Origin: Anaeromassilibacillus sp. An200
GTDB taxonomy: Bacteria > Bacillota > Clostridia > Oscillospirales > Acutalibacteraceae
Direction: 5' to 3'
DNA: 64,000 nt
Assembly: GCF_002160025.1 (NCBI RefSeq)
Contig: NZ_NFJU01000011.1
Location: 1-64,000 of the forward strand
The translations under genes were made by a program, and so were the position numbers. A model generated the notes under the pieces. The model saw only the letters and a list, made by a program, of their open reading frames with translations. It was not told where the DNA came from and searched no databases. The stretch's first letter is position 1. The number at the start of each line of letters is the position of its first letter. Positions 1-64,000 of the stretch are shown piece by piece.

Positions 1-64
1 CGCGAAAATACGCCTGACATTTCGCTCCTTTTTCCCTTTGGGTTCTTGTTTACAAACCAAAAAA

Positions 65-96
65 CTGCTCTGGCTTGATTGCCGGAGCAGGTTTTT
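65..96 (+). terminator. Intrinsic terminator
   Basis: A 9-bp stem with one G-T pair (arms 65-73 and 82-90) is followed by a T run at 92-96. It lies before any gene in the window, so it probably ends a plus-strand gene to the left of the window. Confidence 0.6.
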
Positions 97-107
97 CTAC
101 AAGCTGA

Positions 108-141
108 GGACCGATACTTGTGAAAGTATCGGTCCTTTTTT
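108..141 (+). terminator. Strong intrinsic terminator
   Basis: A perfect 12-bp stem (108-119 with 124-135) with a GTGA loop is followed by six T residues. It is the second terminator in tandem after the one at 65-96. The rest of 142-395 holds no ORF I can support. Confidence 0.75.
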
Positions 142-397
142 ATGAGCAAACTGATTTTTTAGAGCACACACCTCTTCTGCCCCCCTGCCTTTGTCCTGCT
201 TTTGCAACCATTCTGTGACTTTGCGGAATTTGATGGCATGGGAAATCTTTTGCCTGCTCCAAGGAATAGTTTACCCCGTGTCAAAGACGCTCAAAATCTG
301 ACGAGGATTGCTGTAAGCGGCCAAATCGAAGCGGAAACCGGGGTCGCGCATCTTCTGAAAAGGAGGACAGAAAGCTTCCTGTTTACTGTTAACAGTG

Positions 398-440
398 AAA
401 GGGCTGCGATTCATCAATAGGATGAACCGCAGCCCTTTTT
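398..440. terminator. Hairpin terminator 3' of the EPS operon
   Basis: Long stem with arms AAAGGGCTGCG and CGCAGCCCTTT plus TTCATC/GATGAA. T5 follows on the plus strand, and only TTTC follows on the minus strand. It lies just past the stop of the minus-strand chain-length gene (507), so it may end the EPS operon, though the better T run faces the other way. A 12-bp palindrome ACTGTTAACAGT (385-396) abuts it. Confidence 0.5.
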
Positions 441-506
441 ATGCTTTTATATGGGAAGTATCACACGCAGCTGTCAAATCCCCGACACAGGTTCTCTCTT
501 GCTTTA

Positions 507-1772
507 TCAGGTGCGCACACCGTTCAGAACAAAGCCGGAAATCGCACCGCCGGCAGTACGCAGGCGTGTCAGGCTTTCCTCAAAATCACGGAACGGCGTC
601 ACGCCATACTCCGCGACAAGAAGGACGCCGTTTGCCACAGATGCCGCGTTATCCGCATCGGGCATATTTTCTTCGTCCGGAAGGACGCAAAGGACATAAT
701 CAAATTCATCCGAAGCCTTTTTCACGAAATTGGAAAATGCGGCGGACGCCAGCAGATCCGCGGAGCTTCCCTGCGCCTGTCCGCAGGAAAGGAAGGAGAG
801 CCCTTCGATCTTTGTGGAGACAGCTGCTTCCTTCGGCGAAGAACCGTCCTTCAGCGCTGCCACAAGGCCACGGGATTGCCCGGCTCCCAGGGCAGCAGCC
901 TGGGTTGCTCCGGAAAAATCAGCTTCCAAATAGAGAACCGAACGCCCGGTCACCGTCAAAGCGTGTGCCAACCCACGCGCGGTTTCCCCCGCCCCCTTTT
1001 TGGCGTGGACGGGAATCATCAAAAGGCTTCCCTTCTCCCCTACCTGCTGGGTGACAGCGGCACGCAGGCGGCGGAATTCATCCCGGCGCTCCTCCTCTTC
1101 CGCTTTCAGCGCAAAGGAACCCAGACAGGGCATTTGCAGGCTTTTGGAAACATAAGTGGCATTGCGAATGGTGTGGTCCAACAAAATCATAGCGATGCCA
1201 ACGCACAGAGAGATGATCACACCGAATACCAGTCCCAGGATCCCGCTCTTGATGGCAGAATTGCGTGCGGACAATTCGTCCGGTGTTTCCGCATGGGTGA
1301 TGATATGGATCTGAATAGGAGGCGTCGGGTAGATAGCGGCAATCTCCTCCGCAATCTGCTCCGCCGCAGAGTCCGCCATGAGAGCGGCATTCTCGCGGTC
1401 ATCTGTGGAAACGGTCAGATCCACCAGCGTGGAACTGCCGATCTGCTTGGCTTCAATGCTGTGGAGAGACTCCTCGTCCACTCCCGCGCGTTCCGCAACC
1501 TTCAGGCGCAGATCCTCCGAAGGAGCCATGGCAATGGCCGCCTGCAAACGGACATTCTGCATACTTGCGTACTGGTTGCTGTAATCAGGGGAAGCATTGT
1601 CGTCAATCGTGCAGGCAACCAAAATGGTACTCGTCGCCGTGTATTCCCGTTTGAAGGTTTTCAATGAGAGAAGGCCGAACACAATCCCGCATGCCACGAC
1701 CACCACGGCAAATTTCCAGAGATGGCGCTTGAAAAAGCGGAAAATCTCCGAAAATGACACATACAATTCCAT
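507..1772 (-). CDS. Wzz/CpsC-type chain-length protein fused to a degenerate CpsD/BY-kinase domain
   Basis: 421 aa, last gene of the EPS operon. TM1 is at about residues 21-37 and TM2 at about 176-197, bracketing a Wzz-type extracellular region. A cytoplasmic CpsD-like P-loop domain follows from about 220 to the end. In the P-loop (about 254-264) the catalytic Lys is replaced (GAGET where GxGKS/T is expected), the Walker A' region reads LYLEADF, and there is no C-terminal tyrosine cluster. It should therefore be a chain-length or scaffold protein rather than an active tyrosine kinase (inference). The start at 1772 is chosen for AGGAGG eight bases upstream; an in-frame ATG at 1874 lacks a ribosome site and overlaps the previous gene. 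Confidence 0.82.
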   Translation of the reverse strand: MELYVSFSEIFRFFKRHLWKFAVVVVACGIVFGLLSLKTFKREYTATSTILVACTIDDNASPDYSNQYASMQNVRLQAAIAMAPSEDLRLKVAERAGVDEESLHSIEAKQIGSSTLVDLTVSTDDRENAALMADSAAEQIAEEIAAIYPTPPIQIHIITHAETPDELSARNSAIKSGILGLVFGVIISLCVGIAMILLDHTIRNATYVSKSLQMPCLGSFALKAEEEERRDEFRRLRAAVTQQVGEKGSLLMIPVHAKKGAGETARGLAHALTVTGRSVLYLEADFSGATQAAALGAGQSRGLVAALKDGSSPKEAAVSTKIEGLSFLSCGQAQGSSADLLASAAFSNFVKKASDEFDYVLCVLPDEENMPDADNAASVANGVLLVAEYGVTPFRDFEESLTRLRTAGGAISGFVLNGVRT

Positions 1773-1857
1773 GTAAGAATCCTCCTGTTTCAGATATTTC
1801 GATATCCCGGCATGCTTCTTTGAAAAAAGGAGCTGCCTTTTTTGATTTTCCCGGAAT

Positions 1858-3033
1858 TCAGCCGGTGAAATCAAGAATCTGCTTCATAATGATTTCCCAG
1901 TCAAAATGCTCTTTTGCAAAGCGGCGTTCCTTTTCCGGCAAAGCAGGATCGGAGCGGCATGCAGAAACAAAATCCACAACCTGCCCTATGTCAATCGGGC
2001 TGGGATCGTTGGGAAAAATCTTGACAAACGGAAGATCCGGCGTCAAAAGGCTGTCCTCATACGCAAAAAAAAGCGGAAGGCCAGCGGCCAAATATTCCCG
2101 TGATTTCAGCGGCGAAAGGCGGTTCAGGCCGACACGGTACTCTGCCAAAGGAGAGATTCCCACATCGCTCTCGCAATAAAGCTGCGCAAGCTCAGCCGCG
2201 TTCTTGTATCCCAAAAATTCCACACGGTCGCCCAAACCAAGCGAGGCCGCCATCCGTTTGAGATCCACGATGGTTTCATTATTCCCCACAACGCGGAAAA
2301 AGACGGGCATTCCGTTTTCTTTGTCACGGTATGCCTGCATCCCCTGTAAAACACGCTCATAGCCATGCACCACGGATGTCCCGACCACACCGAGCAGATG
2401 AATGCTGTCACGCGGAGCACGATCCTCGCGCAGGGGGATTGCGTCCACCTCCACGCCGTTATCCACATTGATGGCAGGAATTCCCCACAGCGAATCGGTC
2501 CGTTCTCCAAAGGTTACAACCGTATCGACATAGCGGGAAAAGGTGATCGTCGTTCCCGCGTGCTGGAGCACCTCCTTGGCATGCCCCAGAAAAGCACGAA
2601 GGTTTTTCTTCTGGATATCCACCCGGAAAAAGCGCTTGTATTCCCCCCAATATGGGTATGTCGCCACCTCAAACACCACACGGCAGGAAGGATTTGCCTG
2701 CTTGGCGGCTTTGGCAATCATACGATGGTAGGGATTGGTCAGGAAGCCCTTGATATAAACCATATCACAGGGATCCTCTTCCAAAAGAGCTCCTATGGCA
2801 TTGGCAAGATGATTTTGCTGTTCCGACCATCGGGTGCAGGCAGGAAACGGAAAGCGCTCCTCCTGTTCCCCCGTGCGTCTGAGAAGGCAGTTTTCCTCCA
2901 CACAGGTATAGCTCGCTTTCCAGCCAAGGCGAGCCATCCCGGCCGTTTGCCCCGCAATTTTCCGCAGAATGCCGGAATACTGCATGGCGGTGGAAACCGT
3001 CGCGGCATAGAGAAATTTTTTCTTTTGGCTCAT
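1858..3033 (-). CDS. Glycosyltransferase, GT4-like (EPS operon)
   Basis: 391 aa with a GT-B fold pattern. The C-terminal half has the nucleotide-sugar binding features of family 4 enzymes: a stretch reading VEFLGYKNAAEL, then SDVGISPL, then SPLKSREYLAAGLP in place of the usual EGxxxxxxEAxAxGxP. It would transfer one sugar to the lipid-linked repeat unit at the inner membrane face; donor and acceptor cannot be read from sequence. ATG at 3033 overlaps the stop of the upstream glycosyltransferase by four bases (ATGA), supporting translational coupling and this start over the longer frame from 3138. Confidence 0.75.
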   Translation of the reverse strand: MSQKKKFLYAATVSTAMQYSGILRKIAGQTAGMARLGWKASYTCVEENCLLRRTGEQEERFPFPACTRWSEQQNHLANAIGALLEEDPCDMVYIKGFLTNPYHRMIAKAAKQANPSCRVVFEVATYPYWGEYKRFFRVDIQKKNLRAFLGHAKEVLQHAGTTITFSRYVDTVVTFGERTDSLWGIPAINVDNGVEVDAIPLREDRAPRDSIHLLGVVGTSVVHGYERVLQGMQAYRDKENGMPVFFRVVGNNETIVDLKRMAASLGLGDRVEFLGYKNAAELAQLYCESDVGISPLAEYRVGLNRLSPLKSREYLAAGLPLFFAYEDSLLTPDLPFVKIFPNDPSPIDIGQVVDFVSACRSDPALPEKERRFAKEHFDWEIIMKQILDFTG

Positions 3034-4274
3034 GAGTCTCCGTCCTTTCCCGAAAGTTGAGAAAGCTCCTGGTAAAACAAATTGTAATTTTTTTCCGCGT
3101 GGAATTTGTCCTCCCAAAGCTTCCGGGCCGCCCGGCAAAGGGAGGAATATTCTTCCTCCGGCAAGCGGGCCATATGTTCCAGCGCGGAGGCAATCTCCTC
3201 CGGGGAAGGATTTTTCCCAAGCAGGCAGCCCGTCACACCGTCACGCACAGCCTCCGGTGTTCCGCCGACCTCTGTGGCAATACAGGGAAATCCGAAGGAA
3301 CAGGCTTCCATGAGAGCAACGGGCAGGCCTTCACTGGAACTGACATTGACCACACAGGAAACAGGTGTCTCCTCATAGTAATGCATCAAATCCTCATTGC
3401 GCATCGGGCCCGGCATCTCCCACTCCACATGGGCGGGAAGCTGTTCCGCCGCGGCACGAACCTCCGCTTCCTGAGGACCTCCGCCGATATGCGTCCAGCG
3501 CATCGGGAAAGAAACCAGCGCCAAAGCCTGCACCAAAAGCGGAATCCGTTTCACAGGCACCAGATATGAGCAGGTCACAACATGGAACACAGGGCTGCGC
3601 AAGCCATACGGCCGGCCATGGTCCGCCGTTCCCAGAAAGGCCGTGCGGACTTTGCCGCACTGGCCTGGAAAGGCGTCCTTCACTGCCCGCGCCGCCGACG
3701 GAGAGCAGGGGCGAACCGCGTTATAATGATTCAGCAGAAAACGGCGCATCGGCAGATAACCATATGGAGAACGTTCCGGAAAAGCGTCAAACCCATGGGC
3801 ACGGGAAATCAGCCAGACCTGTTTCCCTTTCGCCCGCAGCTTCTTGGCAAGCAGGGCGCCAGCTACGGCAGCATCGTAAAACCAATAGCTGTAAATGACA
3901 ATTTCTTCCCCCGTCAGCAGCGGCAGCACTTCGCTGCAAAGCGCGTCATACACAGCCTGCGCCTTGCGCCGAAAAAACAAAAGCTGATGCAGCTTTCCAA
4001 AAAAGGATTGTCCCTGAAATGGCAGCGAAATCGCTTCCCGGATCAAATCTGGCCGGAAAAGCACCGACGGATAGGACACTGTGGCGGGAGATACTTGCAA
4101 ACGCACCACGCGCATACCGTCCGGCACGGGCTTTGTCTGAGAATCCTCCGGAGCGCTGTGGCAGGAAACGATCAGGTAATCATCAAAGCCCTGCGCGTGG
4201 CGCAGCTCCTCCGTCAGAAAATCCTCCCCCTTTCCAAACGGAAAGGAAGTCGTCAAATACAAAAGCTGTCTCAT
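3030..4274 (-). CDS. Glycosyltransferase family 4 (EPS operon)
   Basis: 414 aa. The N-terminus (YLTTSFPFGKGEDF) and the C-terminal EGLPVALMEACSFGFP motif, followed by ATEVGGTPEAV, identify a GT4 retaining glycosyltransferase. It is clearly paralogous to the glycosyltransferase at 53687-54967, which has the same N-terminal signature (TKTYPYGKGEEF) and the same EGLPVSIMEACSFG block. It couples to both neighbours through four-base ATGA overlaps. Role: addition of a sugar to the undecaprenyl-linked EPS repeat; sugar specificity unknown. Confidence 0.85.
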   Translation of the reverse strand: MRQLLYLTTSFPFGKGEDFLTEELRHAQGFDDYLIVSCHSAPEDSQTKPVPDGMRVVRLQVSPATVSYPSVLFRPDLIREAISLPFQGQSFFGKLHQLLFFRRKAQAVYDALCSEVLPLLTGEEIVIYSYWFYDAAVAGALLAKKLRAKGKQVWLISRAHGFDAFPERSPYGYLPMRRFLLNHYNAVRPCSPSAARAVKDAFPGQCGKVRTAFLGTADHGRPYGLRSPVFHVVTCSYLVPVKRIPLLVQALALVSFPMRWTHIGGGPQEAEVRAAAEQLPAHVEWEMPGPMRNEDLMHYYEETPVSCVVNVSSSEGLPVALMEACSFGFPCIATEVGGTPEAVRDGVTGCLLGKNPSPEEIASALEHMARLPEEEYSSLCRAARKLWEDKFHAEKNYNLFYQELSQLSGKDGDS

Positions 4275-5596
4275 GTGCGTTTTCCCCTTTTCAGAAGGCC
4301 CGCCGCCAGCGAAAGCTCATCCCGTGTGGGAAGCACAAGCCGGTAAAACGGCGTTTTGGTATAGACGCAGAAAATAATGATGGAGGTAATTCCCTGAGCC
4401 GTCAGCGAAAGCGATGTCGCAATCGCGGCGCCCGCCACCAGAAAATGCGGAATCAGAACCAAGCTCAGCCCGAGGTTGAACACAACGCCCACCGCGGTGG
4501 AAATGATATTCAGCTCCGGTTTTCCGTAAGCCGCGATGGAATTGGCCAGCACCTTCGCATAGGTGATGAAAAAGCTGCCCACGGTCAAAATGGTGAGGGG
4601 CTGGATGCAGTCCACATATTTCGGGAACAGAATCGGAATGAATATCTTTGCCAGAAGGACAACCAGCGGCAGACAGATCAGGGTGATATACGTCACCAGC
4701 TTGCAGGACAGTGTCGCCAGCTTTGTTTTGTCCCTTGTGTCTGTCATGGCGGCAATCCGCGACATGATAACCATACTCACGGCGTCCGGCAGAATCCAAA
4801 TCTGCTGCACAATCGTGTATGCCTTGGCAAACACACCGAAATCGGTCAGTCCGTTGTTCGCCTTGAGGATAATGGAGCTGACATTCGTGTTGGTAAAGGT
4901 CAGCACATTGGAAACGTGGGATTTCAGGCTGTAGCGAAGAAGTTCACCAGAGCCAATCTCCCGATCGTTTTCAGGGGCGGGCGGCGACTGCGCGTAAGAA
5001 ACGTCGCGGCGGATGGAACGCCAGGCCATGATAATCGACAGCAGCAGGATGAAAATACTGCCTGAGACAATGACAGCGGCAGTCGGCCAGAGAAAAACGG
5101 TCAGGGAAAACAGCGTTGTCAGCACCCGCTGCATCAGATTGATCAGGTTATAGGTGCGGAATTTGTTTTCTCCCCGCAGGATAGCGAGAAAAACATTGGA
5201 CACAAAGGAAAACACGCCGTATGCGACCGCGCACACGCAATATAGCAGCGCGGTATCCGCAAAATAGCTGTCGCGCAGAACAAGTACCACCAGCACGCCA
5301 ACCACTGCAATCAGCATAATCAGCACTACTGTCACCCGCTTGATGGAGCGCACAACATTTTTCAGTTTGCAGCGGGAAACATAATAAATGATAGAGGAAT
5401 TTACGCTGAAGGACAGCAGAGTAAACAGCGCGCTTCCAACCATCTGGTTTTGCGTGATCAGGCCGCTCTCGCCCGGATCCAGCACAGGCATGATGCAGAA
5501 GCTGGAAACCAGGGCCAAAACAGCTCCAAAAGCATTGGTTCCGAAGGTGCTCAGCGCATCCTGCAAAACACCGGTTTTTTTCCCTTTCTCCTTCAT
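4271..5596 (-). CDS. Wzx-type polysaccharide flippase (MOP superfamily)
   Basis: 441 aa, highly hydrophobic, about 12-14 predicted membrane segments over most of its length, with the layout of polysaccharide-biosynthesis (Wzx/RfbX) exporters of the MATE-like superfamily. It would flip lipid-linked repeat units across the membrane. It sits directly after the polymerase and before two glycosyltransferases, the expected Wzx/Wzy gene set. ATG overlaps the upstream stop (ATGA), which fixes the start. Confidence 0.85.
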   Translation of the reverse strand: MKEKGKKTGVLQDALSTFGTNAFGAVLALVSSFCIMPVLDPGESGLITQNQMVGSALFTLLSFSVNSSIIYYVSRCKLKNVVRSIKRVTVVLIMLIAVVGVLVVLVLRDSYFADTALLYCVCAVAYGVFSFVSNVFLAILRGENKFRTYNLINLMQRVLTTLFSLTVFLWPTAAVIVSGSIFILLLSIIMAWRSIRRDVSYAQSPPAPENDREIGSGELLRYSLKSHVSNVLTFTNTNVSSIILKANNGLTDFGVFAKAYTIVQQIWILPDAVSMVIMSRIAAMTDTRDKTKLATLSCKLVTYITLICLPLVVLLAKIFIPILFPKYVDCIQPLTILTVGSFFITYAKVLANSIAAYGKPELNIISTAVGVVFNLGLSLVLIPHFLVAGAAIATSLSLTAQGITSIIIFCVYTKTPFYRLVLPTRDELSLAAGLLKRGKRT

Positions 5597-7116
5597 GCCT
5601 TCACCTCCGGCGGTTCCGTTCCCCGGCGCAGATGCGTACCCAGTGTATACAGAAGCTGAGCCGCCAGATACAGTCCCAGAAGGAAGCAGAGATACGTTAC
5701 ATTAAAAACATCTGTGATCCAGCCCAGCGCATAATTGCGGGGCAGGTACACAAAGCTCTTGATGGCAATCAGCCCAAGAGCAATCACCGGCCAGGAACGT
5801 CCCAGCATGGAGGAAAACCAGCGGAAAGCCACACCGATCATCACACTGAGCGCAATCACGCCCACAATGCCGAACGCCGCATATCCCTCCGCCACATAAG
5901 AGGTACCGAAGCCCTCGCCGCGCAGATACCGTGCGGGATCCACCAGATAGGTCAGCACATGGGAATAGCTGTTTGTGCTTTCGGCAAACTCCGCTGTTTG
6001 CAGGGAAATAATCGGCTCGGTATGGAATACCGTCTGGCCGATGGAGTTATTCGTCACAAACAGCTCCAGCGGGAACAAAAGGAACCGGTATGTGGTCTGC
6101 GGATCGAAAAATTCCATATAATCGATTGTTTTGACCACCACGCGGAAGCTGGCTCCCTGAGAATCAATAAAACTGATAATCGTGCCAAAGAACGAATCTC
6201 CCGTTCCCAGAATTCCTGAACGGAGATAAGCAACCATTTGCAGCAGATAAACGCCGCCAAGTCCCACCACACAGGCCAAAAGTACCACACGCTTTGTGAG
6301 AATCCGTTTTTCCTTCGGAAGAAGATTGTCACGCAGAACAAAATAGACCACCAGCATCAGCAGGCTTGTCACAATGGTATTGCGGCGGCCTGTAAACACG
6401 GAGGCCAGCAGATAAACGCCATACACACACATCGGCAGGCGCATCTGTTTCGCGGAAGGCAGCGTAGCGAGAAACACAGCAAAGGCCGGAGTAAAGAACA
6501 ACGCAAAGCGGCTGATGATCGACGGTACTCCGGCTGTCTCTGTAAAAGAAGTGAGATATCCGTTTCGCAGAACAAACAGGATGGTGTTGCCCAACGAAAA
6601 GAAGGAAGCCAGAGAACTGATATACAGCACCCACCGGCTGAGCTGGCGGATCACCGGAATCAGAGGATGATCCCATATCTTTTTCGCTCCCTCAACCGCC
6701 ACGGAAAGCTCCCTCTTCCGGAACAAAAATCCGGCCGCCCGGTATGCCAGATACACGACAAAGAGAGAAATTGCCAAAATTTGCAGCGACCAGTACAGGG
6801 AATCATACCCGTCGGCTTCCAGGATATCCAGCCGTCTGCCGTAATTTTGCAGCCATGTGGTATAAACGCGCCCCAAAAGCAGGAGATTGTACGATCCCTG
6901 AAAAATCAGCAGGGGAATCCTTCTCCGCACATCGGACAGTTCATAGACCAGCATGGCCAGATTCAGCAGGGAAAGCCCCGCCACCGTCATGTTCGCAGCG
7001 ATGGAATACCATCTGCCGCCAAAGGACGAGGTGAAGGCCGCCAACGTCAGAACAGCCAGAGAAATCCCCAGCAGGAGCGTGTCCCGCAGAAGAAATTTGC
7101 GTTGGAATTGCATCAT
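5593..7116 (-). CDS. Wzy-like O-antigen/EPS polymerase
   Basis: 507 aa polytopic protein with roughly 11-12 hydrophobic segments and a large loop in the C-terminal half, between the segments at about 290-310 and 430-450, as in oligosaccharide repeat unit polymerases. The family is poorly conserved, so the assignment rests on topology and on being first in an operon with a Wzx flippase, two glycosyltransferases and a Wzz. The start at ATG 7116 has AAAGGA ten bases upstream; a GTG at 7140 has no ribosome site. The operon promoter lies at 7195-7223. Confidence 0.75.
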   Translation of the reverse strand: MMQFQRKFLLRDTLLLGISLAVLTLAAFTSSFGGRWYSIAANMTVAGLSLLNLAMLVYELSDVRRRIPLLIFQGSYNLLLLGRVYTTWLQNYGRRLDILEADGYDSLYWSLQILAISLFVVYLAYRAAGFLFRKRELSVAVEGAKKIWDHPLIPVIRQLSRWVLYISSLASFFSLGNTILFVLRNGYLTSFTETAGVPSIISRFALFFTPAFAVFLATLPSAKQMRLPMCVYGVYLLASVFTGRRNTIVTSLLMLVVYFVLRDNLLPKEKRILTKRVVLLACVVGLGGVYLLQMVAYLRSGILGTGDSFFGTIISFIDSQGASFRVVVKTIDYMEFFDPQTTYRFLLFPLELFVTNNSIGQTVFHTEPIISLQTAEFAESTNSYSHVLTYLVDPARYLRGEGFGTSYVAEGYAAFGIVGVIALSVMIGVAFRWFSSMLGRSWPVIALGLIAIKSFVYLPRNYALGWITDVFNVTYLCFLLGLYLAAQLLYTLGTHLRRGTEPPEVKA

Positions 7117-7194
7117 GCTCTGTTGATCCTTTCCGCACACGGAAAATAGTTTTTGAAAGTTTTTCCGCCGCGATAGTAGTTCATGAATAGATTG

Positions 7195-7223
7195 ATTATA
7201 CCATTATTCCCCTTTCTTATCAA
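7195..7223 (-). promoter_or_regulatory. Promoter of the EPS operon
   Basis: Minus-strand TTGATA (7223-7218), 17-base spacer, consensus TATAAT (7200-7195). The predicted start is about 70 bases upstream of the polymerase ATG. The rest of 7224-7383 holds no ORF I can support. Confidence 0.7.
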
Positions 7224-7383
7224 TCATTATTTGCGGTCTGCCTCCCAAAAATGCAGGCCCAGAGCCATTTTCGGCAAATGTAAACCTTTTGTGACCAGAA
7301 CAAAAACAAACTGGGATCACCGCAAAAACGGCGATCCCAATTCATCAAAAATATCTTCCTGTTTCCAATCATGTGTATCGTTT

Positions 7384-8367
7384 TTACGCATCTCTTTTTT
7401 GCACGGTGGGGAGCAGAAAACCAATGGCTGCCAGAAGAATCACAAGAAAAACAACACCGATCGGCAGATATTTTGCCAGCACCGCCTGCTGCACGCCCGC
7501 GATAAGAAACCAGACGGAGAAGGCGAAGGAAATCACCGCACATAACGCAGTCACCGGCGCGCTGAAGCGGCTCCGGCGCGCCAGAAAAACAGCGCACACG
7601 GCCTGCGCCGCTGAGAAGAGAACCGCAACCCAGAACGGCCAGACCATCAGCTCCACCCCCGATTCCGCCGCGGCAGACTGCACGGAGGGAAGCAATGCGG
7701 CTACACAGACAATTTGCAGCACAGACTGTACCAACAGAAGCGTCACCGCAACCCCACGGCGCAGATCATGTCCCTCCAGCTGTGCGGCGGAACTCTCCAC
7801 CAGGCCCAAATACATGCGGTTGGACTCCAGCGAACGGCGGATCGCCAGTGCGAGCGGCACAGCCACCACATCCGCGATCACCGCGTTTACAATCGTAGCC
7901 GCCGCCTTGGTACCGAGCAGGATTGCCATTGCTTCGTCGGCGCTGCCCTCCAGCTTGGCTTCTACAAAGGATTTGAAGAGATACAGTACACAGTAGGTCA
8001 GAGAGCCGCTGACCGCACCCGCAATCACACGATACAAACGGCGGCCCTCCGAACGGCCGGACCAGGCAATCGCTCCGCAGACAAAGGCCATCATGAATTT
8101 GTTGATCAGCGTAGTGGGGGCGCTTGATGCCCAGCCGCCCACCAGATCGAACACACCGGAGCCCACACCGGCGGCCAGACCGCCGTATGCCGGCCCGAGC
8201 AACAGACCGGAGAGAATGCAGAACACATTGCCCAGACCGATCATGGTTCTGTCCCCGAGTACCGGGATTGGAATACTGATGAAGGTACCGACTATCACAA
8301 GCGCGCCCATAAGTCCCGTCAGGGCCAGATTGACGGCGCCGCTTTTTCTTGACGTATTGATTCGCAT
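7384..8367 (-). CDS. ECF-type transporter S component-like membrane protein, C-terminally extended
   Basis: 327 aa. Residues about 10-180 look like a substrate-binding S component of an energy-coupling factor vitamin transporter (LTGLMGALVIVGTFISIPIP, then GLLLGPAYGGLAAGVGSGVFDLVGG). The remaining about 150 residues add four further hydrophobic segments not normal for an S component. No EcfA/EcfT genes are nearby, so it would rely on a shared energising module. It is divergent from a MocR/PdxR-like regulator, which suggests vitamin B6 or a related compound as substrate (inference). Start chosen at ATG 8367 with AGGA upstream. Confidence 0.65.
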   Translation of the reverse strand: MRINTSRKSGAVNLALTGLMGALVIVGTFISIPIPVLGDRTMIGLGNVFCILSGLLLGPAYGGLAAGVGSGVFDLVGGWASSAPTTLINKFMMAFVCGAIAWSGRSEGRRLYRVIAGAVSGSLTYCVLYLFKSFVEAKLEGSADEAMAILLGTKAAATIVNAVIADVVAVPLALAIRRSLESNRMYLGLVESSAAQLEGHDLRRGVAVTLLLVQSVLQIVCVAALLPSVQSAAAESGVELMVWPFWVAVLFSAAQAVCAVFLARRSRFSAPVTALCAVISFAFSVWFLIAGVQQAVLAKYLPIGVVFLVILLAAIGFLLPTVQKRDA

Positions 8368-8514
8368 GACAATTTCCTGCCTTTCTTTCCGCGGGAATCC
8401 TCCCGCCAAACGCTTTTCGCCCGGGATTGCGTTTTTCGCTTTGATGTGTTACCATCATAGAAGAAATCTGTCCATTATGAAATACACAGTTTGTAAAAAA
8501 ATGAGGTGTACAGA

Positions 8515-9888
8515 TTGGCGTATGAATATCTGGAAATTCACGCAGACGGAGAACCGCTGTACCGCCAGCTCTATGATTCCCTAAAAAAGGCCATGGAAAC
8601 CGGGCAGCTTCGGCAGGGCGTCCGTCTCCCCTCCATCCGCAGGCTTTCGGAGGATCTTGGCGTCAGCCGCACAACGGTGGAAGCCGCCTATCAACAGCTT
8701 TGCGTTGAAGGATATTTGAAAAGCGAACCCAAACGCGGGTATTTTGTCCTGTTTGGAGAGCAGCCCGCGCCCGCTGATCCGCGCCGCCCTTCGCTCACGT
8801 CCGCTCCCCTGACCGCGCATTTCCGCTTTAATCTCGGTACCGACTGCGCGGACGCGGAGGCCGCCGACCTGCGGATTTGGCGGCGTCATGTGCGCGATAT
8901 TCTCAACCGGCGTGAAATTATCGTGTCCTACGGCGAGCATCAGGGGGAACCCGCTTTGCGGGAAGCGCTTTCCCTGTATGCCGGGCGGGCGCGCGGCGTC
9001 TCCGCCGGACCGGAGGAGATTGTCGTGGGGGCGGGAAGCCAGCCCCTTCTGTATCTTTTGTGCGGGCTGGCGGGAAAACGATGTGCGGCGATCGACGAGC
9101 ACGGCTTTGTACAGGCGGAGCAGGTGTTCCGCGACTGCGGAATCAAGGTCATCCCCCTGCCGCGCGATGAAAACGGCCTGCGTCCTGATGCTCTGCGCCA
9201 AAGCGGAGCGGATCTGGCTTACGTCAGCCCGTCGTCCCCCGTGGACAGCGGAAGCGCCATGCCGACCAGCCGCCGTTTCGAGCTGCTGCGCTGGGCGCAG
9301 GAGACAGGCGGAATCCTCATTGAGGACGACTATAATGGCGAGCTGCGCTATCGCGCCCACCCTATCCCGGCCATGCAGGGGATGGCGGGCGGCGGCTGTG
9401 TAGCCTATCTCGGTTCCTTTTCCAAGCTGCTCCTGCCCTCGGTACGCATCGGCTACATGGTCCTGCCCCCCTCCCTGCTCGCGCTCTACCAGGAGCGGGC
9501 GCGCAATTACAACCAGACCGCTTCGAAGATCGAGCAGCTTGCTCTCGCGGCGTATATCGCGAGCGGGCAGATGGAGCGCCGTCTGCGCCGTCTGCGCAAG
9601 CTCTACGCCGCCAAAAGCCAGCTGATGGGAAAATGCCTTGCCGCCGAGCTGCCGGAGAGGCGTTTTACGCTCGAGGAAACCGCTCTCTATTTCCGCACCC
9701 CGCTGACCCCGCAGGAAGCGGAGTTTCTCTGTGCCAAGGCAGCGGAGTACGGTGTGCGCGTGCGCACGCGTGAAAACCGCGACGGCATTTTTGCCGCTCT
9801 GAGCTTTTCTGGAATCCCGCTTGCCGACATCCCCGAAGCCATCCGTCTGCTGGGACTTGCGTGGAAGCAGGGGGATGACAGAATTTGA
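8515..9888 (+). CDS. MocR/PdxR-family regulator (GntR wHTH fused to aminotransferase fold)
   Basis: About 457 aa. The N-terminal 70 residues form a GntR winged helix (LPSIRRLSEDLGVSRTTVEAAYQQL). The rest is a class I aminotransferase-like domain with the PLP-contact motif EDDYNGELRY and the Schiff-base lysine in SFSKLLLPSVRIGY. PdxR-type members sense pyridoxal phosphate and control vitamin B6 synthesis or uptake genes. The ribosome site GAGGTG (8503-8508) favours the TTG at 8515; a GTG at 8506 would lie inside it. The divergent neighbour is an ECF S component, a plausible target. Confidence 0.82.
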   Translation: MAYEYLEIHADGEPLYRQLYDSLKKAMETGQLRQGVRLPSIRRLSEDLGVSRTTVEAAYQQLCVEGYLKSEPKRGYFVLFGEQPAPADPRRPSLTSAPLTAHFRFNLGTDCADAEAADLRIWRRHVRDILNRREIIVSYGEHQGEPALREALSLYAGRARGVSAGPEEIVVGAGSQPLLYLLCGLAGKRCAAIDEHGFVQAEQVFRDCGIKVIPLPRDENGLRPDALRQSGADLAYVSPSSPVDSGSAMPTSRRFELLRWAQETGGILIEDDYNGELRYRAHPIPAMQGMAGGGCVAYLGSFSKLLLPSVRIGYMVLPPSLLALYQERARNYNQTASKIEQLALAAYIASGQMERRLRRLRKLYAAKSQLMGKCLAAELPERRFTLEETALYFRTPLTPQEAEFLCAKAAEYGVRVRTRENRDGIFAALSFSGIPLADIPEAIRLLGLAWKQGDDRI

Positions 9889-9903
9889 CGCTGTGTGTAT
9901 AAT
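9875..9903 (+). promoter_or_regulatory. Promoter of pepT
   Basis: ATGACA (9875-9880), 17-base spacer and consensus TATAAT (9898-9903) overlap the 3' end of the regulator gene and precede pepT by about 100 bases. Confidence 0.55.
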
Positions 9904-10006
9904 AAAGTCAGATCATCAAATCTGTTCTGCGCCCCTTTCCCGCATGAAACAGGAAAAACGGGAGATACTGACAGGGAAGCGCACCAGAGGAAGGAGAACC
10001 TGATCC

Positions 10007-11230
10007 ATGAAAGCCCATGAACGTTTTCTGCACTATGTATCCTTTGACACTACTTCCGACGAATCCAACCCCGCCTGCCCCAGCACACCGGGACAGCTCA
10101 CACTCGCCAACGCGCTGGCGGAAGAGCTTCTGAACCTGGGACTTTCGGATGCCCGTGTGGATGAGCACGGCTACGTCTATGCCTCCCTGCCCGCAAACTG
10201 CGAGACAGATACGCCCACTCTCGGTTTTATTGCTCACATGGACACCTCCCCCGATGCCTGCGGCCATGACATCCATCCCCGGATCGTGGAAAACTACGAC
10301 GGCGGTGATATTGTCCTCAATGAGGAACAGCATGTTGTGATGAGCCCCAATAAATACACCCACCTGCGCGACTACATCGGTCAGGATCTGATCGTGACCG
10401 ACGGTACAACGCTGCTTGGCGCGGACGACAAGGCGGGTGTCGCGGAAATCATGACGCTTGTTGAGGAAATCCAGCGGGACAACCTGCCGCACGGCAAGCT
10501 TTGCTTTGCCTTTACTCCCGACGAGGAAATCGGCCGGGGAGCGGATCTGTTCGACGTGCCCGGTTTCGGTGCGCAGTTTGCCTACACTGTGGACGGCGGC
10601 AAACTGGGAGAGCTGGAGTATGAGAATTTCAACGCCGCTTCCGCTGTGGTGACGGTTCATGGCCTGAACATTCATCCCGGCGAGGCGAAAAACAAGATGA
10701 AAAATGCTCTGCTGATCGCGATTGAGTTCCAGAACATGCTTCCCGCCTGGGAAATCCCGGCCTGCACGGAGGGGTATGAGGGCTTCCAGCATCTCAACCG
10801 GATGAACGGAGACGAGGAGACGGCCACGCTTCACTACATTATCCGCGACCACGACCGCGCGAAGTTTGAGGCAAAGAAGGAGCGTTTCCGCCGGATCGCC
10901 GCCTACCTCAATGAAAAGCACGGCGACGGTACGATCGAGCTGGAACTGGCAGACAGCTACTACAACATGCGGGAAAAGGTAGAGCCCTATCTGTTCCTGA
11001 TCGAGAACGCAAAGCGCGCTATGCTGGATGTGGGAGTAACGCCGCTGGTACAGCCGATTCGAGGCGGTACAGACGGCTCCCGGCTGTCCTATATGGGGCT
11101 GCCCTGCCCAAATCTGAGTACAGGCGGGCACAACGGACACGGCCGTTTTGAGTATATCCCCGTGCAGAGTATGGATGCAATGGTGCGCGTCCTGCGCCGT
11201 CTGGCTTGTCCCACCGCTGAGAACGCATGA
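10007..11230 (+). CDS. pepT: Peptidase T (tripeptide aminopeptidase)
   Basis: 407 aa, the normal length for PepT. This M20B zinc metallopeptidase removes the N-terminal residue of tripeptides in the cytoplasm. The metal-site motifs are all present: AHMDTSPD, GADDKAGVAEIM, TPDEEIGRGAD, and C-terminal GGTDGSRLS. The ribosome site GGAAGGAG lies ten bases before the ATG. The downstream membrane-protein gene starts within its stop codon (ATGA). Confidence 0.93.
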   Translation: MKAHERFLHYVSFDTTSDESNPACPSTPGQLTLANALAEELLNLGLSDARVDEHGYVYASLPANCETDTPTLGFIAHMDTSPDACGHDIHPRIVENYDGGDIVLNEEQHVVMSPNKYTHLRDYIGQDLIVTDGTTLLGADDKAGVAEIMTLVEEIQRDNLPHGKLCFAFTPDEEIGRGADLFDVPGFGAQFAYTVDGGKLGELEYENFNAASAVVTVHGLNIHPGEAKNKMKNALLIAIEFQNMLPAWEIPACTEGYEGFQHLNRMNGDEETATLHYIIRDHDRAKFEAKKERFRRIAAYLNEKHGDGTIELELADSYYNMREKVEPYLFLIENAKRAMLDVGVTPLVQPIRGGTDGSRLSYMGLPCPNLSTGGHNGHGRFEYIPVQSMDAMVRVLRRLACPTAENA

Positions 11231-11907
11231 GAAAACACCACGTGGAGAAACGCGAGAGGGATTTCCGGAAGATAAACCGCTTCGCCGTCCCGGCCTATCT
11301 CGCGGCGAACCTCCTTCTGGCCGGCGTCAACGCGGTGCAGTCCCTATGGTATTATGCGGTTCTGGCGCTCTGCGCCCTGCTTCTGCCGCTGATCCTCTCA
11401 CTTTTCTACCGGATCATCCGGCGCAGGCGCTCCTATCAGCTTGATCTTCTCGTGTATCTCTATGTTTTTCTTCTGTATACGCTTGGGATTGTCATGCGCC
11501 TGTACTCCCTCACATCATACTATGACAAGCTGGCGCATACGCTCTCCGGCATCGTGATCGCCCTGTTCGGCCTTCTTCTGTTTCATCTTCTTTCCCCAGA
11601 AAAGACGATGGAACGGGCGCGTTTCCCTCTGGCAGCTGTCTTTGTCATGGCGGTTGTCACAGCTGTGGCGGGAATCTGGGAGATCTGGGAATTCATTGTC
11701 AGCCTGATTTTCCATTCCGACCCCCAGCGTGTCCTCACCACGGGCGTGGCGGACACAATGCTTGACATGATCGTCTGCGTGGTGGGCGGCGCCGCCTTTC
11801 TCCCCTCTCTTTGGCTGTATATGAGCCGGGGAAAAACCTTTTTTCTGCTCGGTATTTTTGAAGCGGCCTGCCGTTTGCCGGACCCAAAAGAAAGCAACAA
11901 AAAGTGA
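11227..11907 (+). CDS. Polytopic membrane protein (YjdF/DUF2238-like)
   Basis: 226 aa with about six membrane segments. Motifs YDKLAHTLSG, WEIWEF and DTMLDMIVCVVGG recur in the membrane protein at 36224-36964 (HWDTILHTFSG, WEFYEF, DTMKDLIVDTIGA), so both belong to one family that resembles YjdF/DUF2238 proteins. Function unknown. It is translationally coupled to pepT by an ATGA overlap. Confidence 0.65.
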   Translation: MRKHHVEKRERDFRKINRFAVPAYLAANLLLAGVNAVQSLWYYAVLALCALLLPLILSLFYRIIRRRRSYQLDLLVYLYVFLLYTLGIVMRLYSLTSYYDKLAHTLSGIVIALFGLLLFHLLSPEKTMERARFPLAAVFVMAVVTAVAGIWEIWEFIVSLIFHSDPQRVLTTGVADTMLDMIVCVVGGAAFLPSLWLYMSRGKTFFLLGIFEAACRLPDPKESNKK

Positions 11908-11908
11908 A

Positions 11909-11954
11909 AAAGACGTTCCGGAAAAGCAAAACCTCACTTTTCCGGGACGTCTTT
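11909..11954. terminator. Bidirectional terminator between convergent genes
   Basis: Stem AAAGACGT-CCGGAAAAG with CTTTTCCGG-ACGTCTTT, lying between a plus gene ending at 11907 and a minus gene ending at 11969. The A/T flanks serve both strands. Confidence 0.7.
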
Positions 11955-11968
11955 CTGTTTTGGAAAAA

Positions 11969-14233
11969 TTATGCGTCCACTGCTTTTTGCAGCTTTTCGA
12001 TCAGCGCGTCAATTTCGGCCTTGGACATGCCGAAGAACATCTGCGCCGCACGCAGGGGCGAATTGAACAGCATCTGGCGGCTCATCTCCTCCGTGATAGC
12101 CTCGGCGGCCGCTTCTCCCGGCGCATCCTCCGCCGGAGCAAGCATGGACTTTGCCTTCTCGATTACCTCTTGGAGGATGGGAGCTGTGCGCGGATCCGCC
12201 AGCAGCGCCCCAACCGTCGTGTTGTGGTGCACATGCAGCGGCATTCTCTGTTTGGAAAAATAGGTCGGCGTGGCTTCTCCCCGCACATCCCGGCTGGAAT
12301 GGGCCAGCAGGATGCGGTAGCTTCCCGATGCGGCATACCAGTCGTGAAGCTTTTCGCTGTACCAGGAGAGACTGCGATCATCAAGCTCCAGCTCTGCGGT
12401 TTTCTTTTCACCGGGCAAAAGCGACAGCTTTTTTATTCCCTTGAGTTCCCGCACAGGACGGCCAGGCGTGCCGGTGCAGTCCTCCACATAAAGCTGAACC
12501 GTCTCCTTGCCCTCACGCGCGCCGGTGTTGGTCACGTCAACCAGCACACGCACCTTTCCCCCCTCAGAGGAAAGACGAACGTTGGAATAGGCAAATGTAG
12601 TGTAGCTCTCTCCGTGACCAAAGGGCCAGCGCACCTCCATCTTCTTTTTGTCGTAGTAGCGGTAGCCGATATAAACGCCCTCTGCGTACGAAACGCCATC
12701 CTCGTCGCCGGGGAAGTTCAGATAGCTGGGGTTGTCCTCCAGGCGCAGCGGCCAGGTTTCGGCCAAACGGCCGCAGGGATTCGCGTCGCCATACAACAGT
12801 GCGTCCGTGGCCTCCCCCACACCCTCGCCGCCAAGGTACATGCACAGCACGGCGGGAACCTCGTCCGCCCACGGCGTTTCCACCGGGCTGCCGCAGTGCA
12901 GGACAACCACCACGCGCTTCTGCACCTCCAGCACACGGCGGATCAGCTCATTCTGGCAATCCGGCAGGCGCATATGGCTGCGGTCGTATCCCTCAGACTC
13001 AAACGAATCCGGCAGGCCGGCGAAGATCACCGCCGTCTCCGCATCCTTAGCCGCGCGCACAGCGCGCTCCACGGCTTCCTCGTTCCACTCGTCGCGGTCC
13101 GCCGGGAAAGCTTCCTCATACACCACGCCCTCCGGCGCGCACTCAAGCGCGCTGCTGACGCGGGTAGAATTGATATGGGAGGAACCGCCTCCCTGGTAAC
13201 GGGGTTTTGCCGCAAAGCCGCCGAGATACGCCACCTTTTCGCCGCGCCGAAGCGGAAGGATCCCGTCGTTTTTCAGGAGGACGGCACATTCCTTTTCGAT
13301 GTCGGCGGCAATCTGATGATCCGCTTCGCGATCAAACACAGCCTGTGGAACCTCTGCCTGCTCGTACCGCAGAATGATGCGGAGCATGCGTTCTACCGCG
13401 CGATCCAGCTCGTCCTCGCTCAGCTCCCCGTTTTGGACGGCACGCACCAGCTCCGCGTCATCCTCCGGGCACGGCCCCGGCATCTGAAGCTCAAGCCCCG
13501 CGTGCAGCGCATCCACCCGGCGGTTCACCGCACCCCAGTCGCTCATCACAAAGCCGTCAAAGCCCCATTCCTCCCGCAGAATCTCCGTGAGCAGTTTCCG
13601 GTTTTCACTCGCAAAGGTACCATTGATACGGTTGTAAGAACACATGACCGCCCAGGGCTTTGCCTCCTTAACCGCCATCTCAAAGGCTGTCAGGTAAATC
13701 TCTCGCAGGGTGCGCTCATCCATATTGGAGGAACCGCTCATGCGGCGGTATTCCTGGTTGTTCGCCGCAAAATGCTTCACGGACGTCCCCACCTGCCAGC
13801 TTTGCACACCGCGAATCAACGCGGCGGCCATTTTTCCGGCGAGATACGGATCCTCGGAGTAATATTCAAAATTGCGTCCGCACAGCGGGCTGCGCTTCAT
13901 GTTGATGGCAGGCCCCAGCAAAACCGACACATTCTCCGCGCGGCATTCCTGTCCCAGCGTGCTTCCCATACGTTCCAGAAGATCTTCGTCAAAGCTGCAC
14001 GCCGTCGCACAGCCCGCCGGGAAGCAGACCGCCTTGATCGACTCGTTCACCCCGAGATGATCCGCCTTGTCATCCTGCTTGCGAAGGCCATGCGGGCCGT
14101 CGGAAACCATAACCGGGGGAATTCCCAGCCGTTCCACGCCTTCCATATGCCAAAAATCTTTTCCGGAACACAGCGCCGCTTTTTCCTCCAGCGTCATCTT
14201 TCCGATGATTTCCCAAATTCGCTTTTCATTCAT
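11969..14233 (-). CDS. Glycoside hydrolase family 3 beta-glucosidase
   Basis: 754 aa with no signal peptide, so cytoplasmic. The GH3 N-terminal domain carries KHFAANNQE (153-161) and the nucleophile Asp232 in VMSDWGAV. The GH3 C-terminal domain and a fibronectin III-like domain follow (about 330-680). The last about 75 residues are an extra helical tail. It would hydrolyse beta-linked glucosides or cello-oligosaccharides after uptake; exact specificity cannot be read. GGAAAGGAG precedes the ATG. Confidence 0.88.
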   Translation of the reverse strand: MNEKRIWEIIGKMTLEEKAALCSGKDFWHMEGVERLGIPPVMVSDGPHGLRKQDDKADHLGVNESIKAVCFPAGCATACSFDEDLLERMGSTLGQECRAENVSVLLGPAINMKRSPLCGRNFEYYSEDPYLAGKMAAALIRGVQSWQVGTSVKHFAANNQEYRRMSGSSNMDERTLREIYLTAFEMAVKEAKPWAVMCSYNRINGTFASENRKLLTEILREEWGFDGFVMSDWGAVNRRVDALHAGLELQMPGPCPEDDAELVRAVQNGELSEDELDRAVERMLRIILRYEQAEVPQAVFDREADHQIAADIEKECAVLLKNDGILPLRRGEKVAYLGGFAAKPRYQGGGSSHINSTRVSSALECAPEGVVYEEAFPADRDEWNEEAVERAVRAAKDAETAVIFAGLPDSFESEGYDRSHMRLPDCQNELIRRVLEVQKRVVVVLHCGSPVETPWADEVPAVLCMYLGGEGVGEATDALLYGDANPCGRLAETWPLRLEDNPSYLNFPGDEDGVSYAEGVYIGYRYYDKKKMEVRWPFGHGESYTTFAYSNVRLSSEGGKVRVLVDVTNTGAREGKETVQLYVEDCTGTPGRPVRELKGIKKLSLLPGEKKTAELELDDRSLSWYSEKLHDWYAASGSYRILLAHSSRDVRGEATPTYFSKQRMPLHVHHNTTVGALLADPRTAPILQEVIEKAKSMLAPAEDAPGEAAAEAITEEMSRQMLFNSPLRAAQMFFGMSKAEIDALIEKLQKAVDA

Positions 14234-14314
14234 GGTACCATTCTCTCCTTTCCCGCGTGTTCAGAACTTCTTTTTTTAACGCTGGGGCGGTCAAATTCCA
14301 CCGCATCCGGCCAA

Positions 14315-14512
14315 TCAGCGCATCACCATCATCACAATCTGCAAAGCAATCAGAAGAACACCGCACACCAGCACAATCCAGCCGCGCGCGCGAAGGTTGC
14401 GGCGGGATTTTTTCTTCGGCAGCATCGCAGCCAGCTTTTCGTAGGGAGTAAGCAGAAAATACAGGCCAACTGCAATAATCAGCACACCAAACGCAATCGA
14501 AACATACTCCAT
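14315..14512 (-). CDS. Small two-TM membrane protein
   Basis: 65 aa: a hydrophobic segment at about 4-22, a basic middle (KKKSRRNLRARG) and a second segment at about 45-64. GGGAGG with an eight-base gap precedes the ATG at 14512. I do not recognise the family. It lies in the same direction between the FAD protein and the GH3 gene. Confidence 0.55.
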   Translation of the reverse strand: MEYVSIAFGVLIIAVGLYFLLTPYEKLAAMLPKKKSRRNLRARGWIVLVCGVLLIALQIVMMVMR

Positions 14513-14550
14513 TCCATGATCCTCCCAAAACCGCACACGGCGGCTGTTGT

Positions 14551-16131
14551 TTATTCCACGGCAGCCAGTACACGCTCCGCACATCGGATTCCATCGACAG
14601 CGGCGGATACGATGCCGCCCGCATAGCCCGCTCCTTCCCCGCATGGGTACAAACCGGCCAGAGAAACACTCTGCAAATCCTCTCCCCGCAGAATCCGTAC
14701 CGGCGAGGAGGAGCGTGTTTCCACGCCGGTGAGGACGGCATCCGGGCAGGCAAAGCCGTGCAGGCGCGCATCCAGCAGGGGCAGACCCTGCCGCATGGCT
14801 TCCGTCACGGCGGGGGGCAGCACACCGTCCAGCGTTCCCGGCATGACACCGGGACGGTAGGATGGCACAACATCCCCAAAGGAAACCGACGGCCTGCCGC
14901 GCAGAAAATCCTCCACGCGCTGAGCCGGAGCACGGTAGCTTCCGCCTCCTGCCTGAAAAGCCAGCTCCTCCAGCCGTTCCTGCCAGAACATGCCCGCCAG
15001 CGGATGTTCCCCGCCGAAATCCTGCGGGTTTACCCCGACAAGCAGAGCAGAGTTCGCGTTCTGCCCATCACGGGCGCGGCGGCTCATACCGTTTGTCACC
15101 ACGCGGCCTTCCTCGCTGGCCGCGGCCACCACCTCGCCGCCGGGGCACATACAGAAGGTATACACACCTCGTCCGCTTGGAAGATGAACGGCCAGCCGGT
15201 AGTCAGCCGCCCCCAGCTCAGGATGGCCCGCAAAACGTCCGTACTGCGCCCGATCGATCGCACTTTGCCGGTGTTCTATCCGCGCCCCGAGGGAAAAGGG
15301 TTTCTGTTCCAGATGAATTCCCAGCCTGTCCAGCATCCGGAAGGTATCGCGGGCGCTGTGACCGACAGCCAGAATCACCTGCGAGCAGGGGATCTGTTCC
15401 CCATCCTGCAAAACAACGCCGGTGAGAACACCGTCACGCCGCAGCAGCTCCGTCACCGTGCTGTGAAAACGCACCTCGCCGCCCAGCGAACGGATTTCTT
15501 CCCGGATTGCCTTCACCGCGCCGGGCAGCCGATCGGTGCCGATATGCGGCTTGGCCTCCCAGAGTATTTCATGCGGCGCACCCGCCTGCGCAAACACCTG
15601 TAAAACGAGTCTCGCACGCGGATCTTTGGTACCGGTGTTAAGCTTTCCGTCGGAAAAGGTCCCGGCGCCGCCCTCGCCAAACTGAACGTTTGTCTGCGGA
15701 TCCAAAATGCCCGTTTCCCAGAAACGCTCCACCGCGGCGGCGCGCTCCTCCACGGGAGCCCCCCGTTCCAGCACAATCGGCCTTGCCCCGGCCCGCGCCA
15801 GAATCAGCGCGGCGAACAACCCCGCAGGCCCCAGTCCCACCACGACGGGGCGCGGGCTTCCCGGACGGCACGAGGGCTGCTTATATTGAAAAGGAACGGC
15901 TTCGGAAATTTTAGGCCCCAGCGCGGAAAGCGCGGGCCCGTCCACCGTACATTCCACCGTACAGATAAAATGCACATCATTCTTTTTTCTCGCATCCACG
16001 GAGCGGCGCGCCAGCTCCAGCGACGCAATCCGATCCGGCGAAACGCGCAGCCGCTGTGCGGCCAAGCGCCGCAGCAGTCCTTCCGGCGCGCCGAGCGGAA
16101 GGGGGATTTCTGAAATTCGGTAAGTCGTCAT
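14551..16131 (-). CDS. NAD(P)/FAD-dependent oxidoreductase, COG2509-like
   Basis: 526 aa. A short N-terminal extension precedes an FAD-binding Rossmann motif (VVVGLGPAGLFAALILARAG, ending in VLERG) and the signature GEGGAGTFSDGKLN of the uncharacterised FAD-dependent dehydrogenase family COG2509. Substrate unknown. AAGGAG eight bases upstream fixes the start at 16131. It follows the second flavoprotein gene by 19 bases, so the two are probably co-transcribed from 17456-17484. Confidence 0.82.
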   Translation of the reverse strand: MTTYRISEIPLPLGAPEGLLRRLAAQRLRVSPDRIASLELARRSVDARKKNDVHFICTVECTVDGPALSALGPKISEAVPFQYKQPSCRPGSPRPVVVGLGPAGLFAALILARAGARPIVLERGAPVEERAAAVERFWETGILDPQTNVQFGEGGAGTFSDGKLNTGTKDPRARLVLQVFAQAGAPHEILWEAKPHIGTDRLPGAVKAIREEIRSLGGEVRFHSTVTELLRRDGVLTGVVLQDGEQIPCSQVILAVGHSARDTFRMLDRLGIHLEQKPFSLGARIEHRQSAIDRAQYGRFAGHPELGAADYRLAVHLPSGRGVYTFCMCPGGEVVAAASEEGRVVTNGMSRRARDGQNANSALLVGVNPQDFGGEHPLAGMFWQERLEELAFQAGGGSYRAPAQRVEDFLRGRPSVSFGDVVPSYRPGVMPGTLDGVLPPAVTEAMRQGLPLLDARLHGFACPDAVLTGVETRSSSPVRILRGEDLQSVSLAGLYPCGEGAGYAGGIVSAAVDGIRCAERVLAAVE

Positions 16132-16150
16132 GCACGATGCTCCTTCTGCG

Positions 16151-17413
16151 TTATAAACGAAAATCCCAACGGGTTCCGGGGTTGGCCGCCATACCGGCGC
16201 TGCGTCCGGCGAGCAGTCCTGTCGCCCACGCCCAGTGCAGATTGTAGCCGCCGCAGTCTCCATCGAGATTGAGCAGCTCTCCCGTCAGATACACGCCGGA
16301 GCACAGCCGCGATTCCAGCGTCGAGATGTCCACCTCGGAGAGCGGGACGCCGCCCGCTGTCACCTGCGCGGCCTGCCACCCCGCCGTGCCCGTCACGGGG
16401 AACCGGAAATCCCGCACCCGCGCCGCGATGGCGGAGAGCTCGGCGGGCTTGTACTCCCGGGCATAGGCAGGGAGACGGCGGACAGCGGATTTGAGCACCT
16501 CCCGCGCGACCAGACGGTTCAAAAGGCCGTCGAGCAACTCCTGCGCGGGAAGCAGCGGAGAGGATGCCGCCGTGCGCAGAAAGGCGTAAAGATCTCCGGG
16601 ACCATATTCCGGCATCAGACAGACGGAAAGCTCCGCTGTTTTTCGCTCCTTCTCGCTCAGTTCTCCATACGACCGGGAAACCTCAAACACGCAGATCCCG
16701 GAAAGCCCCTCCCCGGTAAACTGCACCTCTCCCTTCGCGGAAGCCACGCCGTGCGAACCTGTCCAAAGGGAAATCTCTGCCAGGCTGCGCGCTCCCTTGA
16801 GCGGCTTCACGCGCGCGGGCGGCGCGGTCAGCTGCACCAAAGAGGGAAACAGCGGCGTCACCTGGTGCCCCAGACTCTTTGCCAGACGGTAGCCGAGCTC
16901 TCCCCCGCCGAGCGAGGGCGAAGCCATACCGCCGCACGCGAGGATCACCCGGCGGGCACGCACCTTTCCGGACGGGCCGGAGAGTGTCAGAAAGCCCTGC
17001 TCCCGCCGGATCTCCTCAACCGGAAAATCACAGCGCACCTCCCCGCCCCGCTCTACGACGCGGCGCAGCAGACATTCCAGCACAGAGGCCGCCTGCATCC
17101 CGTAGGGGTACAGCCTCCCCTCGTCCAGTTCCCGGCAGAGCAGGCCGTTCTTTCTCCAAAACTGTTCCAGCTTTTCCGAAGAAAAACGCTCAAGCACGCG
17201 CGAGGCTCGCTCCACATCCCCGTGATAATGCGCCGGAGAAACGCCCCGGTTGCCGAGATTACAGCGGCCGTTTCCCGTAGCCAACAGTTTTTTTCCGGGC
17301 TTTTGCTTGGCTTCCAGCACAATCGTGCTCCCCGCCTGCACGGTTTCTCCCGCCGCCATCAGACCGGAAGCTCCCGCTCCCACGATGGCAAACTCATATC
17401 TCTGTGCTCCCAT
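16151..17413 (-). CDS. HI0933/YhiN (BaiN-like) flavoprotein
   Basis: 420 aa. An N-terminal FAD motif (FAIVGAGASGLMAA) is followed by KPGKKLLATGNGRCNLGN, the hallmark of HI0933/YhiN-type flavoproteins, and a C-terminal GGVPLSEVDISTLESR and GELLNLDGDCGGYNLHWAWATG. The family includes BaiN of bile-acid-converting clostridia, but the physiological substrate is usually unknown and none is claimed here. ATG at 17413 follows a G-rich ribosome site. Confidence 0.85.
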   Translation of the reverse strand: MGAQRYEFAIVGAGASGLMAAGETVQAGSTIVLEAKQKPGKKLLATGNGRCNLGNRGVSPAHYHGDVERASRVLERFSSEKLEQFWRKNGLLCRELDEGRLYPYGMQAASVLECLLRRVVERGGEVRCDFPVEEIRREQGFLTLSGPSGKVRARRVILACGGMASPSLGGGELGYRLAKSLGHQVTPLFPSLVQLTAPPARVKPLKGARSLAEISLWTGSHGVASAKGEVQFTGEGLSGICVFEVSRSYGELSEKERKTAELSVCLMPEYGPGDLYAFLRTAASSPLLPAQELLDGLLNRLVAREVLKSAVRRLPAYAREYKPAELSAIAARVRDFRFPVTGTAGWQAAQVTAGGVPLSEVDISTLESRLCSGVYLTGELLNLDGDCGGYNLHWAWATGLLAGRSAGMAANPGTRWDFRL

Positions 17414-17455
17414 GCTTTCCCCCCGATCCGCTTGCCGTGCAAAATGCTGATACAA

Positions 17456-17484
17456 ATTATAGCATACACAACATGGAATGCAAA
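17456..17484 (-). promoter_or_regulatory. Promoter of the two flavoprotein genes
   Basis: Minus strand TTTGCA (17484-17479), 17-base spacer, TATAAT (17461-17456), about 45 bases before the ATG. Confidence 0.6.
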
Positions 17485-17570
17485 GCCCTTCCCTCAAATC
17501 CAATCTTTCAGCCAAAACAAGCCTTTTATTAAGATATAAACGGCAGGCTTGAACACCTTTAAATAAAATT

Positions 17571-17592
17571 GAGAATTATTTTTATTTTTCTC
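17571..17592. promoter_or_regulatory. Candidate operator upstream of the PerR-like gene
   Basis: AT-rich imperfect dyad bounded by GAGAA and TTCTC, directly upstream of the -35 box at 17593. A second AT-rich stretch ending in ATTATCA, a perfect Fur/PerR-type half-site, lies at about 17632-17657. Either could be the autoregulatory site. Confidence 0.3.
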
Positions 17593-17621
17593 TTGACTCC
17601 CGGAAAAAGATATGCTATGAT
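17593..17621 (+). promoter_or_regulatory. Promoter of the PerR-like regulator
   Basis: TTGACT (17593-17598), 17-base spacer, TATGAT (17616-17621); start about 40 bases before the gene. Confidence 0.7.
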
Positions 17622-17667
17622 AGGGACAAGTTAAGAACAATTCCTATTATCAAGTTGAGGTGAGGCG

Positions 17668-18069
17668 ATGGAACGAAGGCAAAATTACAGCCGCAAACGG
17701 GAGGCGATCCTGAAAATTGTGCAGGGCACAAAGGTGCACCCCTCGGCTGAGTGGGTCTACCACGAACTAAAGCCCTCCTATCCGGATCTGAGCCTCGGCA
17801 CCGTTTACCGCAATCTGTCCCAGTTTAAAAATGACGGCGTTATCGTCAGCGTGGGAACAGTGAACGGTCAGGAACGGTTTGACGGCGCAACTTATCCGCA
17901 TTCTCATTTCGTCTGCGACAAGTGCGGCTGCGTTCTCGACGTGGAGGATTCCTCCTGCGGGAATGCCTGCGCGGAAATCTCGGAACGGTACGGGGTAACC
18001 GCCGAGCGTTGCGATGTGGTGTTTCGCGGAACCTGTGCCGCCTGTGAGAAAAAGGAAAGAAAAGCGTAA
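17668..18069 (+). CDS. perR: Fur-family transcriptional regulator, PerR-like
   Basis: 133 aa, typical Fur-family size. The N-terminal winged helix is followed by the metal-sensing region PHSHFVCDKCG and a C-terminal CxxC (CAAC), giving the two CxxC pairs of the structural zinc site. The linked downstream gene is a rubrerythrin, a classic peroxide-regulon member, hence PerR rather than Fur. It would repress oxidative-stress genes with Fe or Mn bound. The PerR/Fur distinction is an inference from context. Confidence 0.8.
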   Translation: MERRQNYSRKREAILKIVQGTKVHPSAEWVYHELKPSYPDLSLGTVYRNLSQFKNDGVIVSVGTVNGQERFDGATYPHSHFVCDKCGCVLDVEDSSCGNACAEISERYGVTAERCDVVFRGTCAACEKKERKA

Positions 18070-18123
18070 AACCTGCAACCAGTAATCCAAAATAACAAAT
18101 TATAATGATGGAGGAATGTTATC

Positions 18124-18669
18124 ATGAAGAAGTTTGTCTGCTCTGTCTGCGGTTATGTGTTCACCGGTGATGAGGCCCCCGAGTTCTGCCCCCAGTGCAA
18201 GGCTCCGAAGGAGAAGTTTGTGGAGCAGGCCGGTGAAAAGACCTGGGCTGCTGAGCATGTAGTCGGCGTGGCACAGGGCGCTTCCGAGGACATCATGAAC
18301 GATCTGCGCGCTAACTTCAACGGCGAGTGCACCGAGGTCGGCATGTATCTGGCCATGGCTCGCGTTGCTCATCGCGAGGGCTATCCGGAGATCGGCCTGT
18401 ACTGGGAGAAGGCTGCCTACGAAGAGGCTGAGCATGCTGCGAAGTTCGCTGAGCTCCTGGGCGAGGTTGTGACCGATTCCACCAAGAAGAACCTTGAGAT
18501 GCGTGTAGAGGCCGAGAACGGCGCGACCGCCGGCAAGTTCGACCTTGCCAAGCGCGCGAAGGCTGCCAACCTCGACGCTATCCATGACACCGTTCACGAG
18601 ATGGCTCGCGACGAAGCCCGTCACGGCAAGGCTTTCGAGGGCCTGCTGAAGAGATATTTCGGCGCCTAA
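18124..18669 (+). CDS. Rubrerythrin with N-terminal rubredoxin domain (reverse type)
   Basis: 181 aa. An N-terminal rubredoxin-like zinc ribbon ([20 protein letters not shown]) precedes the ferritin-like diiron domain with its Glu/His ligands ([28 protein letters not shown]). This domain order is reversed relative to classical rubrerythrin. It reduces hydrogen peroxide in anaerobes using NAD(P)H-derived electrons. Codon use is very regular, as in a highly expressed gene. GGAGG precedes the ATG; the gene follows the PerR-like regulator by 54 bases and has a strong terminator. Confidence 0.9.
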
Positions 18670-18705
18670 TCGCTCCATTTCCAGCATATCCAATTCCGCA
18701 CATCA

Positions 18706-18737
18706 CCGGACAGGGGGAGACCCCTGTCCGGTTTTTT
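18706..18737 (+). terminator. Terminator of rubrerythrin
   Basis: Perfect 11-bp stem CCGGACAGGGG/CCCCTGTCCGG with a GAGA loop followed by six T residues. Confidence 0.9.
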
Positions 18738-18753
18738 ATGCTTTGGCTTTCTT

Positions 18754-19578
18754 TCAAAGTATGGAATTCATCCGCTTTTCCGCGTTCTCGGAGGAATACG
18801 CTTCATTGGCCGGGCGAACCAGATCGCCATACTGTGCGCACAACCCTTCATACGCTTCACGCACCTCCCGCGGAATCTCCACATGGGCGATAAATCCCTT
18901 CCCTCTCGGTCCATAACCGTTTGCATCGTCTGTCAGGCGAGGGATCTCCCCCAGCAGCAGGGAAAGATATCTCTCCAAATCCCACATGCCGGGAATTTCT
19001 TCAGCAAAAGCAAGGCCGTTCTCTGTGGCAACCACTTTTGCACGGTACACGGCATAGTTGATGAGAACCGTTTCAGGAGAGCATGCCTGACGGAATCCCG
19101 CGTCCATCCGGCGCTGCATGGACGCATCCTGGGACAGAAGGATGCTGGCCGGACGAATCCCCTGCTCCTCCAGCAGGCGAAGGCAATAGGTCACATTGTT
19201 GCCGCAGTTCGTGGATTGGGTTTCCAAAGCATCGGGGCGCAATCCCCATTTCTCCCACAGATACGCGGCAAAGCATTCCGCTTCCGAACGCCCGACGGTT
19301 TCAATTTGGGGAAACTCCGCGTGTATCTTTTGGCGGAGTGATTCTGTTGTGTGGCCTTCTCCCCCCACAATCAGAAACCGCTTTGCCGCTTTTTCCCGCA
19401 TAGCTCCGGCCAGAATCTCCGCCCCGCAGAGAATACTTCCGCCATACAGAACCATGACGTCTGCCTGTTCCCATCCATACCGTTTTTTCAGATTTTCCCT
19501 TGTCAGGGCCGGGACATCCCGCATCCCGCAGAAATCTCCCAGTACGTTGATCCAATCCGCTGTTTGCTGTACATCCAT
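18754..19578 (-). CDS. YdcF/DUF218-like protein
   Basis: 274 aa. The pattern ADVMVLYGGSILCG, then FLIVGGEGHTTESL, ESTNCGNNVTYCL-like QSTNCGNNVT and ILLSQDASMQRRM matches the YdcF/ElyC (DUF218) fold, which binds S-adenosylmethionine in some members. Role unknown. No signal peptide with this start (ATG 19578, GGAGTG upstream); the frame stays open to 19749 but lacks a ribosome site there. Confidence 0.7.
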   Translation of the reverse strand: MDVQQTADWINVLGDFCGMRDVPALTRENLKKRYGWEQADVMVLYGGSILCGAEILAGAMREKAAKRFLIVGGEGHTTESLRQKIHAEFPQIETVGRSEAECFAAYLWEKWGLRPDALETQSTNCGNNVTYCLRLLEEQGIRPASILLSQDASMQRRMDAGFRQACSPETVLINYAVYRAKVVATENGLAFAEEIPGMWDLERYLSLLLGEIPRLTDDANGYGPRGKGFIAHVEIPREVREAYEGLCAQYGDLVRPANEAYSSENAEKRMNSIL

Positions 19579-19652
19579 GCTGAACACTCCTTTTTCGTTT
19601 ATCGTAATTGTTCCCATTCTCAAATTCTGCCGCTGCGGCGATCGGCTAAAGG

Positions 19653-19691
19653 GGAAGCCCCAAACGCGGCTGTGTTTGGGGCTTCCTTTTT
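19653..19691. promoter_or_regulatory. Leader hairpin upstream of the YdcF-like gene
   Basis: Perfect 12-bp stem GGAAGCCCCAAA/TTTGGGGCTTCC. The T5 run follows on the plus strand, but no plus-strand gene precedes it. The minus-strand leader of the YdcF-like gene passes through it. The rest of 19579-19950 holds that gene's promoter and nothing else I can support. Confidence 0.45.
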
Positions 19692-19766
19692 CGTATGTTC
19701 TTCCTGTTTCGGCGCTTGCGCAATGCAGGGCAAACGCCAGGCTGAACATTACAGGATATTGCTTTT

Positions 19767-19795
19767 ATTGTAGCATTCCCAAACGAAAAAGACAA
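19767..19795 (-). promoter_or_regulatory. Promoter of the YdcF-like gene
   Basis: Minus strand TTGTCT (19795-19790), 17-base spacer, TACAAT (19772-19767). The resulting leader would be about 180 nt. Confidence 0.55.
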
Positions 19796-19950
19796 CGGCA
19801 TTGCCTGGGAAACTCCATCTCCCTGCTCATTTCGAAAAAACGGTTGCGAAGAGAGAAAAAATTCGGTAAGCTATAAGAGATAGATCCAAATCCGCCCTCC
19901 TGTCTTTTCATGCAAAAGGAAGCAGGCGGCAACAGAAAGCTGGGAATCGC

Positions 19951-20883
19951 ATGACGCTGCTGCAGCAATGCCGCATCTGGTATAAAAACAAGGAATTTCA
20001 ACGAATCGTAAACGCGATGGAAGCTCTGCCCTTTGAAAACTGGACGCCCGCGCTTGCCGGAATGCTGGAAAAAGCACGGAATGGCCTGAAAGAAGAGATG
20101 GAGAAGGATGTACTGGAAGGGACCGGCCTGTTCACCGGACAGATCCTGCTTTCAGAGCCCCGCTGGGACAAGCAGAAGCTGATCCGGCGGCTCGGATCGG
20201 AATGGGGGCTCAAGGCCAGAGAAAGACCGAATCAGCAATCCGATTCCCTTCTGTTCTTTGTGAGAAACACCATTCTCTCCGTCTGTCTGATTTCCTCCCC
20301 TGTCCCGGACGGCCAGGCGGAGCATGCCGCCGCCTCCAACTATCTGTGGCCGGAAGCGGAGGAGCGCATAAGAACGCACACCGCCCGGATTTTCGTGGGG
20401 GCAATGGGAGACGATGCCAGCCTTCTGGATCGCGGCAGGCTTCTGGTCGAAGTGCTTGCAAGCTGCTGCGATCAGGAAAACGCGCTGGGCGTATTTGTGA
20501 ACGGCACAGTGTACGAGACTCGTCTTTACGAAACTCTTGCCAAGCTGATTCTCCTGAACCGGCTTCCAGTGGACAACTGGATCTGGTTTTCCTTCTTTCA
20601 CGACGCGGGCGGCGTCAGCTGCTATACACGCGGGATGCGGGCGTTTGGAAAGGAAGAGCTGGAGGCAATTCACTGCGGGGAAAAATCCTCTGAAGCAAGA
20701 GAACTTGTATTCCGCATTGCCGCTCACGTGCTGCAAAACAATATTGTATTTCATGGCGGGGAAGTTATCCATGACGCGGACGGCCGCCGGTATGCCGTTT
20801 CCCGCGGAGAGGGCATTTTTTCACAGCAGGAAACCATCCGGATTTTCCGGATTCCCGATGAGCAAACGTCCCCGGACGAATAA
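19951..20883 (+). CDS. DUF4261-like protein
   Basis: 310 aa soluble protein, no signal peptide or membrane segment. The C-terminal part (LLEVLASCCDQENALGV-like region, LPVDNWIWF, TRGMRAFGKEELEA, GEVIHDADG) resembles the DUF4261 family of unknown function. The ribosome site is weak (GGGAA before the ATG). No operon partner; the convergent VWA gene lies downstream. Confidence 0.55.
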   Translation: MTLLQQCRIWYKNKEFQRIVNAMEALPFENWTPALAGMLEKARNGLKEEMEKDVLEGTGLFTGQILLSEPRWDKQKLIRRLGSEWGLKARERPNQQSDSLLFFVRNTILSVCLISSPVPDGQAEHAAASNYLWPEAEERIRTHTARIFVGAMGDDASLLDRGRLLVEVLASCCDQENALGVFVNGTVYETRLYETLAKLILLNRLPVDNWIWFSFFHDAGGVSCYTRGMRAFGKEELEAIHCGEKSSEARELVFRIAAHVLQNNIVFHGGEVIHDADGRRYAVSRGEGIFSQQETIRIFRIPDEQTSPDE

Positions 20884-20930
20884 AAAGCGCACCCCCGGTG
20901 CGGGATCCTGCGATCCTGCGCCGGGGGTGC
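20882..20930 (-). terminator. Terminator of the VWA gene
   Basis: Minus-strand hairpin with GCACCCCCGG/CCGGGGGTGC arms and an inner GGATC repeat, followed by T5. Confidence 0.7.
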
Positions 20931-20947
20931 TGTCGATCCTGCCGTTC

Positions 20948-22330
20948 TCAGACGGTAACAACTGCCTCGCAGCAGCGATAATCCGTATCAATATTGTGCG
21001 CAATCAGACGCACCTTGAGGTTGCGCGGGCCGCACAGAGAACGCGGACTTCCTCCGGAAACATCCAGATCCTCGGGAAGCACAAACTTGACGCATTTTAC
21101 CAGTATGTCCCGGCAGGTGGGATAGCTGTGCGCGGGAATCGTGATGGCTTTCATACCGCGCTGATACTCCATGCCGTTTGCATCCACCTCTGTCAGAATG
21201 ACAGCAAGGGCCACGCGCCGGTTGGGACAGACATTCTTGACCGTCACATCGAGCTGAACAATCCTGCCAAGGGACTCCAGATAGGTGTCTCCCAGGTCCA
21301 CCAGCAGGGAATCCTGGCAGTTCCCCACTGTGATATCGACGGGAACAGGACATCTCTCCGGCGTATACACAATATCGCAATCCACCCGCACCGTCGGATC
21401 CGGGAACACCACCACATTTCCCTCCGCGTCCGAATAGACAACGGATTTGTTGACCAGCTTGGTTCCGCCCGTGCTTCCGGTATGGCGCACAAAGAATTCC
21501 AGCGCCGCGCCTTCATTGCCCGTCACGCCAAGCTCATCAATCTTCCACTGGATCCGGTGTGCGTCAAGCGCCGCCGCGCTGCCTTTATCCGGAGGGCTGA
21601 CGCTGACAATGGAGAAGTCATGGTTGACTTCCTCATCGATCACAATCTGCGTTGCGCCCGGCTTTGAGATGTTGACCGCGAGATCTGCAAAGAGATCCTC
21701 CAGATCGGCTGCGTCCGGCGTCACCGCCACATGGGAAGCGTCGGGATCTGTCGCCCACTCGTTGAGCGTTCCAACATCCACGCCATCGGTACCGACCAGG
21801 CCAATGCAGTAGATCACAATCCCCGCGGCCTTTGCCGCCGCGGCAACAGGAGCAGGCGGCGGACCTGACGTTGTTTTTCCGTCGGTGAACATGACGATCA
21901 CCTTTCCATTCGGGGAAGCAGGATCAAACAGGCCGATTGCCTTGGTGAAGGCATCCGCATGGTTGGTGGAACCGCCTGCCGCCAGACCGTCCACCGCCGC
22001 TTTGAGTGCGGCGACGGAGGTGATCAGCTGCGTGTTGTCCGTCGCCTGCTCGGAAAAGCTGACGATACCGATCCGGCTGCCGGACCCGATATTGCCGTCC
22101 TTGCTGCTGTCGGTGGCTTCGTCGATGATATCGATAAACGTCTTGGCTCCCAGCTTCAGATTGGCCAGCGGCGAACCGGACATGCTGCCGGAGCGATCGA
22201 GAACCAGAACAATATCCGTGGGATTCGAGGAGATATCGGGATCTGCGGAAAACGCCAGCGTCACCCGCATCGTCCCTTCGCAGTCAATCTGCGAGACATC
22301 GATCTTCTTATTTGCATTCAATACACCCAT
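20948..22330 (-). CDS. VWA-domain protein with a C-terminal Cys-containing domain
   Basis: 460 aa. The von Willebrand A domain (about 38-220) has a complete MIDAS: DRSGS at 45-49, GGSTN and FTDG. A beta-rich region follows and then a C-terminal domain with about ten cysteines. No signal peptide or membrane anchor is visible, which is unusual for an adhesive VWA protein and may mean a cytoplasmic, spore or non-classically exported role (inference). GGAGGG precedes the ATG. It lies 78 bases downstream of the glycosyltransferase-hydrolase fusion. Confidence 0.75.
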   Translation of the reverse strand: MGVLNANKKIDVSQIDCEGTMRVTLAFSADPDISSNPTDIVLVLDRSGSMSGSPLANLKLGAKTFIDIIDEATDSSKDGNIGSGSRIGIVSFSEQATDNTQLITSVAALKAAVDGLAAGGSTNHADAFTKAIGLFDPASPNGKVIVMFTDGKTTSGPPPAPVAAAAKAAGIVIYCIGLVGTDGVDVGTLNEWATDPDASHVAVTPDAADLEDLFADLAVNISKPGATQIVIDEEVNHDFSIVSVSPPDKGSAAALDAHRIQWKIDELGVTGNEGAALEFFVRHTGSTGGTKLVNKSVVYSDAEGNVVVFPDPTVRVDCDIVYTPERCPVPVDITVGNCQDSLLVDLGDTYLESLGRIVQLDVTVKNVCPNRRVALAVILTEVDANGMEYQRGMKAITIPAHSYPTCRDILVKCVKFVLPEDLDVSGGSPRSLCGPRNLKVRLIAHNIDTDYRCCEAVVTV

Positions 22331-22408
22331 GGTATTCCCTCCAAACGTGTCATAGCTTCCCCCTTGACAGGGTATGCAGCGGAAGGGGAAAAAGTTCCTC
22401 CCATCGTT

Positions 22409-24400
22409 TCACTCTTTGCACACGGGCAGGCCCAGCACGCGGTACAAAAAGGCAATTGCCTCGTCCATCCCCATGCCGTCATGTCCTTTTTCCGGGCTGT
22501 AGTGCAGAATCACCTTGATATCATGATATTCCTTCACACGTCTCATGCGCTCCGCTGCCTGGAGGAAAAGAACCAGCTGTGTGGAATTGTCCGCCTCTGA
22601 GCAGAGATTGACATGCAGATAAAGCGGCGGCACGTAGCCATGCTTTTCAAAAGCGTCGATCAGACTGAACCGTTCCCGATAGCTCAAAGCCTCTCCAATA
22701 TTGTCAAAGCAGAAGGTGATCACGGCGTCGAGCGCATCCTTGTAAATCCAGTGCCGCACATCCAGCTGTGCATTGTCCGCCACAACCGTCGCGCCGCGCA
22801 GGTAAATTCCTGTAATCGCGGAGAGATATCCACCGCCGGATGTGCCGTAAATGACCGTATCTTTCAAACGGATCTTCATCCTTCGGATGATCCGTTCGAG
22901 AATCCGGCTGCTGTTCTCCAGATAATAGTTGTCATTTTTTCCCACACCCCAGCCGAGTTGCAAAAAGCTGTTGAGATACAGCGTGGGGTCCATGCAGAAC
23001 ACGGAGGAGGTTTTCAAAATCTCTGCCCAGCTGTGCCGCTGAAACACCGGATAGCGCACGTTTCCCTCCGGCACAGCTCCATTGTGAAACACAATCAGCT
23101 TGTCGTTCCCGTTCCGGCGGCGGATCAGGTATTCATACGGAACTCCCTTCTGTATCACGCGCAGAATGAACGTTTTCTCCCGCTGGATTTCAAATGTGTC
23201 CAACTCATAGTCGTGGATAGTGATTTCAGGGTACGGCAGCCTTTTCAGCTTGGCTCCTCCCTCCCGGCGGGCAATGGCAGTGTCAATCAGGTTTACCGTC
23301 TTTTCCACTTCTGTTTTCAGATCGTACTCTTCCCCGATGGCAAAACCCGGCCTGACACCGTCGTAACGTTCCAGATACCGCAGCAGAACAGCAGCCAGGG
23401 CTTTCTCGTCATACGGCACCAAATCGCCGCAGTCGTATTGCTCCACCAACTCTCCGGCCACCCCCACGTCGGTTGAAATGATTGGCGTCCCAAGCATGAC
23501 GCTTTCCACCAGCACAAGGCTGAACCCTTCGCTCAGAGAGGTCAGCACCGTCGCGGCGCTGTGCTTGACATACGGGTACGGGTTTTCTATAAACCCCAGA
23601 ATTTTCGCATTTTCCGACAAATCATTTTCCCGGATAAATTCTTCCAGTTTCGGCCGATCATCCCCATCCCCCAGAAGGTAAATCATAAAATCATCCCGCT
23701 TCTTCTTTACCTCCCGGGCAGCTTTCAGAAGCAGGATTTGATTTTTGTTGTAGTCCAGTCTTCCCAGCGTGGTGAACAGCACCTTATCAGGAAGCTCTAC
23801 CTGTTCTTTACAAAGGCGGGTGATCTTTTCCCTGTCCACAGAATTGGAAATCTTCACCACTCGTTCCGTGATCCCAAACAGCTCTTTCAAAGTTTGCTGC
23901 ACGACATCGGAAATCACAGCAATCGCGTCAAAGCATTTGAAAACGTTTGCCTGCATCTCATATTCCTGTTTGACGCTGCGGTATTCAGGCGTCCCTTCTT
24001 TCAGCCGGTGGTAATCGAGCTCCCTCAGATCCCCCCGGATCCAGAGGACCTTTGCCCCACCCTTGAGATAAGAGGCAAAATAGGACGGCGCGTTGTGGTT
24101 GCAGGCGATGACGCAGTCATACTTTTCCCGGATCCGCTGGTTGAAACGCAGCGGATCGCCCAGCAGGGCATAGTAGCGCTTGAGCGCCGCTTCCTCGTCA
24201 AAGTCTTCCGCTGTATAATCAATCAGCGGATCCAAAATACGGATGTGGTCTCGAAAAATGGTGCTCTCCGCATATTTAAAGAGCGGCAGGACGCTGATTG
24301 CATACTGTTCCGGATCCATCCGGTTCAGCACATCGGCCAGCGATTTTTCGGTTCCATACCCATAGGAGACGCTCCAGGTCACAAACAACAGCTTTTTCAA
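22409..24400 (-). CDS. Fusion of GT4 glycosyltransferase and alpha/beta-hydrolase-like domain
   Basis: 663 aa. Residues 1 to about 385 are a GT4 glycosyltransferase (TLGRLDYNKNQILLLKA; SEGFSLVLVESVMLGTP at about 290-306; STDVGVAGEL). Residues about 400-663 form a second domain with a GxSxG-like nucleophile elbow (YGTSGGGY, Ser521) and a late His640, as in alpha/beta hydrolases or acyltransferases. No signal peptide, so the enzyme would act inside the cell. Substrates unknown. The start is TTG with GGGGTG seven bases upstream. A 12-bp inverted repeat lies in its upstream region. Confidence 0.7.
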   Translation of the reverse strand: MKKLLFVTWSVSYGYGTEKSLADVLNRMDPEQYAISVLPLFKYAESTIFRDHIRILDPLIDYTAEDFDEEAALKRYYALLGDPLRFNQRIREKYDCVIACNHNAPSYFASYLKGGAKVLWIRGDLRELDYHRLKEGTPEYRSVKQEYEMQANVFKCFDAIAVISDVVQQTLKELFGITERVVKISNSVDREKITRLCKEQVELPDKVLFTTLGRLDYNKNQILLLKAAREVKKKRDDFMIYLLGDGDDRPKLEEFIRENDLSENAKILGFIENPYPYVKHSAATVLTSLSEGFSLVLVESVMLGTPIISTDVGVAGELVEQYDCGDLVPYDEKALAAVLLRYLERYDGVRPGFAIGEEYDLKTEVEKTVNLIDTAIARREGGAKLKRLPYPEITIHDYELDTFEIQREKTFILRVIQKGVPYEYLIRRRNGNDKLIVFHNGAVPEGNVRYPVFQRHSWAEILKTSSVFCMDPTLYLNSFLQLGWGVGKNDNYYLENSSRILERIIRRMKIRLKDTVIYGTSGGGYLSAITGIYLRGATVVADNAQLDVRHWIYKDALDAVITFCFDNIGEALSYRERFSLIDAFEKHGYVPPLYLHVNLCSEADNSTQLVLFLQAAERMRRVKEYHDIKVILHYSPEKGHDGMGMDEAIAFLYRVLGLPVCKE

Positions 24401-24451
24401 TTCTCATCACCCCGTGGACAGTATATGGCCCACCATGGTACAGACGTGAAA

Positions 24452-24483
24452 ATGCCCGTGGGCACAAATAAGCCCACGGGCAT
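24452..24483. repeat. Perfect 12-bp inverted repeat between divergent genes
   Basis: ATGCCCGTGGGC and GCCCACGGGCAT with an eight-base AT loop (24464-24471). Only TTTT follows on the minus side. It lies in the leader or operator region of the glycosyltransferase fusion and near the ribosome site of the divergent plus gene. Confidence 0.6.
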
Positions 24484-24537
24484 ATTCTGAATTGGGACGT
24501 CCGATTCCGGCGTCACCTGCTAAGGAGGTGTTTCGAG

Positions 24538-25101
24538 TTGAAACTGCTGTTTCGCAAGATTCGCGATGGGATCCGCCGCGTCAGCCTGGTCGACTGGTTT
24601 CTTCTGGCCTTCATGGCCGCCTTGTTCAGCTATACGCTCCATTCCCTGTTTTTATCTCCTCCAGAACAGGAGATCGGATCGGTCGATGTGGTTGTGAGAA
24701 CCTCCGCCGCCGCTATTTTCGGCTATTTTCTGAGCCGGAATTCCCTGCAAACCTCGCCGCCTCCATCGGGAAACACCGCCATACTACCGCCTGCCATACT
24801 CCCGGAAACCGGTGCCACACCCACAGCACGCGCTCAAATCGGCTTTTCCCTCTCCCCTGCCACGGAAAATCCCGTGCCGGGAGGGGCTTCCTCTTCGGAA
24901 AGCCAGAGAGACGGCTGTGCAAACTTTCAAATCATCGTGGTGTCCTGCATCGGCCTGTTTTCCCTGATTCTGCTGTTCCTCATTCATGAGGGGATCGTGG
25001 GTTCCAGATCGGTGACGGCGGCCGCCTCCCAGCTTCGCGATTTTGTCTCGGCGAGCGTCGGTTTTTTGGTAAGCTCCGGAAAAAACAGCAAATCGTCCTG
25101 A
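24538..25101 (+). CDS. Hypothetical membrane protein with two TM segments
   Basis: 187 aa: a hydrophobic segment at about 19-40, a Pro/Ser/Thr-rich linker (about 70-125), a second segment at about 128-150, and a C-terminal tail. The TTG start is supported by AAGGAGGTG seven bases upstream. I do not recognise the family. It lies alone between divergent and convergent neighbours. Confidence 0.55.
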   Translation: MKLLFRKIRDGIRRVSLVDWFLLAFMAALFSYTLHSLFLSPPEQEIGSVDVVVRTSAAAIFGYFLSRNSLQTSPPPSGNTAILPPAILPETGATPTARAQIGFSLSPATENPVPGGASSSESQRDGCANFQIIVVSCIGLFSLILLFLIHEGIVGSRSVTAAASQLRDFVSASVGFLVSSGKNSKSS

Positions 25102-25126
25102 AAAGCTTCACGGCAGGAAAGGAGCG

Positions 25127-29281
<4,155 letters not shown>

Positions 29282-29285
29282 CAGC

Positions 29286-29331
29286 AAAAAGAGCCGGACA
29301 GCTTCGGGATCCCCCCTGGGCTGTCCGGCTC
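29286..29331 (-). terminator. Terminator of the polyamine operon
   Basis: Perfect 12-bp stem GAGCCGGACAGC/GCTGTCCGGCTC. T5 follows on the minus strand, directly after the last gene of the operon. It also lies between convergent genes. Confidence 0.8.
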
Positions 29332-29336
29332 CTTGA

Positions 29337-30469
29337 TCAGGAAAGCCGTTCCTTAAAATCCTCATAGCCAAACCGGCGCACCAGAAAGCGATTGCCGTTC
29401 TTGTCCCTCCAGACAATGGAGGGGAGCGCCATGCCGTTGAACGTATTGGTTTTGACCATCGTATACAGAGCCATATCCTCAAACACGAGGCGATCACCTT
29501 CGCGCAGCGGCACATCGAAGGAATAGTCTCCGATGACATCCCCGGCCAGACACGTCGGCCCACCAAGACGGAAGGTATGCGCTTTCTCTCCCGGCTGGCC
29601 CGCATCCCGCAGCGGCGGACGGTAGGGCATTTCCAGCACGTCCGGCATATGGCAGGCCGCGGAGGTGTCAAGAATTGCGATATCCATACCGTTCTGAAGC
29701 GTTTCCAGCACACTGGTCACCAGGAATCCGGCGTTGAGCACCACGGCCTCCCCCGGCTCCAGATACACCTGTACACCGTAGGTTTCCTTCAAATGGCGCA
29801 CCACACGGATCACCCGCTCCACATCGTAATCGTCGCGGGTGATATGATGGCCGCCGCCGAGATTCAGCCACTTCATCTGAGAAAGCCAGCGGCCGAATTT
29901 TTTCTCCACCGCCGCGACCGTCTCCTCCAGCGCGTCGGAGTTTTGCTCGCAGAGCGTGTGGAAATGCAGGCCGTCGAGCAGCGGAAGGATCGATTCGTCA
30001 AACTGGGCAAGCGTTGTGCCGAGACGGGAGCCGGGCGAGCACGGATCGTAGATCGCGTGTCCCTCCTGTGTGGAGTGCTCCGGATTCAGCCGCAGGCCGC
30101 AGGATTTCCCGGCAGCGCGGGCGCGGGGCGCAAAGCGGCGCACCTGAGCCGGGAAATTGAACACAATATCATCCGCGTATTGCAGCAGCTCGTCCCACTC
30201 GTCCTCGCGGTAGGCAGGGGAAAACACATGGGTCTCCCCTCCGAATTCCTCATGCCCGAGACGGGCTTCATACAGGCCGCTGGCCGTACTGCCCGCAAGA
30301 TACTGCCGCAAAAGCGGATAGACAGAAAACATGGAGAACGCCTTCTGTGCCAGCAGGATTTTACAGCCTGCCCGTTCCTGCACGTCCCGCAGGATTTCCA
30401 GATTATGCGTGAGCCGCGTTTCATCCACCAGGAAATACGGCGTGCGCGGCTCTCCTGTGATCGGCTGCA

Positions 30470-30470
<1 letters not shown>
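29337..30470 (-). CDS. nspC: Carboxynorspermidine/carboxyspermidine decarboxylase
   Basis: 377 aa, fold III PLP decarboxylase. The PLP lysine lies in LLAQKAFSM, and LNLGGGHH, EPGEAVV and GPTCLAGD are the family motifs. It converts carboxyspermidine to spermidine, or carboxynorspermidine to norspermidine. Its partner dehydrogenase is immediately upstream, with start and stop overlapping (TGATG). Last gene of the six-gene polyamine operon. Decarboxylation of carboxyaminopropylagmatine is an alternative activity in this family. Confidence 0.92.
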
Positions 30471-31729
<1,259 letters not shown>

Positions 31730-31756
31730 TTTCTATTCCTCCATTGAAATGTTGAT

Positions 31757-32608
31757 TTAATGCAAAGCGAGCAGCATCTCGCGAACTACCTTGCAGGCCG
31801 CCGCCGTGGAGATCCCGCTGGGATCGTAGGGCGGGCTGAGCTCGTTGACATCGCACGCGACCACGTTGGCACGGCTGCACACAAGTGTCACGGCGCGGCG
31901 CAGCGCGTCAAAGGACACGCCGCCCGGCTCCGGCGTCCCCGTTCCCGGGAACACGGAGGGATCCAGAACATCCAGATCCACGGTAAAATAGACCGGCTTT
32001 CCCGACAGGCGATCCAGCGTTTCTTCCAGGCCCTCAAAATCGAAGCGCCGGGTTGTCACATGCTCCATACCCCAGCGGAATTCTTCGCGGTCGCCGGAGC
32101 GAATGCCGAACTGAAAGATTTTTCCGTCTCCCACCAGCTCCCAGCAGCGGCGCAGAACGCAGGCGTGGGACAGCTTCGCGCCGAGATAATCGTCGCGAAG
32201 GTCGGCGTGCGCGTCAAAATGGATCACATGCAGCTCCGGAAAATGACGGGCCGCCGCGCGGAACGCCCCCAGCGTGACCAGATGCTCACCGCCGAGCAAA
32301 AAGGGACGCTTGCCTGCCGTGAGGATTTCCTCCGCGGCTTCCTCAATCTGGGCCAGCGCCGTGGACGCATCCCCCAGACAAAGCTCCAGATCTCCCAGAT
32401 CCATCACCGCGATGTCCTGCAAATCCTTATCCTGATACGGGCTGTAGCTCTCGATTCCAAACGATTCCCGCCGGATGGCCCCGCTGCCAAAACGCGTGCC
32501 GGGGCGGTACGAGGTGGTGCAGTCAAAGGGAGCGCCGAACAGCACGGTACCGGCTTCATCGGCTTCCTTGTCACAGCACATAAAAACTTCAATATTCCTG
32601 TTCAACAT
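31757..32608 (-). CDS. speB: Agmatinase / ureohydrolase
   Basis: 283 aa arginase-fold enzyme. Manganese ligands are in GGEH, HFDAHADLRDDY and TVDLDVLDPS. It hydrolyses agmatine to putrescine and urea. An N1-aminopropylagmatine ureohydrolase activity is possible, since the upstream gene encodes an aminopropyltransferase. The start overlaps the end of speE by 20 bases and has GAGGAG ten bases upstream. Confidence 0.9.
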   Translation of the reverse strand: MLNRNIEVFMCCDKEADEAGTVLFGAPFDCTTSYRPGTRFGSGAIRRESFGIESYSPYQDKDLQDIAVMDLGDLELCLGDASTALAQIEEAAEEILTAGKRPFLLGGEHLVTLGAFRAAARHFPELHVIHFDAHADLRDDYLGAKLSHACVLRRCWELVGDGKIFQFGIRSGDREEFRWGMEHVTTRRFDFEGLEETLDRLSGKPVYFTVDLDVLDPSVFPGTGTPEPGGVSFDALRRAVTLVCSRANVVACDVNELSPPYDPSGISTAAACKVVREMLLALH

Positions 32609-33449
32609 CTTTCAGCAGCTCCTCCACATACGCGGGCAGATAAAACGCGCCCTTATGCAGTGTTGTTGTATAGTAGCGGCATTTCAGGCCGCGCAGATTC
32701 CACTGTGTTTCCTTGAGGTCGCGCAGCGGGTGGTATTTCTTGGATGCAAAACCGAACAGCCAGTGGCCGGACGGGTATGTCGGAATGTGCGCCTGATAGA
32801 CGCGGCTGATATGGAACGACTCCACAATCCGCTTGTGTGCCCGCTGGCAGGCTGCGGCGTCCGCCTGATAAAACGGGCTTTCATGCTGGTTGACCATGAT
32901 CCCATCCTCGCGCAGCGCCTTGAAGCAGCTTCCGTAAAATTCCCGGGTGAACAGCCCCTCTCCCGGCCCGAACGGATCGGTCGAGTCAACGATGATGAGA
33001 TCGTAGCAGTTTTCCTTTGAGCGGACAAACCGCACGCCGTCCTCATAATGGATGCTCAGGCGCGGATCGTCGAGACGGCAGGCGGTCTGCGGAAGATACT
33101 TTTTGCAGACCTCCACCACCAGCGGATCGATCTCCGCCATGTCGATGTGTTCAATCTCGGGATAGCGCGTCAGCTCACGGATCACGCCCCCATCCCCCGC
33201 GCCGATGACGAGTACATCCCGCACCTTGGGATGCACTGCCATGGGAACATGGGTGATCATTTCATGATAAATGAATTCATCCTTTTCGGTCAGCATCATA
33301 TAGCCGTCAAGTGTGAGAAAACGGCCAAACTCCGGCGAATCAAACACGTCGATGCGCTGAAACTCGCTGTTTCCGGAATACAGCTGCTGGTCCACACGGA
33401 TGGACAGCTTGACGTTCGGCGTCTGTGCTTCGGAAAACCAGAAATCCAC
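32589..33449 (-). CDS. speE: Spermidine synthase
   Basis: 286 aa. The decarboxylated-AdoMet binding motif VLVIGAGDGGVIRELTRY and the acidic DSTDPFGPGEGLF are present. It transfers aminopropyl groups to putrescine or a related amine. Start choice: an ATG at 33458 abuts the AAGGAGG directly, with no spacing, whereas GTG at 33449 has nine bases and gives the usual VDFWFSE N-terminus right after the speA stop; I prefer GTG. Third gene of the operon. Confidence 0.9.
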   Translation of the reverse strand: MDFWFSEAQTPNVKLSIRVDQQLYSGNSEFQRIDVFDSPEFGRFLTLDGYMMLTEKDEFIYHEMITHVPMAVHPKVRDVLVIGAGDGGVIRELTRYPEIEHIDMAEIDPLVVEVCKKYLPQTACRLDDPRLSIHYEDGVRFVRSKENCYDLIIVDSTDPFGPGEGLFTREFYGSCFKALREDGIMVNQHESPFYQADAAACQRAHKRIVESFHISRVYQAHIPTYPSGHWLFGFASKKYHPLRDLKETQWNLRGLKCRYYTTTLHKGAFYLPAYVEELLKDVEQEY

Positions 33450-33450
33450 T

Positions 33451-34908
33451 TTATTCATCCTCCTTGAGCACGTTCAGGCGCTCGATCTCGGGGTTTTCCG
33501 GCCCCGTCATCGAACAGCCCTTCTCCTTGGCATACTCGATGTAATCCAAAATCGGATCGGTGATGCGCTCGCCCGGCGCGAGGATCGGGATCCCCGGCGG
33601 GTAGCACATGACAAACTCGCTGCACACGCGCCCTGCCGTCTCCCGCAGAGGAAGCGACTCCTTCGGCGCATAGAAGGCATCCTGCGGTGAAACAGCCACC
33701 TGCGGATCGATGTATTCCTGCGTCATGAGATCCGCCTTGCTGCGCCCGAAACGGCGGCGCACCTCGGAAAGCGCGCTTACCAGCCGCTCGATCTCGCGTG
33801 GACGGTCGCCCACGGAGACATAGGCGAGAATGTTGCCGAGATCGCCGAATTCAATCTGAATGTCGTATTCATCGCGAAGCAGGTCGTAGACCTCAATCCC
33901 CGCCAATCCCACGTCGAGCGTATTGACGGAAAGCTTCGTCACATCAAAATCGTAAACACTGTCGCCATTTATGAGTTCGCGGGAGAAGGCGTAATAGCCG
34001 CCGATCGCGTTGATCTCCTCCCGCGCGTATTCCGCCAGCCGGAGCACGCGATCAAAATCCGTTTTTCCGCGCAGGGCAAGGTTGCGCCGCGAAATATCGA
34101 GACTGGAAAGCAGGAGATACGATCCGCTCGTCGTCTGCGTCAGATTGATGATCTGGCGCACATGGCCCTCCTGCATGGCCGGGCCGGTCAGAAGCAGGGA
34201 ACTCTGTGTCAGGCTGCCGCCGGACTTGTGCATGGAAACGGCGGCCATATCGGCCCCTGCCGCCATCGCGGAGACGGGAAGCCCCTCCCCGAAATAAAAA
34301 TGGGTTCCGTGTGCTTCGTCGGCCAAACAAAGCATCCCATGCTCATGCGCCAAACGCACAATCGTGCGCAGATCCGAACAGATACCGTAATAGGTCGGGT
34401 TATTGACCAGCACAGCCTTCGCGTCCGGATTCTCCCGGATCGCCTTCTCCACTGCGGAAACGCTCATCCCCAGCGGGATACCGAGACGGTTATCACATTC
34501 CGGGTTGACATAGACAGGGATCGCACCGCACAACACCATGGCGCCCATCACGCTGCGGTGCACATTGCGGGGAAGAATGATCTTTTCTCCCCTTTTGGCA
34601 ACGGAGAGCACCATGCTCTGCACCGCCGAGGTTGTCCCTCCCACCATGAGGAAGGCATTTGCCGCCCCAAAAGCCTCCGCGGCCAGCTGTTCCGCCTCCC
34701 GGATCACGGAAACGGGGTGGCAGAGATTATCCAGCGGCTTCATGGAATTGACGTCCATGGAAACACACTGTTCTCCAAGAAGCTGCGTCAGCTCCGGGTT
34801 GCCGCGGCCGCGCTTGTGGCCGGGCACATCGAAGGGAACAACGCGCATCTGGCGGAAGCGCTCGAGCGCTTCATAAATCGGCGCGCGCTCCTGATTGTGA
34901 AGCTCCAA
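33451..34908 (-). CDS. speA: Arginine decarboxylase (Orn/Lys/Arg decarboxylase, fold I)
   Basis: 485 aa, the short bacillus/clostridial type. The PLP lysine lies in SMHKSGGSLTQSS; DEAHGTHFYF and VNNPTYYG are conserved. Placed before speE and speB, it most likely makes agmatine from arginine; lysine or ornithine decarboxylase activity cannot be excluded from sequence. Start is TTG with GGAGG eight bases upstream, 13 bases after the speD stop. Confidence 0.88.
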   Translation of the reverse strand: MELHNQERAPIYEALERFRQMRVVPFDVPGHKRGRGNPELTQLLGEQCVSMDVNSMKPLDNLCHPVSVIREAEQLAAEAFGAANAFLMVGGTTSAVQSMVLSVAKRGEKIILPRNVHRSVMGAMVLCGAIPVYVNPECDNRLGIPLGMSVSAVEKAIRENPDAKAVLVNNPTYYGICSDLRTIVRLAHEHGMLCLADEAHGTHFYFGEGLPVSAMAAGADMAAVSMHKSGGSLTQSSLLLTGPAMQEGHVRQIINLTQTTSGSYLLLSSLDISRRNLALRGKTDFDRVLRLAEYAREEINAIGGYYAFSRELINGDSVYDFDVTKLSVNTLDVGLAGIEVYDLLRDEYDIQIEFGDLGNILAYVSVGDRPREIERLVSALSEVRRRFGRSKADLMTQEYIDPQVAVSPQDAFYAPKESLPLRETAGRVCSEFVMCYPPGIPILAPGERITDPILDYIEYAKEKGCSMTGPENPEIERLNVLKEDE

Positions 34909-34921
34909 ATTGTCCCCCTCC

Positions 34922-35680
34922 TCAGTAAATGTTCCGGCCGCTGAAAATTTCGATCATCTCGCGGCGCAGATTATCCATGATATTCAGCCGCGTGCGGGGC
35001 GGCAGCTCGTAAACGTCCGTTTTAAACAGGTAATTCTGAAGATCGATTTCCTTGAGCATCATCTTCGTATGGAACAGGTTCGCCTCATACACATTGATAT
35101 CCACCGTATCATAACGGCGGAGGATCTCGTCGGAAATGTAATCCTGAATGGAGGTGATGCGGTGATCGAGAAACAGTTTTTTGCCGTTCACATCGCGGGT
35201 AAAGCCGCGCACACGGTAATCCATCGTGATGATATCGGAGTCAAACGAACCAATCAGATAGTCGAGCGTCGAGAGCGGGGTGATTTCTCCGCAGGTCGCC
35301 ACGTCGATATCCACGCGGAAGGTAGCCAGAAACGTCTCCGGATGATACTCCGGGTAGGTGTGCACCGTCACATGGCTTTTATCCAGATGGGCCAGCTGGG
35401 TCTGCCCGGCGGGAACCATGGAACCCTCCGCAATCAGAAGGGTAACGGACGCTCCCTGCGGCTCGTAATCCTGCTGGGCAATATTGAGCACCTTTGCGCC
35501 AATCATCTCCGTGAGGGTGGTCAGGATATTGGTCAGACGCTGCGAATTGTACTGTTCATCAATATAGGAAATATAATCCTGCTGTTCCCGCGCTGTTTTG
35601 GCGTAGCAGACATCGTAAATATTAAAGCTCAGCGCCTTAGTCAGGTTATTAAAGCCGTATAATTTCATCTTCTCTCCCAT
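34922..35680 (-). CDS. speD: S-adenosylmethionine decarboxylase, E. coli (class 1A) type
   Basis: 252 aa. It closely follows the E. coli-type proenzyme: [31 protein letters not shown], and the processing site before Ser in [14 protein letters not shown], where cleavage makes the pyruvoyl cofactor. It supplies decarboxylated AdoMet to SpeE. ATG at 35680 has AGGAGAG seven bases upstream; a second ATG lies four codons on. First gene of the operon, behind a long structured leader with a terminator. Confidence 0.92.
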
Positions 35681-35755
35681 GCAGAAGCTCTCCTCTTCCT
35701 CTGCGCCGCCCCCCGGCGGTTCGCTGCGGTGATGATCGGGACACCCCGAAAGAAA

Positions 35756-35792
35756 TAAAAAACAGGCGATGTGCGCTGTGCACATCGCCTGT
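35756..35792 (-). terminator. Terminator at the end of the polyamine-operon leader
   Basis: Perfect 13-bp stem ACAGGCGATGTGC/GCACATCGCCTGT with a five-base loop, then six T residues on the minus strand. It lies about 75 bases before the speD start. I see no promoter between it and speD, so the operon must be read through it. Confidence 0.88.
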
Positions 35793-36140
35793 CATCCGTC
35801 AAAATCAATCCCCATCCGCAGGAATACAAAGCCCCCGCGGGCAGAAAGCCGCCTGTGATGGTTCGATACAGAGTCTATATAGCAAATACTTACTTTTACT
35901 ACTCTTATTGACCTTTTACAAGTTGATGTACGCTATGCGCACCGGTTATAAAGGAACCAACTCATAAAATTGAACCTTCCGTTTTTCCTTTCAGGCACTT
36001 CGGCTCAATCAATAACGGCGGCTGACGCCGCCCTTCGGCAGTTGACCCGGCTGTCCGTATGGCCTTGACCTGAGAAAAACACTCAGGTGGTCGAAGAAAG
36101 ATTTGCATGGATACTCTGTAGTCACTCATATCACATGTCG
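35793..36140 (-). ncRNA. Candidate structured leader RNA / riboswitch or stand-alone ncRNA upstream of speD
   Basis: About 350 nt on the minus strand, AT-richer than its surroundings, with no ORF. It starts at a near-consensus promoter and ends in a strong terminator. A closing helix joins 36120-36113 with 35874-35867 (TACAGAGT/ACTCTGTA). It stacks on a second helix, 36106-36101 with 35887-35882 (GCAAAT/ATTTGC). Inside are hairpins at 36088-36068 (ACCTGAG/CTCAGGT), at 36031-36016 (GGCGGC/GCCGCC), and a branched unit closed by AGTTG/CAACT containing GGTT/AACC and GTGCGC/GCGTAC hairpins. It matches no riboswitch consensus I know (SAM, lysine, M-box, TPP, cobalamin, T-box). A housekeeping ncRNA of clostridia is the main alternative. 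Confidence 0.6.
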
Positions 36141-36146
36141 ATTGTA

Positions 36147-36174
36147 ATTATATCATACCACTCGATATTGTCAA
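36147..36174 (-). promoter_or_regulatory. Strong promoter of the leader RNA / polyamine operon
   Basis: Minus strand consensus TTGACA (36174-36169), 16-base spacer, consensus TATAAT (36152-36147); predicted start near 36140. Both hexamers are perfect, the best promoter match in the window. Confidence 0.85.
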
Positions 36175-36223
36175 CCGCTTTGCGCGAGTTGACAGAGATT
36201 TTACACAATCGTCCCGCAAAACG

Positions 36224-36964
36224 TCAATTCGGGGCGTTTTTTGTCCGTTTTTTCTCTCTTCTCAGCTGGAACTTTTCCACCCAGCCCTTCTGATAGCGGA
36301 TCGAGATATAGCCGATCACCGCCATCACCAGCGCGCCGATCGTATCGACAATCAGATCCTTCATGGTATCCATCAGCGCGGCGCGGCCCACCAGCGGCTC
36401 CCCGCTTTCCAGGGCAAATTTCTGCATGTTGGTGTGCAGAAGCCCGTCCGCGGTGAATTCATAGAATTCCCAGACCACGCCGAGAAACACCGCGAAGCAC
36501 AGCGTAAAAAAGGCAACAAACACCGGGCTGAGGTTCATGGGCACGCGATCCGTCCGGTTGAGAAAATTAATCACGGAAAAGCCCAGCGCTCCCAGCATTG
36601 CCCCACTGAAGGTATGCAGAATCGTGTCCCAGTGCGGCACATTGTAATAGAACGACCGCACCTCCCCCAGAAAGATAGCGCAGTAGAGGAACACCGCAAA
36701 CAGCACCATCATTTTGGAGGGGATGATCAGCTGCCATTTATGGCGCAGAAGACTTGGCAGCAGCATCGCCACAACGCCTACAATGCATTGGAGCAGCATC
36801 AGCACATAGTCGCCCTTGACACGGCGGTACGGCATGGTGGGATCCGGCTCCGACGGCGCCAACGCCATAGCAACAGAAATAAACACGACAGATCCGGCCA
36901 TGCTCAGAAAGATAAACCACCAGAGAATTTTCGTCCAATTCAGAGAAATCCGTTTTTTTGTCAT
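36224..36964 (-). CDS. Polytopic membrane protein (YjdF/DUF2238-like), paralogue of 11227-11907
   Basis: 246 aa with about six membrane segments. HWDTILHTFSG, WEFYEF and DTMKDLIVDTIGA are shared with the protein at 11227-11907. Function unknown. Its ATG overlaps the stop of the small membrane protein gene upstream (ATGA), and that gene in turn overlaps rsmA, so the three form one operon. Confidence 0.68.
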   Translation of the reverse strand: MTKKRISLNWTKILWWFIFLSMAGSVVFISVAMALAPSEPDPTMPYRRVKGDYVLMLLQCIVGVVAMLLPSLLRHKWQLIIPSKMMVLFAVFLYCAIFLGEVRSFYYNVPHWDTILHTFSGAMLGALGFSVINFLNRTDRVPMNLSPVFVAFFTLCFAVFLGVVWEFYEFTADGLLHTNMQKFALESGEPLVGRAALMDTMKDLIVDTIGALVMAVIGYISIRYQKGWVEKFQLRREKKRTKNAPN

Positions 36965-37167
36965 TTGCGTCCCTCCTCCTCCGGCGGATCGTCCGTTTCC
37001 TTCCAGCTTGAAACAGCCAGAAACAATCCCGCGCAGGCCAAAAAGCACGCTGTCACCGCACAGGCAATCGCCCAGCCGCTGATTCCGAACGGCCCCAGCA
37101 CGCACGATACCAGCGTCAGCACCAGACCAATCTCAAAAAAGATGACGGCCATCTTCCCGTCGCTCAT
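36961..37167 (-). CDS. Small two-TM membrane protein
   Basis: 68 aa with two hydrophobic segments (about 7-24 and 30-52) and an acidic C-terminal tail. No family recognised. It is real on context: its start overlaps the rsmA stop by four bases and its stop overlaps the next start by four bases. Confidence 0.65.
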   Translation of the reverse strand: MSDGKMAVIFFEIGLVLTLVSCVLGPFGISGWAIACAVTACFLACAGLFLAVSSWKETDDPPEEEGRK

Positions 37168-38036
37168 TTTTCTTCCTCCTTTTCCTGTCCGATTGCACGG
37201 GAGAGCGCGGCAAGCTCCTCCATGGTCAGCTGCTCTGCGCGCGCCGTGGGGGAAACACCGGCGCGCTCGCAGGCACGCTGGACCCGATCCTTGGAAAGGC
37301 CCAGCAAAGCGGAGACGGAGTTTGCCACCGTTTTTCTCCTCTGCCCGAACGCTGCCTTCACCAGTGCAAAAAAGTCCTTTTCACTGTCCACCTCCACCGG
37401 CGGACGATCCAGAATATCAAAGCGGATCACAGCGGAATCAACATTCGGCTGCGGCAGAAAACTGCCCCGTCCCACGCCAAAAAGCAGTCTTGGCTCTGCG
37501 TAATAGCGCACCGCCGCGCTCACCGCACCGCACTGGCGCGTTCCGGGGGCGGCGCAGAGACGTTCGGCGGCCTCCTTCTGCACCATCACCGTCAGGGAAG
37601 TGATGGGAAGCTTTTCCTCCAGCAGCTTCATAATCACAGGAGATGTGATATAATACGGCAGATTGGCGCACACCGCCACCTGCATACCGGGGAACTCCTC
37701 CCGCAAAAGCGCATGCAAATCGACTTTCATCACATCGCCGTTTACAATTTTTACATTGGAGAACTCCTCCAGCGTTTCATCCAGGACGGGAAGCAGGCGC
37801 TGATCCAGCTCGATACCCACCACGCGTCCCGCGCGCCGCGCGAGCTCCGCCGTGAGCACCCCGATGCCGGGGCCAATTTCCAGCACGCCGCTCTCCGGCC
37901 CCGCTCCGCATTCCTCCGCCATCCGCGGGCAGACGCCGGGATTCACCAGGAAATTCTGCCCCAGACTTTTGGAAAAATGAAACCCATGCCTTCCCAGCAC
38001 ATCCCGGATCACGGCAATATCTGACAGTTGATTCAC
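37164..38036 (-). CDS. rsmA: 16S rRNA dimethyladenosine transferase
   Basis: 290 aa KsgA/RsmA. SAM-binding LEIGPGIGVLTAELA and the catalytic NLPYYI motif are present, and the C-terminal helical domain is complete. It dimethylates two adjacent adenines near the 3' end of 16S rRNA during small-subunit maturation. An ATG at 38045 directly abuts GGAGGA, so GTG at 38036 (nine-base spacing) is the better start. First gene of a three-gene overlapping operon. Confidence 0.92.
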   Translation of the reverse strand: MNQLSDIAVIRDVLGRHGFHFSKSLGQNFLVNPGVCPRMAEECGAGPESGVLEIGPGIGVLTAELARRAGRVVGIELDQRLLPVLDETLEEFSNVKIVNGDVMKVDLHALLREEFPGMQVAVCANLPYYITSPVIMKLLEEKLPITSLTVMVQKEAAERLCAAPGTRQCGAVSAAVRYYAEPRLLFGVGRGSFLPQPNVDSAVIRFDILDRPPVEVDSEKDFFALVKAAFGQRRKTVANSVSALLGLSKDRVQRACERAGVSPTARAEQLTMEELAALSRAIGQEKEEEK

Positions 38037-38093
38037 TTTGCACATTCCTCCACTTTTCTTTCTTCGCTCTCCCGGCGATCGCAGGGTAAGCCG

Positions 38094-38753
38094 TCAGAGA
38101 ACATTCTGGCCGTTGATGCGAAGGCGGAATTTCAGCCCCAGCCGTTCCGCAGCCTTGCGGCAAAGCATCATGCGGTCCAGAAAAATCTCAAAATAGTCCA
38201 TGACGGGAGAAATCTCCGTGTCGATGGTCATCTCCTGCACCAGCGCCGTCTTTTCCGGCGTCAGATAGGTGCGCGTTTCCACAACGGCGTAGTTGACTCG
38301 GTCATGAATATCAAAGGACGCGAAATCCGTATTCCGCACACGGCTGCGGCGCACATCCGTCTTGTCCGCGAGAATCAGCGCCGCAGCCACCTCGTTGACC
38401 GGAAAGGCCGTGCTCTCGTCGTGATTCCCGATGGCGCTGATCACGGTCGAAAGCTCCTCCGCGTCCGCCCCCATTTTGTCCAGAATACGAAAAGCCATCA
38501 CAGCGCCGCTCTGGGCATGGTCAATCCGGTTGATAACATTGCCGATGTCGTGCAGATAGCCCGCGATCCACGCCAGCTCCGCGAGACGCGCGGGATAGCC
38601 CAGATCCAGCAGCAGGTTCTCCGCAAAGGCAGCCGCCCGCGTCACATGGGCAAAGCTGTGCTCCGTATAGCCAAGCGCCTCAAGCGCTTCGTCCGCCTTT
38701 CGGATGTAGGTAGTGATCTGTTCCTGTTTTCGGATGCTTTCTTTGGTAATCAA
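38094..38753 (-). CDS. HD-domain phosphohydrolase
   Basis: About 219 aa. HD motif residues in SFAHVTRAA, GYLHDIGNVINRIDHAQSG and NHDES form a metal-dependent phosphohydrolase site (HDIG-like subgroup). Substrate unknown. No ATG is suitably placed; TTG at 38753 lies 11 bases after GGAGGAGG and is the likeliest start, though ATT just before it would be better spaced. 57 bases separate it from rsmA. Confidence 0.75.
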   Translation of the reverse strand: MITKESIRKQEQITTYIRKADEALEALGYTEHSFAHVTRAAAFAENLLLDLGYPARLAELAWIAGYLHDIGNVINRIDHAQSGAVMAFRILDKMGADAEELSTVISAIGNHDESTAFPVNEVAAALILADKTDVRRSRVRNTDFASFDIHDRVNYAVVETRTYLTPEKTALVQEMTIDTEISPVMDYFEIFLDRMMLCRKAAERLGLKFRLRINGQNVL

Positions 38754-38882
38754 AATAGTTGTTTCCTCCTCCCGGCTTGCAGAACAAACAGATGCTTTGG
38801 GCAAGCCTACTGAACAGCATATCGGAACTGTGCACAGCGAAGCAAGACAAAAGCTGTAAAAAAATCGTAAAATCCCCTGACA

Positions 38883-39875
38883 TTATTCCGGGCGCAGTTC
38901 TCGCCGCGCCAGACGGATGCGGATCACGGTTCCGCTGTCCGGCGAGGAATTCGCTGTGATGGTATGCCCAAGGGCCGCACAGATCCGGCGGCACAGATAC
39001 AACCCCAGCCCGCTGGCCTTCTTATCGGCGCGCCCGTTCACTCCCGTGTAGCCCTTTTCAAAAATGCGGGGCAGGTCGTCCGCCGCAATGCCGATCCCGG
39101 TATCCTGGATGCACAGCGTCAGCGGCTCCTCAAGAAAAACAGTAATCGTGCCGCCCGGCATCGTATATTTAAGCGCGTTGGTCAGCACCTGCTCCACCAC
39201 AAACAGAAGCCATTTTTCATCCGTCAGCACCTGTGCGTGCAGCGGCTCATAGCAAAGACGGATCCGGCGGCGGATAAACTGTCCGGAGAGACGCTTCACC
39301 GCCTGCCGCACAATGGTGTCCAGCTCCTGCTCGCGGAACACATAGTCCGTCGACTCCGAATCCAGCCGGAGATAGCACAGCACCATCTCAACGTACTGTT
39401 CAATGCGCAGCAGGTCCTCGGAGACCGCACGGGACAGCTCGCTGTCCTCCTCCTGAAGCGTCAGGCGCATGGAGGCAATCGGCGTCTTAATCTGGTGCGC
39501 CCACACCGTATAGTAGTCGATCATATCGGCATACCGGAGCTCCATCGCGCTTTTCAGGCGGCGTTCCTCCTCCCGCAGCGCCCCGATAATCTGCTGGTAA
39601 TCCTCATCGTCCTGTGTGCGCGGTTCCGGAAAACGTTCCATAAGAGCGGCGGGAAGGGCTGCCAGTTCCGTCAGAAGCCGGTGCTTGCGCCTCGCGCGGA
39701 GAAATCCGGGAACCAGCGCCAGCAAACCTACCACCGCGCAGATCAGCGTGGGATACAGCGCCGCCCCCACCGGAAGCCGGTAGAGCAGGAAAGCGCCGAC
39801 AAAGATAACCGCAAAAAACAGGAACAGCACAATTTCCCTGCGCCTGCGGTAGAGATAGGAGCACACGATCCTCAT
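38883..39875 (-). CDS. Intramembrane-sensing histidine kinase, BceS-like
   Basis: 330 aa. Two membrane segments (about 13-31 and 36-58) have almost no extracellular loop between them. The HisKA region YYTVWAHQIKTPIASMRL carries the phospho-acceptor His, and HATPase motifs TNALKY, DTGIGI and SGLGLYL are intact. Such kinases normally sense through a partner BceAB-type ABC transporter, but none is present in this window. It follows its response regulator by 12 bases. Confidence 0.87.
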   Translation of the reverse strand: MRIVCSYLYRRRREIVLFLFFAVIFVGAFLLYRLPVGAALYPTLICAVVGLLALVPGFLRARRKHRLLTELAALPAALMERFPEPRTQDDEDYQQIIGALREEERRLKSAMELRYADMIDYYTVWAHQIKTPIASMRLTLQEEDSELSRAVSEDLLRIEQYVEMVLCYLRLDSESTDYVFREQELDTIVRQAVKRLSGQFIRRRIRLCYEPLHAQVLTDEKWLLFVVEQVLTNALKYTMPGGTITVFLEEPLTLCIQDTGIGIAADDLPRIFEKGYTGVNGRADKKASGLGLYLCRRICAALGHTITANSSPDSGTVIRIRLARRELRPE

Positions 39876-39887
39876 GAAAGCCTCCGT

Positions 39888-40589
39888 TTACGAAATGAGA
39901 TACCCCACACCGAATTTGGTAGAGATAAAATCGGAAAGCCCCGCGGTGTCAAGCTTTTTACGCAGCCGGTTGACATTGACCGTCAGCGTATTGTCATCCA
40001 CAAAGCTGTCCGTCTCCCACAGGCGTTCCATCAGCCGCTCCCGGCTGACCACCTTTCCCCGGTTCTCCATCAGCGTCAGAAGCACACGGTACTCATTTTT
40101 TGTCAGAGTGACCGCCTGCCCGTCAAACGTCAGCGTCTGGCTGCCCGTATCGAGCACCGCGCCGCGGCATTCAAGCACCGGGGCCGTTTGGGAAAAGTCA
40201 TAGGCCCGGCGCAGAAGAGCCTGAAGCTTTGCCATGAGGACGTTTGCATCAAAGGGCTTGGCGATAAAATCATCCGCGCCGAGATTCATAGCCATGACAA
40301 TATTCATATTGTCGGAAGCGGAGGAGAGAAACAGGATCGGCACGCGGGAGGTCCGGCGGATCTCCGTACACCAATGATAGCCATTGAAAAAAGGGAGCGA
40401 AATATCCATCACAACGAGATGCGGGGCATACGCCTGAAATTCCTCCAGCACCGCACGAAAATCCTGCACGCAGCGCGCTTCCAGCTCCCACAGCGCCGCC
40501 TGCCGGACGATAGCCCCCGCAATCCCGGGATCGTCCTCCACAATCAGAATCCGATACGTTGTCTCTCCCCCTTTCCCGTTTCTTTTCAT
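39888..40589 (-). CDS. OmpR-family response regulator, BceR-like
   Basis: 233 aa. The receiver domain has acidic residues EDD, the phospho-acceptor Asp in VVMDISLP, and Lys in AKPFD. A C-terminal winged helix follows (LTKNEYRVLLTLMENRGKVV, then NVNRLRKKL). The ATG at 40589 overlaps the stop of the upstream kinase-like gene (TGATG) and has no obvious ribosome site, so it probably relies on coupling. Partner of the downstream BceS-like kinase. Confidence 0.88.
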   Translation of the reverse strand: MKRNGKGGETTYRILIVEDDPGIAGAIVRQAALWELEARCVQDFRAVLEEFQAYAPHLVVMDISLPFFNGYHWCTEIRRTSRVPILFLSSASDNMNIVMAMNLGADDFIAKPFDANVLMAKLQALLRRAYDFSQTAPVLECRGAVLDTGSQTLTFDGQAVTLTKNEYRVLLTLMENRGKVVSRERLMERLWETDSFVDDNTLTVNVNRLRKKLDTAGLSDFISTKFGVGYLIS

Positions 40590-41230
40590 CAGTTCAGCAT
40601 GATATCCAGATACGCCTTGACCAGCGCAACGCACTTTTCCCAGCCGGTGCTGTTGTTCCAGCCGAACTGGCTGCTGTTCAGACACAGATCGTAGTTGTCG
40701 GCGTCCTTCCAGTTGCGTCCGGTAAAATACTGATAATAGTCTGCCCGGTGCTTATCCGTTTTCCGGATCAGCTTTTTGACCTCATCCTCGCTCAGGGCAG
40801 GATGCACCTCCTGTGCGCGCGCCACACAATAGTCAAACGGCGCATGGACATAAATGCGCAGAACATTTTCCACATCCTTGAGAATATAGTCCGCGCAGCG
40901 TCCGACAATCACGCACGATTCCTTTTCCGCAAGCTCCTGAATCACGCGCGCCTGAAAATTAAACAGGTTAATGTTGGAAACATAATCGTCGCTGTCCGGC
41001 GGGATCAGATCCCCTTTGTACGCACCCCGGGCGGTGCGGAACAGAAGGGTGCTTTTCAGCTTTTCATCCGCATTGGCAAACAGGCTTTCGTTGATGCCGC
41101 TTTTTTCGGAGGCCAGACGGAGGATTTCACGGCTGTAAAAGGAAATCCCCAGCTCCTTGGCCAACAGCTTTCCGATGCTTTTGCCGCCGCTTCCGTATTC
41201 ACGCGCGATCGTGATCACAAATTTTTTCAA
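40589..41230 (-). CDS. Cytidylate kinase-like protein
   Basis: 213 aa P-loop kinase fold. FVITIAREYGSGGKSIGKLLAKELG and a CVIVGRCADYIL stretch identify the cytidylate-kinase-like family common in clostridia, distinct from housekeeping Cmk. Substrate not established. The likely start is TTG at 41230, giving the usual MKKFVITI N-terminus; GTG at 41239 is an alternative. It is coupled to the response regulator downstream. Confidence 0.78.
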   Translation of the reverse strand: MKKFVITIAREYGSGGKSIGKLLAKELGISFYSREILRLASEKSGINESLFANADEKLKSTLLFRTARGAYKGDLIPPDSDDYVSNINLFNFQARVIQELAEKESCVIVGRCADYILKDVENVLRIYVHAPFDYCVARAQEVHPALSEDEVKKLIRKTDKHRADYYQYFTGRNWKDADNYDLCLNSSQFGWNNSTGWEKCVALVKAYLDIMLN

Positions 41231-41294
41231 TGCAAACACCCTGCCTTTCCTCTTCCCGTCTCCGCACAAATGCCGGACGGTGCTTCTTCTTTTC

Positions 41295-41323
41295 AGTATA
41301 GGCGGTAAGCGGTCGAAGATCAA
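41295..41323 (-). promoter_or_regulatory. Promoter of the cytidylate kinase-like / two-component operon
   Basis: Minus strand TTGATC (41323-41318), 17-base spacer, TATACT (41300-41295). Confidence 0.6.
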
Positions 41324-41371
41324 TCAGATTTTATGAAAATCGAAAGCCTTTCTTGTATTTTGCCCTTTTCT

Positions 41372-41438
41372 ATGGTAGTCTTACCATGTAGAAGCCGTGC
41401 ATGAACTGGCTTGTCCCGTTTGAGGACAGGCCTTTTTT
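41372..41438 (+). promoter_or_regulatory. Leader hairpin and terminator before the IMPase gene
   Basis: A small hairpin ATGGTA/TACCAT (41372-41387) is followed by a terminator-like stem GGCTTGTCC/GGACAGGCC (41408-41432) and T6 at 41433-41438, only 20 bases before the start codon. GACAGG (41425-41430) could instead pair with CCTGTC (41450-41455) around the ribosome site, which would break the terminator. Confidence 0.45.
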
Positions 41439-41458
41439 GTGAAAGGAGTCCTGTCAAG

Positions 41459-42253
41459 ATGAATGTTTCCCAGCTATTGGATCAAGTATGTGACATTGTG
41501 CGTGAGGATGGTGAACGAATCCTCGCGATGCGGCAGCCGCAGGTTTTCACCAAGGAAGGCCACGCGAATTTTGTGACCAGCGCCGACCTCGCATCTCAGG
41601 CCTTTTTGATGGAGCAGCTGTCCCCCCTCCTTCCGGAAGCCCATTTTTTTGCCGAGGAGCAGGAGGAAAATGTGCTGGCTCCCGGTTACAACTGGCTGAT
41701 CGATCCGATCGATGGGACCACCAATTTTATGCGCGGCCTGCGGCACTCCTGCATTTCCGTTGCCCTTACGGATCACGGACAATGCATTCTGGGTGTGGTG
41801 TATAATTTTTATTCCGACGAACTGTTCTCCGCTGTGCGCGGACAAGGGGCTTTTCTCAACGGTGCTGCCCTGCACACCGCCAACGTGCCTGTGGAGGAAT
41901 CCGTGATTTTCTTCGGTACCTCCCCCTACTACCGCGCCGTTGCGGAAGGTTCGCTCTCTGTCCTGCGCACGCTTTACCGCTCCTGCGGCGATCTGCGGCG
42001 CAGCGGCTCGGCCGCGCTCGATCTGTGCAGCGTGGCGGCAGGACGCGCGGACGCTTTCTTTGAGGCCAAGCTCTCTCCGTGGGATTACGCGGCGGCGGCC
42101 CTCATCGTGGAGGAGGCGGGAGGAGTCGTTTCCTCGGTCGCGCCGTATTCTCTGGACTTTCAGCATAAAACGCCTGTTCTAGCGGGAGCCGGCGCGGCGT
42201 ATGAGCTTGTGCTGCAGGCAGCAAAGGAAGCGGTTCAGAAGGGGCAGATATGA
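41459..42253 (+). CDS. Inositol monophosphatase family protein
   Basis: 264 aa. Metal-binding motifs are EEQEEN, the signature WLIDPIDGTTNF and the C-terminal WDYAAAALIVEEAGG. It dephosphorylates inositol phosphates or related sugar phosphates. AAAGGAG ten bases upstream supports ATG 41459. The downstream Nudix gene overlaps its stop by four bases. Confidence 0.9.
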   Translation: MNVSQLLDQVCDIVREDGERILAMRQPQVFTKEGHANFVTSADLASQAFLMEQLSPLLPEAHFFAEEQEENVLAPGYNWLIDPIDGTTNFMRGLRHSCISVALTDHGQCILGVVYNFYSDELFSAVRGQGAFLNGAALHTANVPVEESVIFFGTSPYYRAVAEGSLSVLRTLYRSCGDLRRSGSAALDLCSVAAGRADAFFEAKLSPWDYAAAALIVEEAGGVVSSVAPYSLDFQHKTPVLAGAGAAYELVLQAAKEAVQKGQI

Positions 42254-42756
42254 AAAACTCAACCCTCTGTTACCTGGAGCGCGGAGGCTGCCTGCTGATG
42301 CTGCACCGCACGAAAAAGGAGACAGACGAAAACAAGGGCAAATGGATCGGTGTCGGCGGCAAGCTGGAGGAAGGAGAAAGCCCGGAGGAGGGCGCGGCCC
42401 GCGAGGTTTTGGAGGAAACAGGCTATACGCTCCTCTCCTCCCGTTATCGTGGAATTGTCACTTTTGTCTCGGATGAATGGGGCACAGAATATATGCATCT
42501 GTTCACCTCCGATCACTTCTGCGGAAAAGAAATCGTGTGCGAAGAAGGGGATCTGGCATGGATTCCAAAGGAGGAGCTGTTCTCTCTTCCCATGTGGGAG
42601 GGCGATCGCATCTTCCTGCGTCTTCTGGATCAGGATATTCCCTTTTTCTCGCTGAAGCTGACCTATCGCGGAGACACACTTGTGAAAACTTCTCTCAACG
42701 GGAAGGCGCTTCCTCTTCCGGCGGACGTACTAGGAAAACAAAAGAATCCGATATAA
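42250..42756 (+). CDS. Nudix hydrolase, MutT/8-oxo-dGTPase-like
   Basis: 168 aa. A complete Nudix box runs from about residue 37 to 59 (GGKLEEGESPEEG followed by REVLEETG). The N-terminus (LCYLERGGCLLMLHR) is that of MutT-like sanitising enzymes that hydrolyse oxidised nucleoside triphosphates. Substrate is inferred. Overlaps the IMPase stop (ATGA). Confidence 0.88.
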   Translation: MKNSTLCYLERGGCLLMLHRTKKETDENKGKWIGVGGKLEEGESPEEGAAREVLEETGYTLLSSRYRGIVTFVSDEWGTEYMHLFTSDHFCGKEIVCEEGDLAWIPKEELFSLPMWEGDRIFLRLLDQDIPFFSLKLTYRGDTLVKTSLNGKALPLPADVLGKQKNPI

Positions 42757-42774
42757 AGGCAGGATGACAGGATC

Positions 42775-43554
42775 GTGGAAAAACAAGACAAACGGGAGGC
42801 TCTTGATGTGGCTTCCCTCGCCGGGGATATCCTCCTCGCAAGCGGCGCTGAAATTTTCCGCGTGGAAGAAACAATTTTTCGAATTGCAAAGGCATACGGA
42901 GTGGAATCCAGCGACGCCTTTGTGCTCAGCAGCGGTATCTTTTTGACAGCCGGAAGCGAAACGGAAAAGGACTTTGCCAGCGTCCGGCATATCCCGCTGA
43001 GCGCCGCCCGTCTGGATCGGGTGACGGCCGTCAACCAGCTTTCCCGGGAAATCGTAGAGGGGCAGCATACCCCGGCACAGGCTCGGGAGCGTCTGCTGGA
43101 AATTCAGAATATGCCGCCCAAGCCAAAGCTGCATCAGATTCTGGCCTCGGGAATCGGCAGCGGCTGTTTCTGCTTTCTGTTCGGCGGAGATCCTATCGAC
43201 AGCCTGGTAGCGTTCGCGGCGGGGATCGTGCTGTATCTGTATCTGCTGCTTCTGGTGCGGGGAAGGCTGTCCAAGATTGCCTCGAACATCTCCGGCGGGG
43301 CGCTGGTGACGCTGTTTTCCATTGTGCTGTATCAATGTGGGATCGGACACCATCTGGGTGAAATGATCATCGGTTCCATCATCCCCCTTGTGCCCGGTGT
43401 GGCTTTCACCACAGCCATCCGCGACATCGCGGACGAGGATTATATCGCCGGGGCGGTGCGCATGCTGGACGCGCTGCTTGTAACCTTCTGCATCGCCATG
43501 GGTGTGGGGCTGGTTATGATGGCGTGGCATCATCTGGGAGGGCCTGTGCTGTGA
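42775..43554 (+). CDS. Threonine/serine exporter family, large subunit (YjjP/ThrE N-domain)
   Basis: 259 aa. A cytoplasmic N-terminal part (ILLASGAEIFRVEETIFRIA, then FVLSSGIFLT) is followed by about five membrane segments, as in the DUF1212 half of split ThrE exporters. GTG start with AGGAT upstream. The other half is encoded next, with TGATG overlap. The pair would export threonine, serine or related small molecules; the substrate is not shown by sequence. Confidence 0.87.
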   Translation: MEKQDKREALDVASLAGDILLASGAEIFRVEETIFRIAKAYGVESSDAFVLSSGIFLTAGSETEKDFASVRHIPLSAARLDRVTAVNQLSREIVEGQHTPAQARERLLEIQNMPPKPKLHQILASGIGSGCFCFLFGGDPIDSLVAFAAGIVLYLYLLLLVRGRLSKIASNISGGALVTLFSIVLYQCGIGHHLGEMIIGSIIPLVPGVAFTTAIRDIADEDYIAGAVRMLDALLVTFCIAMGVGLVMMAWHHLGGPVL

Positions 43555-44003
43555 TGGAACGAATTGCGTGGGAATTTCTGGCAGCCTGTGTGGGAACCAT
43601 GGCTTTTGCGCTGCTGTTTCATGTACCGAAGCGCTACTATCTGCTGTGCGGGCTGATAGGCGGCTGCGGCTGGGTTTTCTATGAGGTGCTGCTTCTTTGG
43701 TGCTCCTCCCCTATGGCGACTTTTTTTGCCAACGTCGCGGTGGTATTTCTCTCGCGTTTGTGCGCGGTGAAGCAGCGCTGTCCGGTGACCGTCTTTCTGA
43801 TCTCGGGGATTTTCCCGCTGGTACCGGGCGCAGGGATCTACTGGACAGCCTATTATATCGTGATGAATGATTTGGAGCAGGCGGGACAACGCGGCTTTCT
43901 GACGCTGAAAGTGGCAGTTGCCATTGTGCTGAGCATTCTGCTCGTGTTTGAACTGCCGCAGGGACTGTTTCGCCGTCTTTGCGGAGAGACAAACAGAAAA
44001 TAG
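43554..44003 (+). CDS. Threonine/serine exporter family, small subunit (YjjB/ThrE C-domain)
   Basis: 149 aa, about four to five membrane segments with the GIFPLVPGAGIYWTAY motif of the DUF3815 half. It partners the gene immediately upstream; the two correspond to the two domains of the single-chain ThrE exporter. ATG at 43554 overlaps the upstream stop. Confidence 0.87.
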   Translation: MERIAWEFLAACVGTMAFALLFHVPKRYYLLCGLIGGCGWVFYEVLLLWCSSPMATFFANVAVVFLSRLCAVKQRCPVTVFLISGIFPLVPGAGIYWTAYYIVMNDLEQAGQRGFLTLKVAVAIVLSILLVFELPQGLFRRLCGETNRK

Positions 44004-44015
44004 GAGGAAAAAAGA

Positions 44016-44384
44016 ATGGGACACGCGGAATACCGGATTCCCGAGGGAGCTCGGGATGATGCCGTCTCCGTGCAGGCGCTCCGGGAAGCGGTGGCGCAGT
44101 TTAACGGGGACCGCGGCTGGACAGGCCTGAATGCTGCCAACCTGGCTATGAGCATCAGCATTGAAGCCTCTGAGCTGCTGGAAATCTTCCAGTGGTGCAG
44201 CCCGCAGGAAGCCGACGAAAAAGCGCGCTTCACGGAACGGGAGCATTTCCGGGAGGAACTGGCGGATGTTTTGATCTACTGCATCAGTATGTCCAATTTC
44301 TATGACGTCGATCTGGCGGAGTGCATCCGCGAGAAAATGAGAAAAAATGCCATGAAATATCCGGTGGAGCACGGAACAGAATAA
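44016..44384 (+). CDS. MazG-like nucleotide pyrophosphohydrolase
   Basis: 122 aa all-alpha NTP-PPase. The motif EASELLEIFQW with EELADVLIYCI supplies the EExxE-EExxD type magnesium ligands. It would hydrolyse non-canonical NTPs, in line with the Nudix enzyme upstream. AGGAGG precedes the ATG; a terminator follows. Confidence 0.85.
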   Translation: MGHAEYRIPEGARDDAVSVQALREAVAQFNGDRGWTGLNAANLAMSISIEASELLEIFQWCSPQEADEKARFTEREHFREELADVLIYCISMSNFYDVDLAECIREKMRKNAMKYPVEHGTE

Positions 44385-44403
44385 GAACAGGAACGTTTCC
44401 CCC

Positions 44404-44453
44404 AAAACGGGCGGTCCGGGAGTGGTAAGACAGTTCTCCCGGCCGCCCGTTTT
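44404..44453. terminator. Terminator after the MazG-like gene
   Basis: Long stem AAAACGGGCGG plus CCGGGAG pairing with CTCCCGG plus CCGCCCGTTTT. Confidence 0.75.
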
Positions 44454-44502
44454 GCATTCTCCTTTGCCCGCATGAAAATTTCAGATTTTTTTCGCAAACC
44501 CA

Positions 44503-44531
44503 TTGATTTTTCCTTCCAAGCGTGATAGACT
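44503..44531 (+). promoter_or_regulatory. Promoter of the LacI-family gene
   Basis: TTGATT (44503-44508), 17-base spacer, TAGACT (44526-44531). Confidence 0.55.
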
Positions 44532-44541
44532 GAAACCACAT

Positions 44542-44559
44542 TCCGGAAACGTTACCGGA
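44542..44559. promoter_or_regulatory. LacI-family operator
   Basis: TCCGGAAACGTTACCGGA, an 18-base palindrome with a single mismatched pair and the central ACGT typical of LacI/CcpA-type operators. It lies just downstream of the predicted transcription start, so it should mediate autorepression and possibly control of malQ-glgP. Confidence 0.65.
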
Positions 44560-44595
44560 ACCGTTTTCAATTTCTTTCCGAAGGGAGGGCTTTCC

Positions 44596-45603
44596 ATCAC
44601 CATCAAAGACATTGCACGTGAAGCGGGCTGTTCCGTGAGCACGGTTTCCCGTGTCCTGAGCGGCCATCCGGACGTCAGTCCCGCCACACGGGAGCGTGTG
44701 CAGGAGCTGATCCGCCTGCACCGCTTCTCCCCCAACAACAACGCCCAGCGGCTCAAGCAGCAGGAATCCCGCACCGTCGGAATTGTGGTCAAGGGAACCA
44801 GCAACGCCCTGTTTGCAAGCCTGATCGAGGAGCTTCAGACGCGCATTGAGCAAGCCTCCCTCACAGCGGCGCTTGTGTATCTGGACGAGGAGGGAGACGA
44901 GCTCCAGGCCGCCCTGCAATTCTGCCGGGAGGCGCATCCCTGCGGCCTGTTCTTTCTTGGATCCAACCGGGAAGCATTTTTGCAGCGTTTTTCTGAAATC
45001 TCCGTCCCCGCTCTCCTTCTGACCACCTCTGCCGAGGGCCTTCCCTTCCCCAACCTCTCGAGCGTCTGCGTGGACGACGCGGCGGCGGCTGGGGCCATGA
45101 TGGAGTATCTTCTGCGGCACGGACACCGGCGCATTGCTGTGATAGGCGGCAGCCTTTCCCAGTCTGACGCCAGCCGGGAACGCTTTGCCGGATGCCGCCA
45201 AGCGATGGAACGCCATGGCCTTTCCTTTGAAGAGCAAGGACGGTATGAAACCGCCCGCTTCTCCCTGGAAAGCTCCCACCGCGCCATGGAAAGACTGCTG
45301 GATCAGTTTCCGGGCATGACGGCGGTGTTCTGTATGAGCGATCTGATGGCGATCGGCGCGCTGCGCGCTGTGTTTGATCGCGGCCTGCGCTCACCGAACG
45401 ATATTTCCGTCGTGGGCTTCGACGGCATTGCGCTTTCTCAATTCTGCGTGCCGCGGCTGACAACCGTGCGCCAAAACACGGAGCAGCTTGCCGCACGCGG
45501 TATGGCGCTTCTGCTGGAAGCCATCAACGGACGGCCAAACGCTGCCCATGAGACCATCCCGTTTTCGATTTTGCAGGGTGAAAGCGTCCAATCCTTACAA
45601 TAA
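44596..45603 (+). CDS. LacI-family transcriptional regulator (probable non-AUG start)
   Basis: About 335 aa. The N-terminal helix-turn-helix TIKDIAREAGCSVSTVSRVLS is followed by a periplasmic-binding-protein-like effector domain ending in VVGFDG...TTVRQN as in other LacI members. No ATG, GTG or TTG lies between the predicted transcription start and the conserved N-terminus. The strong AAGGGAGGG (44581-44589) points to an ATC codon at 44596. It precedes malQ and glgP and probably represses them. Confidence 0.8.
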   Translation: MTIKDIAREAGCSVSTVSRVLSGHPDVSPATRERVQELIRLHRFSPNNNAQRLKQQESRTVGIVVKGTSNALFASLIEELQTRIEQASLTAALVYLDEEGDELQAALQFCREAHPCGLFFLGSNREAFLQRFSEISVPALLLTTSAEGLPFPNLSSVCVDDAAAAGAMMEYLLRHGHRRIAVIGGSLSQSDASRERFAGCRQAMERHGLSFEEQGRYETARFSLESSHRAMERLLDQFPGMTAVFCMSDLMAIGALRAVFDRGLRSPNDISVVGFDGIALSQFCVPRLTTVRQNTEQLAARGMALLLEAINGRPNAAHETIPFSILQGESVQSLQ

Positions 45604-45641
45604 AATCCGAAAGCAATCAAAGGACAAAAGGAGAAACAGCC

Positions 45642-47183
45642 ATGAAAAAGCAAAAGGTATTTCCCCGCAGCGCCGGCGTCCTGATGCCTGTCTTCAGCCT
45701 CCCCTCCCCCTACGGCATCGGTACCTTCGGCAAAGCTGCCTATGAGTTCATCGACTTTTTAAAGGATTCCGGCCAGACCTACTGGCAGGTGCTCCCCCTC
45801 GGCCCCACCAGCTACGGCGACAGTCCGTATCAAAGCTTTTCCGCCTTCGCCGGAAATCCGTATTTCATTGATCTGGACTTTCTGCTGGAAGAAGGCCTTT
45901 TGGAGCAGAGCGAGCTTGACGCGGTGGTATGGCAGGAGAATGAAAACGATATCGACTACGCCGGACTGTACGAAAAGCGCTTCCCCGTGCTCAAGCTGGC
46001 GTTTTCCCGCAGCAGCCACGCGGACACCGAGGCCTACCGCAATTTCTGCGGGGAAAACCAGGAATGGCTGGACAGCTACGCCCAGTATATGTCGCTGAAA
46101 ATGCATTTCGGCGGCAAAAGCTGGCTGGAATGGCCTGAGCCGCTGCGCCGCCGGGATCCGAAAGCCCTGGAGGAAGCCCTCGCCGGATTGACGGAAGAAG
46201 TCTCGTTCTGGAAATTCTGCCAGTTCAAGTTCTTTGAGCAGTGGACCCGTCTGCGTGAATATGCGCACAAGCAGGGGATCGGCATCATCGGAGACATCCC
46301 GATTTACGCTGCCATGGACAGCGCGGACGCTTGGGCTGAGCCGGAGGTCTTTTATCTCGATGAAAACTGCCGCCCGATCGACGTCGCAGGCTGCCCGCCG
46401 GATGCTTTCTCCGCCACCGGCCAGCTCTGGGGCAACCCACTGTACCGCTGGGACTATCAGGAAAAGACCGGCTTCGCCTGGTGGAAGCGCCGTCTGGCCG
46501 CCACCGCCCGTCTGTATGACATTGTGCGGATCGATCATTTCCGCGGTCTGGTAGGCTATTATGCTATCCCGGCCGGAGACGCAACCGCAGAGAACGGCGA
46601 ATGGCGCAAGGGACCGGGTCTGGCATTCTTCGAGGCGGTCCAGTCCAGTCTGGGCGGCACGCAATGGATCCTCGAGGATCTCGGCTACCTGACCCCGGAC
46701 GTTCACCGCCTGCGCCAGCAGGTAGGCGCACCCGGCATGAAGGTGCTGCAATTTGCCTTTGACTCCCGTGAAGAGAGCGACTATCTGCCGCACAACTACG
46801 ATGCCAACTGTGTGGTCTACACCGGAACACATGACAACGACACTATGGTGGGCTGGATGCACACCGCCCCGAAGGCCGATGTGCGCTTCTCCCGCAAATA
46901 TCTGAATATCCGCCGCGCCGCCAAGGCAAGCTGGGAATATATCCGTGCTGCCTATCTGAGCGTTTCGGCACTGGCCGTGATCCCGCTCCAGGATTTCCTG
47001 GGGCTCGGAAGCGAGGCCCGCATCAACACCCCCTCCACGCTTGGGATGAACTGGCGCTGGCGTGTCTCCCCCGGCGCATGCACGCCGGAGCTCGCGGAGG
47101 AAATCCGCGACTTTACCGCTCTGTATGGACGTATACCGCAGCCCCCGAAGCAGAAAAAAGCCGGTTCCAAAAAGCCGGACTGA
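45642..47183 (+). CDS. malQ: 4-alpha-glucanotransferase (amylomaltase, GH77)
   Basis: 513 aa, standard length. N-terminal PRSAGVLMPVFSLPSPYGIG and the active-site blocks VRIDHFRGL (nucleophile Asp), WILEDLG (acid/base Glu) and THDNDTM are intact. It rearranges alpha-1,4-glucans and maltodextrins in the cytoplasm. GGAGAAACAGCC precedes the ATG. Forms an operon with glgP 36 bases downstream. Confidence 0.95.
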   Translation: MKKQKVFPRSAGVLMPVFSLPSPYGIGTFGKAAYEFIDFLKDSGQTYWQVLPLGPTSYGDSPYQSFSAFAGNPYFIDLDFLLEEGLLEQSELDAVVWQENENDIDYAGLYEKRFPVLKLAFSRSSHADTEAYRNFCGENQEWLDSYAQYMSLKMHFGGKSWLEWPEPLRRRDPKALEEALAGLTEEVSFWKFCQFKFFEQWTRLREYAHKQGIGIIGDIPIYAAMDSADAWAEPEVFYLDENCRPIDVAGCPPDAFSATGQLWGNPLYRWDYQEKTGFAWWKRRLAATARLYDIVRIDHFRGLVGYYAIPAGDATAENGEWRKGPGLAFFEAVQSSLGGTQWILEDLGYLTPDVHRLRQQVGAPGMKVLQFAFDSREESDYLPHNYDANCVVYTGTHDNDTMVGWMHTAPKADVRFSRKYLNIRRAAKASWEYIRAAYLSVSALAVIPLQDFLGLGSEARINTPSTLGMNWRWRVSPGACTPELAEEIRDFTALYGRIPQPPKQKKAGSKKPD

Positions 47184-47219
47184 GAAACAGTGAGGATAGA
47201 AAGACAGGAGGTTTTTACC

Positions 47220-49562
47220 ATGAGTCGTTTTTCCGACAGCATTTCCCGCAAACTTCAGGATCAGGGGATTTCCTCCCCCGCCGCCGCTTCCGCCAAGGAG
47301 CTGTATGAAGCAGTATCGTACGCCGCTATGTCTGAGCTGGCCGCAAAATGGGCAGCCCCCAAAAAAGCAAAGCGCGCCTGCTACCTCTCCGCGGAATTCC
47401 TGGTGGGCCGCCTGATTTACAGTAACCTGCTGAATCTTGGTCTTTTGGACGAATGCAACCAGTATTTGCAGCAGAACGGTATTGACGCTACCGTTTTCGA
47501 GCAGATCGAGGACGACGCTCTCGGCAACGGCGGTCTGGGCCGCCTGGCCGCGTGCTTCCTGGACTCCGCCGCCACACACAGCCTCCCGCTCGACGGATTT
47601 GGTCTGCGCTACCGTTACGGCCTGTTCCAGCAGTATTTCGACAACGGCTTCCAGCGTGAACGCCCGGACGATTGGACGCGCTTCGGGGATCCGTGGAGCA
47701 TCCGCCGCGAGTCGGAAGCTGTCAAGGTTTCCTTCGCGGATCAGGATGTAATGGCTGTTCCCTACGACATGCCGGTGATTGGCTACGGCGGAGAGTGCGT
47801 AAACACGCTGCGCCTGTGGCAGGCAGAGCCGGTCAAGGGCTTTGACTTCGACGCATTCAACAGCCAGAAATATGAGGAGGCTGTGCGGGAGCGCGATCGG
47901 GCCGAGATGATCACCGCCGTGCTGTATCCGAACGACGACACGGACGAGGGCAAGCGCCTGCGCCTGAAGCAGCAGTATTTCTTCTCCAGCGCCACCATGC
48001 AGACGCTGGTTTCCCGCTACGTCGAGCATCACGGCAATGACTTCTCGCACTTTGCGGCGGAATATGCCGTTCAGCTCAATGACACGCACCCTGTGGTCGC
48101 GATCCCCGAACTGCTCCGCCTTCTGTGCGGCGTGCACGGCCTGTCCTTTGAAAACGCCTTCGCCATTGCCTGCGATACCTTCGCCTACACCAACCACACC
48201 ATCATGGCGGAAGCTCTCGAAAAATGGGATGTGCGTCTCTTCCTCTCCGTCATTCCGGAGGTGTACCCCTATGTCGTCATGGTGCAGAACCACCTGCGCC
48301 GTGAGCTGGATTCCAAGGGGATTCAGGGGAACGATCAGGGCATTTACAATATCATTTCTGATGGACGTATCCACATGGCACGCCTTGCCATCTACGCTTC
48401 CCATTCCACAAACGGCGTAGCGAAAATCCACACGGAGATTATCAAGAACGACGCCTTGCCGGAGTGGTACCGCCTGTATCCGGAGCGCTTCAACAACAAG
48501 ACAAACGGCATCACGCAGCGCCGCTGGCTGGCCCTGTGCAACCGTGAACTGGCCGCTTTCGCCTCCGACCGTGTGGGAAAAGGCTGGCTCAAGGAGCTGA
48601 CGGATCTCAAGGGTCTCGAAAAGTACGCCAACGACGTCAATTCCCTGCGTCAGCTTCAGGCCATCAAGAAGGAAAAGAAAAACCAGCTGGCCGCCTACGT
48701 CTGGAAGCATGATCATTTCGCTCTGAACACCGATTTCATTTTTGACATTCAGGTCAAGCGCCTGCATGAGTACAAGCGCCAGCTGCTGAACGCCTTCTCC
48801 ATCCTCGATATCTATTTCGGGCTCAAGGACGGCAGCATCAAGGACTTCCAGCCTACCACCTTCCTGTTTGGCGCAAAGGCGGCTCCCGGCTACTACCGTG
48901 CGAAGGGAATCATCAAGTTTATCAACGAGGTCGCGAAGCTGGTCAATTACGACGACGAAGTGAACCGCAAGATGCAGGTGCTCTTTGTGCAGGACTATAA
49001 CGTTTCCTACGCAGAGAAGCTGATCCCCGCCGCGGACATTTCCGAGCAGATTTCCACCGCGGGCACGGAAGCCAGCGGTACCTCCAACATGAAATTCATG
49101 CTCAACGGCGCTGTGACCCTCGGCACGCTCGACGGTGCGAACATCGAGATTGTCGACCGCGCAGGCCGCGAAAACAACTATATTTTCGGCGCGACGGTGG
49201 AAGAGATCAACGAGAAGAAATCTTCCTACAACCCGCGCAAGCTGTATGAGAGCGAGCCCCGCATCCGCCGCGTGGTTGACACGCTAGTGGACGGCACTCT
49301 TGACGACGGCGGCACCGGCATGTTCCGCGAGCTGTACGACGCTCTCCTCAAGGGCGCGAGCTGGCATCAGCCGGACCACTACTTCCTGCTGCTTGACTTC
49401 CTGCCCTACTGCGAAGCGCGCCTGCGCGCCAACCGCGACTATGCGGATCGCGACGCCTTTGCACGCAAGTGCCTGATGAACATTGCCAACGCGGGAGAAT
49501 TCTCCAGCGACAGAACCATCCGCCAATACGCCGACGAAATCTGGCATATCAAGGCGGAATAA
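47220..49562 (+). CDS. glgP: Glycogen/maltodextrin phosphorylase (GT35)
   Basis: 780 aa. Motifs SAEFLVGRLIYSNL, LGNGGLGRLAACFLDSAA and the PLP-lysine block EASGTSNMKFMLNG are present. It releases glucose 1-phosphate from alpha-glucan ends. The start at ATG 47220 follows AGGAGG with an eight-base gap. With malQ it makes the standard maltodextrin/glycogen breakdown pair. Confidence 0.95.
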   Translation: MSRFSDSISRKLQDQGISSPAAASAKELYEAVSYAAMSELAAKWAAPKKAKRACYLSAEFLVGRLIYSNLLNLGLLDECNQYLQQNGIDATVFEQIEDDALGNGGLGRLAACFLDSAATHSLPLDGFGLRYRYGLFQQYFDNGFQRERPDDWTRFGDPWSIRRESEAVKVSFADQDVMAVPYDMPVIGYGGECVNTLRLWQAEPVKGFDFDAFNSQKYEEAVRERDRAEMITAVLYPNDDTDEGKRLRLKQQYFFSSATMQTLVSRYVEHHGNDFSHFAAEYAVQLNDTHPVVAIPELLRLLCGVHGLSFENAFAIACDTFAYTNHTIMAEALEKWDVRLFLSVIPEVYPYVVMVQNHLRRELDSKGIQGNDQGIYNIISDGRIHMARLAIYASHSTNGVAKIHTEIIKNDALPEWYRLYPERFNNKTNGITQRRWLALCNRELAAFASDRVGKGWLKELTDLKGLEKYANDVNSLRQLQAIKKEKKNQLAAYVWKHDHFALNTDFIFDIQVKRLHEYKRQLLNAFSILDIYFGLKDGSIKDFQPTTFLFGAKAAPGYYRAKGIIKFINEVAKLVNYDDEVNRKMQVLFVQDYNVSYAEKLIPAADISEQISTAGTEASGTSNMKFMLNGAVTLGTLDGANIEIVDRAGRENNYIFGATVEEINEKKSSYNPRKLYESEPRIRRVVDTLVDGTLDDGGTGMFRELYDALLKGASWHQPDHYFLLLDFLPYCEARLRANRDYADRDAFARKCLMNIANAGEFSSDRTIRQYADEIWHIKAE

Positions 49563-49586
49563 ACAGAATACGGTTTTCCGAGCAAA

Positions 49587-49618
49587 AAGGCTGCCGCACG
49601 ATGATGCGGCAGCCTTTC
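49587..49618. terminator. Terminator of the malQ-glgP operon
   Basis: Perfect 13-bp stem AAAGGCTGCCGCA/TGCGGCAGCCTTT. Confidence 0.8.
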
Positions 49619-49619
49619 T

Positions 49620-49780
49620 GCTTCGAATTTTTTGCCAGGATGATAAAATCCGGAAAAAGTCGCTTCGCTCTTTTTCCTAGCTTTTTTGCGGCTTCGCGGG
49701 ATCCTTATGGGGCTCTGCCCCAAACCCCGCAGCCTTTTGAAAAAGGCTGGCGAAAACTTCACGTTTGCACTTTTTCAGCA
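49620..49780. repeat. Possible dispersed intergenic repeat
   Basis: Non-coding stretch of nested short inverted repeats: GGAAAAAG..CTTTTTCC (49651-49678), GCGGCTTCGCGG, GGGGCTCTGCCCC, and AAGGCTG-type arms around AAAAGG. The style is that of dispersed palindromic intergenic elements in GC-rich Bacillota, but there is only one copy in this window, so this is a guess from pattern. Confidence 0.35.
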
Positions 49781-49819
49781 TTGCATAATCTTTCACAGTT
49801 TTGGAGAAAAAGCTTTCTT

Positions 49820-49842
49820 TTTCCGGAAACCTGGAGTATACT
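49820..49842 (+). promoter_or_regulatory. Operator and -10 box of the MerR-family gene
   Basis: Palindrome TTTCCGGAAA (49820-49829) just upstream of TATACT (49837-49842). A weak -35 (CTTTCT/TTTCTT near 49813-49819) would put the palindrome in the spacer, as expected for a MerR-type promoter. Confidence 0.4.
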
Positions 49843-49879
49843 ACAAGCAGAATACGCTTGAAAAGGAGCCTGACACACC

Positions 49880-50287
49880 ATGACGATCGCGGAAGTCAGC
49901 AAACGATACGATATCTCTCCCGATACGCTGCGCTACTATGAGCGGATCGGCCTGATCCCTCCTGTTCCCCGCAGCAAAAGCGGCATCCGGGATTATGGAG
50001 AGGAGTCGTGCAGCTGGATTGAACTGATGAAATGCATGCGTCAGGCAGGCGTGCAGATTGAAGCCCTGATTGAATATGTCGCCTTGTTTCAGCAGGGAGA
50101 CTCCACGATCGCAGCCCGCAAAGCTTTGTTGGTGGAACAGCGGGAACAGCTGATCCAGCGGATGGAAAACATGCAGAAATCGTTGGATCGTCTCAACTAC
50201 AAAATACAAAATTATGAAAAAAACATTGTCCCCGCCGAACAGCGCCTGCAGCGCTCCTCCTCTGCCGATCAGGCAGAAACGGCCTGA
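49880..50287 (+). CDS. MerR-family transcriptional regulator (AdhR-like)
   Basis: 135 aa. The N-terminal MerR winged helix (MTIAEVSKRYDISPDTLRYYERIGLIPP) is followed by a C-terminal dimerising coiled coil (about 80-125). No cysteine cluster for metal binding is seen, and the sequence follows the AdhR aldehyde/alcohol-stress subgroup. No obvious target gene is adjacent. Confidence 0.85.
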   Translation: MTIAEVSKRYDISPDTLRYYERIGLIPPVPRSKSGIRDYGEESCSWIELMKCMRQAGVQIEALIEYVALFQQGDSTIAARKALLVEQREQLIQRMENMQKSLDRLNYKIQNYEKNIVPAEQRLQRSSSADQAETA

Positions 50288-50292
50288 TCGGC

Positions 50293-50340
50293 AAAACGCC
50301 TGTGGATACAGCAGATTGTCTGCATCCACAGGCGTTTTTT
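50293..50340. terminator. Bidirectional terminator
   Basis: Perfect 15-bp stem AAAACGCCTGTGGAT/ATCCACAGGCGTTTT with further T residues, between convergent genes ending at 50287 and 50364. Confidence 0.85.
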
Positions 50341-50363
50341 ACAAGGCGTTTGAAAGAGATTGG

Positions 50364-51965
50364 TTATCCCTGTGCGACGGCTCCCGTCAGTTCCAGATAT
50401 TCGTCGTAGGTGCAGGCGCGATCCACGCAGCCTTCCTCCTGAATATCAATCACCCGGTTGGCGATGGTCTGCACAAACTGATGGTCGTGCGAGGCAAAGA
50501 GCACAATCCCCTTGAAATCGGATACGCCGTTGTTCACAGCGGTGATGGACTCCAAATCCAGATGGTTCGTCGGCTGATCAAAAATCAGGACATTCGAGCC
50601 GAACAGCATCATCCGCGACAGCATGCAGCGCACCTTTTCTCCACCGGAAAGCACCTTGACAGGCTTATAGACTTCGTCCCCACTGAACAGCATTTTTCCG
50701 AGGAAGCCCCGCAGATACGTCTCCGTGGTATCTTTTGAGGAATACTGTTCGAGCCATTGCAGGATGCTCAGATCGCAATCGTTGAAGTAAGGGGAATTGT
50801 CCTGCGGGAAATAAGAGCGCGACGTGGATACACCCCAGCGGAATGTTCCCTCGTCCGGCTCCAGTTCCTCCGCCAGAATTTTGAACAGCGTAGTATTGGC
50901 CAGCTCGTTTCCGACAAAGGCAATCTTGTCCCCCCGGTTCACGCGGAAGCTGACATGATTCAAAACCTTTACGCCGTCGACGGTTTTGGAGAGATTTTCC
51001 ACCGTGAGGATTTCCTTGCCCGGCTCACGATCCATGGTGAAGCCGACGTACGGATACCGGCGGCTGGAAGCGGGCATCTCCTCCACGGTGATTTTGTCCA
51101 GCAGCCGTTTGCGGGATGTAGCCTGCTTGGATTTGCTTCGGTTCGCGGAAAAGCGCTGGATGAAGTTTTGCAGCTCCTTGATCTTCTCCTCCGCCTTTCG
51201 GTTCTGGTCGCGCAGCATCCTTTGGATCAGCTGGCTGGACTCATACCAGAAATCATAGTTGCCGACGTAGAGCTTGATCTTATTGTAATCGATGTCCACG
51301 ATATGCGTGCAGACATTGTTGAGGAAGTGGCGGTCATGGGAAACCACAATGACCGTGCCGGGGAAATCGGCAAGCCAGTCCTCCAGCCAGCTGATGGAAC
51401 GCACATCGAGATCATTGGTGGGCTCGTCCAGAAGGATGATATCAGGCTGGCCGAACAAGGCGCGAGCCAACAGCACTTTCACCTTCTCCGCGCCGGTGAG
51501 GGACGACATGACCGAATACAGCATCATATTATCCATGCCAAGCCCCTGCAAAAGGCGGCCCGCCTCCGTCTCGGCCTCCCAGCCATTGAGCTCCGCGAAC
51601 TCCGCTTCCAGCTCGGCGGCGCGATCGCCATCCTCGTCGGAAAAGTCCTCCTTGGCATAAAGCGCGTCCTTCTCCTTGAGAACCTCGTACAGGCGCGGGT
51701 TCCCCATCAGGATGGTTTCAAAAACGGTATAGTCGTCATAGGCATGGTGGTCCTGCTTGAGCACGGACATACGCAGCTTGGGATCGATGCTGACCGTACC
51801 GCCCGACGGCTCCAGCTCACCGGAAAGAATGCGGAGGAACGTCGATTTTCCCGCCCCGTTCGCACCGATCACGCCGTAGCAGTTGCCTTCGGTAAACAAA
51901 AGATCCACATGGGAAAACAAAGCCTGGCCGCTGAAGCTCAGGCTCAGATCAGAAACCGTAATCAT
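50364..51965 (-). CDS. ABC-F family ATPase, YbiT-like
   Basis: 533 aa, two nucleotide-binding domains and no membrane segment. NBD1 has an intact Walker A (GANGAGKST, Lys40) and Walker B (LLDEPTND, Glu181) with an altered signature (LTGAE). NBD2 has NELANTT with Asn357 where the Lys should be, and FDQPTNHLD with Gln464 in place of the catalytic Glu; its signature LSGGE is normal. ABC-F proteins act on the ribosome. It is not obviously a resistance-type member. GAGAGG precedes the ATG. Confidence 0.87.
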   Translation of the reverse strand: MITVSDLSLSFSGQALFSHVDLLFTEGNCYGVIGANGAGKSTFLRILSGELEPSGGTVSIDPKLRMSVLKQDHHAYDDYTVFETILMGNPRLYEVLKEKDALYAKEDFSDEDGDRAAELEAEFAELNGWEAETEAGRLLQGLGMDNMMLYSVMSSLTGAEKVKVLLARALFGQPDIILLDEPTNDLDVRSISWLEDWLADFPGTVIVVSHDRHFLNNVCTHIVDIDYNKIKLYVGNYDFWYESSQLIQRMLRDQNRKAEEKIKELQNFIQRFSANRSKSKQATSRKRLLDKITVEEMPASSRRYPYVGFTMDREPGKEILTVENLSKTVDGVKVLNHVSFRVNRGDKIAFVGNELANTTLFKILAEELEPDEGTFRWGVSTSRSYFPQDNSPYFNDCDLSILQWLEQYSSKDTTETYLRGFLGKMLFSGDEVYKPVKVLSGGEKVRCMLSRMMLFGSNVLIFDQPTNHLDLESITAVNNGVSDFKGIVLFASHDHQFVQTIANRVIDIQEEGCVDRACTYDEYLELTGAVAQG

Positions 51966-52002
51966 GTAAAAGCCCTCTCTTATCTGTCAATGATTCCAGT
52001 CT

Positions 52003-52011
52003 ATTATAGCA
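52003..52011 (-). promoter_or_regulatory. Extended -10 promoter of the ABC-F gene
   Basis: Minus strand TGCTATAAT; no good -35 box, consistent with an extended -10 promoter. Confidence 0.45.
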
Positions 52012-52113
52012 TGGAGCGTTCCCGTTTGGATATGGGGCAAGTTGAACGGGCTTTCTTGCGGGAAAGAACCGAAAATGGTAAAATGGAGACAAAAGCGAAA
52101 GAGGGGATTTTGC

Positions 52114-52704
52114 GTGGAACAGACAAGGCTCACACGTCAAATGGCTTTTCTGGCAGAAGTGGACCGCATGAAAAGCATTTACCGGCACACGCTGCTGACG
52201 GATCGCTCCCGGCGGGAAACGGACGCAGAGCACTCCTGGCACTTCGCCCTGATGGCGATGCTTCTCTCGGAATATGCGGGAAAGGATGTGGACCCGAACC
52301 GCGTGATCCGCATGGCGCTTGTGCACGATCTGGTAGAGCTGTACGCCGGGGATACCTTCGCCTATGACAGCGAAGGGAAAAAGACACAGCATGAGCGAGA
52401 AGCTCAGGCAGCCGATAAGCTCTTTTCCCTCCTTCCCGCCGATCAGGGGCAGGAGCTGCGGGCACTTTGGGAAGAATTTGACGCCAAGGAAACGCCCGAC
52501 GCCCGTTTTGCCTGCGCGGTCGATCGGATTCAGCCTTTTCTGAACAACTGCCTGACGGAAGGCCACACCTGGAAAGAGGGCCATGTGACCAGTGCTCAGG
52601 TGCGGGAACGTCTCTCTGTGGTGCAGGACGCGATGCCCGCCGTCTGGCCGCTGGTCGATTCCATGCTTCGGGAGAGCGTGGAAAAAGGGTATTTGATGGA
52701 ATGA
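52114..52704 (+). CDS. HD-domain 5'-nucleotidase, YfbR/HDDC2-like
   Basis: 196 aa. Metal site residues in DAEHSWHFALMAMLL, ALVHDLVELYAGD and a later CAVDRIQPFL fit the HD family that dephosphorylates deoxynucleoside 5'-monophosphates. GTG start with GAGGGG seven bases upstream; an upstream ATG at 52042 has no ribosome site. Confidence 0.8.
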   Translation: MEQTRLTRQMAFLAEVDRMKSIYRHTLLTDRSRRETDAEHSWHFALMAMLLSEYAGKDVDPNRVIRMALVHDLVELYAGDTFAYDSEGKKTQHEREAQAADKLFSLLPADQGQELRALWEEFDAKETPDARFACAVDRIQPFLNNCLTEGHTWKEGHVTSAQVRERLSVVQDAMPAVWPLVDSMLRESVEKGYLME

Positions 52705-52722
52705 GAGATCTTTAAAACACAG

Positions 52723-52750
52723 AAACGGCATAGTCAAAGCTATGCCGTTT
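52723..52750. terminator. Terminator between convergent genes
   Basis: Perfect 11-bp stem AAACGGCATAG/CTATGCCGTTT with a six-base loop. Confidence 0.7.
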
Positions 52751-52803
52751 CCTCAAAACAAATCTATGGGATTGTGCGGGGCCTCGCTGCGGCTCCGTTT
52801 TAT

Positions 52804-53649
52804 TTATGCCTTCCGCTTTTCCTTTTCATCCTTTGGCTCTTTCGTGAAAAAGAGTGAAATCACCACGCCGATCGCCAGTGTGGCAAGAGCCGCAAAGCCC
52901 TCTGGTGTGGGAAACGCAAAGGCCGCCTTCTGGAACAGGGAAAACAGCGACCCAAGTACAAGTCCAAGAATCGCAAAATAAGTGGCCTGCGGAAAACGAC
53001 GCAGGAAATAATCCACCAGTTTCGCGCCGAACAGAATTCCGATGGCCGCTCCCAGCCCCACAGGAATGAGCACCGGAATATTCAGCGTGCTCACCGCTGT
53101 GATGACGGAATCATAAACGCCGAAAATGACCATCATCATGGAACCACTGATGCCGGGCAGGATCATGCAGACCGCCGCAATAATCCCGCAAAAGAAGAAA
53201 CGAATCCCGGTGGGCAGATCCATCTCCGTGACAAGCCCTGCGCTCTCCCCTGCGTCTCCCGGAAGAAAGGCCAGCGCAGCCATAATGCCAAGCATCAGCA
53301 CAAAGGGCCAAAACACGCTTACACGGAAGCCTCCGTCCAGTGAACGGCGCAGCAGCATCGGCACCAGCCCGATGATCAGGCCGACAAAGAAGAAGTTGAC
53401 CGCCATGGGAAAGTTCTCCAAGAGACATGTGATGACATGGCTGAATCCAAACAGACCCAGCCCCATGCCGAGCACAATCGGAATCAAATAGAGAATGCTC
53501 TTTTTGAATTGCTGCTTCAGCTTGCTGATGGAGCCGATCAGATCATCATAAATCTTGAGCAGCACCGCCACCGTACCGCCTGAAACGCCGGGGATTGCTT
53601 CCGCGATGCCGATGCAGGCCCCACAAATCAGGTTTTTCAAAAAATTCAT
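52804..53649 (-). CDS. DUF368 membrane protein (PopT-like undecaprenyl phosphate translocase)
   Basis: 281 aa, about eight membrane segments, with internally repeated ACIGIAEAIPGVSGGTVAVLL and ICMILPGISGSMMM-like motifs typical of DUF368. Members of this family have been reported to recycle undecaprenyl phosphate across the membrane. Being in one operon with a sugar-phosphate transferase and a glycosyltransferase fits that role. AGGAGG precedes the ATG at 53649. Confidence 0.85.
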   Translation of the reverse strand: MNFLKNLICGACIGIAEAIPGVSGGTVAVLLKIYDDLIGSISKLKQQFKKSILYLIPIVLGMGLGLFGFSHVITCLLENFPMAVNFFFVGLIIGLVPMLLRRSLDGGFRVSVFWPFVLMLGIMAALAFLPGDAGESAGLVTEMDLPTGIRFFFCGIIAAVCMILPGISGSMMMVIFGVYDSVITAVSTLNIPVLIPVGLGAAIGILFGAKLVDYFLRRFPQATYFAILGLVLGSLFSLFQKAAFAFPTPEGFAALATLAIGVVISLFFTKEPKDEKEKRKA

Positions 53650-53686
53650 ATGGTTCCTCCTGAAGATCAATTTTATTTCATACCGC

Positions 53687-54967
53687 TTATTCCGCCTGCG
53701 GACGGATCTCTTCGGCGAAGCGGTCGAAATTCACTTCGGCACAGAATTCTTCCTGCCACACTCTGCGGCAGTTCTGGCGCAGAGTGTCATGCTTTTCCTT
53801 CTTCTGACGGAACAAACGGCGGAACAGCTCCGCCAGTTCCTCTGGCGTGAAATCCGCCTTGAGCAGATGGCCCGTTTCGTCCTCCCGGACGAGCTCAGAG
53901 GTTCCCCCCACATCCGTTGCGATAATGGGGATCCCAAACGAGCAGGCTTCCATGATACTGACCGGCAGCCCTTCGGAACTGCTGGTGTTTACGAACCAGT
54001 CCACCGGATGCGTGCGGTAATATGCAAGCAGGTCTTCATTTTTGACGGTGCCGGGAAAATCTGTTTTCATAAACTGCAAATGCTCCGCGGCATAGGCTTT
54101 GAGCTCTTCCAGACTGTCGCCGCCGCCAAAATGAGTCCAGTGAAGCTTTTTCTTCTCCTCGGACAGAAGCGCGAGCGACTGCGCCAGCAGTTCCACACGC
54201 TTGACGGGCGCAATGTGGCAGCAGCTCACGATTTCCACCGTATCTCCCTTGCTTTCGGGGCCCATTCCAAAATCCCGTGTGCCGAGATATGCGGTGTGTA
54301 CCTTACGGGCATAGGGGGGATAGTGCTCGGAAAGATAATCCGTACCATTCTGCGAGCAGGGATACACCGCGTCAAGATGCTCCAGCAGGTAGCGGCGCAG
54401 AGGAAGGTAATTGGCGGAACCAGCCTCTGGATACAGATCGTACCGGTGCGCGCGGCTGATTGTTTTTTTCACGGAATTTTTGCAATCCTCGCTCAGCCAC
54501 AATGCGGCAAGCGCTACATCATAAAGCCAGAAGCTGTAAAATGTCACACCGTCAAAGGCGGTGAGATCGTATTTTCGCAAAAGACGGGCACATTCCCGGT
54601 AAACGCCCTTTGCCTTGGCGATAAAATAAAGCAAATATGCCCGGCGTTTCAGATTGCCGCGGATTTTATTGTGCTCCGCATCGTCCACCAGACCGCCGCA
54701 GGAGGTAAAGGGAAACAGAGAAAGACCGTTCCCTGCAATCGCCTTTTGCACCGTGCGCGCCGTGATGGGGTGGACCGTCACATTTTCCGGTGTGCTGCGC
54801 GTTTGTACCGCGCCATCCTCCGTGCTGGTGGCCAAAATGATAATTTTTTCAAAATGCTTTGCAAGGCAGGGGATCTCGTCCTCAATGAACTCCTCCCCTT
54901 TTCCGTATGGATATGTTTTCGTCAGCAGAACCAAACAGTTGCCCAAAGCGTTCCCTTCCTTCATCAT
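53687..54967 (-). CDS. Glycosyltransferase family 4
   Basis: 426 aa. N-terminal TKTYPYGKGEEF and C-terminal EGLPVSIMEACSFGIP, followed by ATDVGGTSEL, mark a GT4 enzyme closely related to the one at 3030-4274. The start (ATG-ATG at 54967/54964) overlaps the tcdA stop. It lies in the operon with the initiating phosphoglycosyl transferase, so it may add the second sugar of a lipid-linked glycan (inference). Confidence 0.85.
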   Translation of the reverse strand: MMKEGNALGNCLVLLTKTYPYGKGEEFIEDEIPCLAKHFEKIIILATSTEDGAVQTRSTPENVTVHPITARTVQKAIAGNGLSLFPFTSCGGLVDDAEHNKIRGNLKRRAYLLYFIAKAKGVYRECARLLRKYDLTAFDGVTFYSFWLYDVALAALWLSEDCKNSVKKTISRAHRYDLYPEAGSANYLPLRRYLLEHLDAVYPCSQNGTDYLSEHYPPYARKVHTAYLGTRDFGMGPESKGDTVEIVSCCHIAPVKRVELLAQSLALLSEEKKKLHWTHFGGGDSLEELKAYAAEHLQFMKTDFPGTVKNEDLLAYYRTHPVDWFVNTSSSEGLPVSIMEACSFGIPIIATDVGGTSELVREDETGHLLKADFTPEELAELFRRLFRQKKEKHDTLRQNCRRVWQEEFCAEVNFDRFAEEIRPQAE

Positions 54968-55704
54968 TTCTTTCCATGGTCGCCGGGAAGAAGGCCGCGC
55001 GTCAGATCGCGAACCACCTCCGACGCCAGAATCAGCCCGGCCACAGACGGCACAAAGGCCAGGCTTCCGGGCGTTTCCCGTTTCGAGCTGTCCTCCTCTG
55101 TTCCCGGAACCTCCTCCCGTTCGGCGGGTTCCTCTCGGGAATACACGGTTTTCAAGCGCGCGACTTTGCGCTTTTTCAGCTCCCGCCGCATGACGCGGCA
55201 CAGCGGACACACAGAGGTTTCATAAATGTCAGCCACCTCAAAGCGTGTGGGATCAAGCTTATTGCCCGCCCCCATAGCGCTGATCACCGGAATGGAAAGC
55301 TCCTGCCCCAGCTCCGCCAGCCGAAGCTTGGCAGACACCGTATCAATGGCATCGACAAGATAATCGCAGCCGGACAGGAATGCAGCGGGAGTATCAGGCA
55401 GGAAGAAAATCGGATGCTCTTCCACCTGTGCGCGCGGGTTGATTCGCAGGATATGCTCCCGCATTACCTCGGTCTTGAGACGGCCAATGGTGGTATGATC
55501 CGCGATGATCTGACGGTTAAGGTTCGTCAGGCTGACCCGATCGGCGTCCACCAGCACAAAGGAACCGATTCCTGTACGCGCCAGAGCGTCCGCCGCATGG
55601 CCGCCCACACCGCCCAAGCCGAACACTGCCACCTTTGCCCCTGCCAAGCGTTCCATCGCAGCCGCCCCCAGCAGAAGCTGGGAACGGGAAAATTCATTCA
55701 GCAA
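54964..55704 (-). CDS. tcdA: tRNA threonylcarbamoyladenosine dehydratase
   Basis: 246 aa E1/ThiF-like ATPase. The nucleotide motif VAVFGLGGVGGHAADALARTG and LVDADRVSLTNLNRQI are followed by CPLCRVMRREL. It cyclises N6-threonylcarbamoyladenosine at tRNA position 37. TTG start with GGGAGG seven bases upstream. It is an odd occupant of a glycan operon, lying between the phosphoglycosyl transferase (15 bases upstream) and a glycosyltransferase (overlap). Confidence 0.9.
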   Translation of the reverse strand: MLNEFSRSQLLLGAAAMERLAGAKVAVFGLGGVGGHAADALARTGIGSFVLVDADRVSLTNLNRQIIADHTTIGRLKTEVMREHILRINPRAQVEEHPIFFLPDTPAAFLSGCDYLVDAIDTVSAKLRLAELGQELSIPVISAMGAGNKLDPTRFEVADIYETSVCPLCRVMRRELKKRKVARLKTVYSREEPAEREEVPGTEEDSSKRETPGSLAFVPSVAGLILASEVVRDLTRGLLPGDHGKK

Positions 55705-55719
55705 AGCCTTTCCTCCCTT

Positions 55720-56397
55720 TTACCGAAGAACGGCCGCAACCGTCTGAAACAGGATTTTAATATCGCCCCACACCGAAATATGCTCCAGATACTCCAAATT
55801 CAGCTTCATTTTCGGCGGGAGCACTTCCTCAATATACGTTTTTTCCGGATCACTGCTGTTCTCCAGAAGCTTGTCTTCATCCTTGAACGCGATGCTTGAC
55901 GGAGCGGTGATCCCTGGGCGAACCAGAAGCGTTGCCATATACTCCGGCGCATACACGTCCACATAACGGCGCACCTCCGGGCGTGGGCCGACCAGGCTCA
56001 TGGAGCCGGACAGGACGTTGAGCAGCTGGGAAAACTCATCCAGACGGCACTTGCGGATAAAACGGCCGACGCGGGTAATGCGCGGATCGTCTCCCACCGT
56101 AAGGGACAGGCCGATTTTATCCGCGTTCTGCACCATGGTGCGGAATTTGAAAATACGGAAATCCTTATTATAGCGTCCCACACGCACCTGGCGGTAGAAC
56201 ACAGGGCCCCGGGAGTCCAGCTTGATGGCAAGAGCCAGAAGCAGGAAAAACGGGGAGGTCACGAGCAAGATAAGAAGGGAAGCAGCTACATCAAACACCC
56301 GTTTCCCGGCAAGAGCCGCCCGTCTGGCATGAAGCTTTTCCTGCCAGGCTCGTGTTTCGGGGTTCTGCATCTCCTTGGGCAAATCTTCAGTGGTCAT
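55720..56397 (-). CDS. Monotopic phosphoglycosyl transferase (bacterial sugar transferase family)
   Basis: 225 aa. One N-terminal membrane/re-entrant helix ([20 protein letters not shown]) is followed by the catalytic core: [22 protein letters not shown], the DE pair in [13 protein letters not shown], and SLVGPRPE. It transfers a sugar phosphate from a UDP-sugar to undecaprenyl phosphate and so starts glycan assembly. The C-terminal half is complete. Own promoter at 56468-56496. Confidence 0.92.
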
Positions 56398-56467
56398 TCA
56401 GAACAAACTCCCTCTTCCAGAAATCATAACGGCCTTTCGCCGCATTTTGACAGAAAGATTTACCGCC

Positions 56468-56496
56468 ATTATAGCATATGGGGCCGCATGGGACAA
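56468..56496 (-). promoter_or_regulatory. Promoter of the glycan-initiation operon
   Basis: Minus strand TTGTCC (56496-56491), 17-base spacer, TATAAT (56473-56468). Confidence 0.65.
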
Positions 56497-56512
56497 ATCT
56501 TTTTTTCCTGAC

Positions 56513-56541
56513 TTTACATTTTTGCCTGTATCCTCTATACT
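56513..56541 (+). promoter_or_regulatory. Promoter of the glucokinase gene
   Basis: TTTACA (56513-56518), 17-base spacer, TATACT (56536-56541). Confidence 0.65.
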
Positions 56542-56597
56542 AATCAAAGAGAATCTCTCAAAACAAATAATTTGAAAAGGCATGAGGAGGATTTTGT

Positions 56598-57551
56598 ATG
56601 TATTACCTTGGAATCGACCTCGGCGGAACCAATATCGCAGTCGGCGTGGTGGATGATTCCTATCAGATTATCGCGCGCGCCAAACGGAAAACAAGAATTC
56701 CCTGCGACGAGGGCCTGATCGACGATCTGGCCGCCGCTGCGCGGGAAGCTGTGGAAAACGCCGGTATCTCCATGGATGATGTGCCGTGGGTCGGCGTGGG
56801 CTGCCCGGGCACGGTCAACCGCGCCACTGGTATCGTGGAATACGCAAACAATCTCTATCTGAACAATTTCCACCTGCGCGACCTGCTTCAGGAAAAGCTG
56901 GGACGCCCGGTGATCATTGAAAACGACGCGAATGCGGCTGCTTATGGCGAGTACAAGGCCGGTGCTCTCAAGGGCTCCGACAACGCAATCGCCATCACGC
57001 TCGGAACAGGAGTGGGCGGCGGCATCATCATCCACGGCCAGGTTTACTCCGGCTCCAACTTCGCGGGCGGCGAGCTTGGCCACTCTGTCATTGTCTGCGG
57101 CGGCGCCAGCTGCACCTGCGGGCGCAAGGGCTGCTGGGAGGCCTATTCCTCCGCCACTGCTTTGATCCGCATGACCCGCGAGGCCATGGCCGCGCACGCG
57201 GACAAGAAGGACACCCCGATTTGGGAGATCACGGGCGGCAGCTTCGACACAGTCGACGGCCGCACGGCGTTTGACGCCATGCGCAAGGGCGATCCGCTCG
57301 GCAAGGAAGTTGTGGACAAGTATCTCTCCTATCTCGCCTGCGGTGTCGCCAACTGCATCAACGTGTTCCAGCCGGACATTCTGTGCATCGGCGGCGGCAT
57401 CAGCAACGAGGGAGAAAATCTTCTTGCCCCGCTGCGTGAGCTGGTGAAAAAGGAGACCTACAACACCAACGGCAGCAAGCAGACGCAGATCTGCCGTGCA
57501 CAGCTCGGCAACGACGCCGGCATCATCGGCGCGGCGCTGTTGGGCGAATAA
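56598..57551 (+). CDS. glcK: ROK-family glucokinase
   Basis: 317 aa. ATP-binding LGIDLGGTNIAVGVVD, sugar-binding ENDANAAAYGEYKAG and GELGH, and the ROK zinc motif CTCGRKGCWEAYSS are present. It phosphorylates glucose released by the glucosidases and galactosidases. GAGGAGG before the ATG. Followed by galM 30 bases downstream. Confidence 0.92.
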   Translation: MYYLGIDLGGTNIAVGVVDDSYQIIARAKRKTRIPCDEGLIDDLAAAAREAVENAGISMDDVPWVGVGCPGTVNRATGIVEYANNLYLNNFHLRDLLQEKLGRPVIIENDANAAAYGEYKAGALKGSDNAIAITLGTGVGGGIIIHGQVYSGSNFAGGELGHSVIVCGGASCTCGRKGCWEAYSSATALIRMTREAMAAHADKKDTPIWEITGGSFDTVDGRTAFDAMRKGDPLGKEVVDKYLSYLACGVANCINVFQPDILCIGGGISNEGENLLAPLRELVKKETYNTNGSKQTQICRAQLGNDAGIIGAALLGE

Positions 57552-57580
57552 TTTTCTGGAGCTGGGGAGGAAACTGTGAA

Positions 57581-58630
57581 ATGAGCATCACAAAATCTTT
57601 GTTTGGAACCATGCCGGACGGGACACCGGTAGACTTGTATGTGCTCTCCGGTGAAAACGGCCTGAGCGCCGAAGTCATCGCGCTGGGATGTCGGATTGTG
57701 CGTCTGTCCGCTCCCGACCGGGAAGGCAAATGCGTCAACGTGGTATTGGGCTATGACACACTTGCCGAATATGTGGAAAACCGCGACTATCAGGGTACCG
57801 CCGTCGGCCGGTACGCCAACCGCATTGGAGGAGCCAGCTTCTCCATTGACGGAAAAACCTATTCGCTGGCGAAAAACGACGGAGAAAATTCGCTGCATGG
57901 CGGCCCGACAGGCTTTGCCCACCGTATCTGGACCGTGAAAGAAGCCGGAGATACGCCGGACGGCCCGAGCATCACCTTCTCCTACACCAGTGCGGACGGC
58001 GAGGAGGGCTTCCCCGGCACGCTGACAACCGAAGTCACTTACACCTTGACGAAGGACAATGCCCTGCGCATTGCCTACCATGCCGTGACCGATGCGACAA
58101 CGCCTGTCAACCTCACGAACCACGCTTTCTTCAACCTGACGGGCGATGCGTCCCGTCCTATTCTTTCCCATGAGCTGCAAATCCATGCGGACAAGATTAC
58201 CGCGGTGCGTGAGGATCTGATCCCGACTGGAGAGTATATTCCTGTTGCGGGTACGCCGTATGACTTCAACGCCCCCAAGACAATCGGACGCGATATGGGC
58301 GCAGACGACGCGATGCTGAAAAAATGCGGAGGCTATGACCACAATTTCGTGATCAACGGTGAAGGCCTGCGCAAAGCCGCAGAGGTCTATGAGCCGGAGA
58401 GCGGCCGCGTGATGGAGGTCTACACCGATCTCCCCGGCATGCAGCTGTACACGGCGAACAGCCTGAGCGGCAAGGGACATGGCGGCGTTTCGTTTGTCAA
58501 CCACGGCGCTCTTTGCCTGGAAACCCAGTTCTTCCCGGATTCCCCGAACCATCCGGAGTTCCCTTTCCGCTTCCTGAAACCGGGAGAGGAATTTGACAGC
58601 GTTACCACATACCGCTTCCTGACAAGATAA
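57581..58630 (+). CDS. galM: Aldose 1-epimerase (mutarotase)
   Basis: 349 aa. Conserved sugar-binding and catalytic blocks GRYANRIGGASF, NDGENSLHGG, NLTNHAFFNLTG and YDHNFVING are intact, and the C-terminal CLETQFFPDSPNHPEFP stretch holds the catalytic base. It interconverts alpha and beta anomers of glucose or galactose. GGAGG precedes the ATG. Confidence 0.94.
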   Translation: MSITKSLFGTMPDGTPVDLYVLSGENGLSAEVIALGCRIVRLSAPDREGKCVNVVLGYDTLAEYVENRDYQGTAVGRYANRIGGASFSIDGKTYSLAKNDGENSLHGGPTGFAHRIWTVKEAGDTPDGPSITFSYTSADGEEGFPGTLTTEVTYTLTKDNALRIAYHAVTDATTPVNLTNHAFFNLTGDASRPILSHELQIHADKITAVREDLIPTGEYIPVAGTPYDFNAPKTIGRDMGADDAMLKKCGGYDHNFVINGEGLRKAAEVYEPESGRVMEVYTDLPGMQLYTANSLSGKGHGGVSFVNHGALCLETQFFPDSPNHPEFPFRFLKPGEEFDSVTTYRFLTR

Positions 58631-58651
58631 CTGTTCTGTTTCCGCAATCAG

Positions 58652-58686
58652 AAGGCCTGCGCATCTTGCGCGGGCCTTTTCTTTTG
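58652..58686 (+). terminator. Terminator of glcK-galM
   Basis: Stem AAGGCCTGCGC/GCGCGGGCCTT (one G-T pair) followed by a T-rich tract. Confidence 0.75.
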
Positions 58687-58697
58687 TGAAAAACCTT

Positions 58698-58725
58698 TTG
58701 CATCCTGGGAATTCTGTGTTACAAT
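58698..58725 (+). promoter_or_regulatory. Promoter of vanRS
   Basis: TTGCAT (58698-58703), 16-base spacer, TACAAT (58720-58725), about 35 bases before the vanR start. Confidence 0.6.
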
Positions 58726-58759
58726 CAAAAGAGCAATTTTGATTTCGGGAGGCTGGACC

Positions 58760-59458
58760 ATGAACGAAACCATTCTGGTAGTGGACGATGAAGCATCCAT
58801 TGCGGATCTGGTAGAGGTGTATTTGAAAAACGAAGGATACCGCGTGCTGAAATGCGGCAACGGCAGGGATGCGCTCGCCCAAATCCGTACCGCGCCGCCG
58901 GATCTCGCGATTCTTGACGTCATGCTGCCCGACCTCGACGGCTTTACTCTCTGCAAGGAAATCCGCACGCAATATTACTTCCCTATTCTGATGCTGACGG
59001 CAAAGGTGGAGGATATGGATAAGATCACAGGTCTCACTCTGGGAGCCGACGATTATATCACAAAGCCCTTCAACCCGCTGGAACTTGTGGCCCGTGTGAA
59101 AACACAGCTTCGCCGCTGTACACGCTACAACAACGGATCGGACAAAGCGCCGGAGCAGCTGGAGGAATTTGATTTCCGCGGCCTTTGTATCACAAAAGGC
59201 AATCATAAGTGCACACTGTACGGGGAAGAGCTGAGCCTGACGCCGATTGAGTTTTCCATCCTGTGGTACCTGTGCGAACGGCGCGGCTCCGTCGTTTCCA
59301 GTGAGGAACTGTTTGAGGCCGTATGGGGCGAAAAATTCATGGACAGCAATAACACGGTCATGACGCACATTGCGCGCCTGCGGGAAAAGATGCATGAACC
59401 AAGCCGGAAACCGAAATTTGTCAAAACCGTCTGGGGGGTGGGTTACACCATTGAATAA
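58760..59458 (+). CDS. vanR: VanR-type OmpR-family response regulator
   Basis: 232 aa. Receiver with Asp53 (LAILDVMLPD) and the conserved Lys in TKPFNP; C-terminal winged helix (LSLTPIEFSILWYLCERRGSVV, then NTVMTHIARLREKM). GGGAGG seven bases before ATG 58760. It is followed, with an eight-base overlap, by a VanS-like kinase and then by vanG/vanXY/vanT homologues. That context, together with sequence resemblance, gives the name. Confidence 0.88.
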   Translation: MNETILVVDDEASIADLVEVYLKNEGYRVLKCGNGRDALAQIRTAPPDLAILDVMLPDLDGFTLCKEIRTQYYFPILMLTAKVEDMDKITGLTLGADDYITKPFNPLELVARVKTQLRRCTRYNNGSDKAPEQLEEFDFRGLCITKGNHKCTLYGEELSLTPIEFSILWYLCERRGSVVSSEELFEAVWGEKFMDSNNTVMTHIARLREKMHEPSRKPKFVKTVWGVGYTIE

Positions 59459-60599
59459 TTCAAACCATGCCAAAGGCCTGCACAGCGCATTGTCGCGTCA
59501 GATTCTTTTTCAATATGTTCTCAGCCTGCTTGCCTGGTGCGCCGGACTTCCCCTCATCACCTTTCTTGCGGTGCTGCTTGTCTCCTCCCGCACCTGGTAT
59601 GGATCGGAAGCGATTTATCCGTTTCTTGACTGGGCAAGGGATTATTTTTGGGTTTTGTTTGTATTGGCGCTGATATTTGGCCTGTTCGTCATCACCATCT
59701 ATTTTATCCTCAAGCCTTTGCGCTATGTGGATGCCCTGGTGAGAGCATCGCAGCAGCTGGCGCAGAATCCGGAGCGGCCGATCGAGCTGCCGGATCTTCT
59801 TGCTCCCGTGACGGATCGGCTCAACGCGGTGCGTCAGGAATCCCTCCGCAGCGCGGCGGCGGCGCGGGAAGCGGAGCAGCGGAAAAACGATCTTATCGTC
59901 TATCTCGCGCATGATCTCAAAACACCGCTCACCAGTGTGATCGGGTATCTGACCCTTCTGCGCGACGAGCCCCAGATCTCCCCGGAGCTGCGCGCCCGCT
60001 ATACCGGCATCGCGCTGGACAAGGCAGAGCGCCTGGAGGAACTGATCAATGAATTCTTTGAAATCACCCGCTTCAATCTCACCCACCTGACACTGGAGCT
60101 CTCCGACATCGATCTGACCCGGATGCTGGAACAGACATGCAGCGAATTTGAACCTTCCTTTGCGGAAAAGGGCCTGCGCTGCACTCTGGATCTTCCCCCG
60201 CAGCTTCCATGCGAATGCGATCCCGACAAGCTGGCCCGGGTCTTTGACAATCTCCTGCGCAACGCGAATTTCTACAGCTTTCCCGATACCGTCATCCATG
60301 TGAGCGGGCAGCTGAATCAGGGATTGATCACCCTGCGCTTTGAAAACAGCGGAAGAACCATCCCAAAGGAAAAGCTGGATCGCATTTTCGAGCAGTTTTT
60401 CCGCTTGGACTCCTCCCGCTCGACCGCAAGCGGCGGAGCTGGCCTTGGCCTGGCAATCGCGAGGGAAATCGTTCGCCTGCATGGCGGCGGCATCTGCGCG
60501 GCAAGCGCCGACAACCATATCCTTTTCACCATCACACTGCCCCAGCGCCAAACCGTCCCCCAACCGCCCACTGTCTATCCCAGCGTAAGAAATTCGTAG
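59451..60599 (+). CDS. vanS: VanS-type sensor histidine kinase
   Basis: 382 aa. Two membrane segments (about 22-46 and 66-88) flank a very short extracellular loop, as in VanS of D-Ser clusters. The phospho-acceptor is His154 (YLAHDLKTPLTSVIGYL); the N, G1 and G2 boxes (DNLLRNANFYS, GAGLGLAI) are intact. The TTG start has GGGGGGTGGG eight bases upstream and overlaps vanR. Likely senses cell-wall antibiotic stress (inference from family). Confidence 0.88.
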   Translation: MNNSNHAKGLHSALSRQILFQYVLSLLAWCAGLPLITFLAVLLVSSRTWYGSEAIYPFLDWARDYFWVLFVLALIFGLFVITIYFILKPLRYVDALVRASQQLAQNPERPIELPDLLAPVTDRLNAVRQESLRSAAAAREAEQRKNDLIVYLAHDLKTPLTSVIGYLTLLRDEPQISPELRARYTGIALDKAERLEELINEFFEITRFNLTHLTLELSDIDLTRMLEQTCSEFEPSFAEKGLRCTLDLPPQLPCECDPDKLARVFDNLLRNANFYSFPDTVIHVSGQLNQGLITLRFENSGRTIPKEKLDRIFEQFFRLDSSRSTASGGAGLGLAIAREIVRLHGGGICAASADNHILFTITLPQRQTVPQPPTVYPSVRNS

Positions 60600-60625
60600 G
60601 ATTTTGTCACGAAAATCATAAGATC
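60592..60625 (+). promoter_or_regulatory. Candidate VanR-binding repeats and promoter for the ligase operon
   Basis: At and just past the vanS stop: TTCGTAGGAT, then TCACGAAAAT, then CATAAGATCT, spaced about one helical turn apart. This resembles phospho-VanR target repeats. TAAGAT (60619-60624 region) could be a weak activated -10. Any transcript starting here must cross the terminator at 60649-60705. Confidence 0.4.
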
Positions 60626-60648
60626 TCCTTGAGAAAAGAGAAAAGAAC

Positions 60649-60705
60649 AAGCCGCTGCTTTCTGATACCATAAAACCGGTACAGAAAACAGCGGCTTTCT
60701 TTTTT
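60649..60705 (+). terminator. Terminator between vanS and the ligase gene (possible attenuator)
   Basis: Stem AAGCCGCTG/CAGCGGCTT extended by TTTCTG/CAGAAA, with an inner TACC/GGTA pair, followed by TCTTTTTT. Only 29 bases separate it from the ligase ATG and no promoter fits there, so expression of the ligase needs read-through or antitermination. Confidence 0.8.
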
Positions 60706-60734
60706 GATGCGCTGTTCCCAAGGAGGAAGAAAAA

Positions 60735-61781
60735 ATGAATGACAAAAATATAGCCGTTTTTTTTGGCGGCTGTTCCACGGAGCACGAGGTTTCCCTGCAA
60801 TCGGCGCAGGCGGTTTTGAACGCTATCGATCAGAACCGATACCGCCCGCTTGCCGTCGGCATTACCAAAAAAGGCGAATGGCGATTGTTTTCCGGCAGCC
60901 TGGATCAGCTTACAGACGGCAGCTGGGAGCGGGATCCCTCCTGCGTTCCCTGCCTGCTCTCTCCCGACCGCACCTGCCCGGGACTTCTGCTTCTGGGGCC
61001 GGAACCGCGCCGTATTCCGCTCTTTGCGGGCTTTCCTGTCCTGCACGGAAAAAACGGAGAGGACGGAACTATACAGGGCTTGCTGGAACTGTCCGGAATC
61101 CCCGTTGTGGGATGCGGCACACTGGCCAGCGCGCTCGGGATGGACAAGGACAGGGCGCACCGGCTGGCCGCTCTCGCGGGAGTGCCCGCACCAAAAGGAA
61201 CGGTATTCCGGCACGGCTGCGATCCGGTGGAAATTGAGCGGGCCGCGCATGCGATCGGTTGGCCGCTGTTTATTAAGCCGGTGCGTTCCGGCTCTTCCTT
61301 CGGCGTCAGCCGGGTGACAAAGCCGGAACAGCTTGCCTCGGCCGTTTCGGAAGCATTTTCCCACGATTCGGAAATCCTGCTCGAAGAGGCGGTACCGGGC
61401 TTTGAGATTGGCTGCGCCGTCATCGGCAATGAAACGCTTATCACGGGGCGCGTGGATAAAATCGAACTCTCTCAGGGCTTCTTCAATTTTGAGGAAAAGT
61501 ATACGCTTAAAACCTCCAAAATTCACTGCCCCGCCCGTATCTCCCCCGAAAAGGAGGAGGAAGCGGCCCGGGCAGCCAAAAAAGTCTATCGGGCGCTCGG
61601 ATGCCGCGGCTTTGCCCGCGTGGATCTCTTCCTGACGCCGGATGGCCGCATCCTGTTCAACGAGGTCAACACGATTCCAGGGTTCACCTCCCACAGCCGC
61701 TTCCCAACAATGATGAAAGCCATCGGCATTCCCTTTGACCGCCTGGTCAACCGCCTGATCGAACTGGGGGTGGAAGCATGA
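60735..61781 (+). CDS. vanG: D-alanine--D-serine ligase, VanG-type
   Basis: 348 aa, ATP-grasp D-Ala-D-X ligase. FFGGCSTEHEVSLQSA at the N-terminus, FIKPVRSGSSFGVS in the ATP site, the omega-loop EKY at 254-256 followed by TLKTSKIHCPARI, and NEVNTIPGFT at 309-318. EKY plus this flanking sequence is that of the D-Ser/VanG-VanC group, not the D-Lac (VanA/B) group. It would make D-Ala-D-Ser for peptidoglycan precursors. AAGGAGG eight bases before the ATG. Next gene overlaps by ATGA. Confidence 0.88.
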   Translation: MNDKNIAVFFGGCSTEHEVSLQSAQAVLNAIDQNRYRPLAVGITKKGEWRLFSGSLDQLTDGSWERDPSCVPCLLSPDRTCPGLLLLGPEPRRIPLFAGFPVLHGKNGEDGTIQGLLELSGIPVVGCGTLASALGMDKDRAHRLAALAGVPAPKGTVFRHGCDPVEIERAAHAIGWPLFIKPVRSGSSFGVSRVTKPEQLASAVSEAFSHDSEILLEEAVPGFEIGCAVIGNETLITGRVDKIELSQGFFNFEEKYTLKTSKIHCPARISPEKEEEAARAAKKVYRALGCRGFARVDLFLTPDGRILFNEVNTIPGFTSHSRFPTMMKAIGIPFDRLVNRLIELGVEA

Positions 61782-62518
61782 GGACGCAGGTATACACGCG
61801 GGAGGATTCCGCACACGGGCCTTTGATTCTTGTCAACGCGTCCCACCCTATCCCTGTGGGCACAGCGCCGCGCCTTGTCCCCGCACTGCCCGGCTGCGAA
61901 GATGTGCTTTTGGAGCGGCATGCTGCTAGGATGCTGGCCGCATGTGTACGGGCAGCGGGGGCGGCGGGAAGCATCACCGCCGTCTCCGGCTGGAGGAGCC
62001 GGGAGGAGCAGACGCAGATTTGGAACGATTCCCTGCGGGAAAACGGCGAAGCCTTCACACGGAGCTATGTCGCTCTGCCTGGATGCAGTGAACATCAGAC
62101 CGGACTTGCGATCGATCTCGCCGCTGCTGCGCCGGAGATTGATTTTATCCGCCCTCATTTCCCTCGCGACGGATTATATGGGGAATTCCGCCGCCTGGCT
62201 CCCCTGTTCGGCTGGATCGAACGCTATCCCGCCGGAAAGGAGGATATCACCGGAATCGCCTGTGAACCGTGGCATTTCCGCTATGTCGGTACGCCGCATG
62301 CACAGATTATGACGGAGCGCGGCCTGTGCCTGGAGGAATATCTGAACCTGCTGCGCCAGGGGAACGGCCTGCGTTTTCCGCATCGCGGCGGCTTTGTTCG
62401 CATTTTCCGGATCGCCTGCGGCACACAGGGCGTCACGCTCCCCCTTGCCGTGCGTTTCTCCATCTCCGGGGACAACGACGGCGGCTTTCTGCTCACGGTA
62501 CGGGAGGAGATCGCATGA
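61778..62518 (+). CDS. vanXY: D,D-dipeptidase/D,D-carboxypeptidase, VanXY-type
   Basis: 246 aa M15 zinc peptidase. SEHQTGLAID at 104-113 supplies His106 and Asp113, and CEPWHFRYV supplies Glu163 and His166. It removes D-Ala-D-Ala dipeptide and terminal D-Ala from precursors so that D-Ala-D-Ser is used. No signal peptide, as expected for cytoplasmic VanXY. The C-terminal about 60 residues are an extra beta-rich tail. Overlaps both neighbours by ATGA. Confidence 0.88.
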   Translation: MRTQVYTREDSAHGPLILVNASHPIPVGTAPRLVPALPGCEDVLLERHAARMLAACVRAAGAAGSITAVSGWRSREEQTQIWNDSLRENGEAFTRSYVALPGCSEHQTGLAIDLAAAAPEIDFIRPHFPRDGLYGEFRRLAPLFGWIERYPAGKEDITGIACEPWHFRYVGTPHAQIMTERGLCLEEYLNLLRQGNGLRFPHRGGFVRIFRIACGTQGVTLPLAVRFSISGDNDGGFLLTVREEIA

Positions 62519-64000
62519 GAGCAAAATCTCCCGCCCTTGACCGGTTCCGGATTGCAGCCGCCGTGCTGGTGGCCGCGATCCACACCTCCCCGCTGACAAC
62601 GTATACAGCCGATGGCGACTTCTTTCTCACGCGCGTGCTGGCCCGCCTGGCTGTTCCGTTCTTTTTCCTGGTGACAGGCTATTTCCTGTCCCGCTCGGAA
62701 TGGAACAGTCTGCCGCGCTTCCTCAAAAAGACAGGCTTGCTGTATCTGGCCGCCATGCTTTTCTATCTGCCGCTGAATCTCTATTCCCGCAATCTGAGCG
62801 GATGGCAGAACATTGTACGGGGGATCCTGTTTGACGGCACCTTTTATCATCTCTGGTACTTTCCCGCCGTCTTGCTCGGTTCCCTTCTGGCATTTCTGCT
62901 GAGCCGAAAAGGGCCGCGCTTCGCCCTGACAGCGGCGGGGCTCCTCTACCTGATCGGCCTGGGAGGAGACAGCTATTATGGCCTTGTCTCCTCCCTGCCT
63001 TTCGGCAAAGCGTTCTACGATATCCTGTTTTCTCTTTCCGCTTACACCCGAAACGGCATTTTTTTCGCCCCCCTCTTTCTTCTGCTCGGAGCCTACGCGA
63101 AGCGCCGGAACCCTCGTCTCTGTCTTGTGGGATTCCTGCTTTCCTTTGCGGCGATGAGCGTGGAAGCCTTTCTTCTGCGGGCAGCCGAAGCACAGCGCCA
63201 TGACAGCATGTATCTGCTTTTGCCGTTCTGCTCCCTGTTTCTGTTTTCCCTGCTTCTGAGCCGGAACAGCGGACAAAACCGGGACGCCCGCCGTTTCTCC
63301 GCTGTGTTTTATGTCATACACCCCTGGTGCATTGTACTGGTGCGCGGAGGTGCGGAAATGCTGGGACTGGAAGCCGTTCTGGTGAGTAACAGTCTGGGAC
63401 ATTTTCTTGCCGTGCTGCTGTTCAGCGCGGCGGTCTCGCTGAGCGCTGTCTTTTTCCTGCCTCGCCGGCCCTCGGAAACTGGCCGCGCGTGGTGTGAAAT
63501 TGATCTGCGTGCCCTGCGCTCCAACACCTTTCTGCTCCAGCGAAAAGCCGGCGTACACAGCGCTCTGATGGCGGTGATCAAAGCGGATGCCTACGGACAT
63601 GGAGCCATCCCCTGTGCCCGCGCGCTGCGCCGCTGCGGTGTGCGAGCCTTTGCTGTCGCCACGCTGGAGGAGGGCATTACCCTGCGCCGTGCCGCTGTTC
63701 GGGGAACCATTCTGATTCTCGGCTATACGCCTCCCTCCGAGGCGGATCTGCTCGTTCGCTGGCGGCTGACCCAGGCGGTGATGGACGAACCGTATGCCCG
63801 CCAGCTCGCCGCACAGGGCAGGCGCGTCGCCGTTCATGTAGCAGTTGACACGGGAATGCACCGGATTGGTATTCCCGTGGAGGAGGTTGCCGCGTTCCGC
63901 CGTGTCTACCGTCTGCCCCATCTGCGCTTTACGGGGATTTTTTCCCACCTCTGCACCGCGAACGGACGCTCTCCTCAGGAGGAAAGCTTTGCACAAATGC
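62515..64000 (+). CDS. vanT: Membrane-bound serine racemase, VanT-type (cut by the window end)
   Basis: 495 codons are present and the frame is open at the window end. Residues 1 to about 320 are an acyltransferase-3-like membrane domain with about ten hydrophobic segments (starting LDRFRIAAAVLVAAIHTSPL). From Trp326 an alanine-racemase-like domain begins (WCEIDLRALRSN), with PLP lysine Lys356 in VIKADAYGHG and HVAVDTGMHRIG further on. VanT takes up L-Ser and racemises it to D-Ser for the ligase. The C-terminal part of the racemase domain lies outside the window. Confidence 0.9.
   Translation, partial: MRAKSPALDRFRIAAAVLVAAIHTSPLTTYTADGDFFLTRVLARLAVPFFFLVTGYFLSRSEWNSLPRFLKKTGLLYLAAMLFYLPLNLYSRNLSGWQNIVRGILFDGTFYHLWYFPAVLLGSLLAFLLSRKGPRFALTAAGLLYLIGLGGDSYYGLVSSLPFGKAFYDILFSLSAYTRNGIFFAPLFLLLGAYAKRRNPRLCLVGFLLSFAAMSVEAFLLRAAEAQRHDSMYLLLPFCSLFLFSLLLSRNSGQNRDARRFSAVFYVIHPWCIVLVRGGAEMLGLEAVLVSNSLGHFLAVLLFSAAVSLSAVFFLPRRPSETGRAWCEIDLRALRSNTFLLQRKAGVHSALMAVIKADAYGHGAIPCARALRRCGVRAFAVATLEEGITLRRAAVRGTILILGYTPPSEADLLVRWRLTQAVMDEPYARQLAAQGRRVAVHVAVDTGMHRIGIPVEEVAAFRRVYRLPHLRFTGIFSHLCTANGRSPQEESFAQM

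Follow-up and report, generated by a model that had tools for sequence, protein, structure and literature searches.

A structured leader RNA ahead of a polyamine operon in Anaeromassilibacillus sp. An200: a probable transcription attenuator that contains RF02440 as an optional module

The window, that is, the whole stretch of 64,000 nucleotides analysed here, carries on its minus strand a polyamine operon preceded by a long leader RNA. The features are listed below in the direction of transcription, with the evidence for each in brackets.

36147-36174, minus strand: sigma-70 promoter (read directly from the sequence)
36101-36120, minus strand: 5' arm of the long-range closing helix P1, CTACAGAGTAT..GCAAAT (own-versus-cross duplex test)
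36035-36093, minus strand: module I, RF02440 SpF59_sRNA / ldcC RNA, optional in the wider family (67.8 bits, cutoff 37.2)
36016-36033, minus strand: GC-rich hairpin GGGCGGCGTCAGCCGCCG between modules I and II (sequence and minimum-energy fold)
35870-36015, minus strand: module II, the conserved 126-position domain of model R1 (109.4 bits, E 5.6e-21; no Rfam match)
36009-36015, minus strand: P3 5' strand TTATTGA (pairs with 35905-35911)
35959-35966, minus strand: P5 5' strand TATGAGTT (pairs with 35917-35924)
35918-35931, minus strand: predicted antiterminator 5' half GTACATCAACTTGT, formed by the 3' strands of P7 and P5 (complementarity)
35917-35924, minus strand: P5 3' strand AACTTGTA, shared with the predicted antiterminator (alignment counts and fold)
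35905-35911, minus strand: P3 3' strand TCAATAA (pairs with 36009-36015)
35867-35891, minus strand: P1 3' arm AAGTATTTGCTATATAGACTCTG (duplex test and fold)
35756-35792, minus strand: intrinsic terminator, a 13-bp stem followed by T6 (stem -24.1 kcal/mol)
35780-35792, minus strand: terminator 5' arm ACAGGCGATGTGC, also the predicted antiterminator 3' half (complementarity)
34922-35680, minus strand: speD, S-adenosylmethionine decarboxylase (E. coli type), the first gene (TIGR03331, 399 bits; PF02675)
33451-34908, minus strand: Orn/Lys/Arg decarboxylase (PF01276)
32589-33458, minus strand: speE, spermidine synthase (PF01564)
31757-32608, minus strand: speB-like agmatinase of the arginase family (PF00491)
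30470-31729, minus strand: carboxynorspermidine/carboxyspermidine synthase-like protein of the saccharopine dehydrogenase family (PF16653; NF043000 below cutoff)
29337-30518, minus strand: nspC-like carboxynorspermidine/carboxyspermidine decarboxylase (PF00278), whose exact substrate we infer from the operon context

An earlier note on this DNA had claimed a perfect promoter, and both elements are indeed perfect, with the -35 TTGACA at 36174-36169 and the -10 TATAAT at 36152-36147 separated by a spacer of 16 nt; transcription would start near 36140. A sigma-70-like promoter (at most 2 mismatches of 12) was also found upstream in 136 of 167 homologues compared with 11 in shuffles. The two long-range helices proposed in the note are both present in the minimum-energy fold of the 385-nt leader, the internal hairpins are as it described in both sequence and fold, and the 13-bp terminator with T6 was confirmed. 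The start of speD at 35680, preceded by AGGAGAG, lies 75 nt past 35755, in line with the note. Just upstream of the promoter there is an ORF of 293 aa (36224-37105, minus strand) that looks like a membrane protein by eye and for which Pfam gave no match at E<=1e-5.

RF02440 was the single Rfam 15 match across the whole window. It covers model positions 1-54 of 54, and with a score over the gathering threshold (67.8 vs 37.2 bits) and the association with polyamine genes, the leader RNA is a member of the RF02440 family by Rfam criteria. Besides this, only chance-level Rfam matches were obtained at E<=10 in 35500-36400, and 6S, tmRNA and raiA gave no match either in the whole-window scan or in that region at E<=10. 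The Rfam scan proposed earlier therefore returned a polyamine-linked RNA and no housekeeping ncRNA. The statement that the leader fits no riboswitch consensus holds only in part, since RF02440 matches the 5' module; the 126 positions of module II are without an Rfam match. Rfam classes RF02440, a model of 54 positions, as an sRNA; one match apiece was found in 25 of 96 relatives, 41 of 391 class genomes and 18 of 398 phylum genomes. For an RF02440 locus of S. pneumoniae, F59/srn235, a transcript between SP0915 and SP0916 has been reported; two studies differ on its length, 82 nt or 327 nt (PMC3395615, PMC12323649). Given the latter length, a pneumococcal transcript longer than the RF02440 model has already been reported.

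When the loci were compared side by side, conservation was found to reach far past the RF02440 model, in the order TTATTGATTGAG..GCTCAAATTTTATAAGTTGGTTACTTTATAACC..ACTTGTGAAACGGTCAATAAGAGTAGTAAAAGTA..TTTGCTATATAGACTCT. At least 118 loci of named genomes contain an exact copy of GGTCAATAAGAGYAGTAAAAGYR, many of them without the RF02440 hairpin. R1 is a covariance model built on this 126-nt domain, and the domain was present in all 76 RF02440 loci fetched (14 + 62) as well as in 20 short-form loci, in all 20 of which, tested by Rfam, RF02440 was absent. Since the domain also occurs without RF02440 and is never missing from the RF02440 loci fetched, the constant part of the element is module II with P1, and RF02440 is optional.

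The helices of module II were evaluated in 78 diverse sequences. The proposed helices were paired in 94% of cells compared with 29-47% when slid, and 13 pairs were changed on both sides compared with 4.3 in shuffles; covariation, whose absence the note had named as a refutation, is present. P5 has such changes at 3 of its 7 pairs. P3 is paired in 99.3% of cells and mostly invariant, and therefore yields no covariation. With the MAFFT alignment, RNAalifold recovered P3, P4 and a local hairpin at the 3' side but not P5-P7, a probable result of misalignment in the variable loops. Some loci depart from the common layout. L131 and L148 have insertions of about 100 bases, seemingly structured, within the P6 hairpin region. 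A minimal form lies directly upstream of speD in L234 (about 1018-1159) and L236 (about 1061-1204); it keeps the promoter, a short P1-like arm and the 3' strand AACTTGTGAA..GGTCAATAAGAGTAGTAAAAGTA (approximate in L236), and is without the usual TTATTGATTGAG half.

P1 was tested by own-versus-cross pairing because alignment A1 omits its 5' arm. In the window, CAGAGTAT at 36118-36111 and GCAAAT at 36106-36101 pair with AAGTATTTGCTATATAGACTCTG. The 3' arm of each locus was paired with its own 5' region and with those of the other loci, and the own partner was better in 124 of 144 loci (-19.8 vs -16.1 kcal/mol, p=7.6e-21, a value to be read as a rank since the loci are related). The same relatedness makes the cross control conservative. 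A previous version of the test with a narrow 5' window gave a weaker result than the wider one, and the P1 3' strand could alternatively pair locally with AGAGTAG. The P1 duplex test and the compensatory changes together describe a conserved, structured, aptamer-like domain with covariation, as is looked for in a riboswitch. As far as comparison between sequences can establish it, the element comprises conserved sequence, P1, helices P4-P6, a downstream terminator and an association with polyamine genes.

Such conservation could also reflect a regulator protein that binds module II and chooses between terminator and antiterminator. Stretches such as GAGTAGTAAAAGTA are very strongly conserved, and the minimal form in L234 and L236 keeps the 3' conserved strand without the usual 5' half of module II, both of which would suit a protein-dependent attenuator. 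However, the conserved part far exceeds the size of typical protein-binding leaders as generally known, the element spans many families of the phylum, and linkage to a gene for a partner protein was not seen. We thus regard a protein-dependent attenuator as decidedly unlikely.

Terminators are enriched downstream of the element (97 of 150 loci vs 18 of 80 control stretches). A looser definition of a terminator gives 144 instead of 97 of the 150 loci, but it picks wrong hairpins in some of them. The window is one such case: the script chose the wrong hairpin there, and the terminator was assigned by eye. The P7 3' strand with the following ACTTGT is in many loci complementary to the 5' arm of the downstream terminator; in the window, the predicted duplex of 35931-35918 with 35792-35780 has an energy of -14.4 kcal/mol. 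The complement of the conserved CTTGT occurs in the terminator 5' arms of 96 of 144 loci compared with 17.5 in shuffles. The pairing past CTTGT is locus-specific (5.41 vs 4.36 bp, permutation p<=0.001, in 71 loci with an assignable terminator), and the excess of own over cross pairing is confined to RNA windows overlapping the segment of the P7 3' strand and ACTTGT. The predicted antiterminator pairing beats both controls in 47 of 87 and 73 of 144 loci; its support comes from the family as a whole and not from every locus. Because the predicted antiterminator strand is the 3' strand of P5 and P7, the folding of module II and antitermination would be mutually exclusive.

The gene context was determined for 187 loci, of which 8 had no downstream DNA and 4 preceded other genes. 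Polyamine genes lie directly downstream on the same strand in 175 of the 179 loci having downstream DNA. Of the 187 loci, 67 have an Orn/Lys/Arg decarboxylase as the first recognised gene and 58 have speD; a carboxynorspermidine synthase-like gene leads in 13, and a potA-like ABC ATPase leads in 36 (37 when L013, read by eye, is counted); representative PotA and PotD-like proteins were confirmed with NCBIfam. Another 12 loci, all weak or RF02440-negative matches of R1 from outside model building and one of them at E=3.4e-4, lie directly upstream of speD or the decarboxylase without exception, and they are the strongest independent test. The R1 element was found in 40 of 291 class genomes (about 14%) and 18 of 299 phylum genomes (6%), including genomes without an RF02440 match, and also in Faecalibacterium prausnitzii (gut) and in Bacillus.

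In four loci, L121, L141, L162 and L175, the 3' arm is slightly different (for example, TTTACTGTATAGACTCT) and the first downstream gene is not polyamine-related. The proteins that follow look secreted and peptidase-like, with Pfam M28 in L121 and L162 and papain-like C39/C70 in L141; the short ORF of L175 resembles the L121 protein and is without a Pfam match of its own. Separately, in L086, from a record titled Salinivirgaceae, the element is upstream of decarboxylase-speE-speB, as it is in L179, from a similarly divergent record. Transfer outside Bacillota or a misbinned contig is possible for both.

Two further explanations are affected by this gene context. The first, implied by the name SpF59 sRNA, is a stand-alone small RNA that acts in trans and from which read-through reaches the operon only incidentally. 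Rfam's typing of RF02440 and the short F59 transcript reported in pneumococcus (PMC3395615, PMC12323649) agree with it, but we consider it very improbable given the same-strand adjacency to polyamine genes, in the 12 further loci as well, and the complementarity of the terminator sequence to the element's own conserved strand. The second is an attenuator that senses a precursor or by-product (AdoMet, decarboxylated AdoMet, MTA, agmatine, arginine or lysine) and not the polyamine end product. It is compatible with the attenuation part of our best explanation, of which it is a variant, and the frequent first gene, speD or an arginine/lysine-type decarboxylase, would accord with it. However, a precursor signal makes less sense for the roughly 37 loci that precede potA-led uptake operons, and so this variant is unlikely. 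In particular, AdoMet or arginine is less likely than a polyamine as the ligand because potABCD uptake operons bear the same RNA.

The earlier note had also stated that the leader contains no ORF. An ORF of 55 aa does exist at 35962-36129, but in substance the statement holds, as no frame is conserved through the leader. The overlap of this ORF with the leader is what would favour peptide-leader attenuation through a translated uORF of the speFL or odc1 type. Besides the missing conserved frame, in-frame starts with an SD-like sequence before them occur in just 3-6 of 134 loci per frame and the differences in spacer length fall across all three frames; a conserved translated uORF was rejected on these grounds, and we give peptide-leader attenuation hardly any credence.

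We therefore return to cis-acting control by the RNA itself. The note had proposed that a large RNA acts in cis on polyamine synthesis through premature termination, and the conserved architecture, the compensatory changes, the gene association and the predicted antiterminator support this. The leader is probably a cis-acting transcription attenuator that governs the whole operon, most likely an orphan polyamine riboswitch with spermidine as the first guess. Transcription would begin near 36140 and the leader would fold into P1, the optional module I and module II. When module II is not stabilised, complementarity predicts that 35918-35931 leaves P5 and P7 to pair with 35780-35792, and RNA polymerase would then continue into speD. 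At high polyamine levels, the ligand would keep P5 and P7 within the aptamer, the terminator would form and polyamine synthesis or uptake would be turned off, which makes a putative OFF switch. For the broader reading, a widespread and unlisted polyamine riboswitch class of Bacillota with module II and P1 as the aptamer and the RF02440 hairpin serving optionally as an accessory or a second sensor, we would put the chances at about even.

Relative to the Rfam catalogue, the 126-nt domain, the short form, P1 and the platform appear to be new. The 'ldcC' motif reportedly originated in a motif paper of 2017, and no paper on an 'ldcC motif' turned up in the literature searched. Part of the element's full architecture may already have been published in the ldcC motif literature. 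RNA-based polyamine sensing has been long sought, and the present element occurs in about 14% of the sampled class genomes. The 54-nt Rfam fragment is without P1, module II and the platform, so that ligand tests made on it would probably fail. With the boundaries and the predicted switch defined, the identity of the ligand becomes a directly testable question.

When compared with known systems, the odc1 and speFL leaders are alike in being RNA leaders that control polyamine biosynthesis. The speFL leader depends on a translated uORF. The same holds for odc1, whereas the leader here is without a conserved frame. The RF02440 entry, SpF59_sRNA, is alike in its gene context, with F59 upstream of SP0916 and the present element upstream of polyamine genes; the difference is that the 54-position sRNA entry corresponds here to a single, optional part of a leader that also has P1, module II and a terminator. 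The potC motif (RF01751) and the potE motif (PMC8632094) are likewise candidate cis-regulatory RNAs beside polyamine transport genes, but the former is listed as marine only and gave no Rfam match in the leader at E<=10, and the latter is confined to Veillonella with weak covariation (PMC8632094). The spermidine riboswitch class, consisting of rare SAM-I variants, is similarly located upstream of ldcC/speE/speB/speD genes (PMC10853860). Its aptamer is SAM-I-like, while our leader differs in sequence and architecture; no SAM family matched the leader at E<=10 in Rfam, and a SAM-I-like aptamer was not found. Nevertheless, the spermidine riboswitch is a transcriptional OFF switch with a terminator and an antiterminator (PMC10853860), and the same arrangement is predicted for the leader described here.
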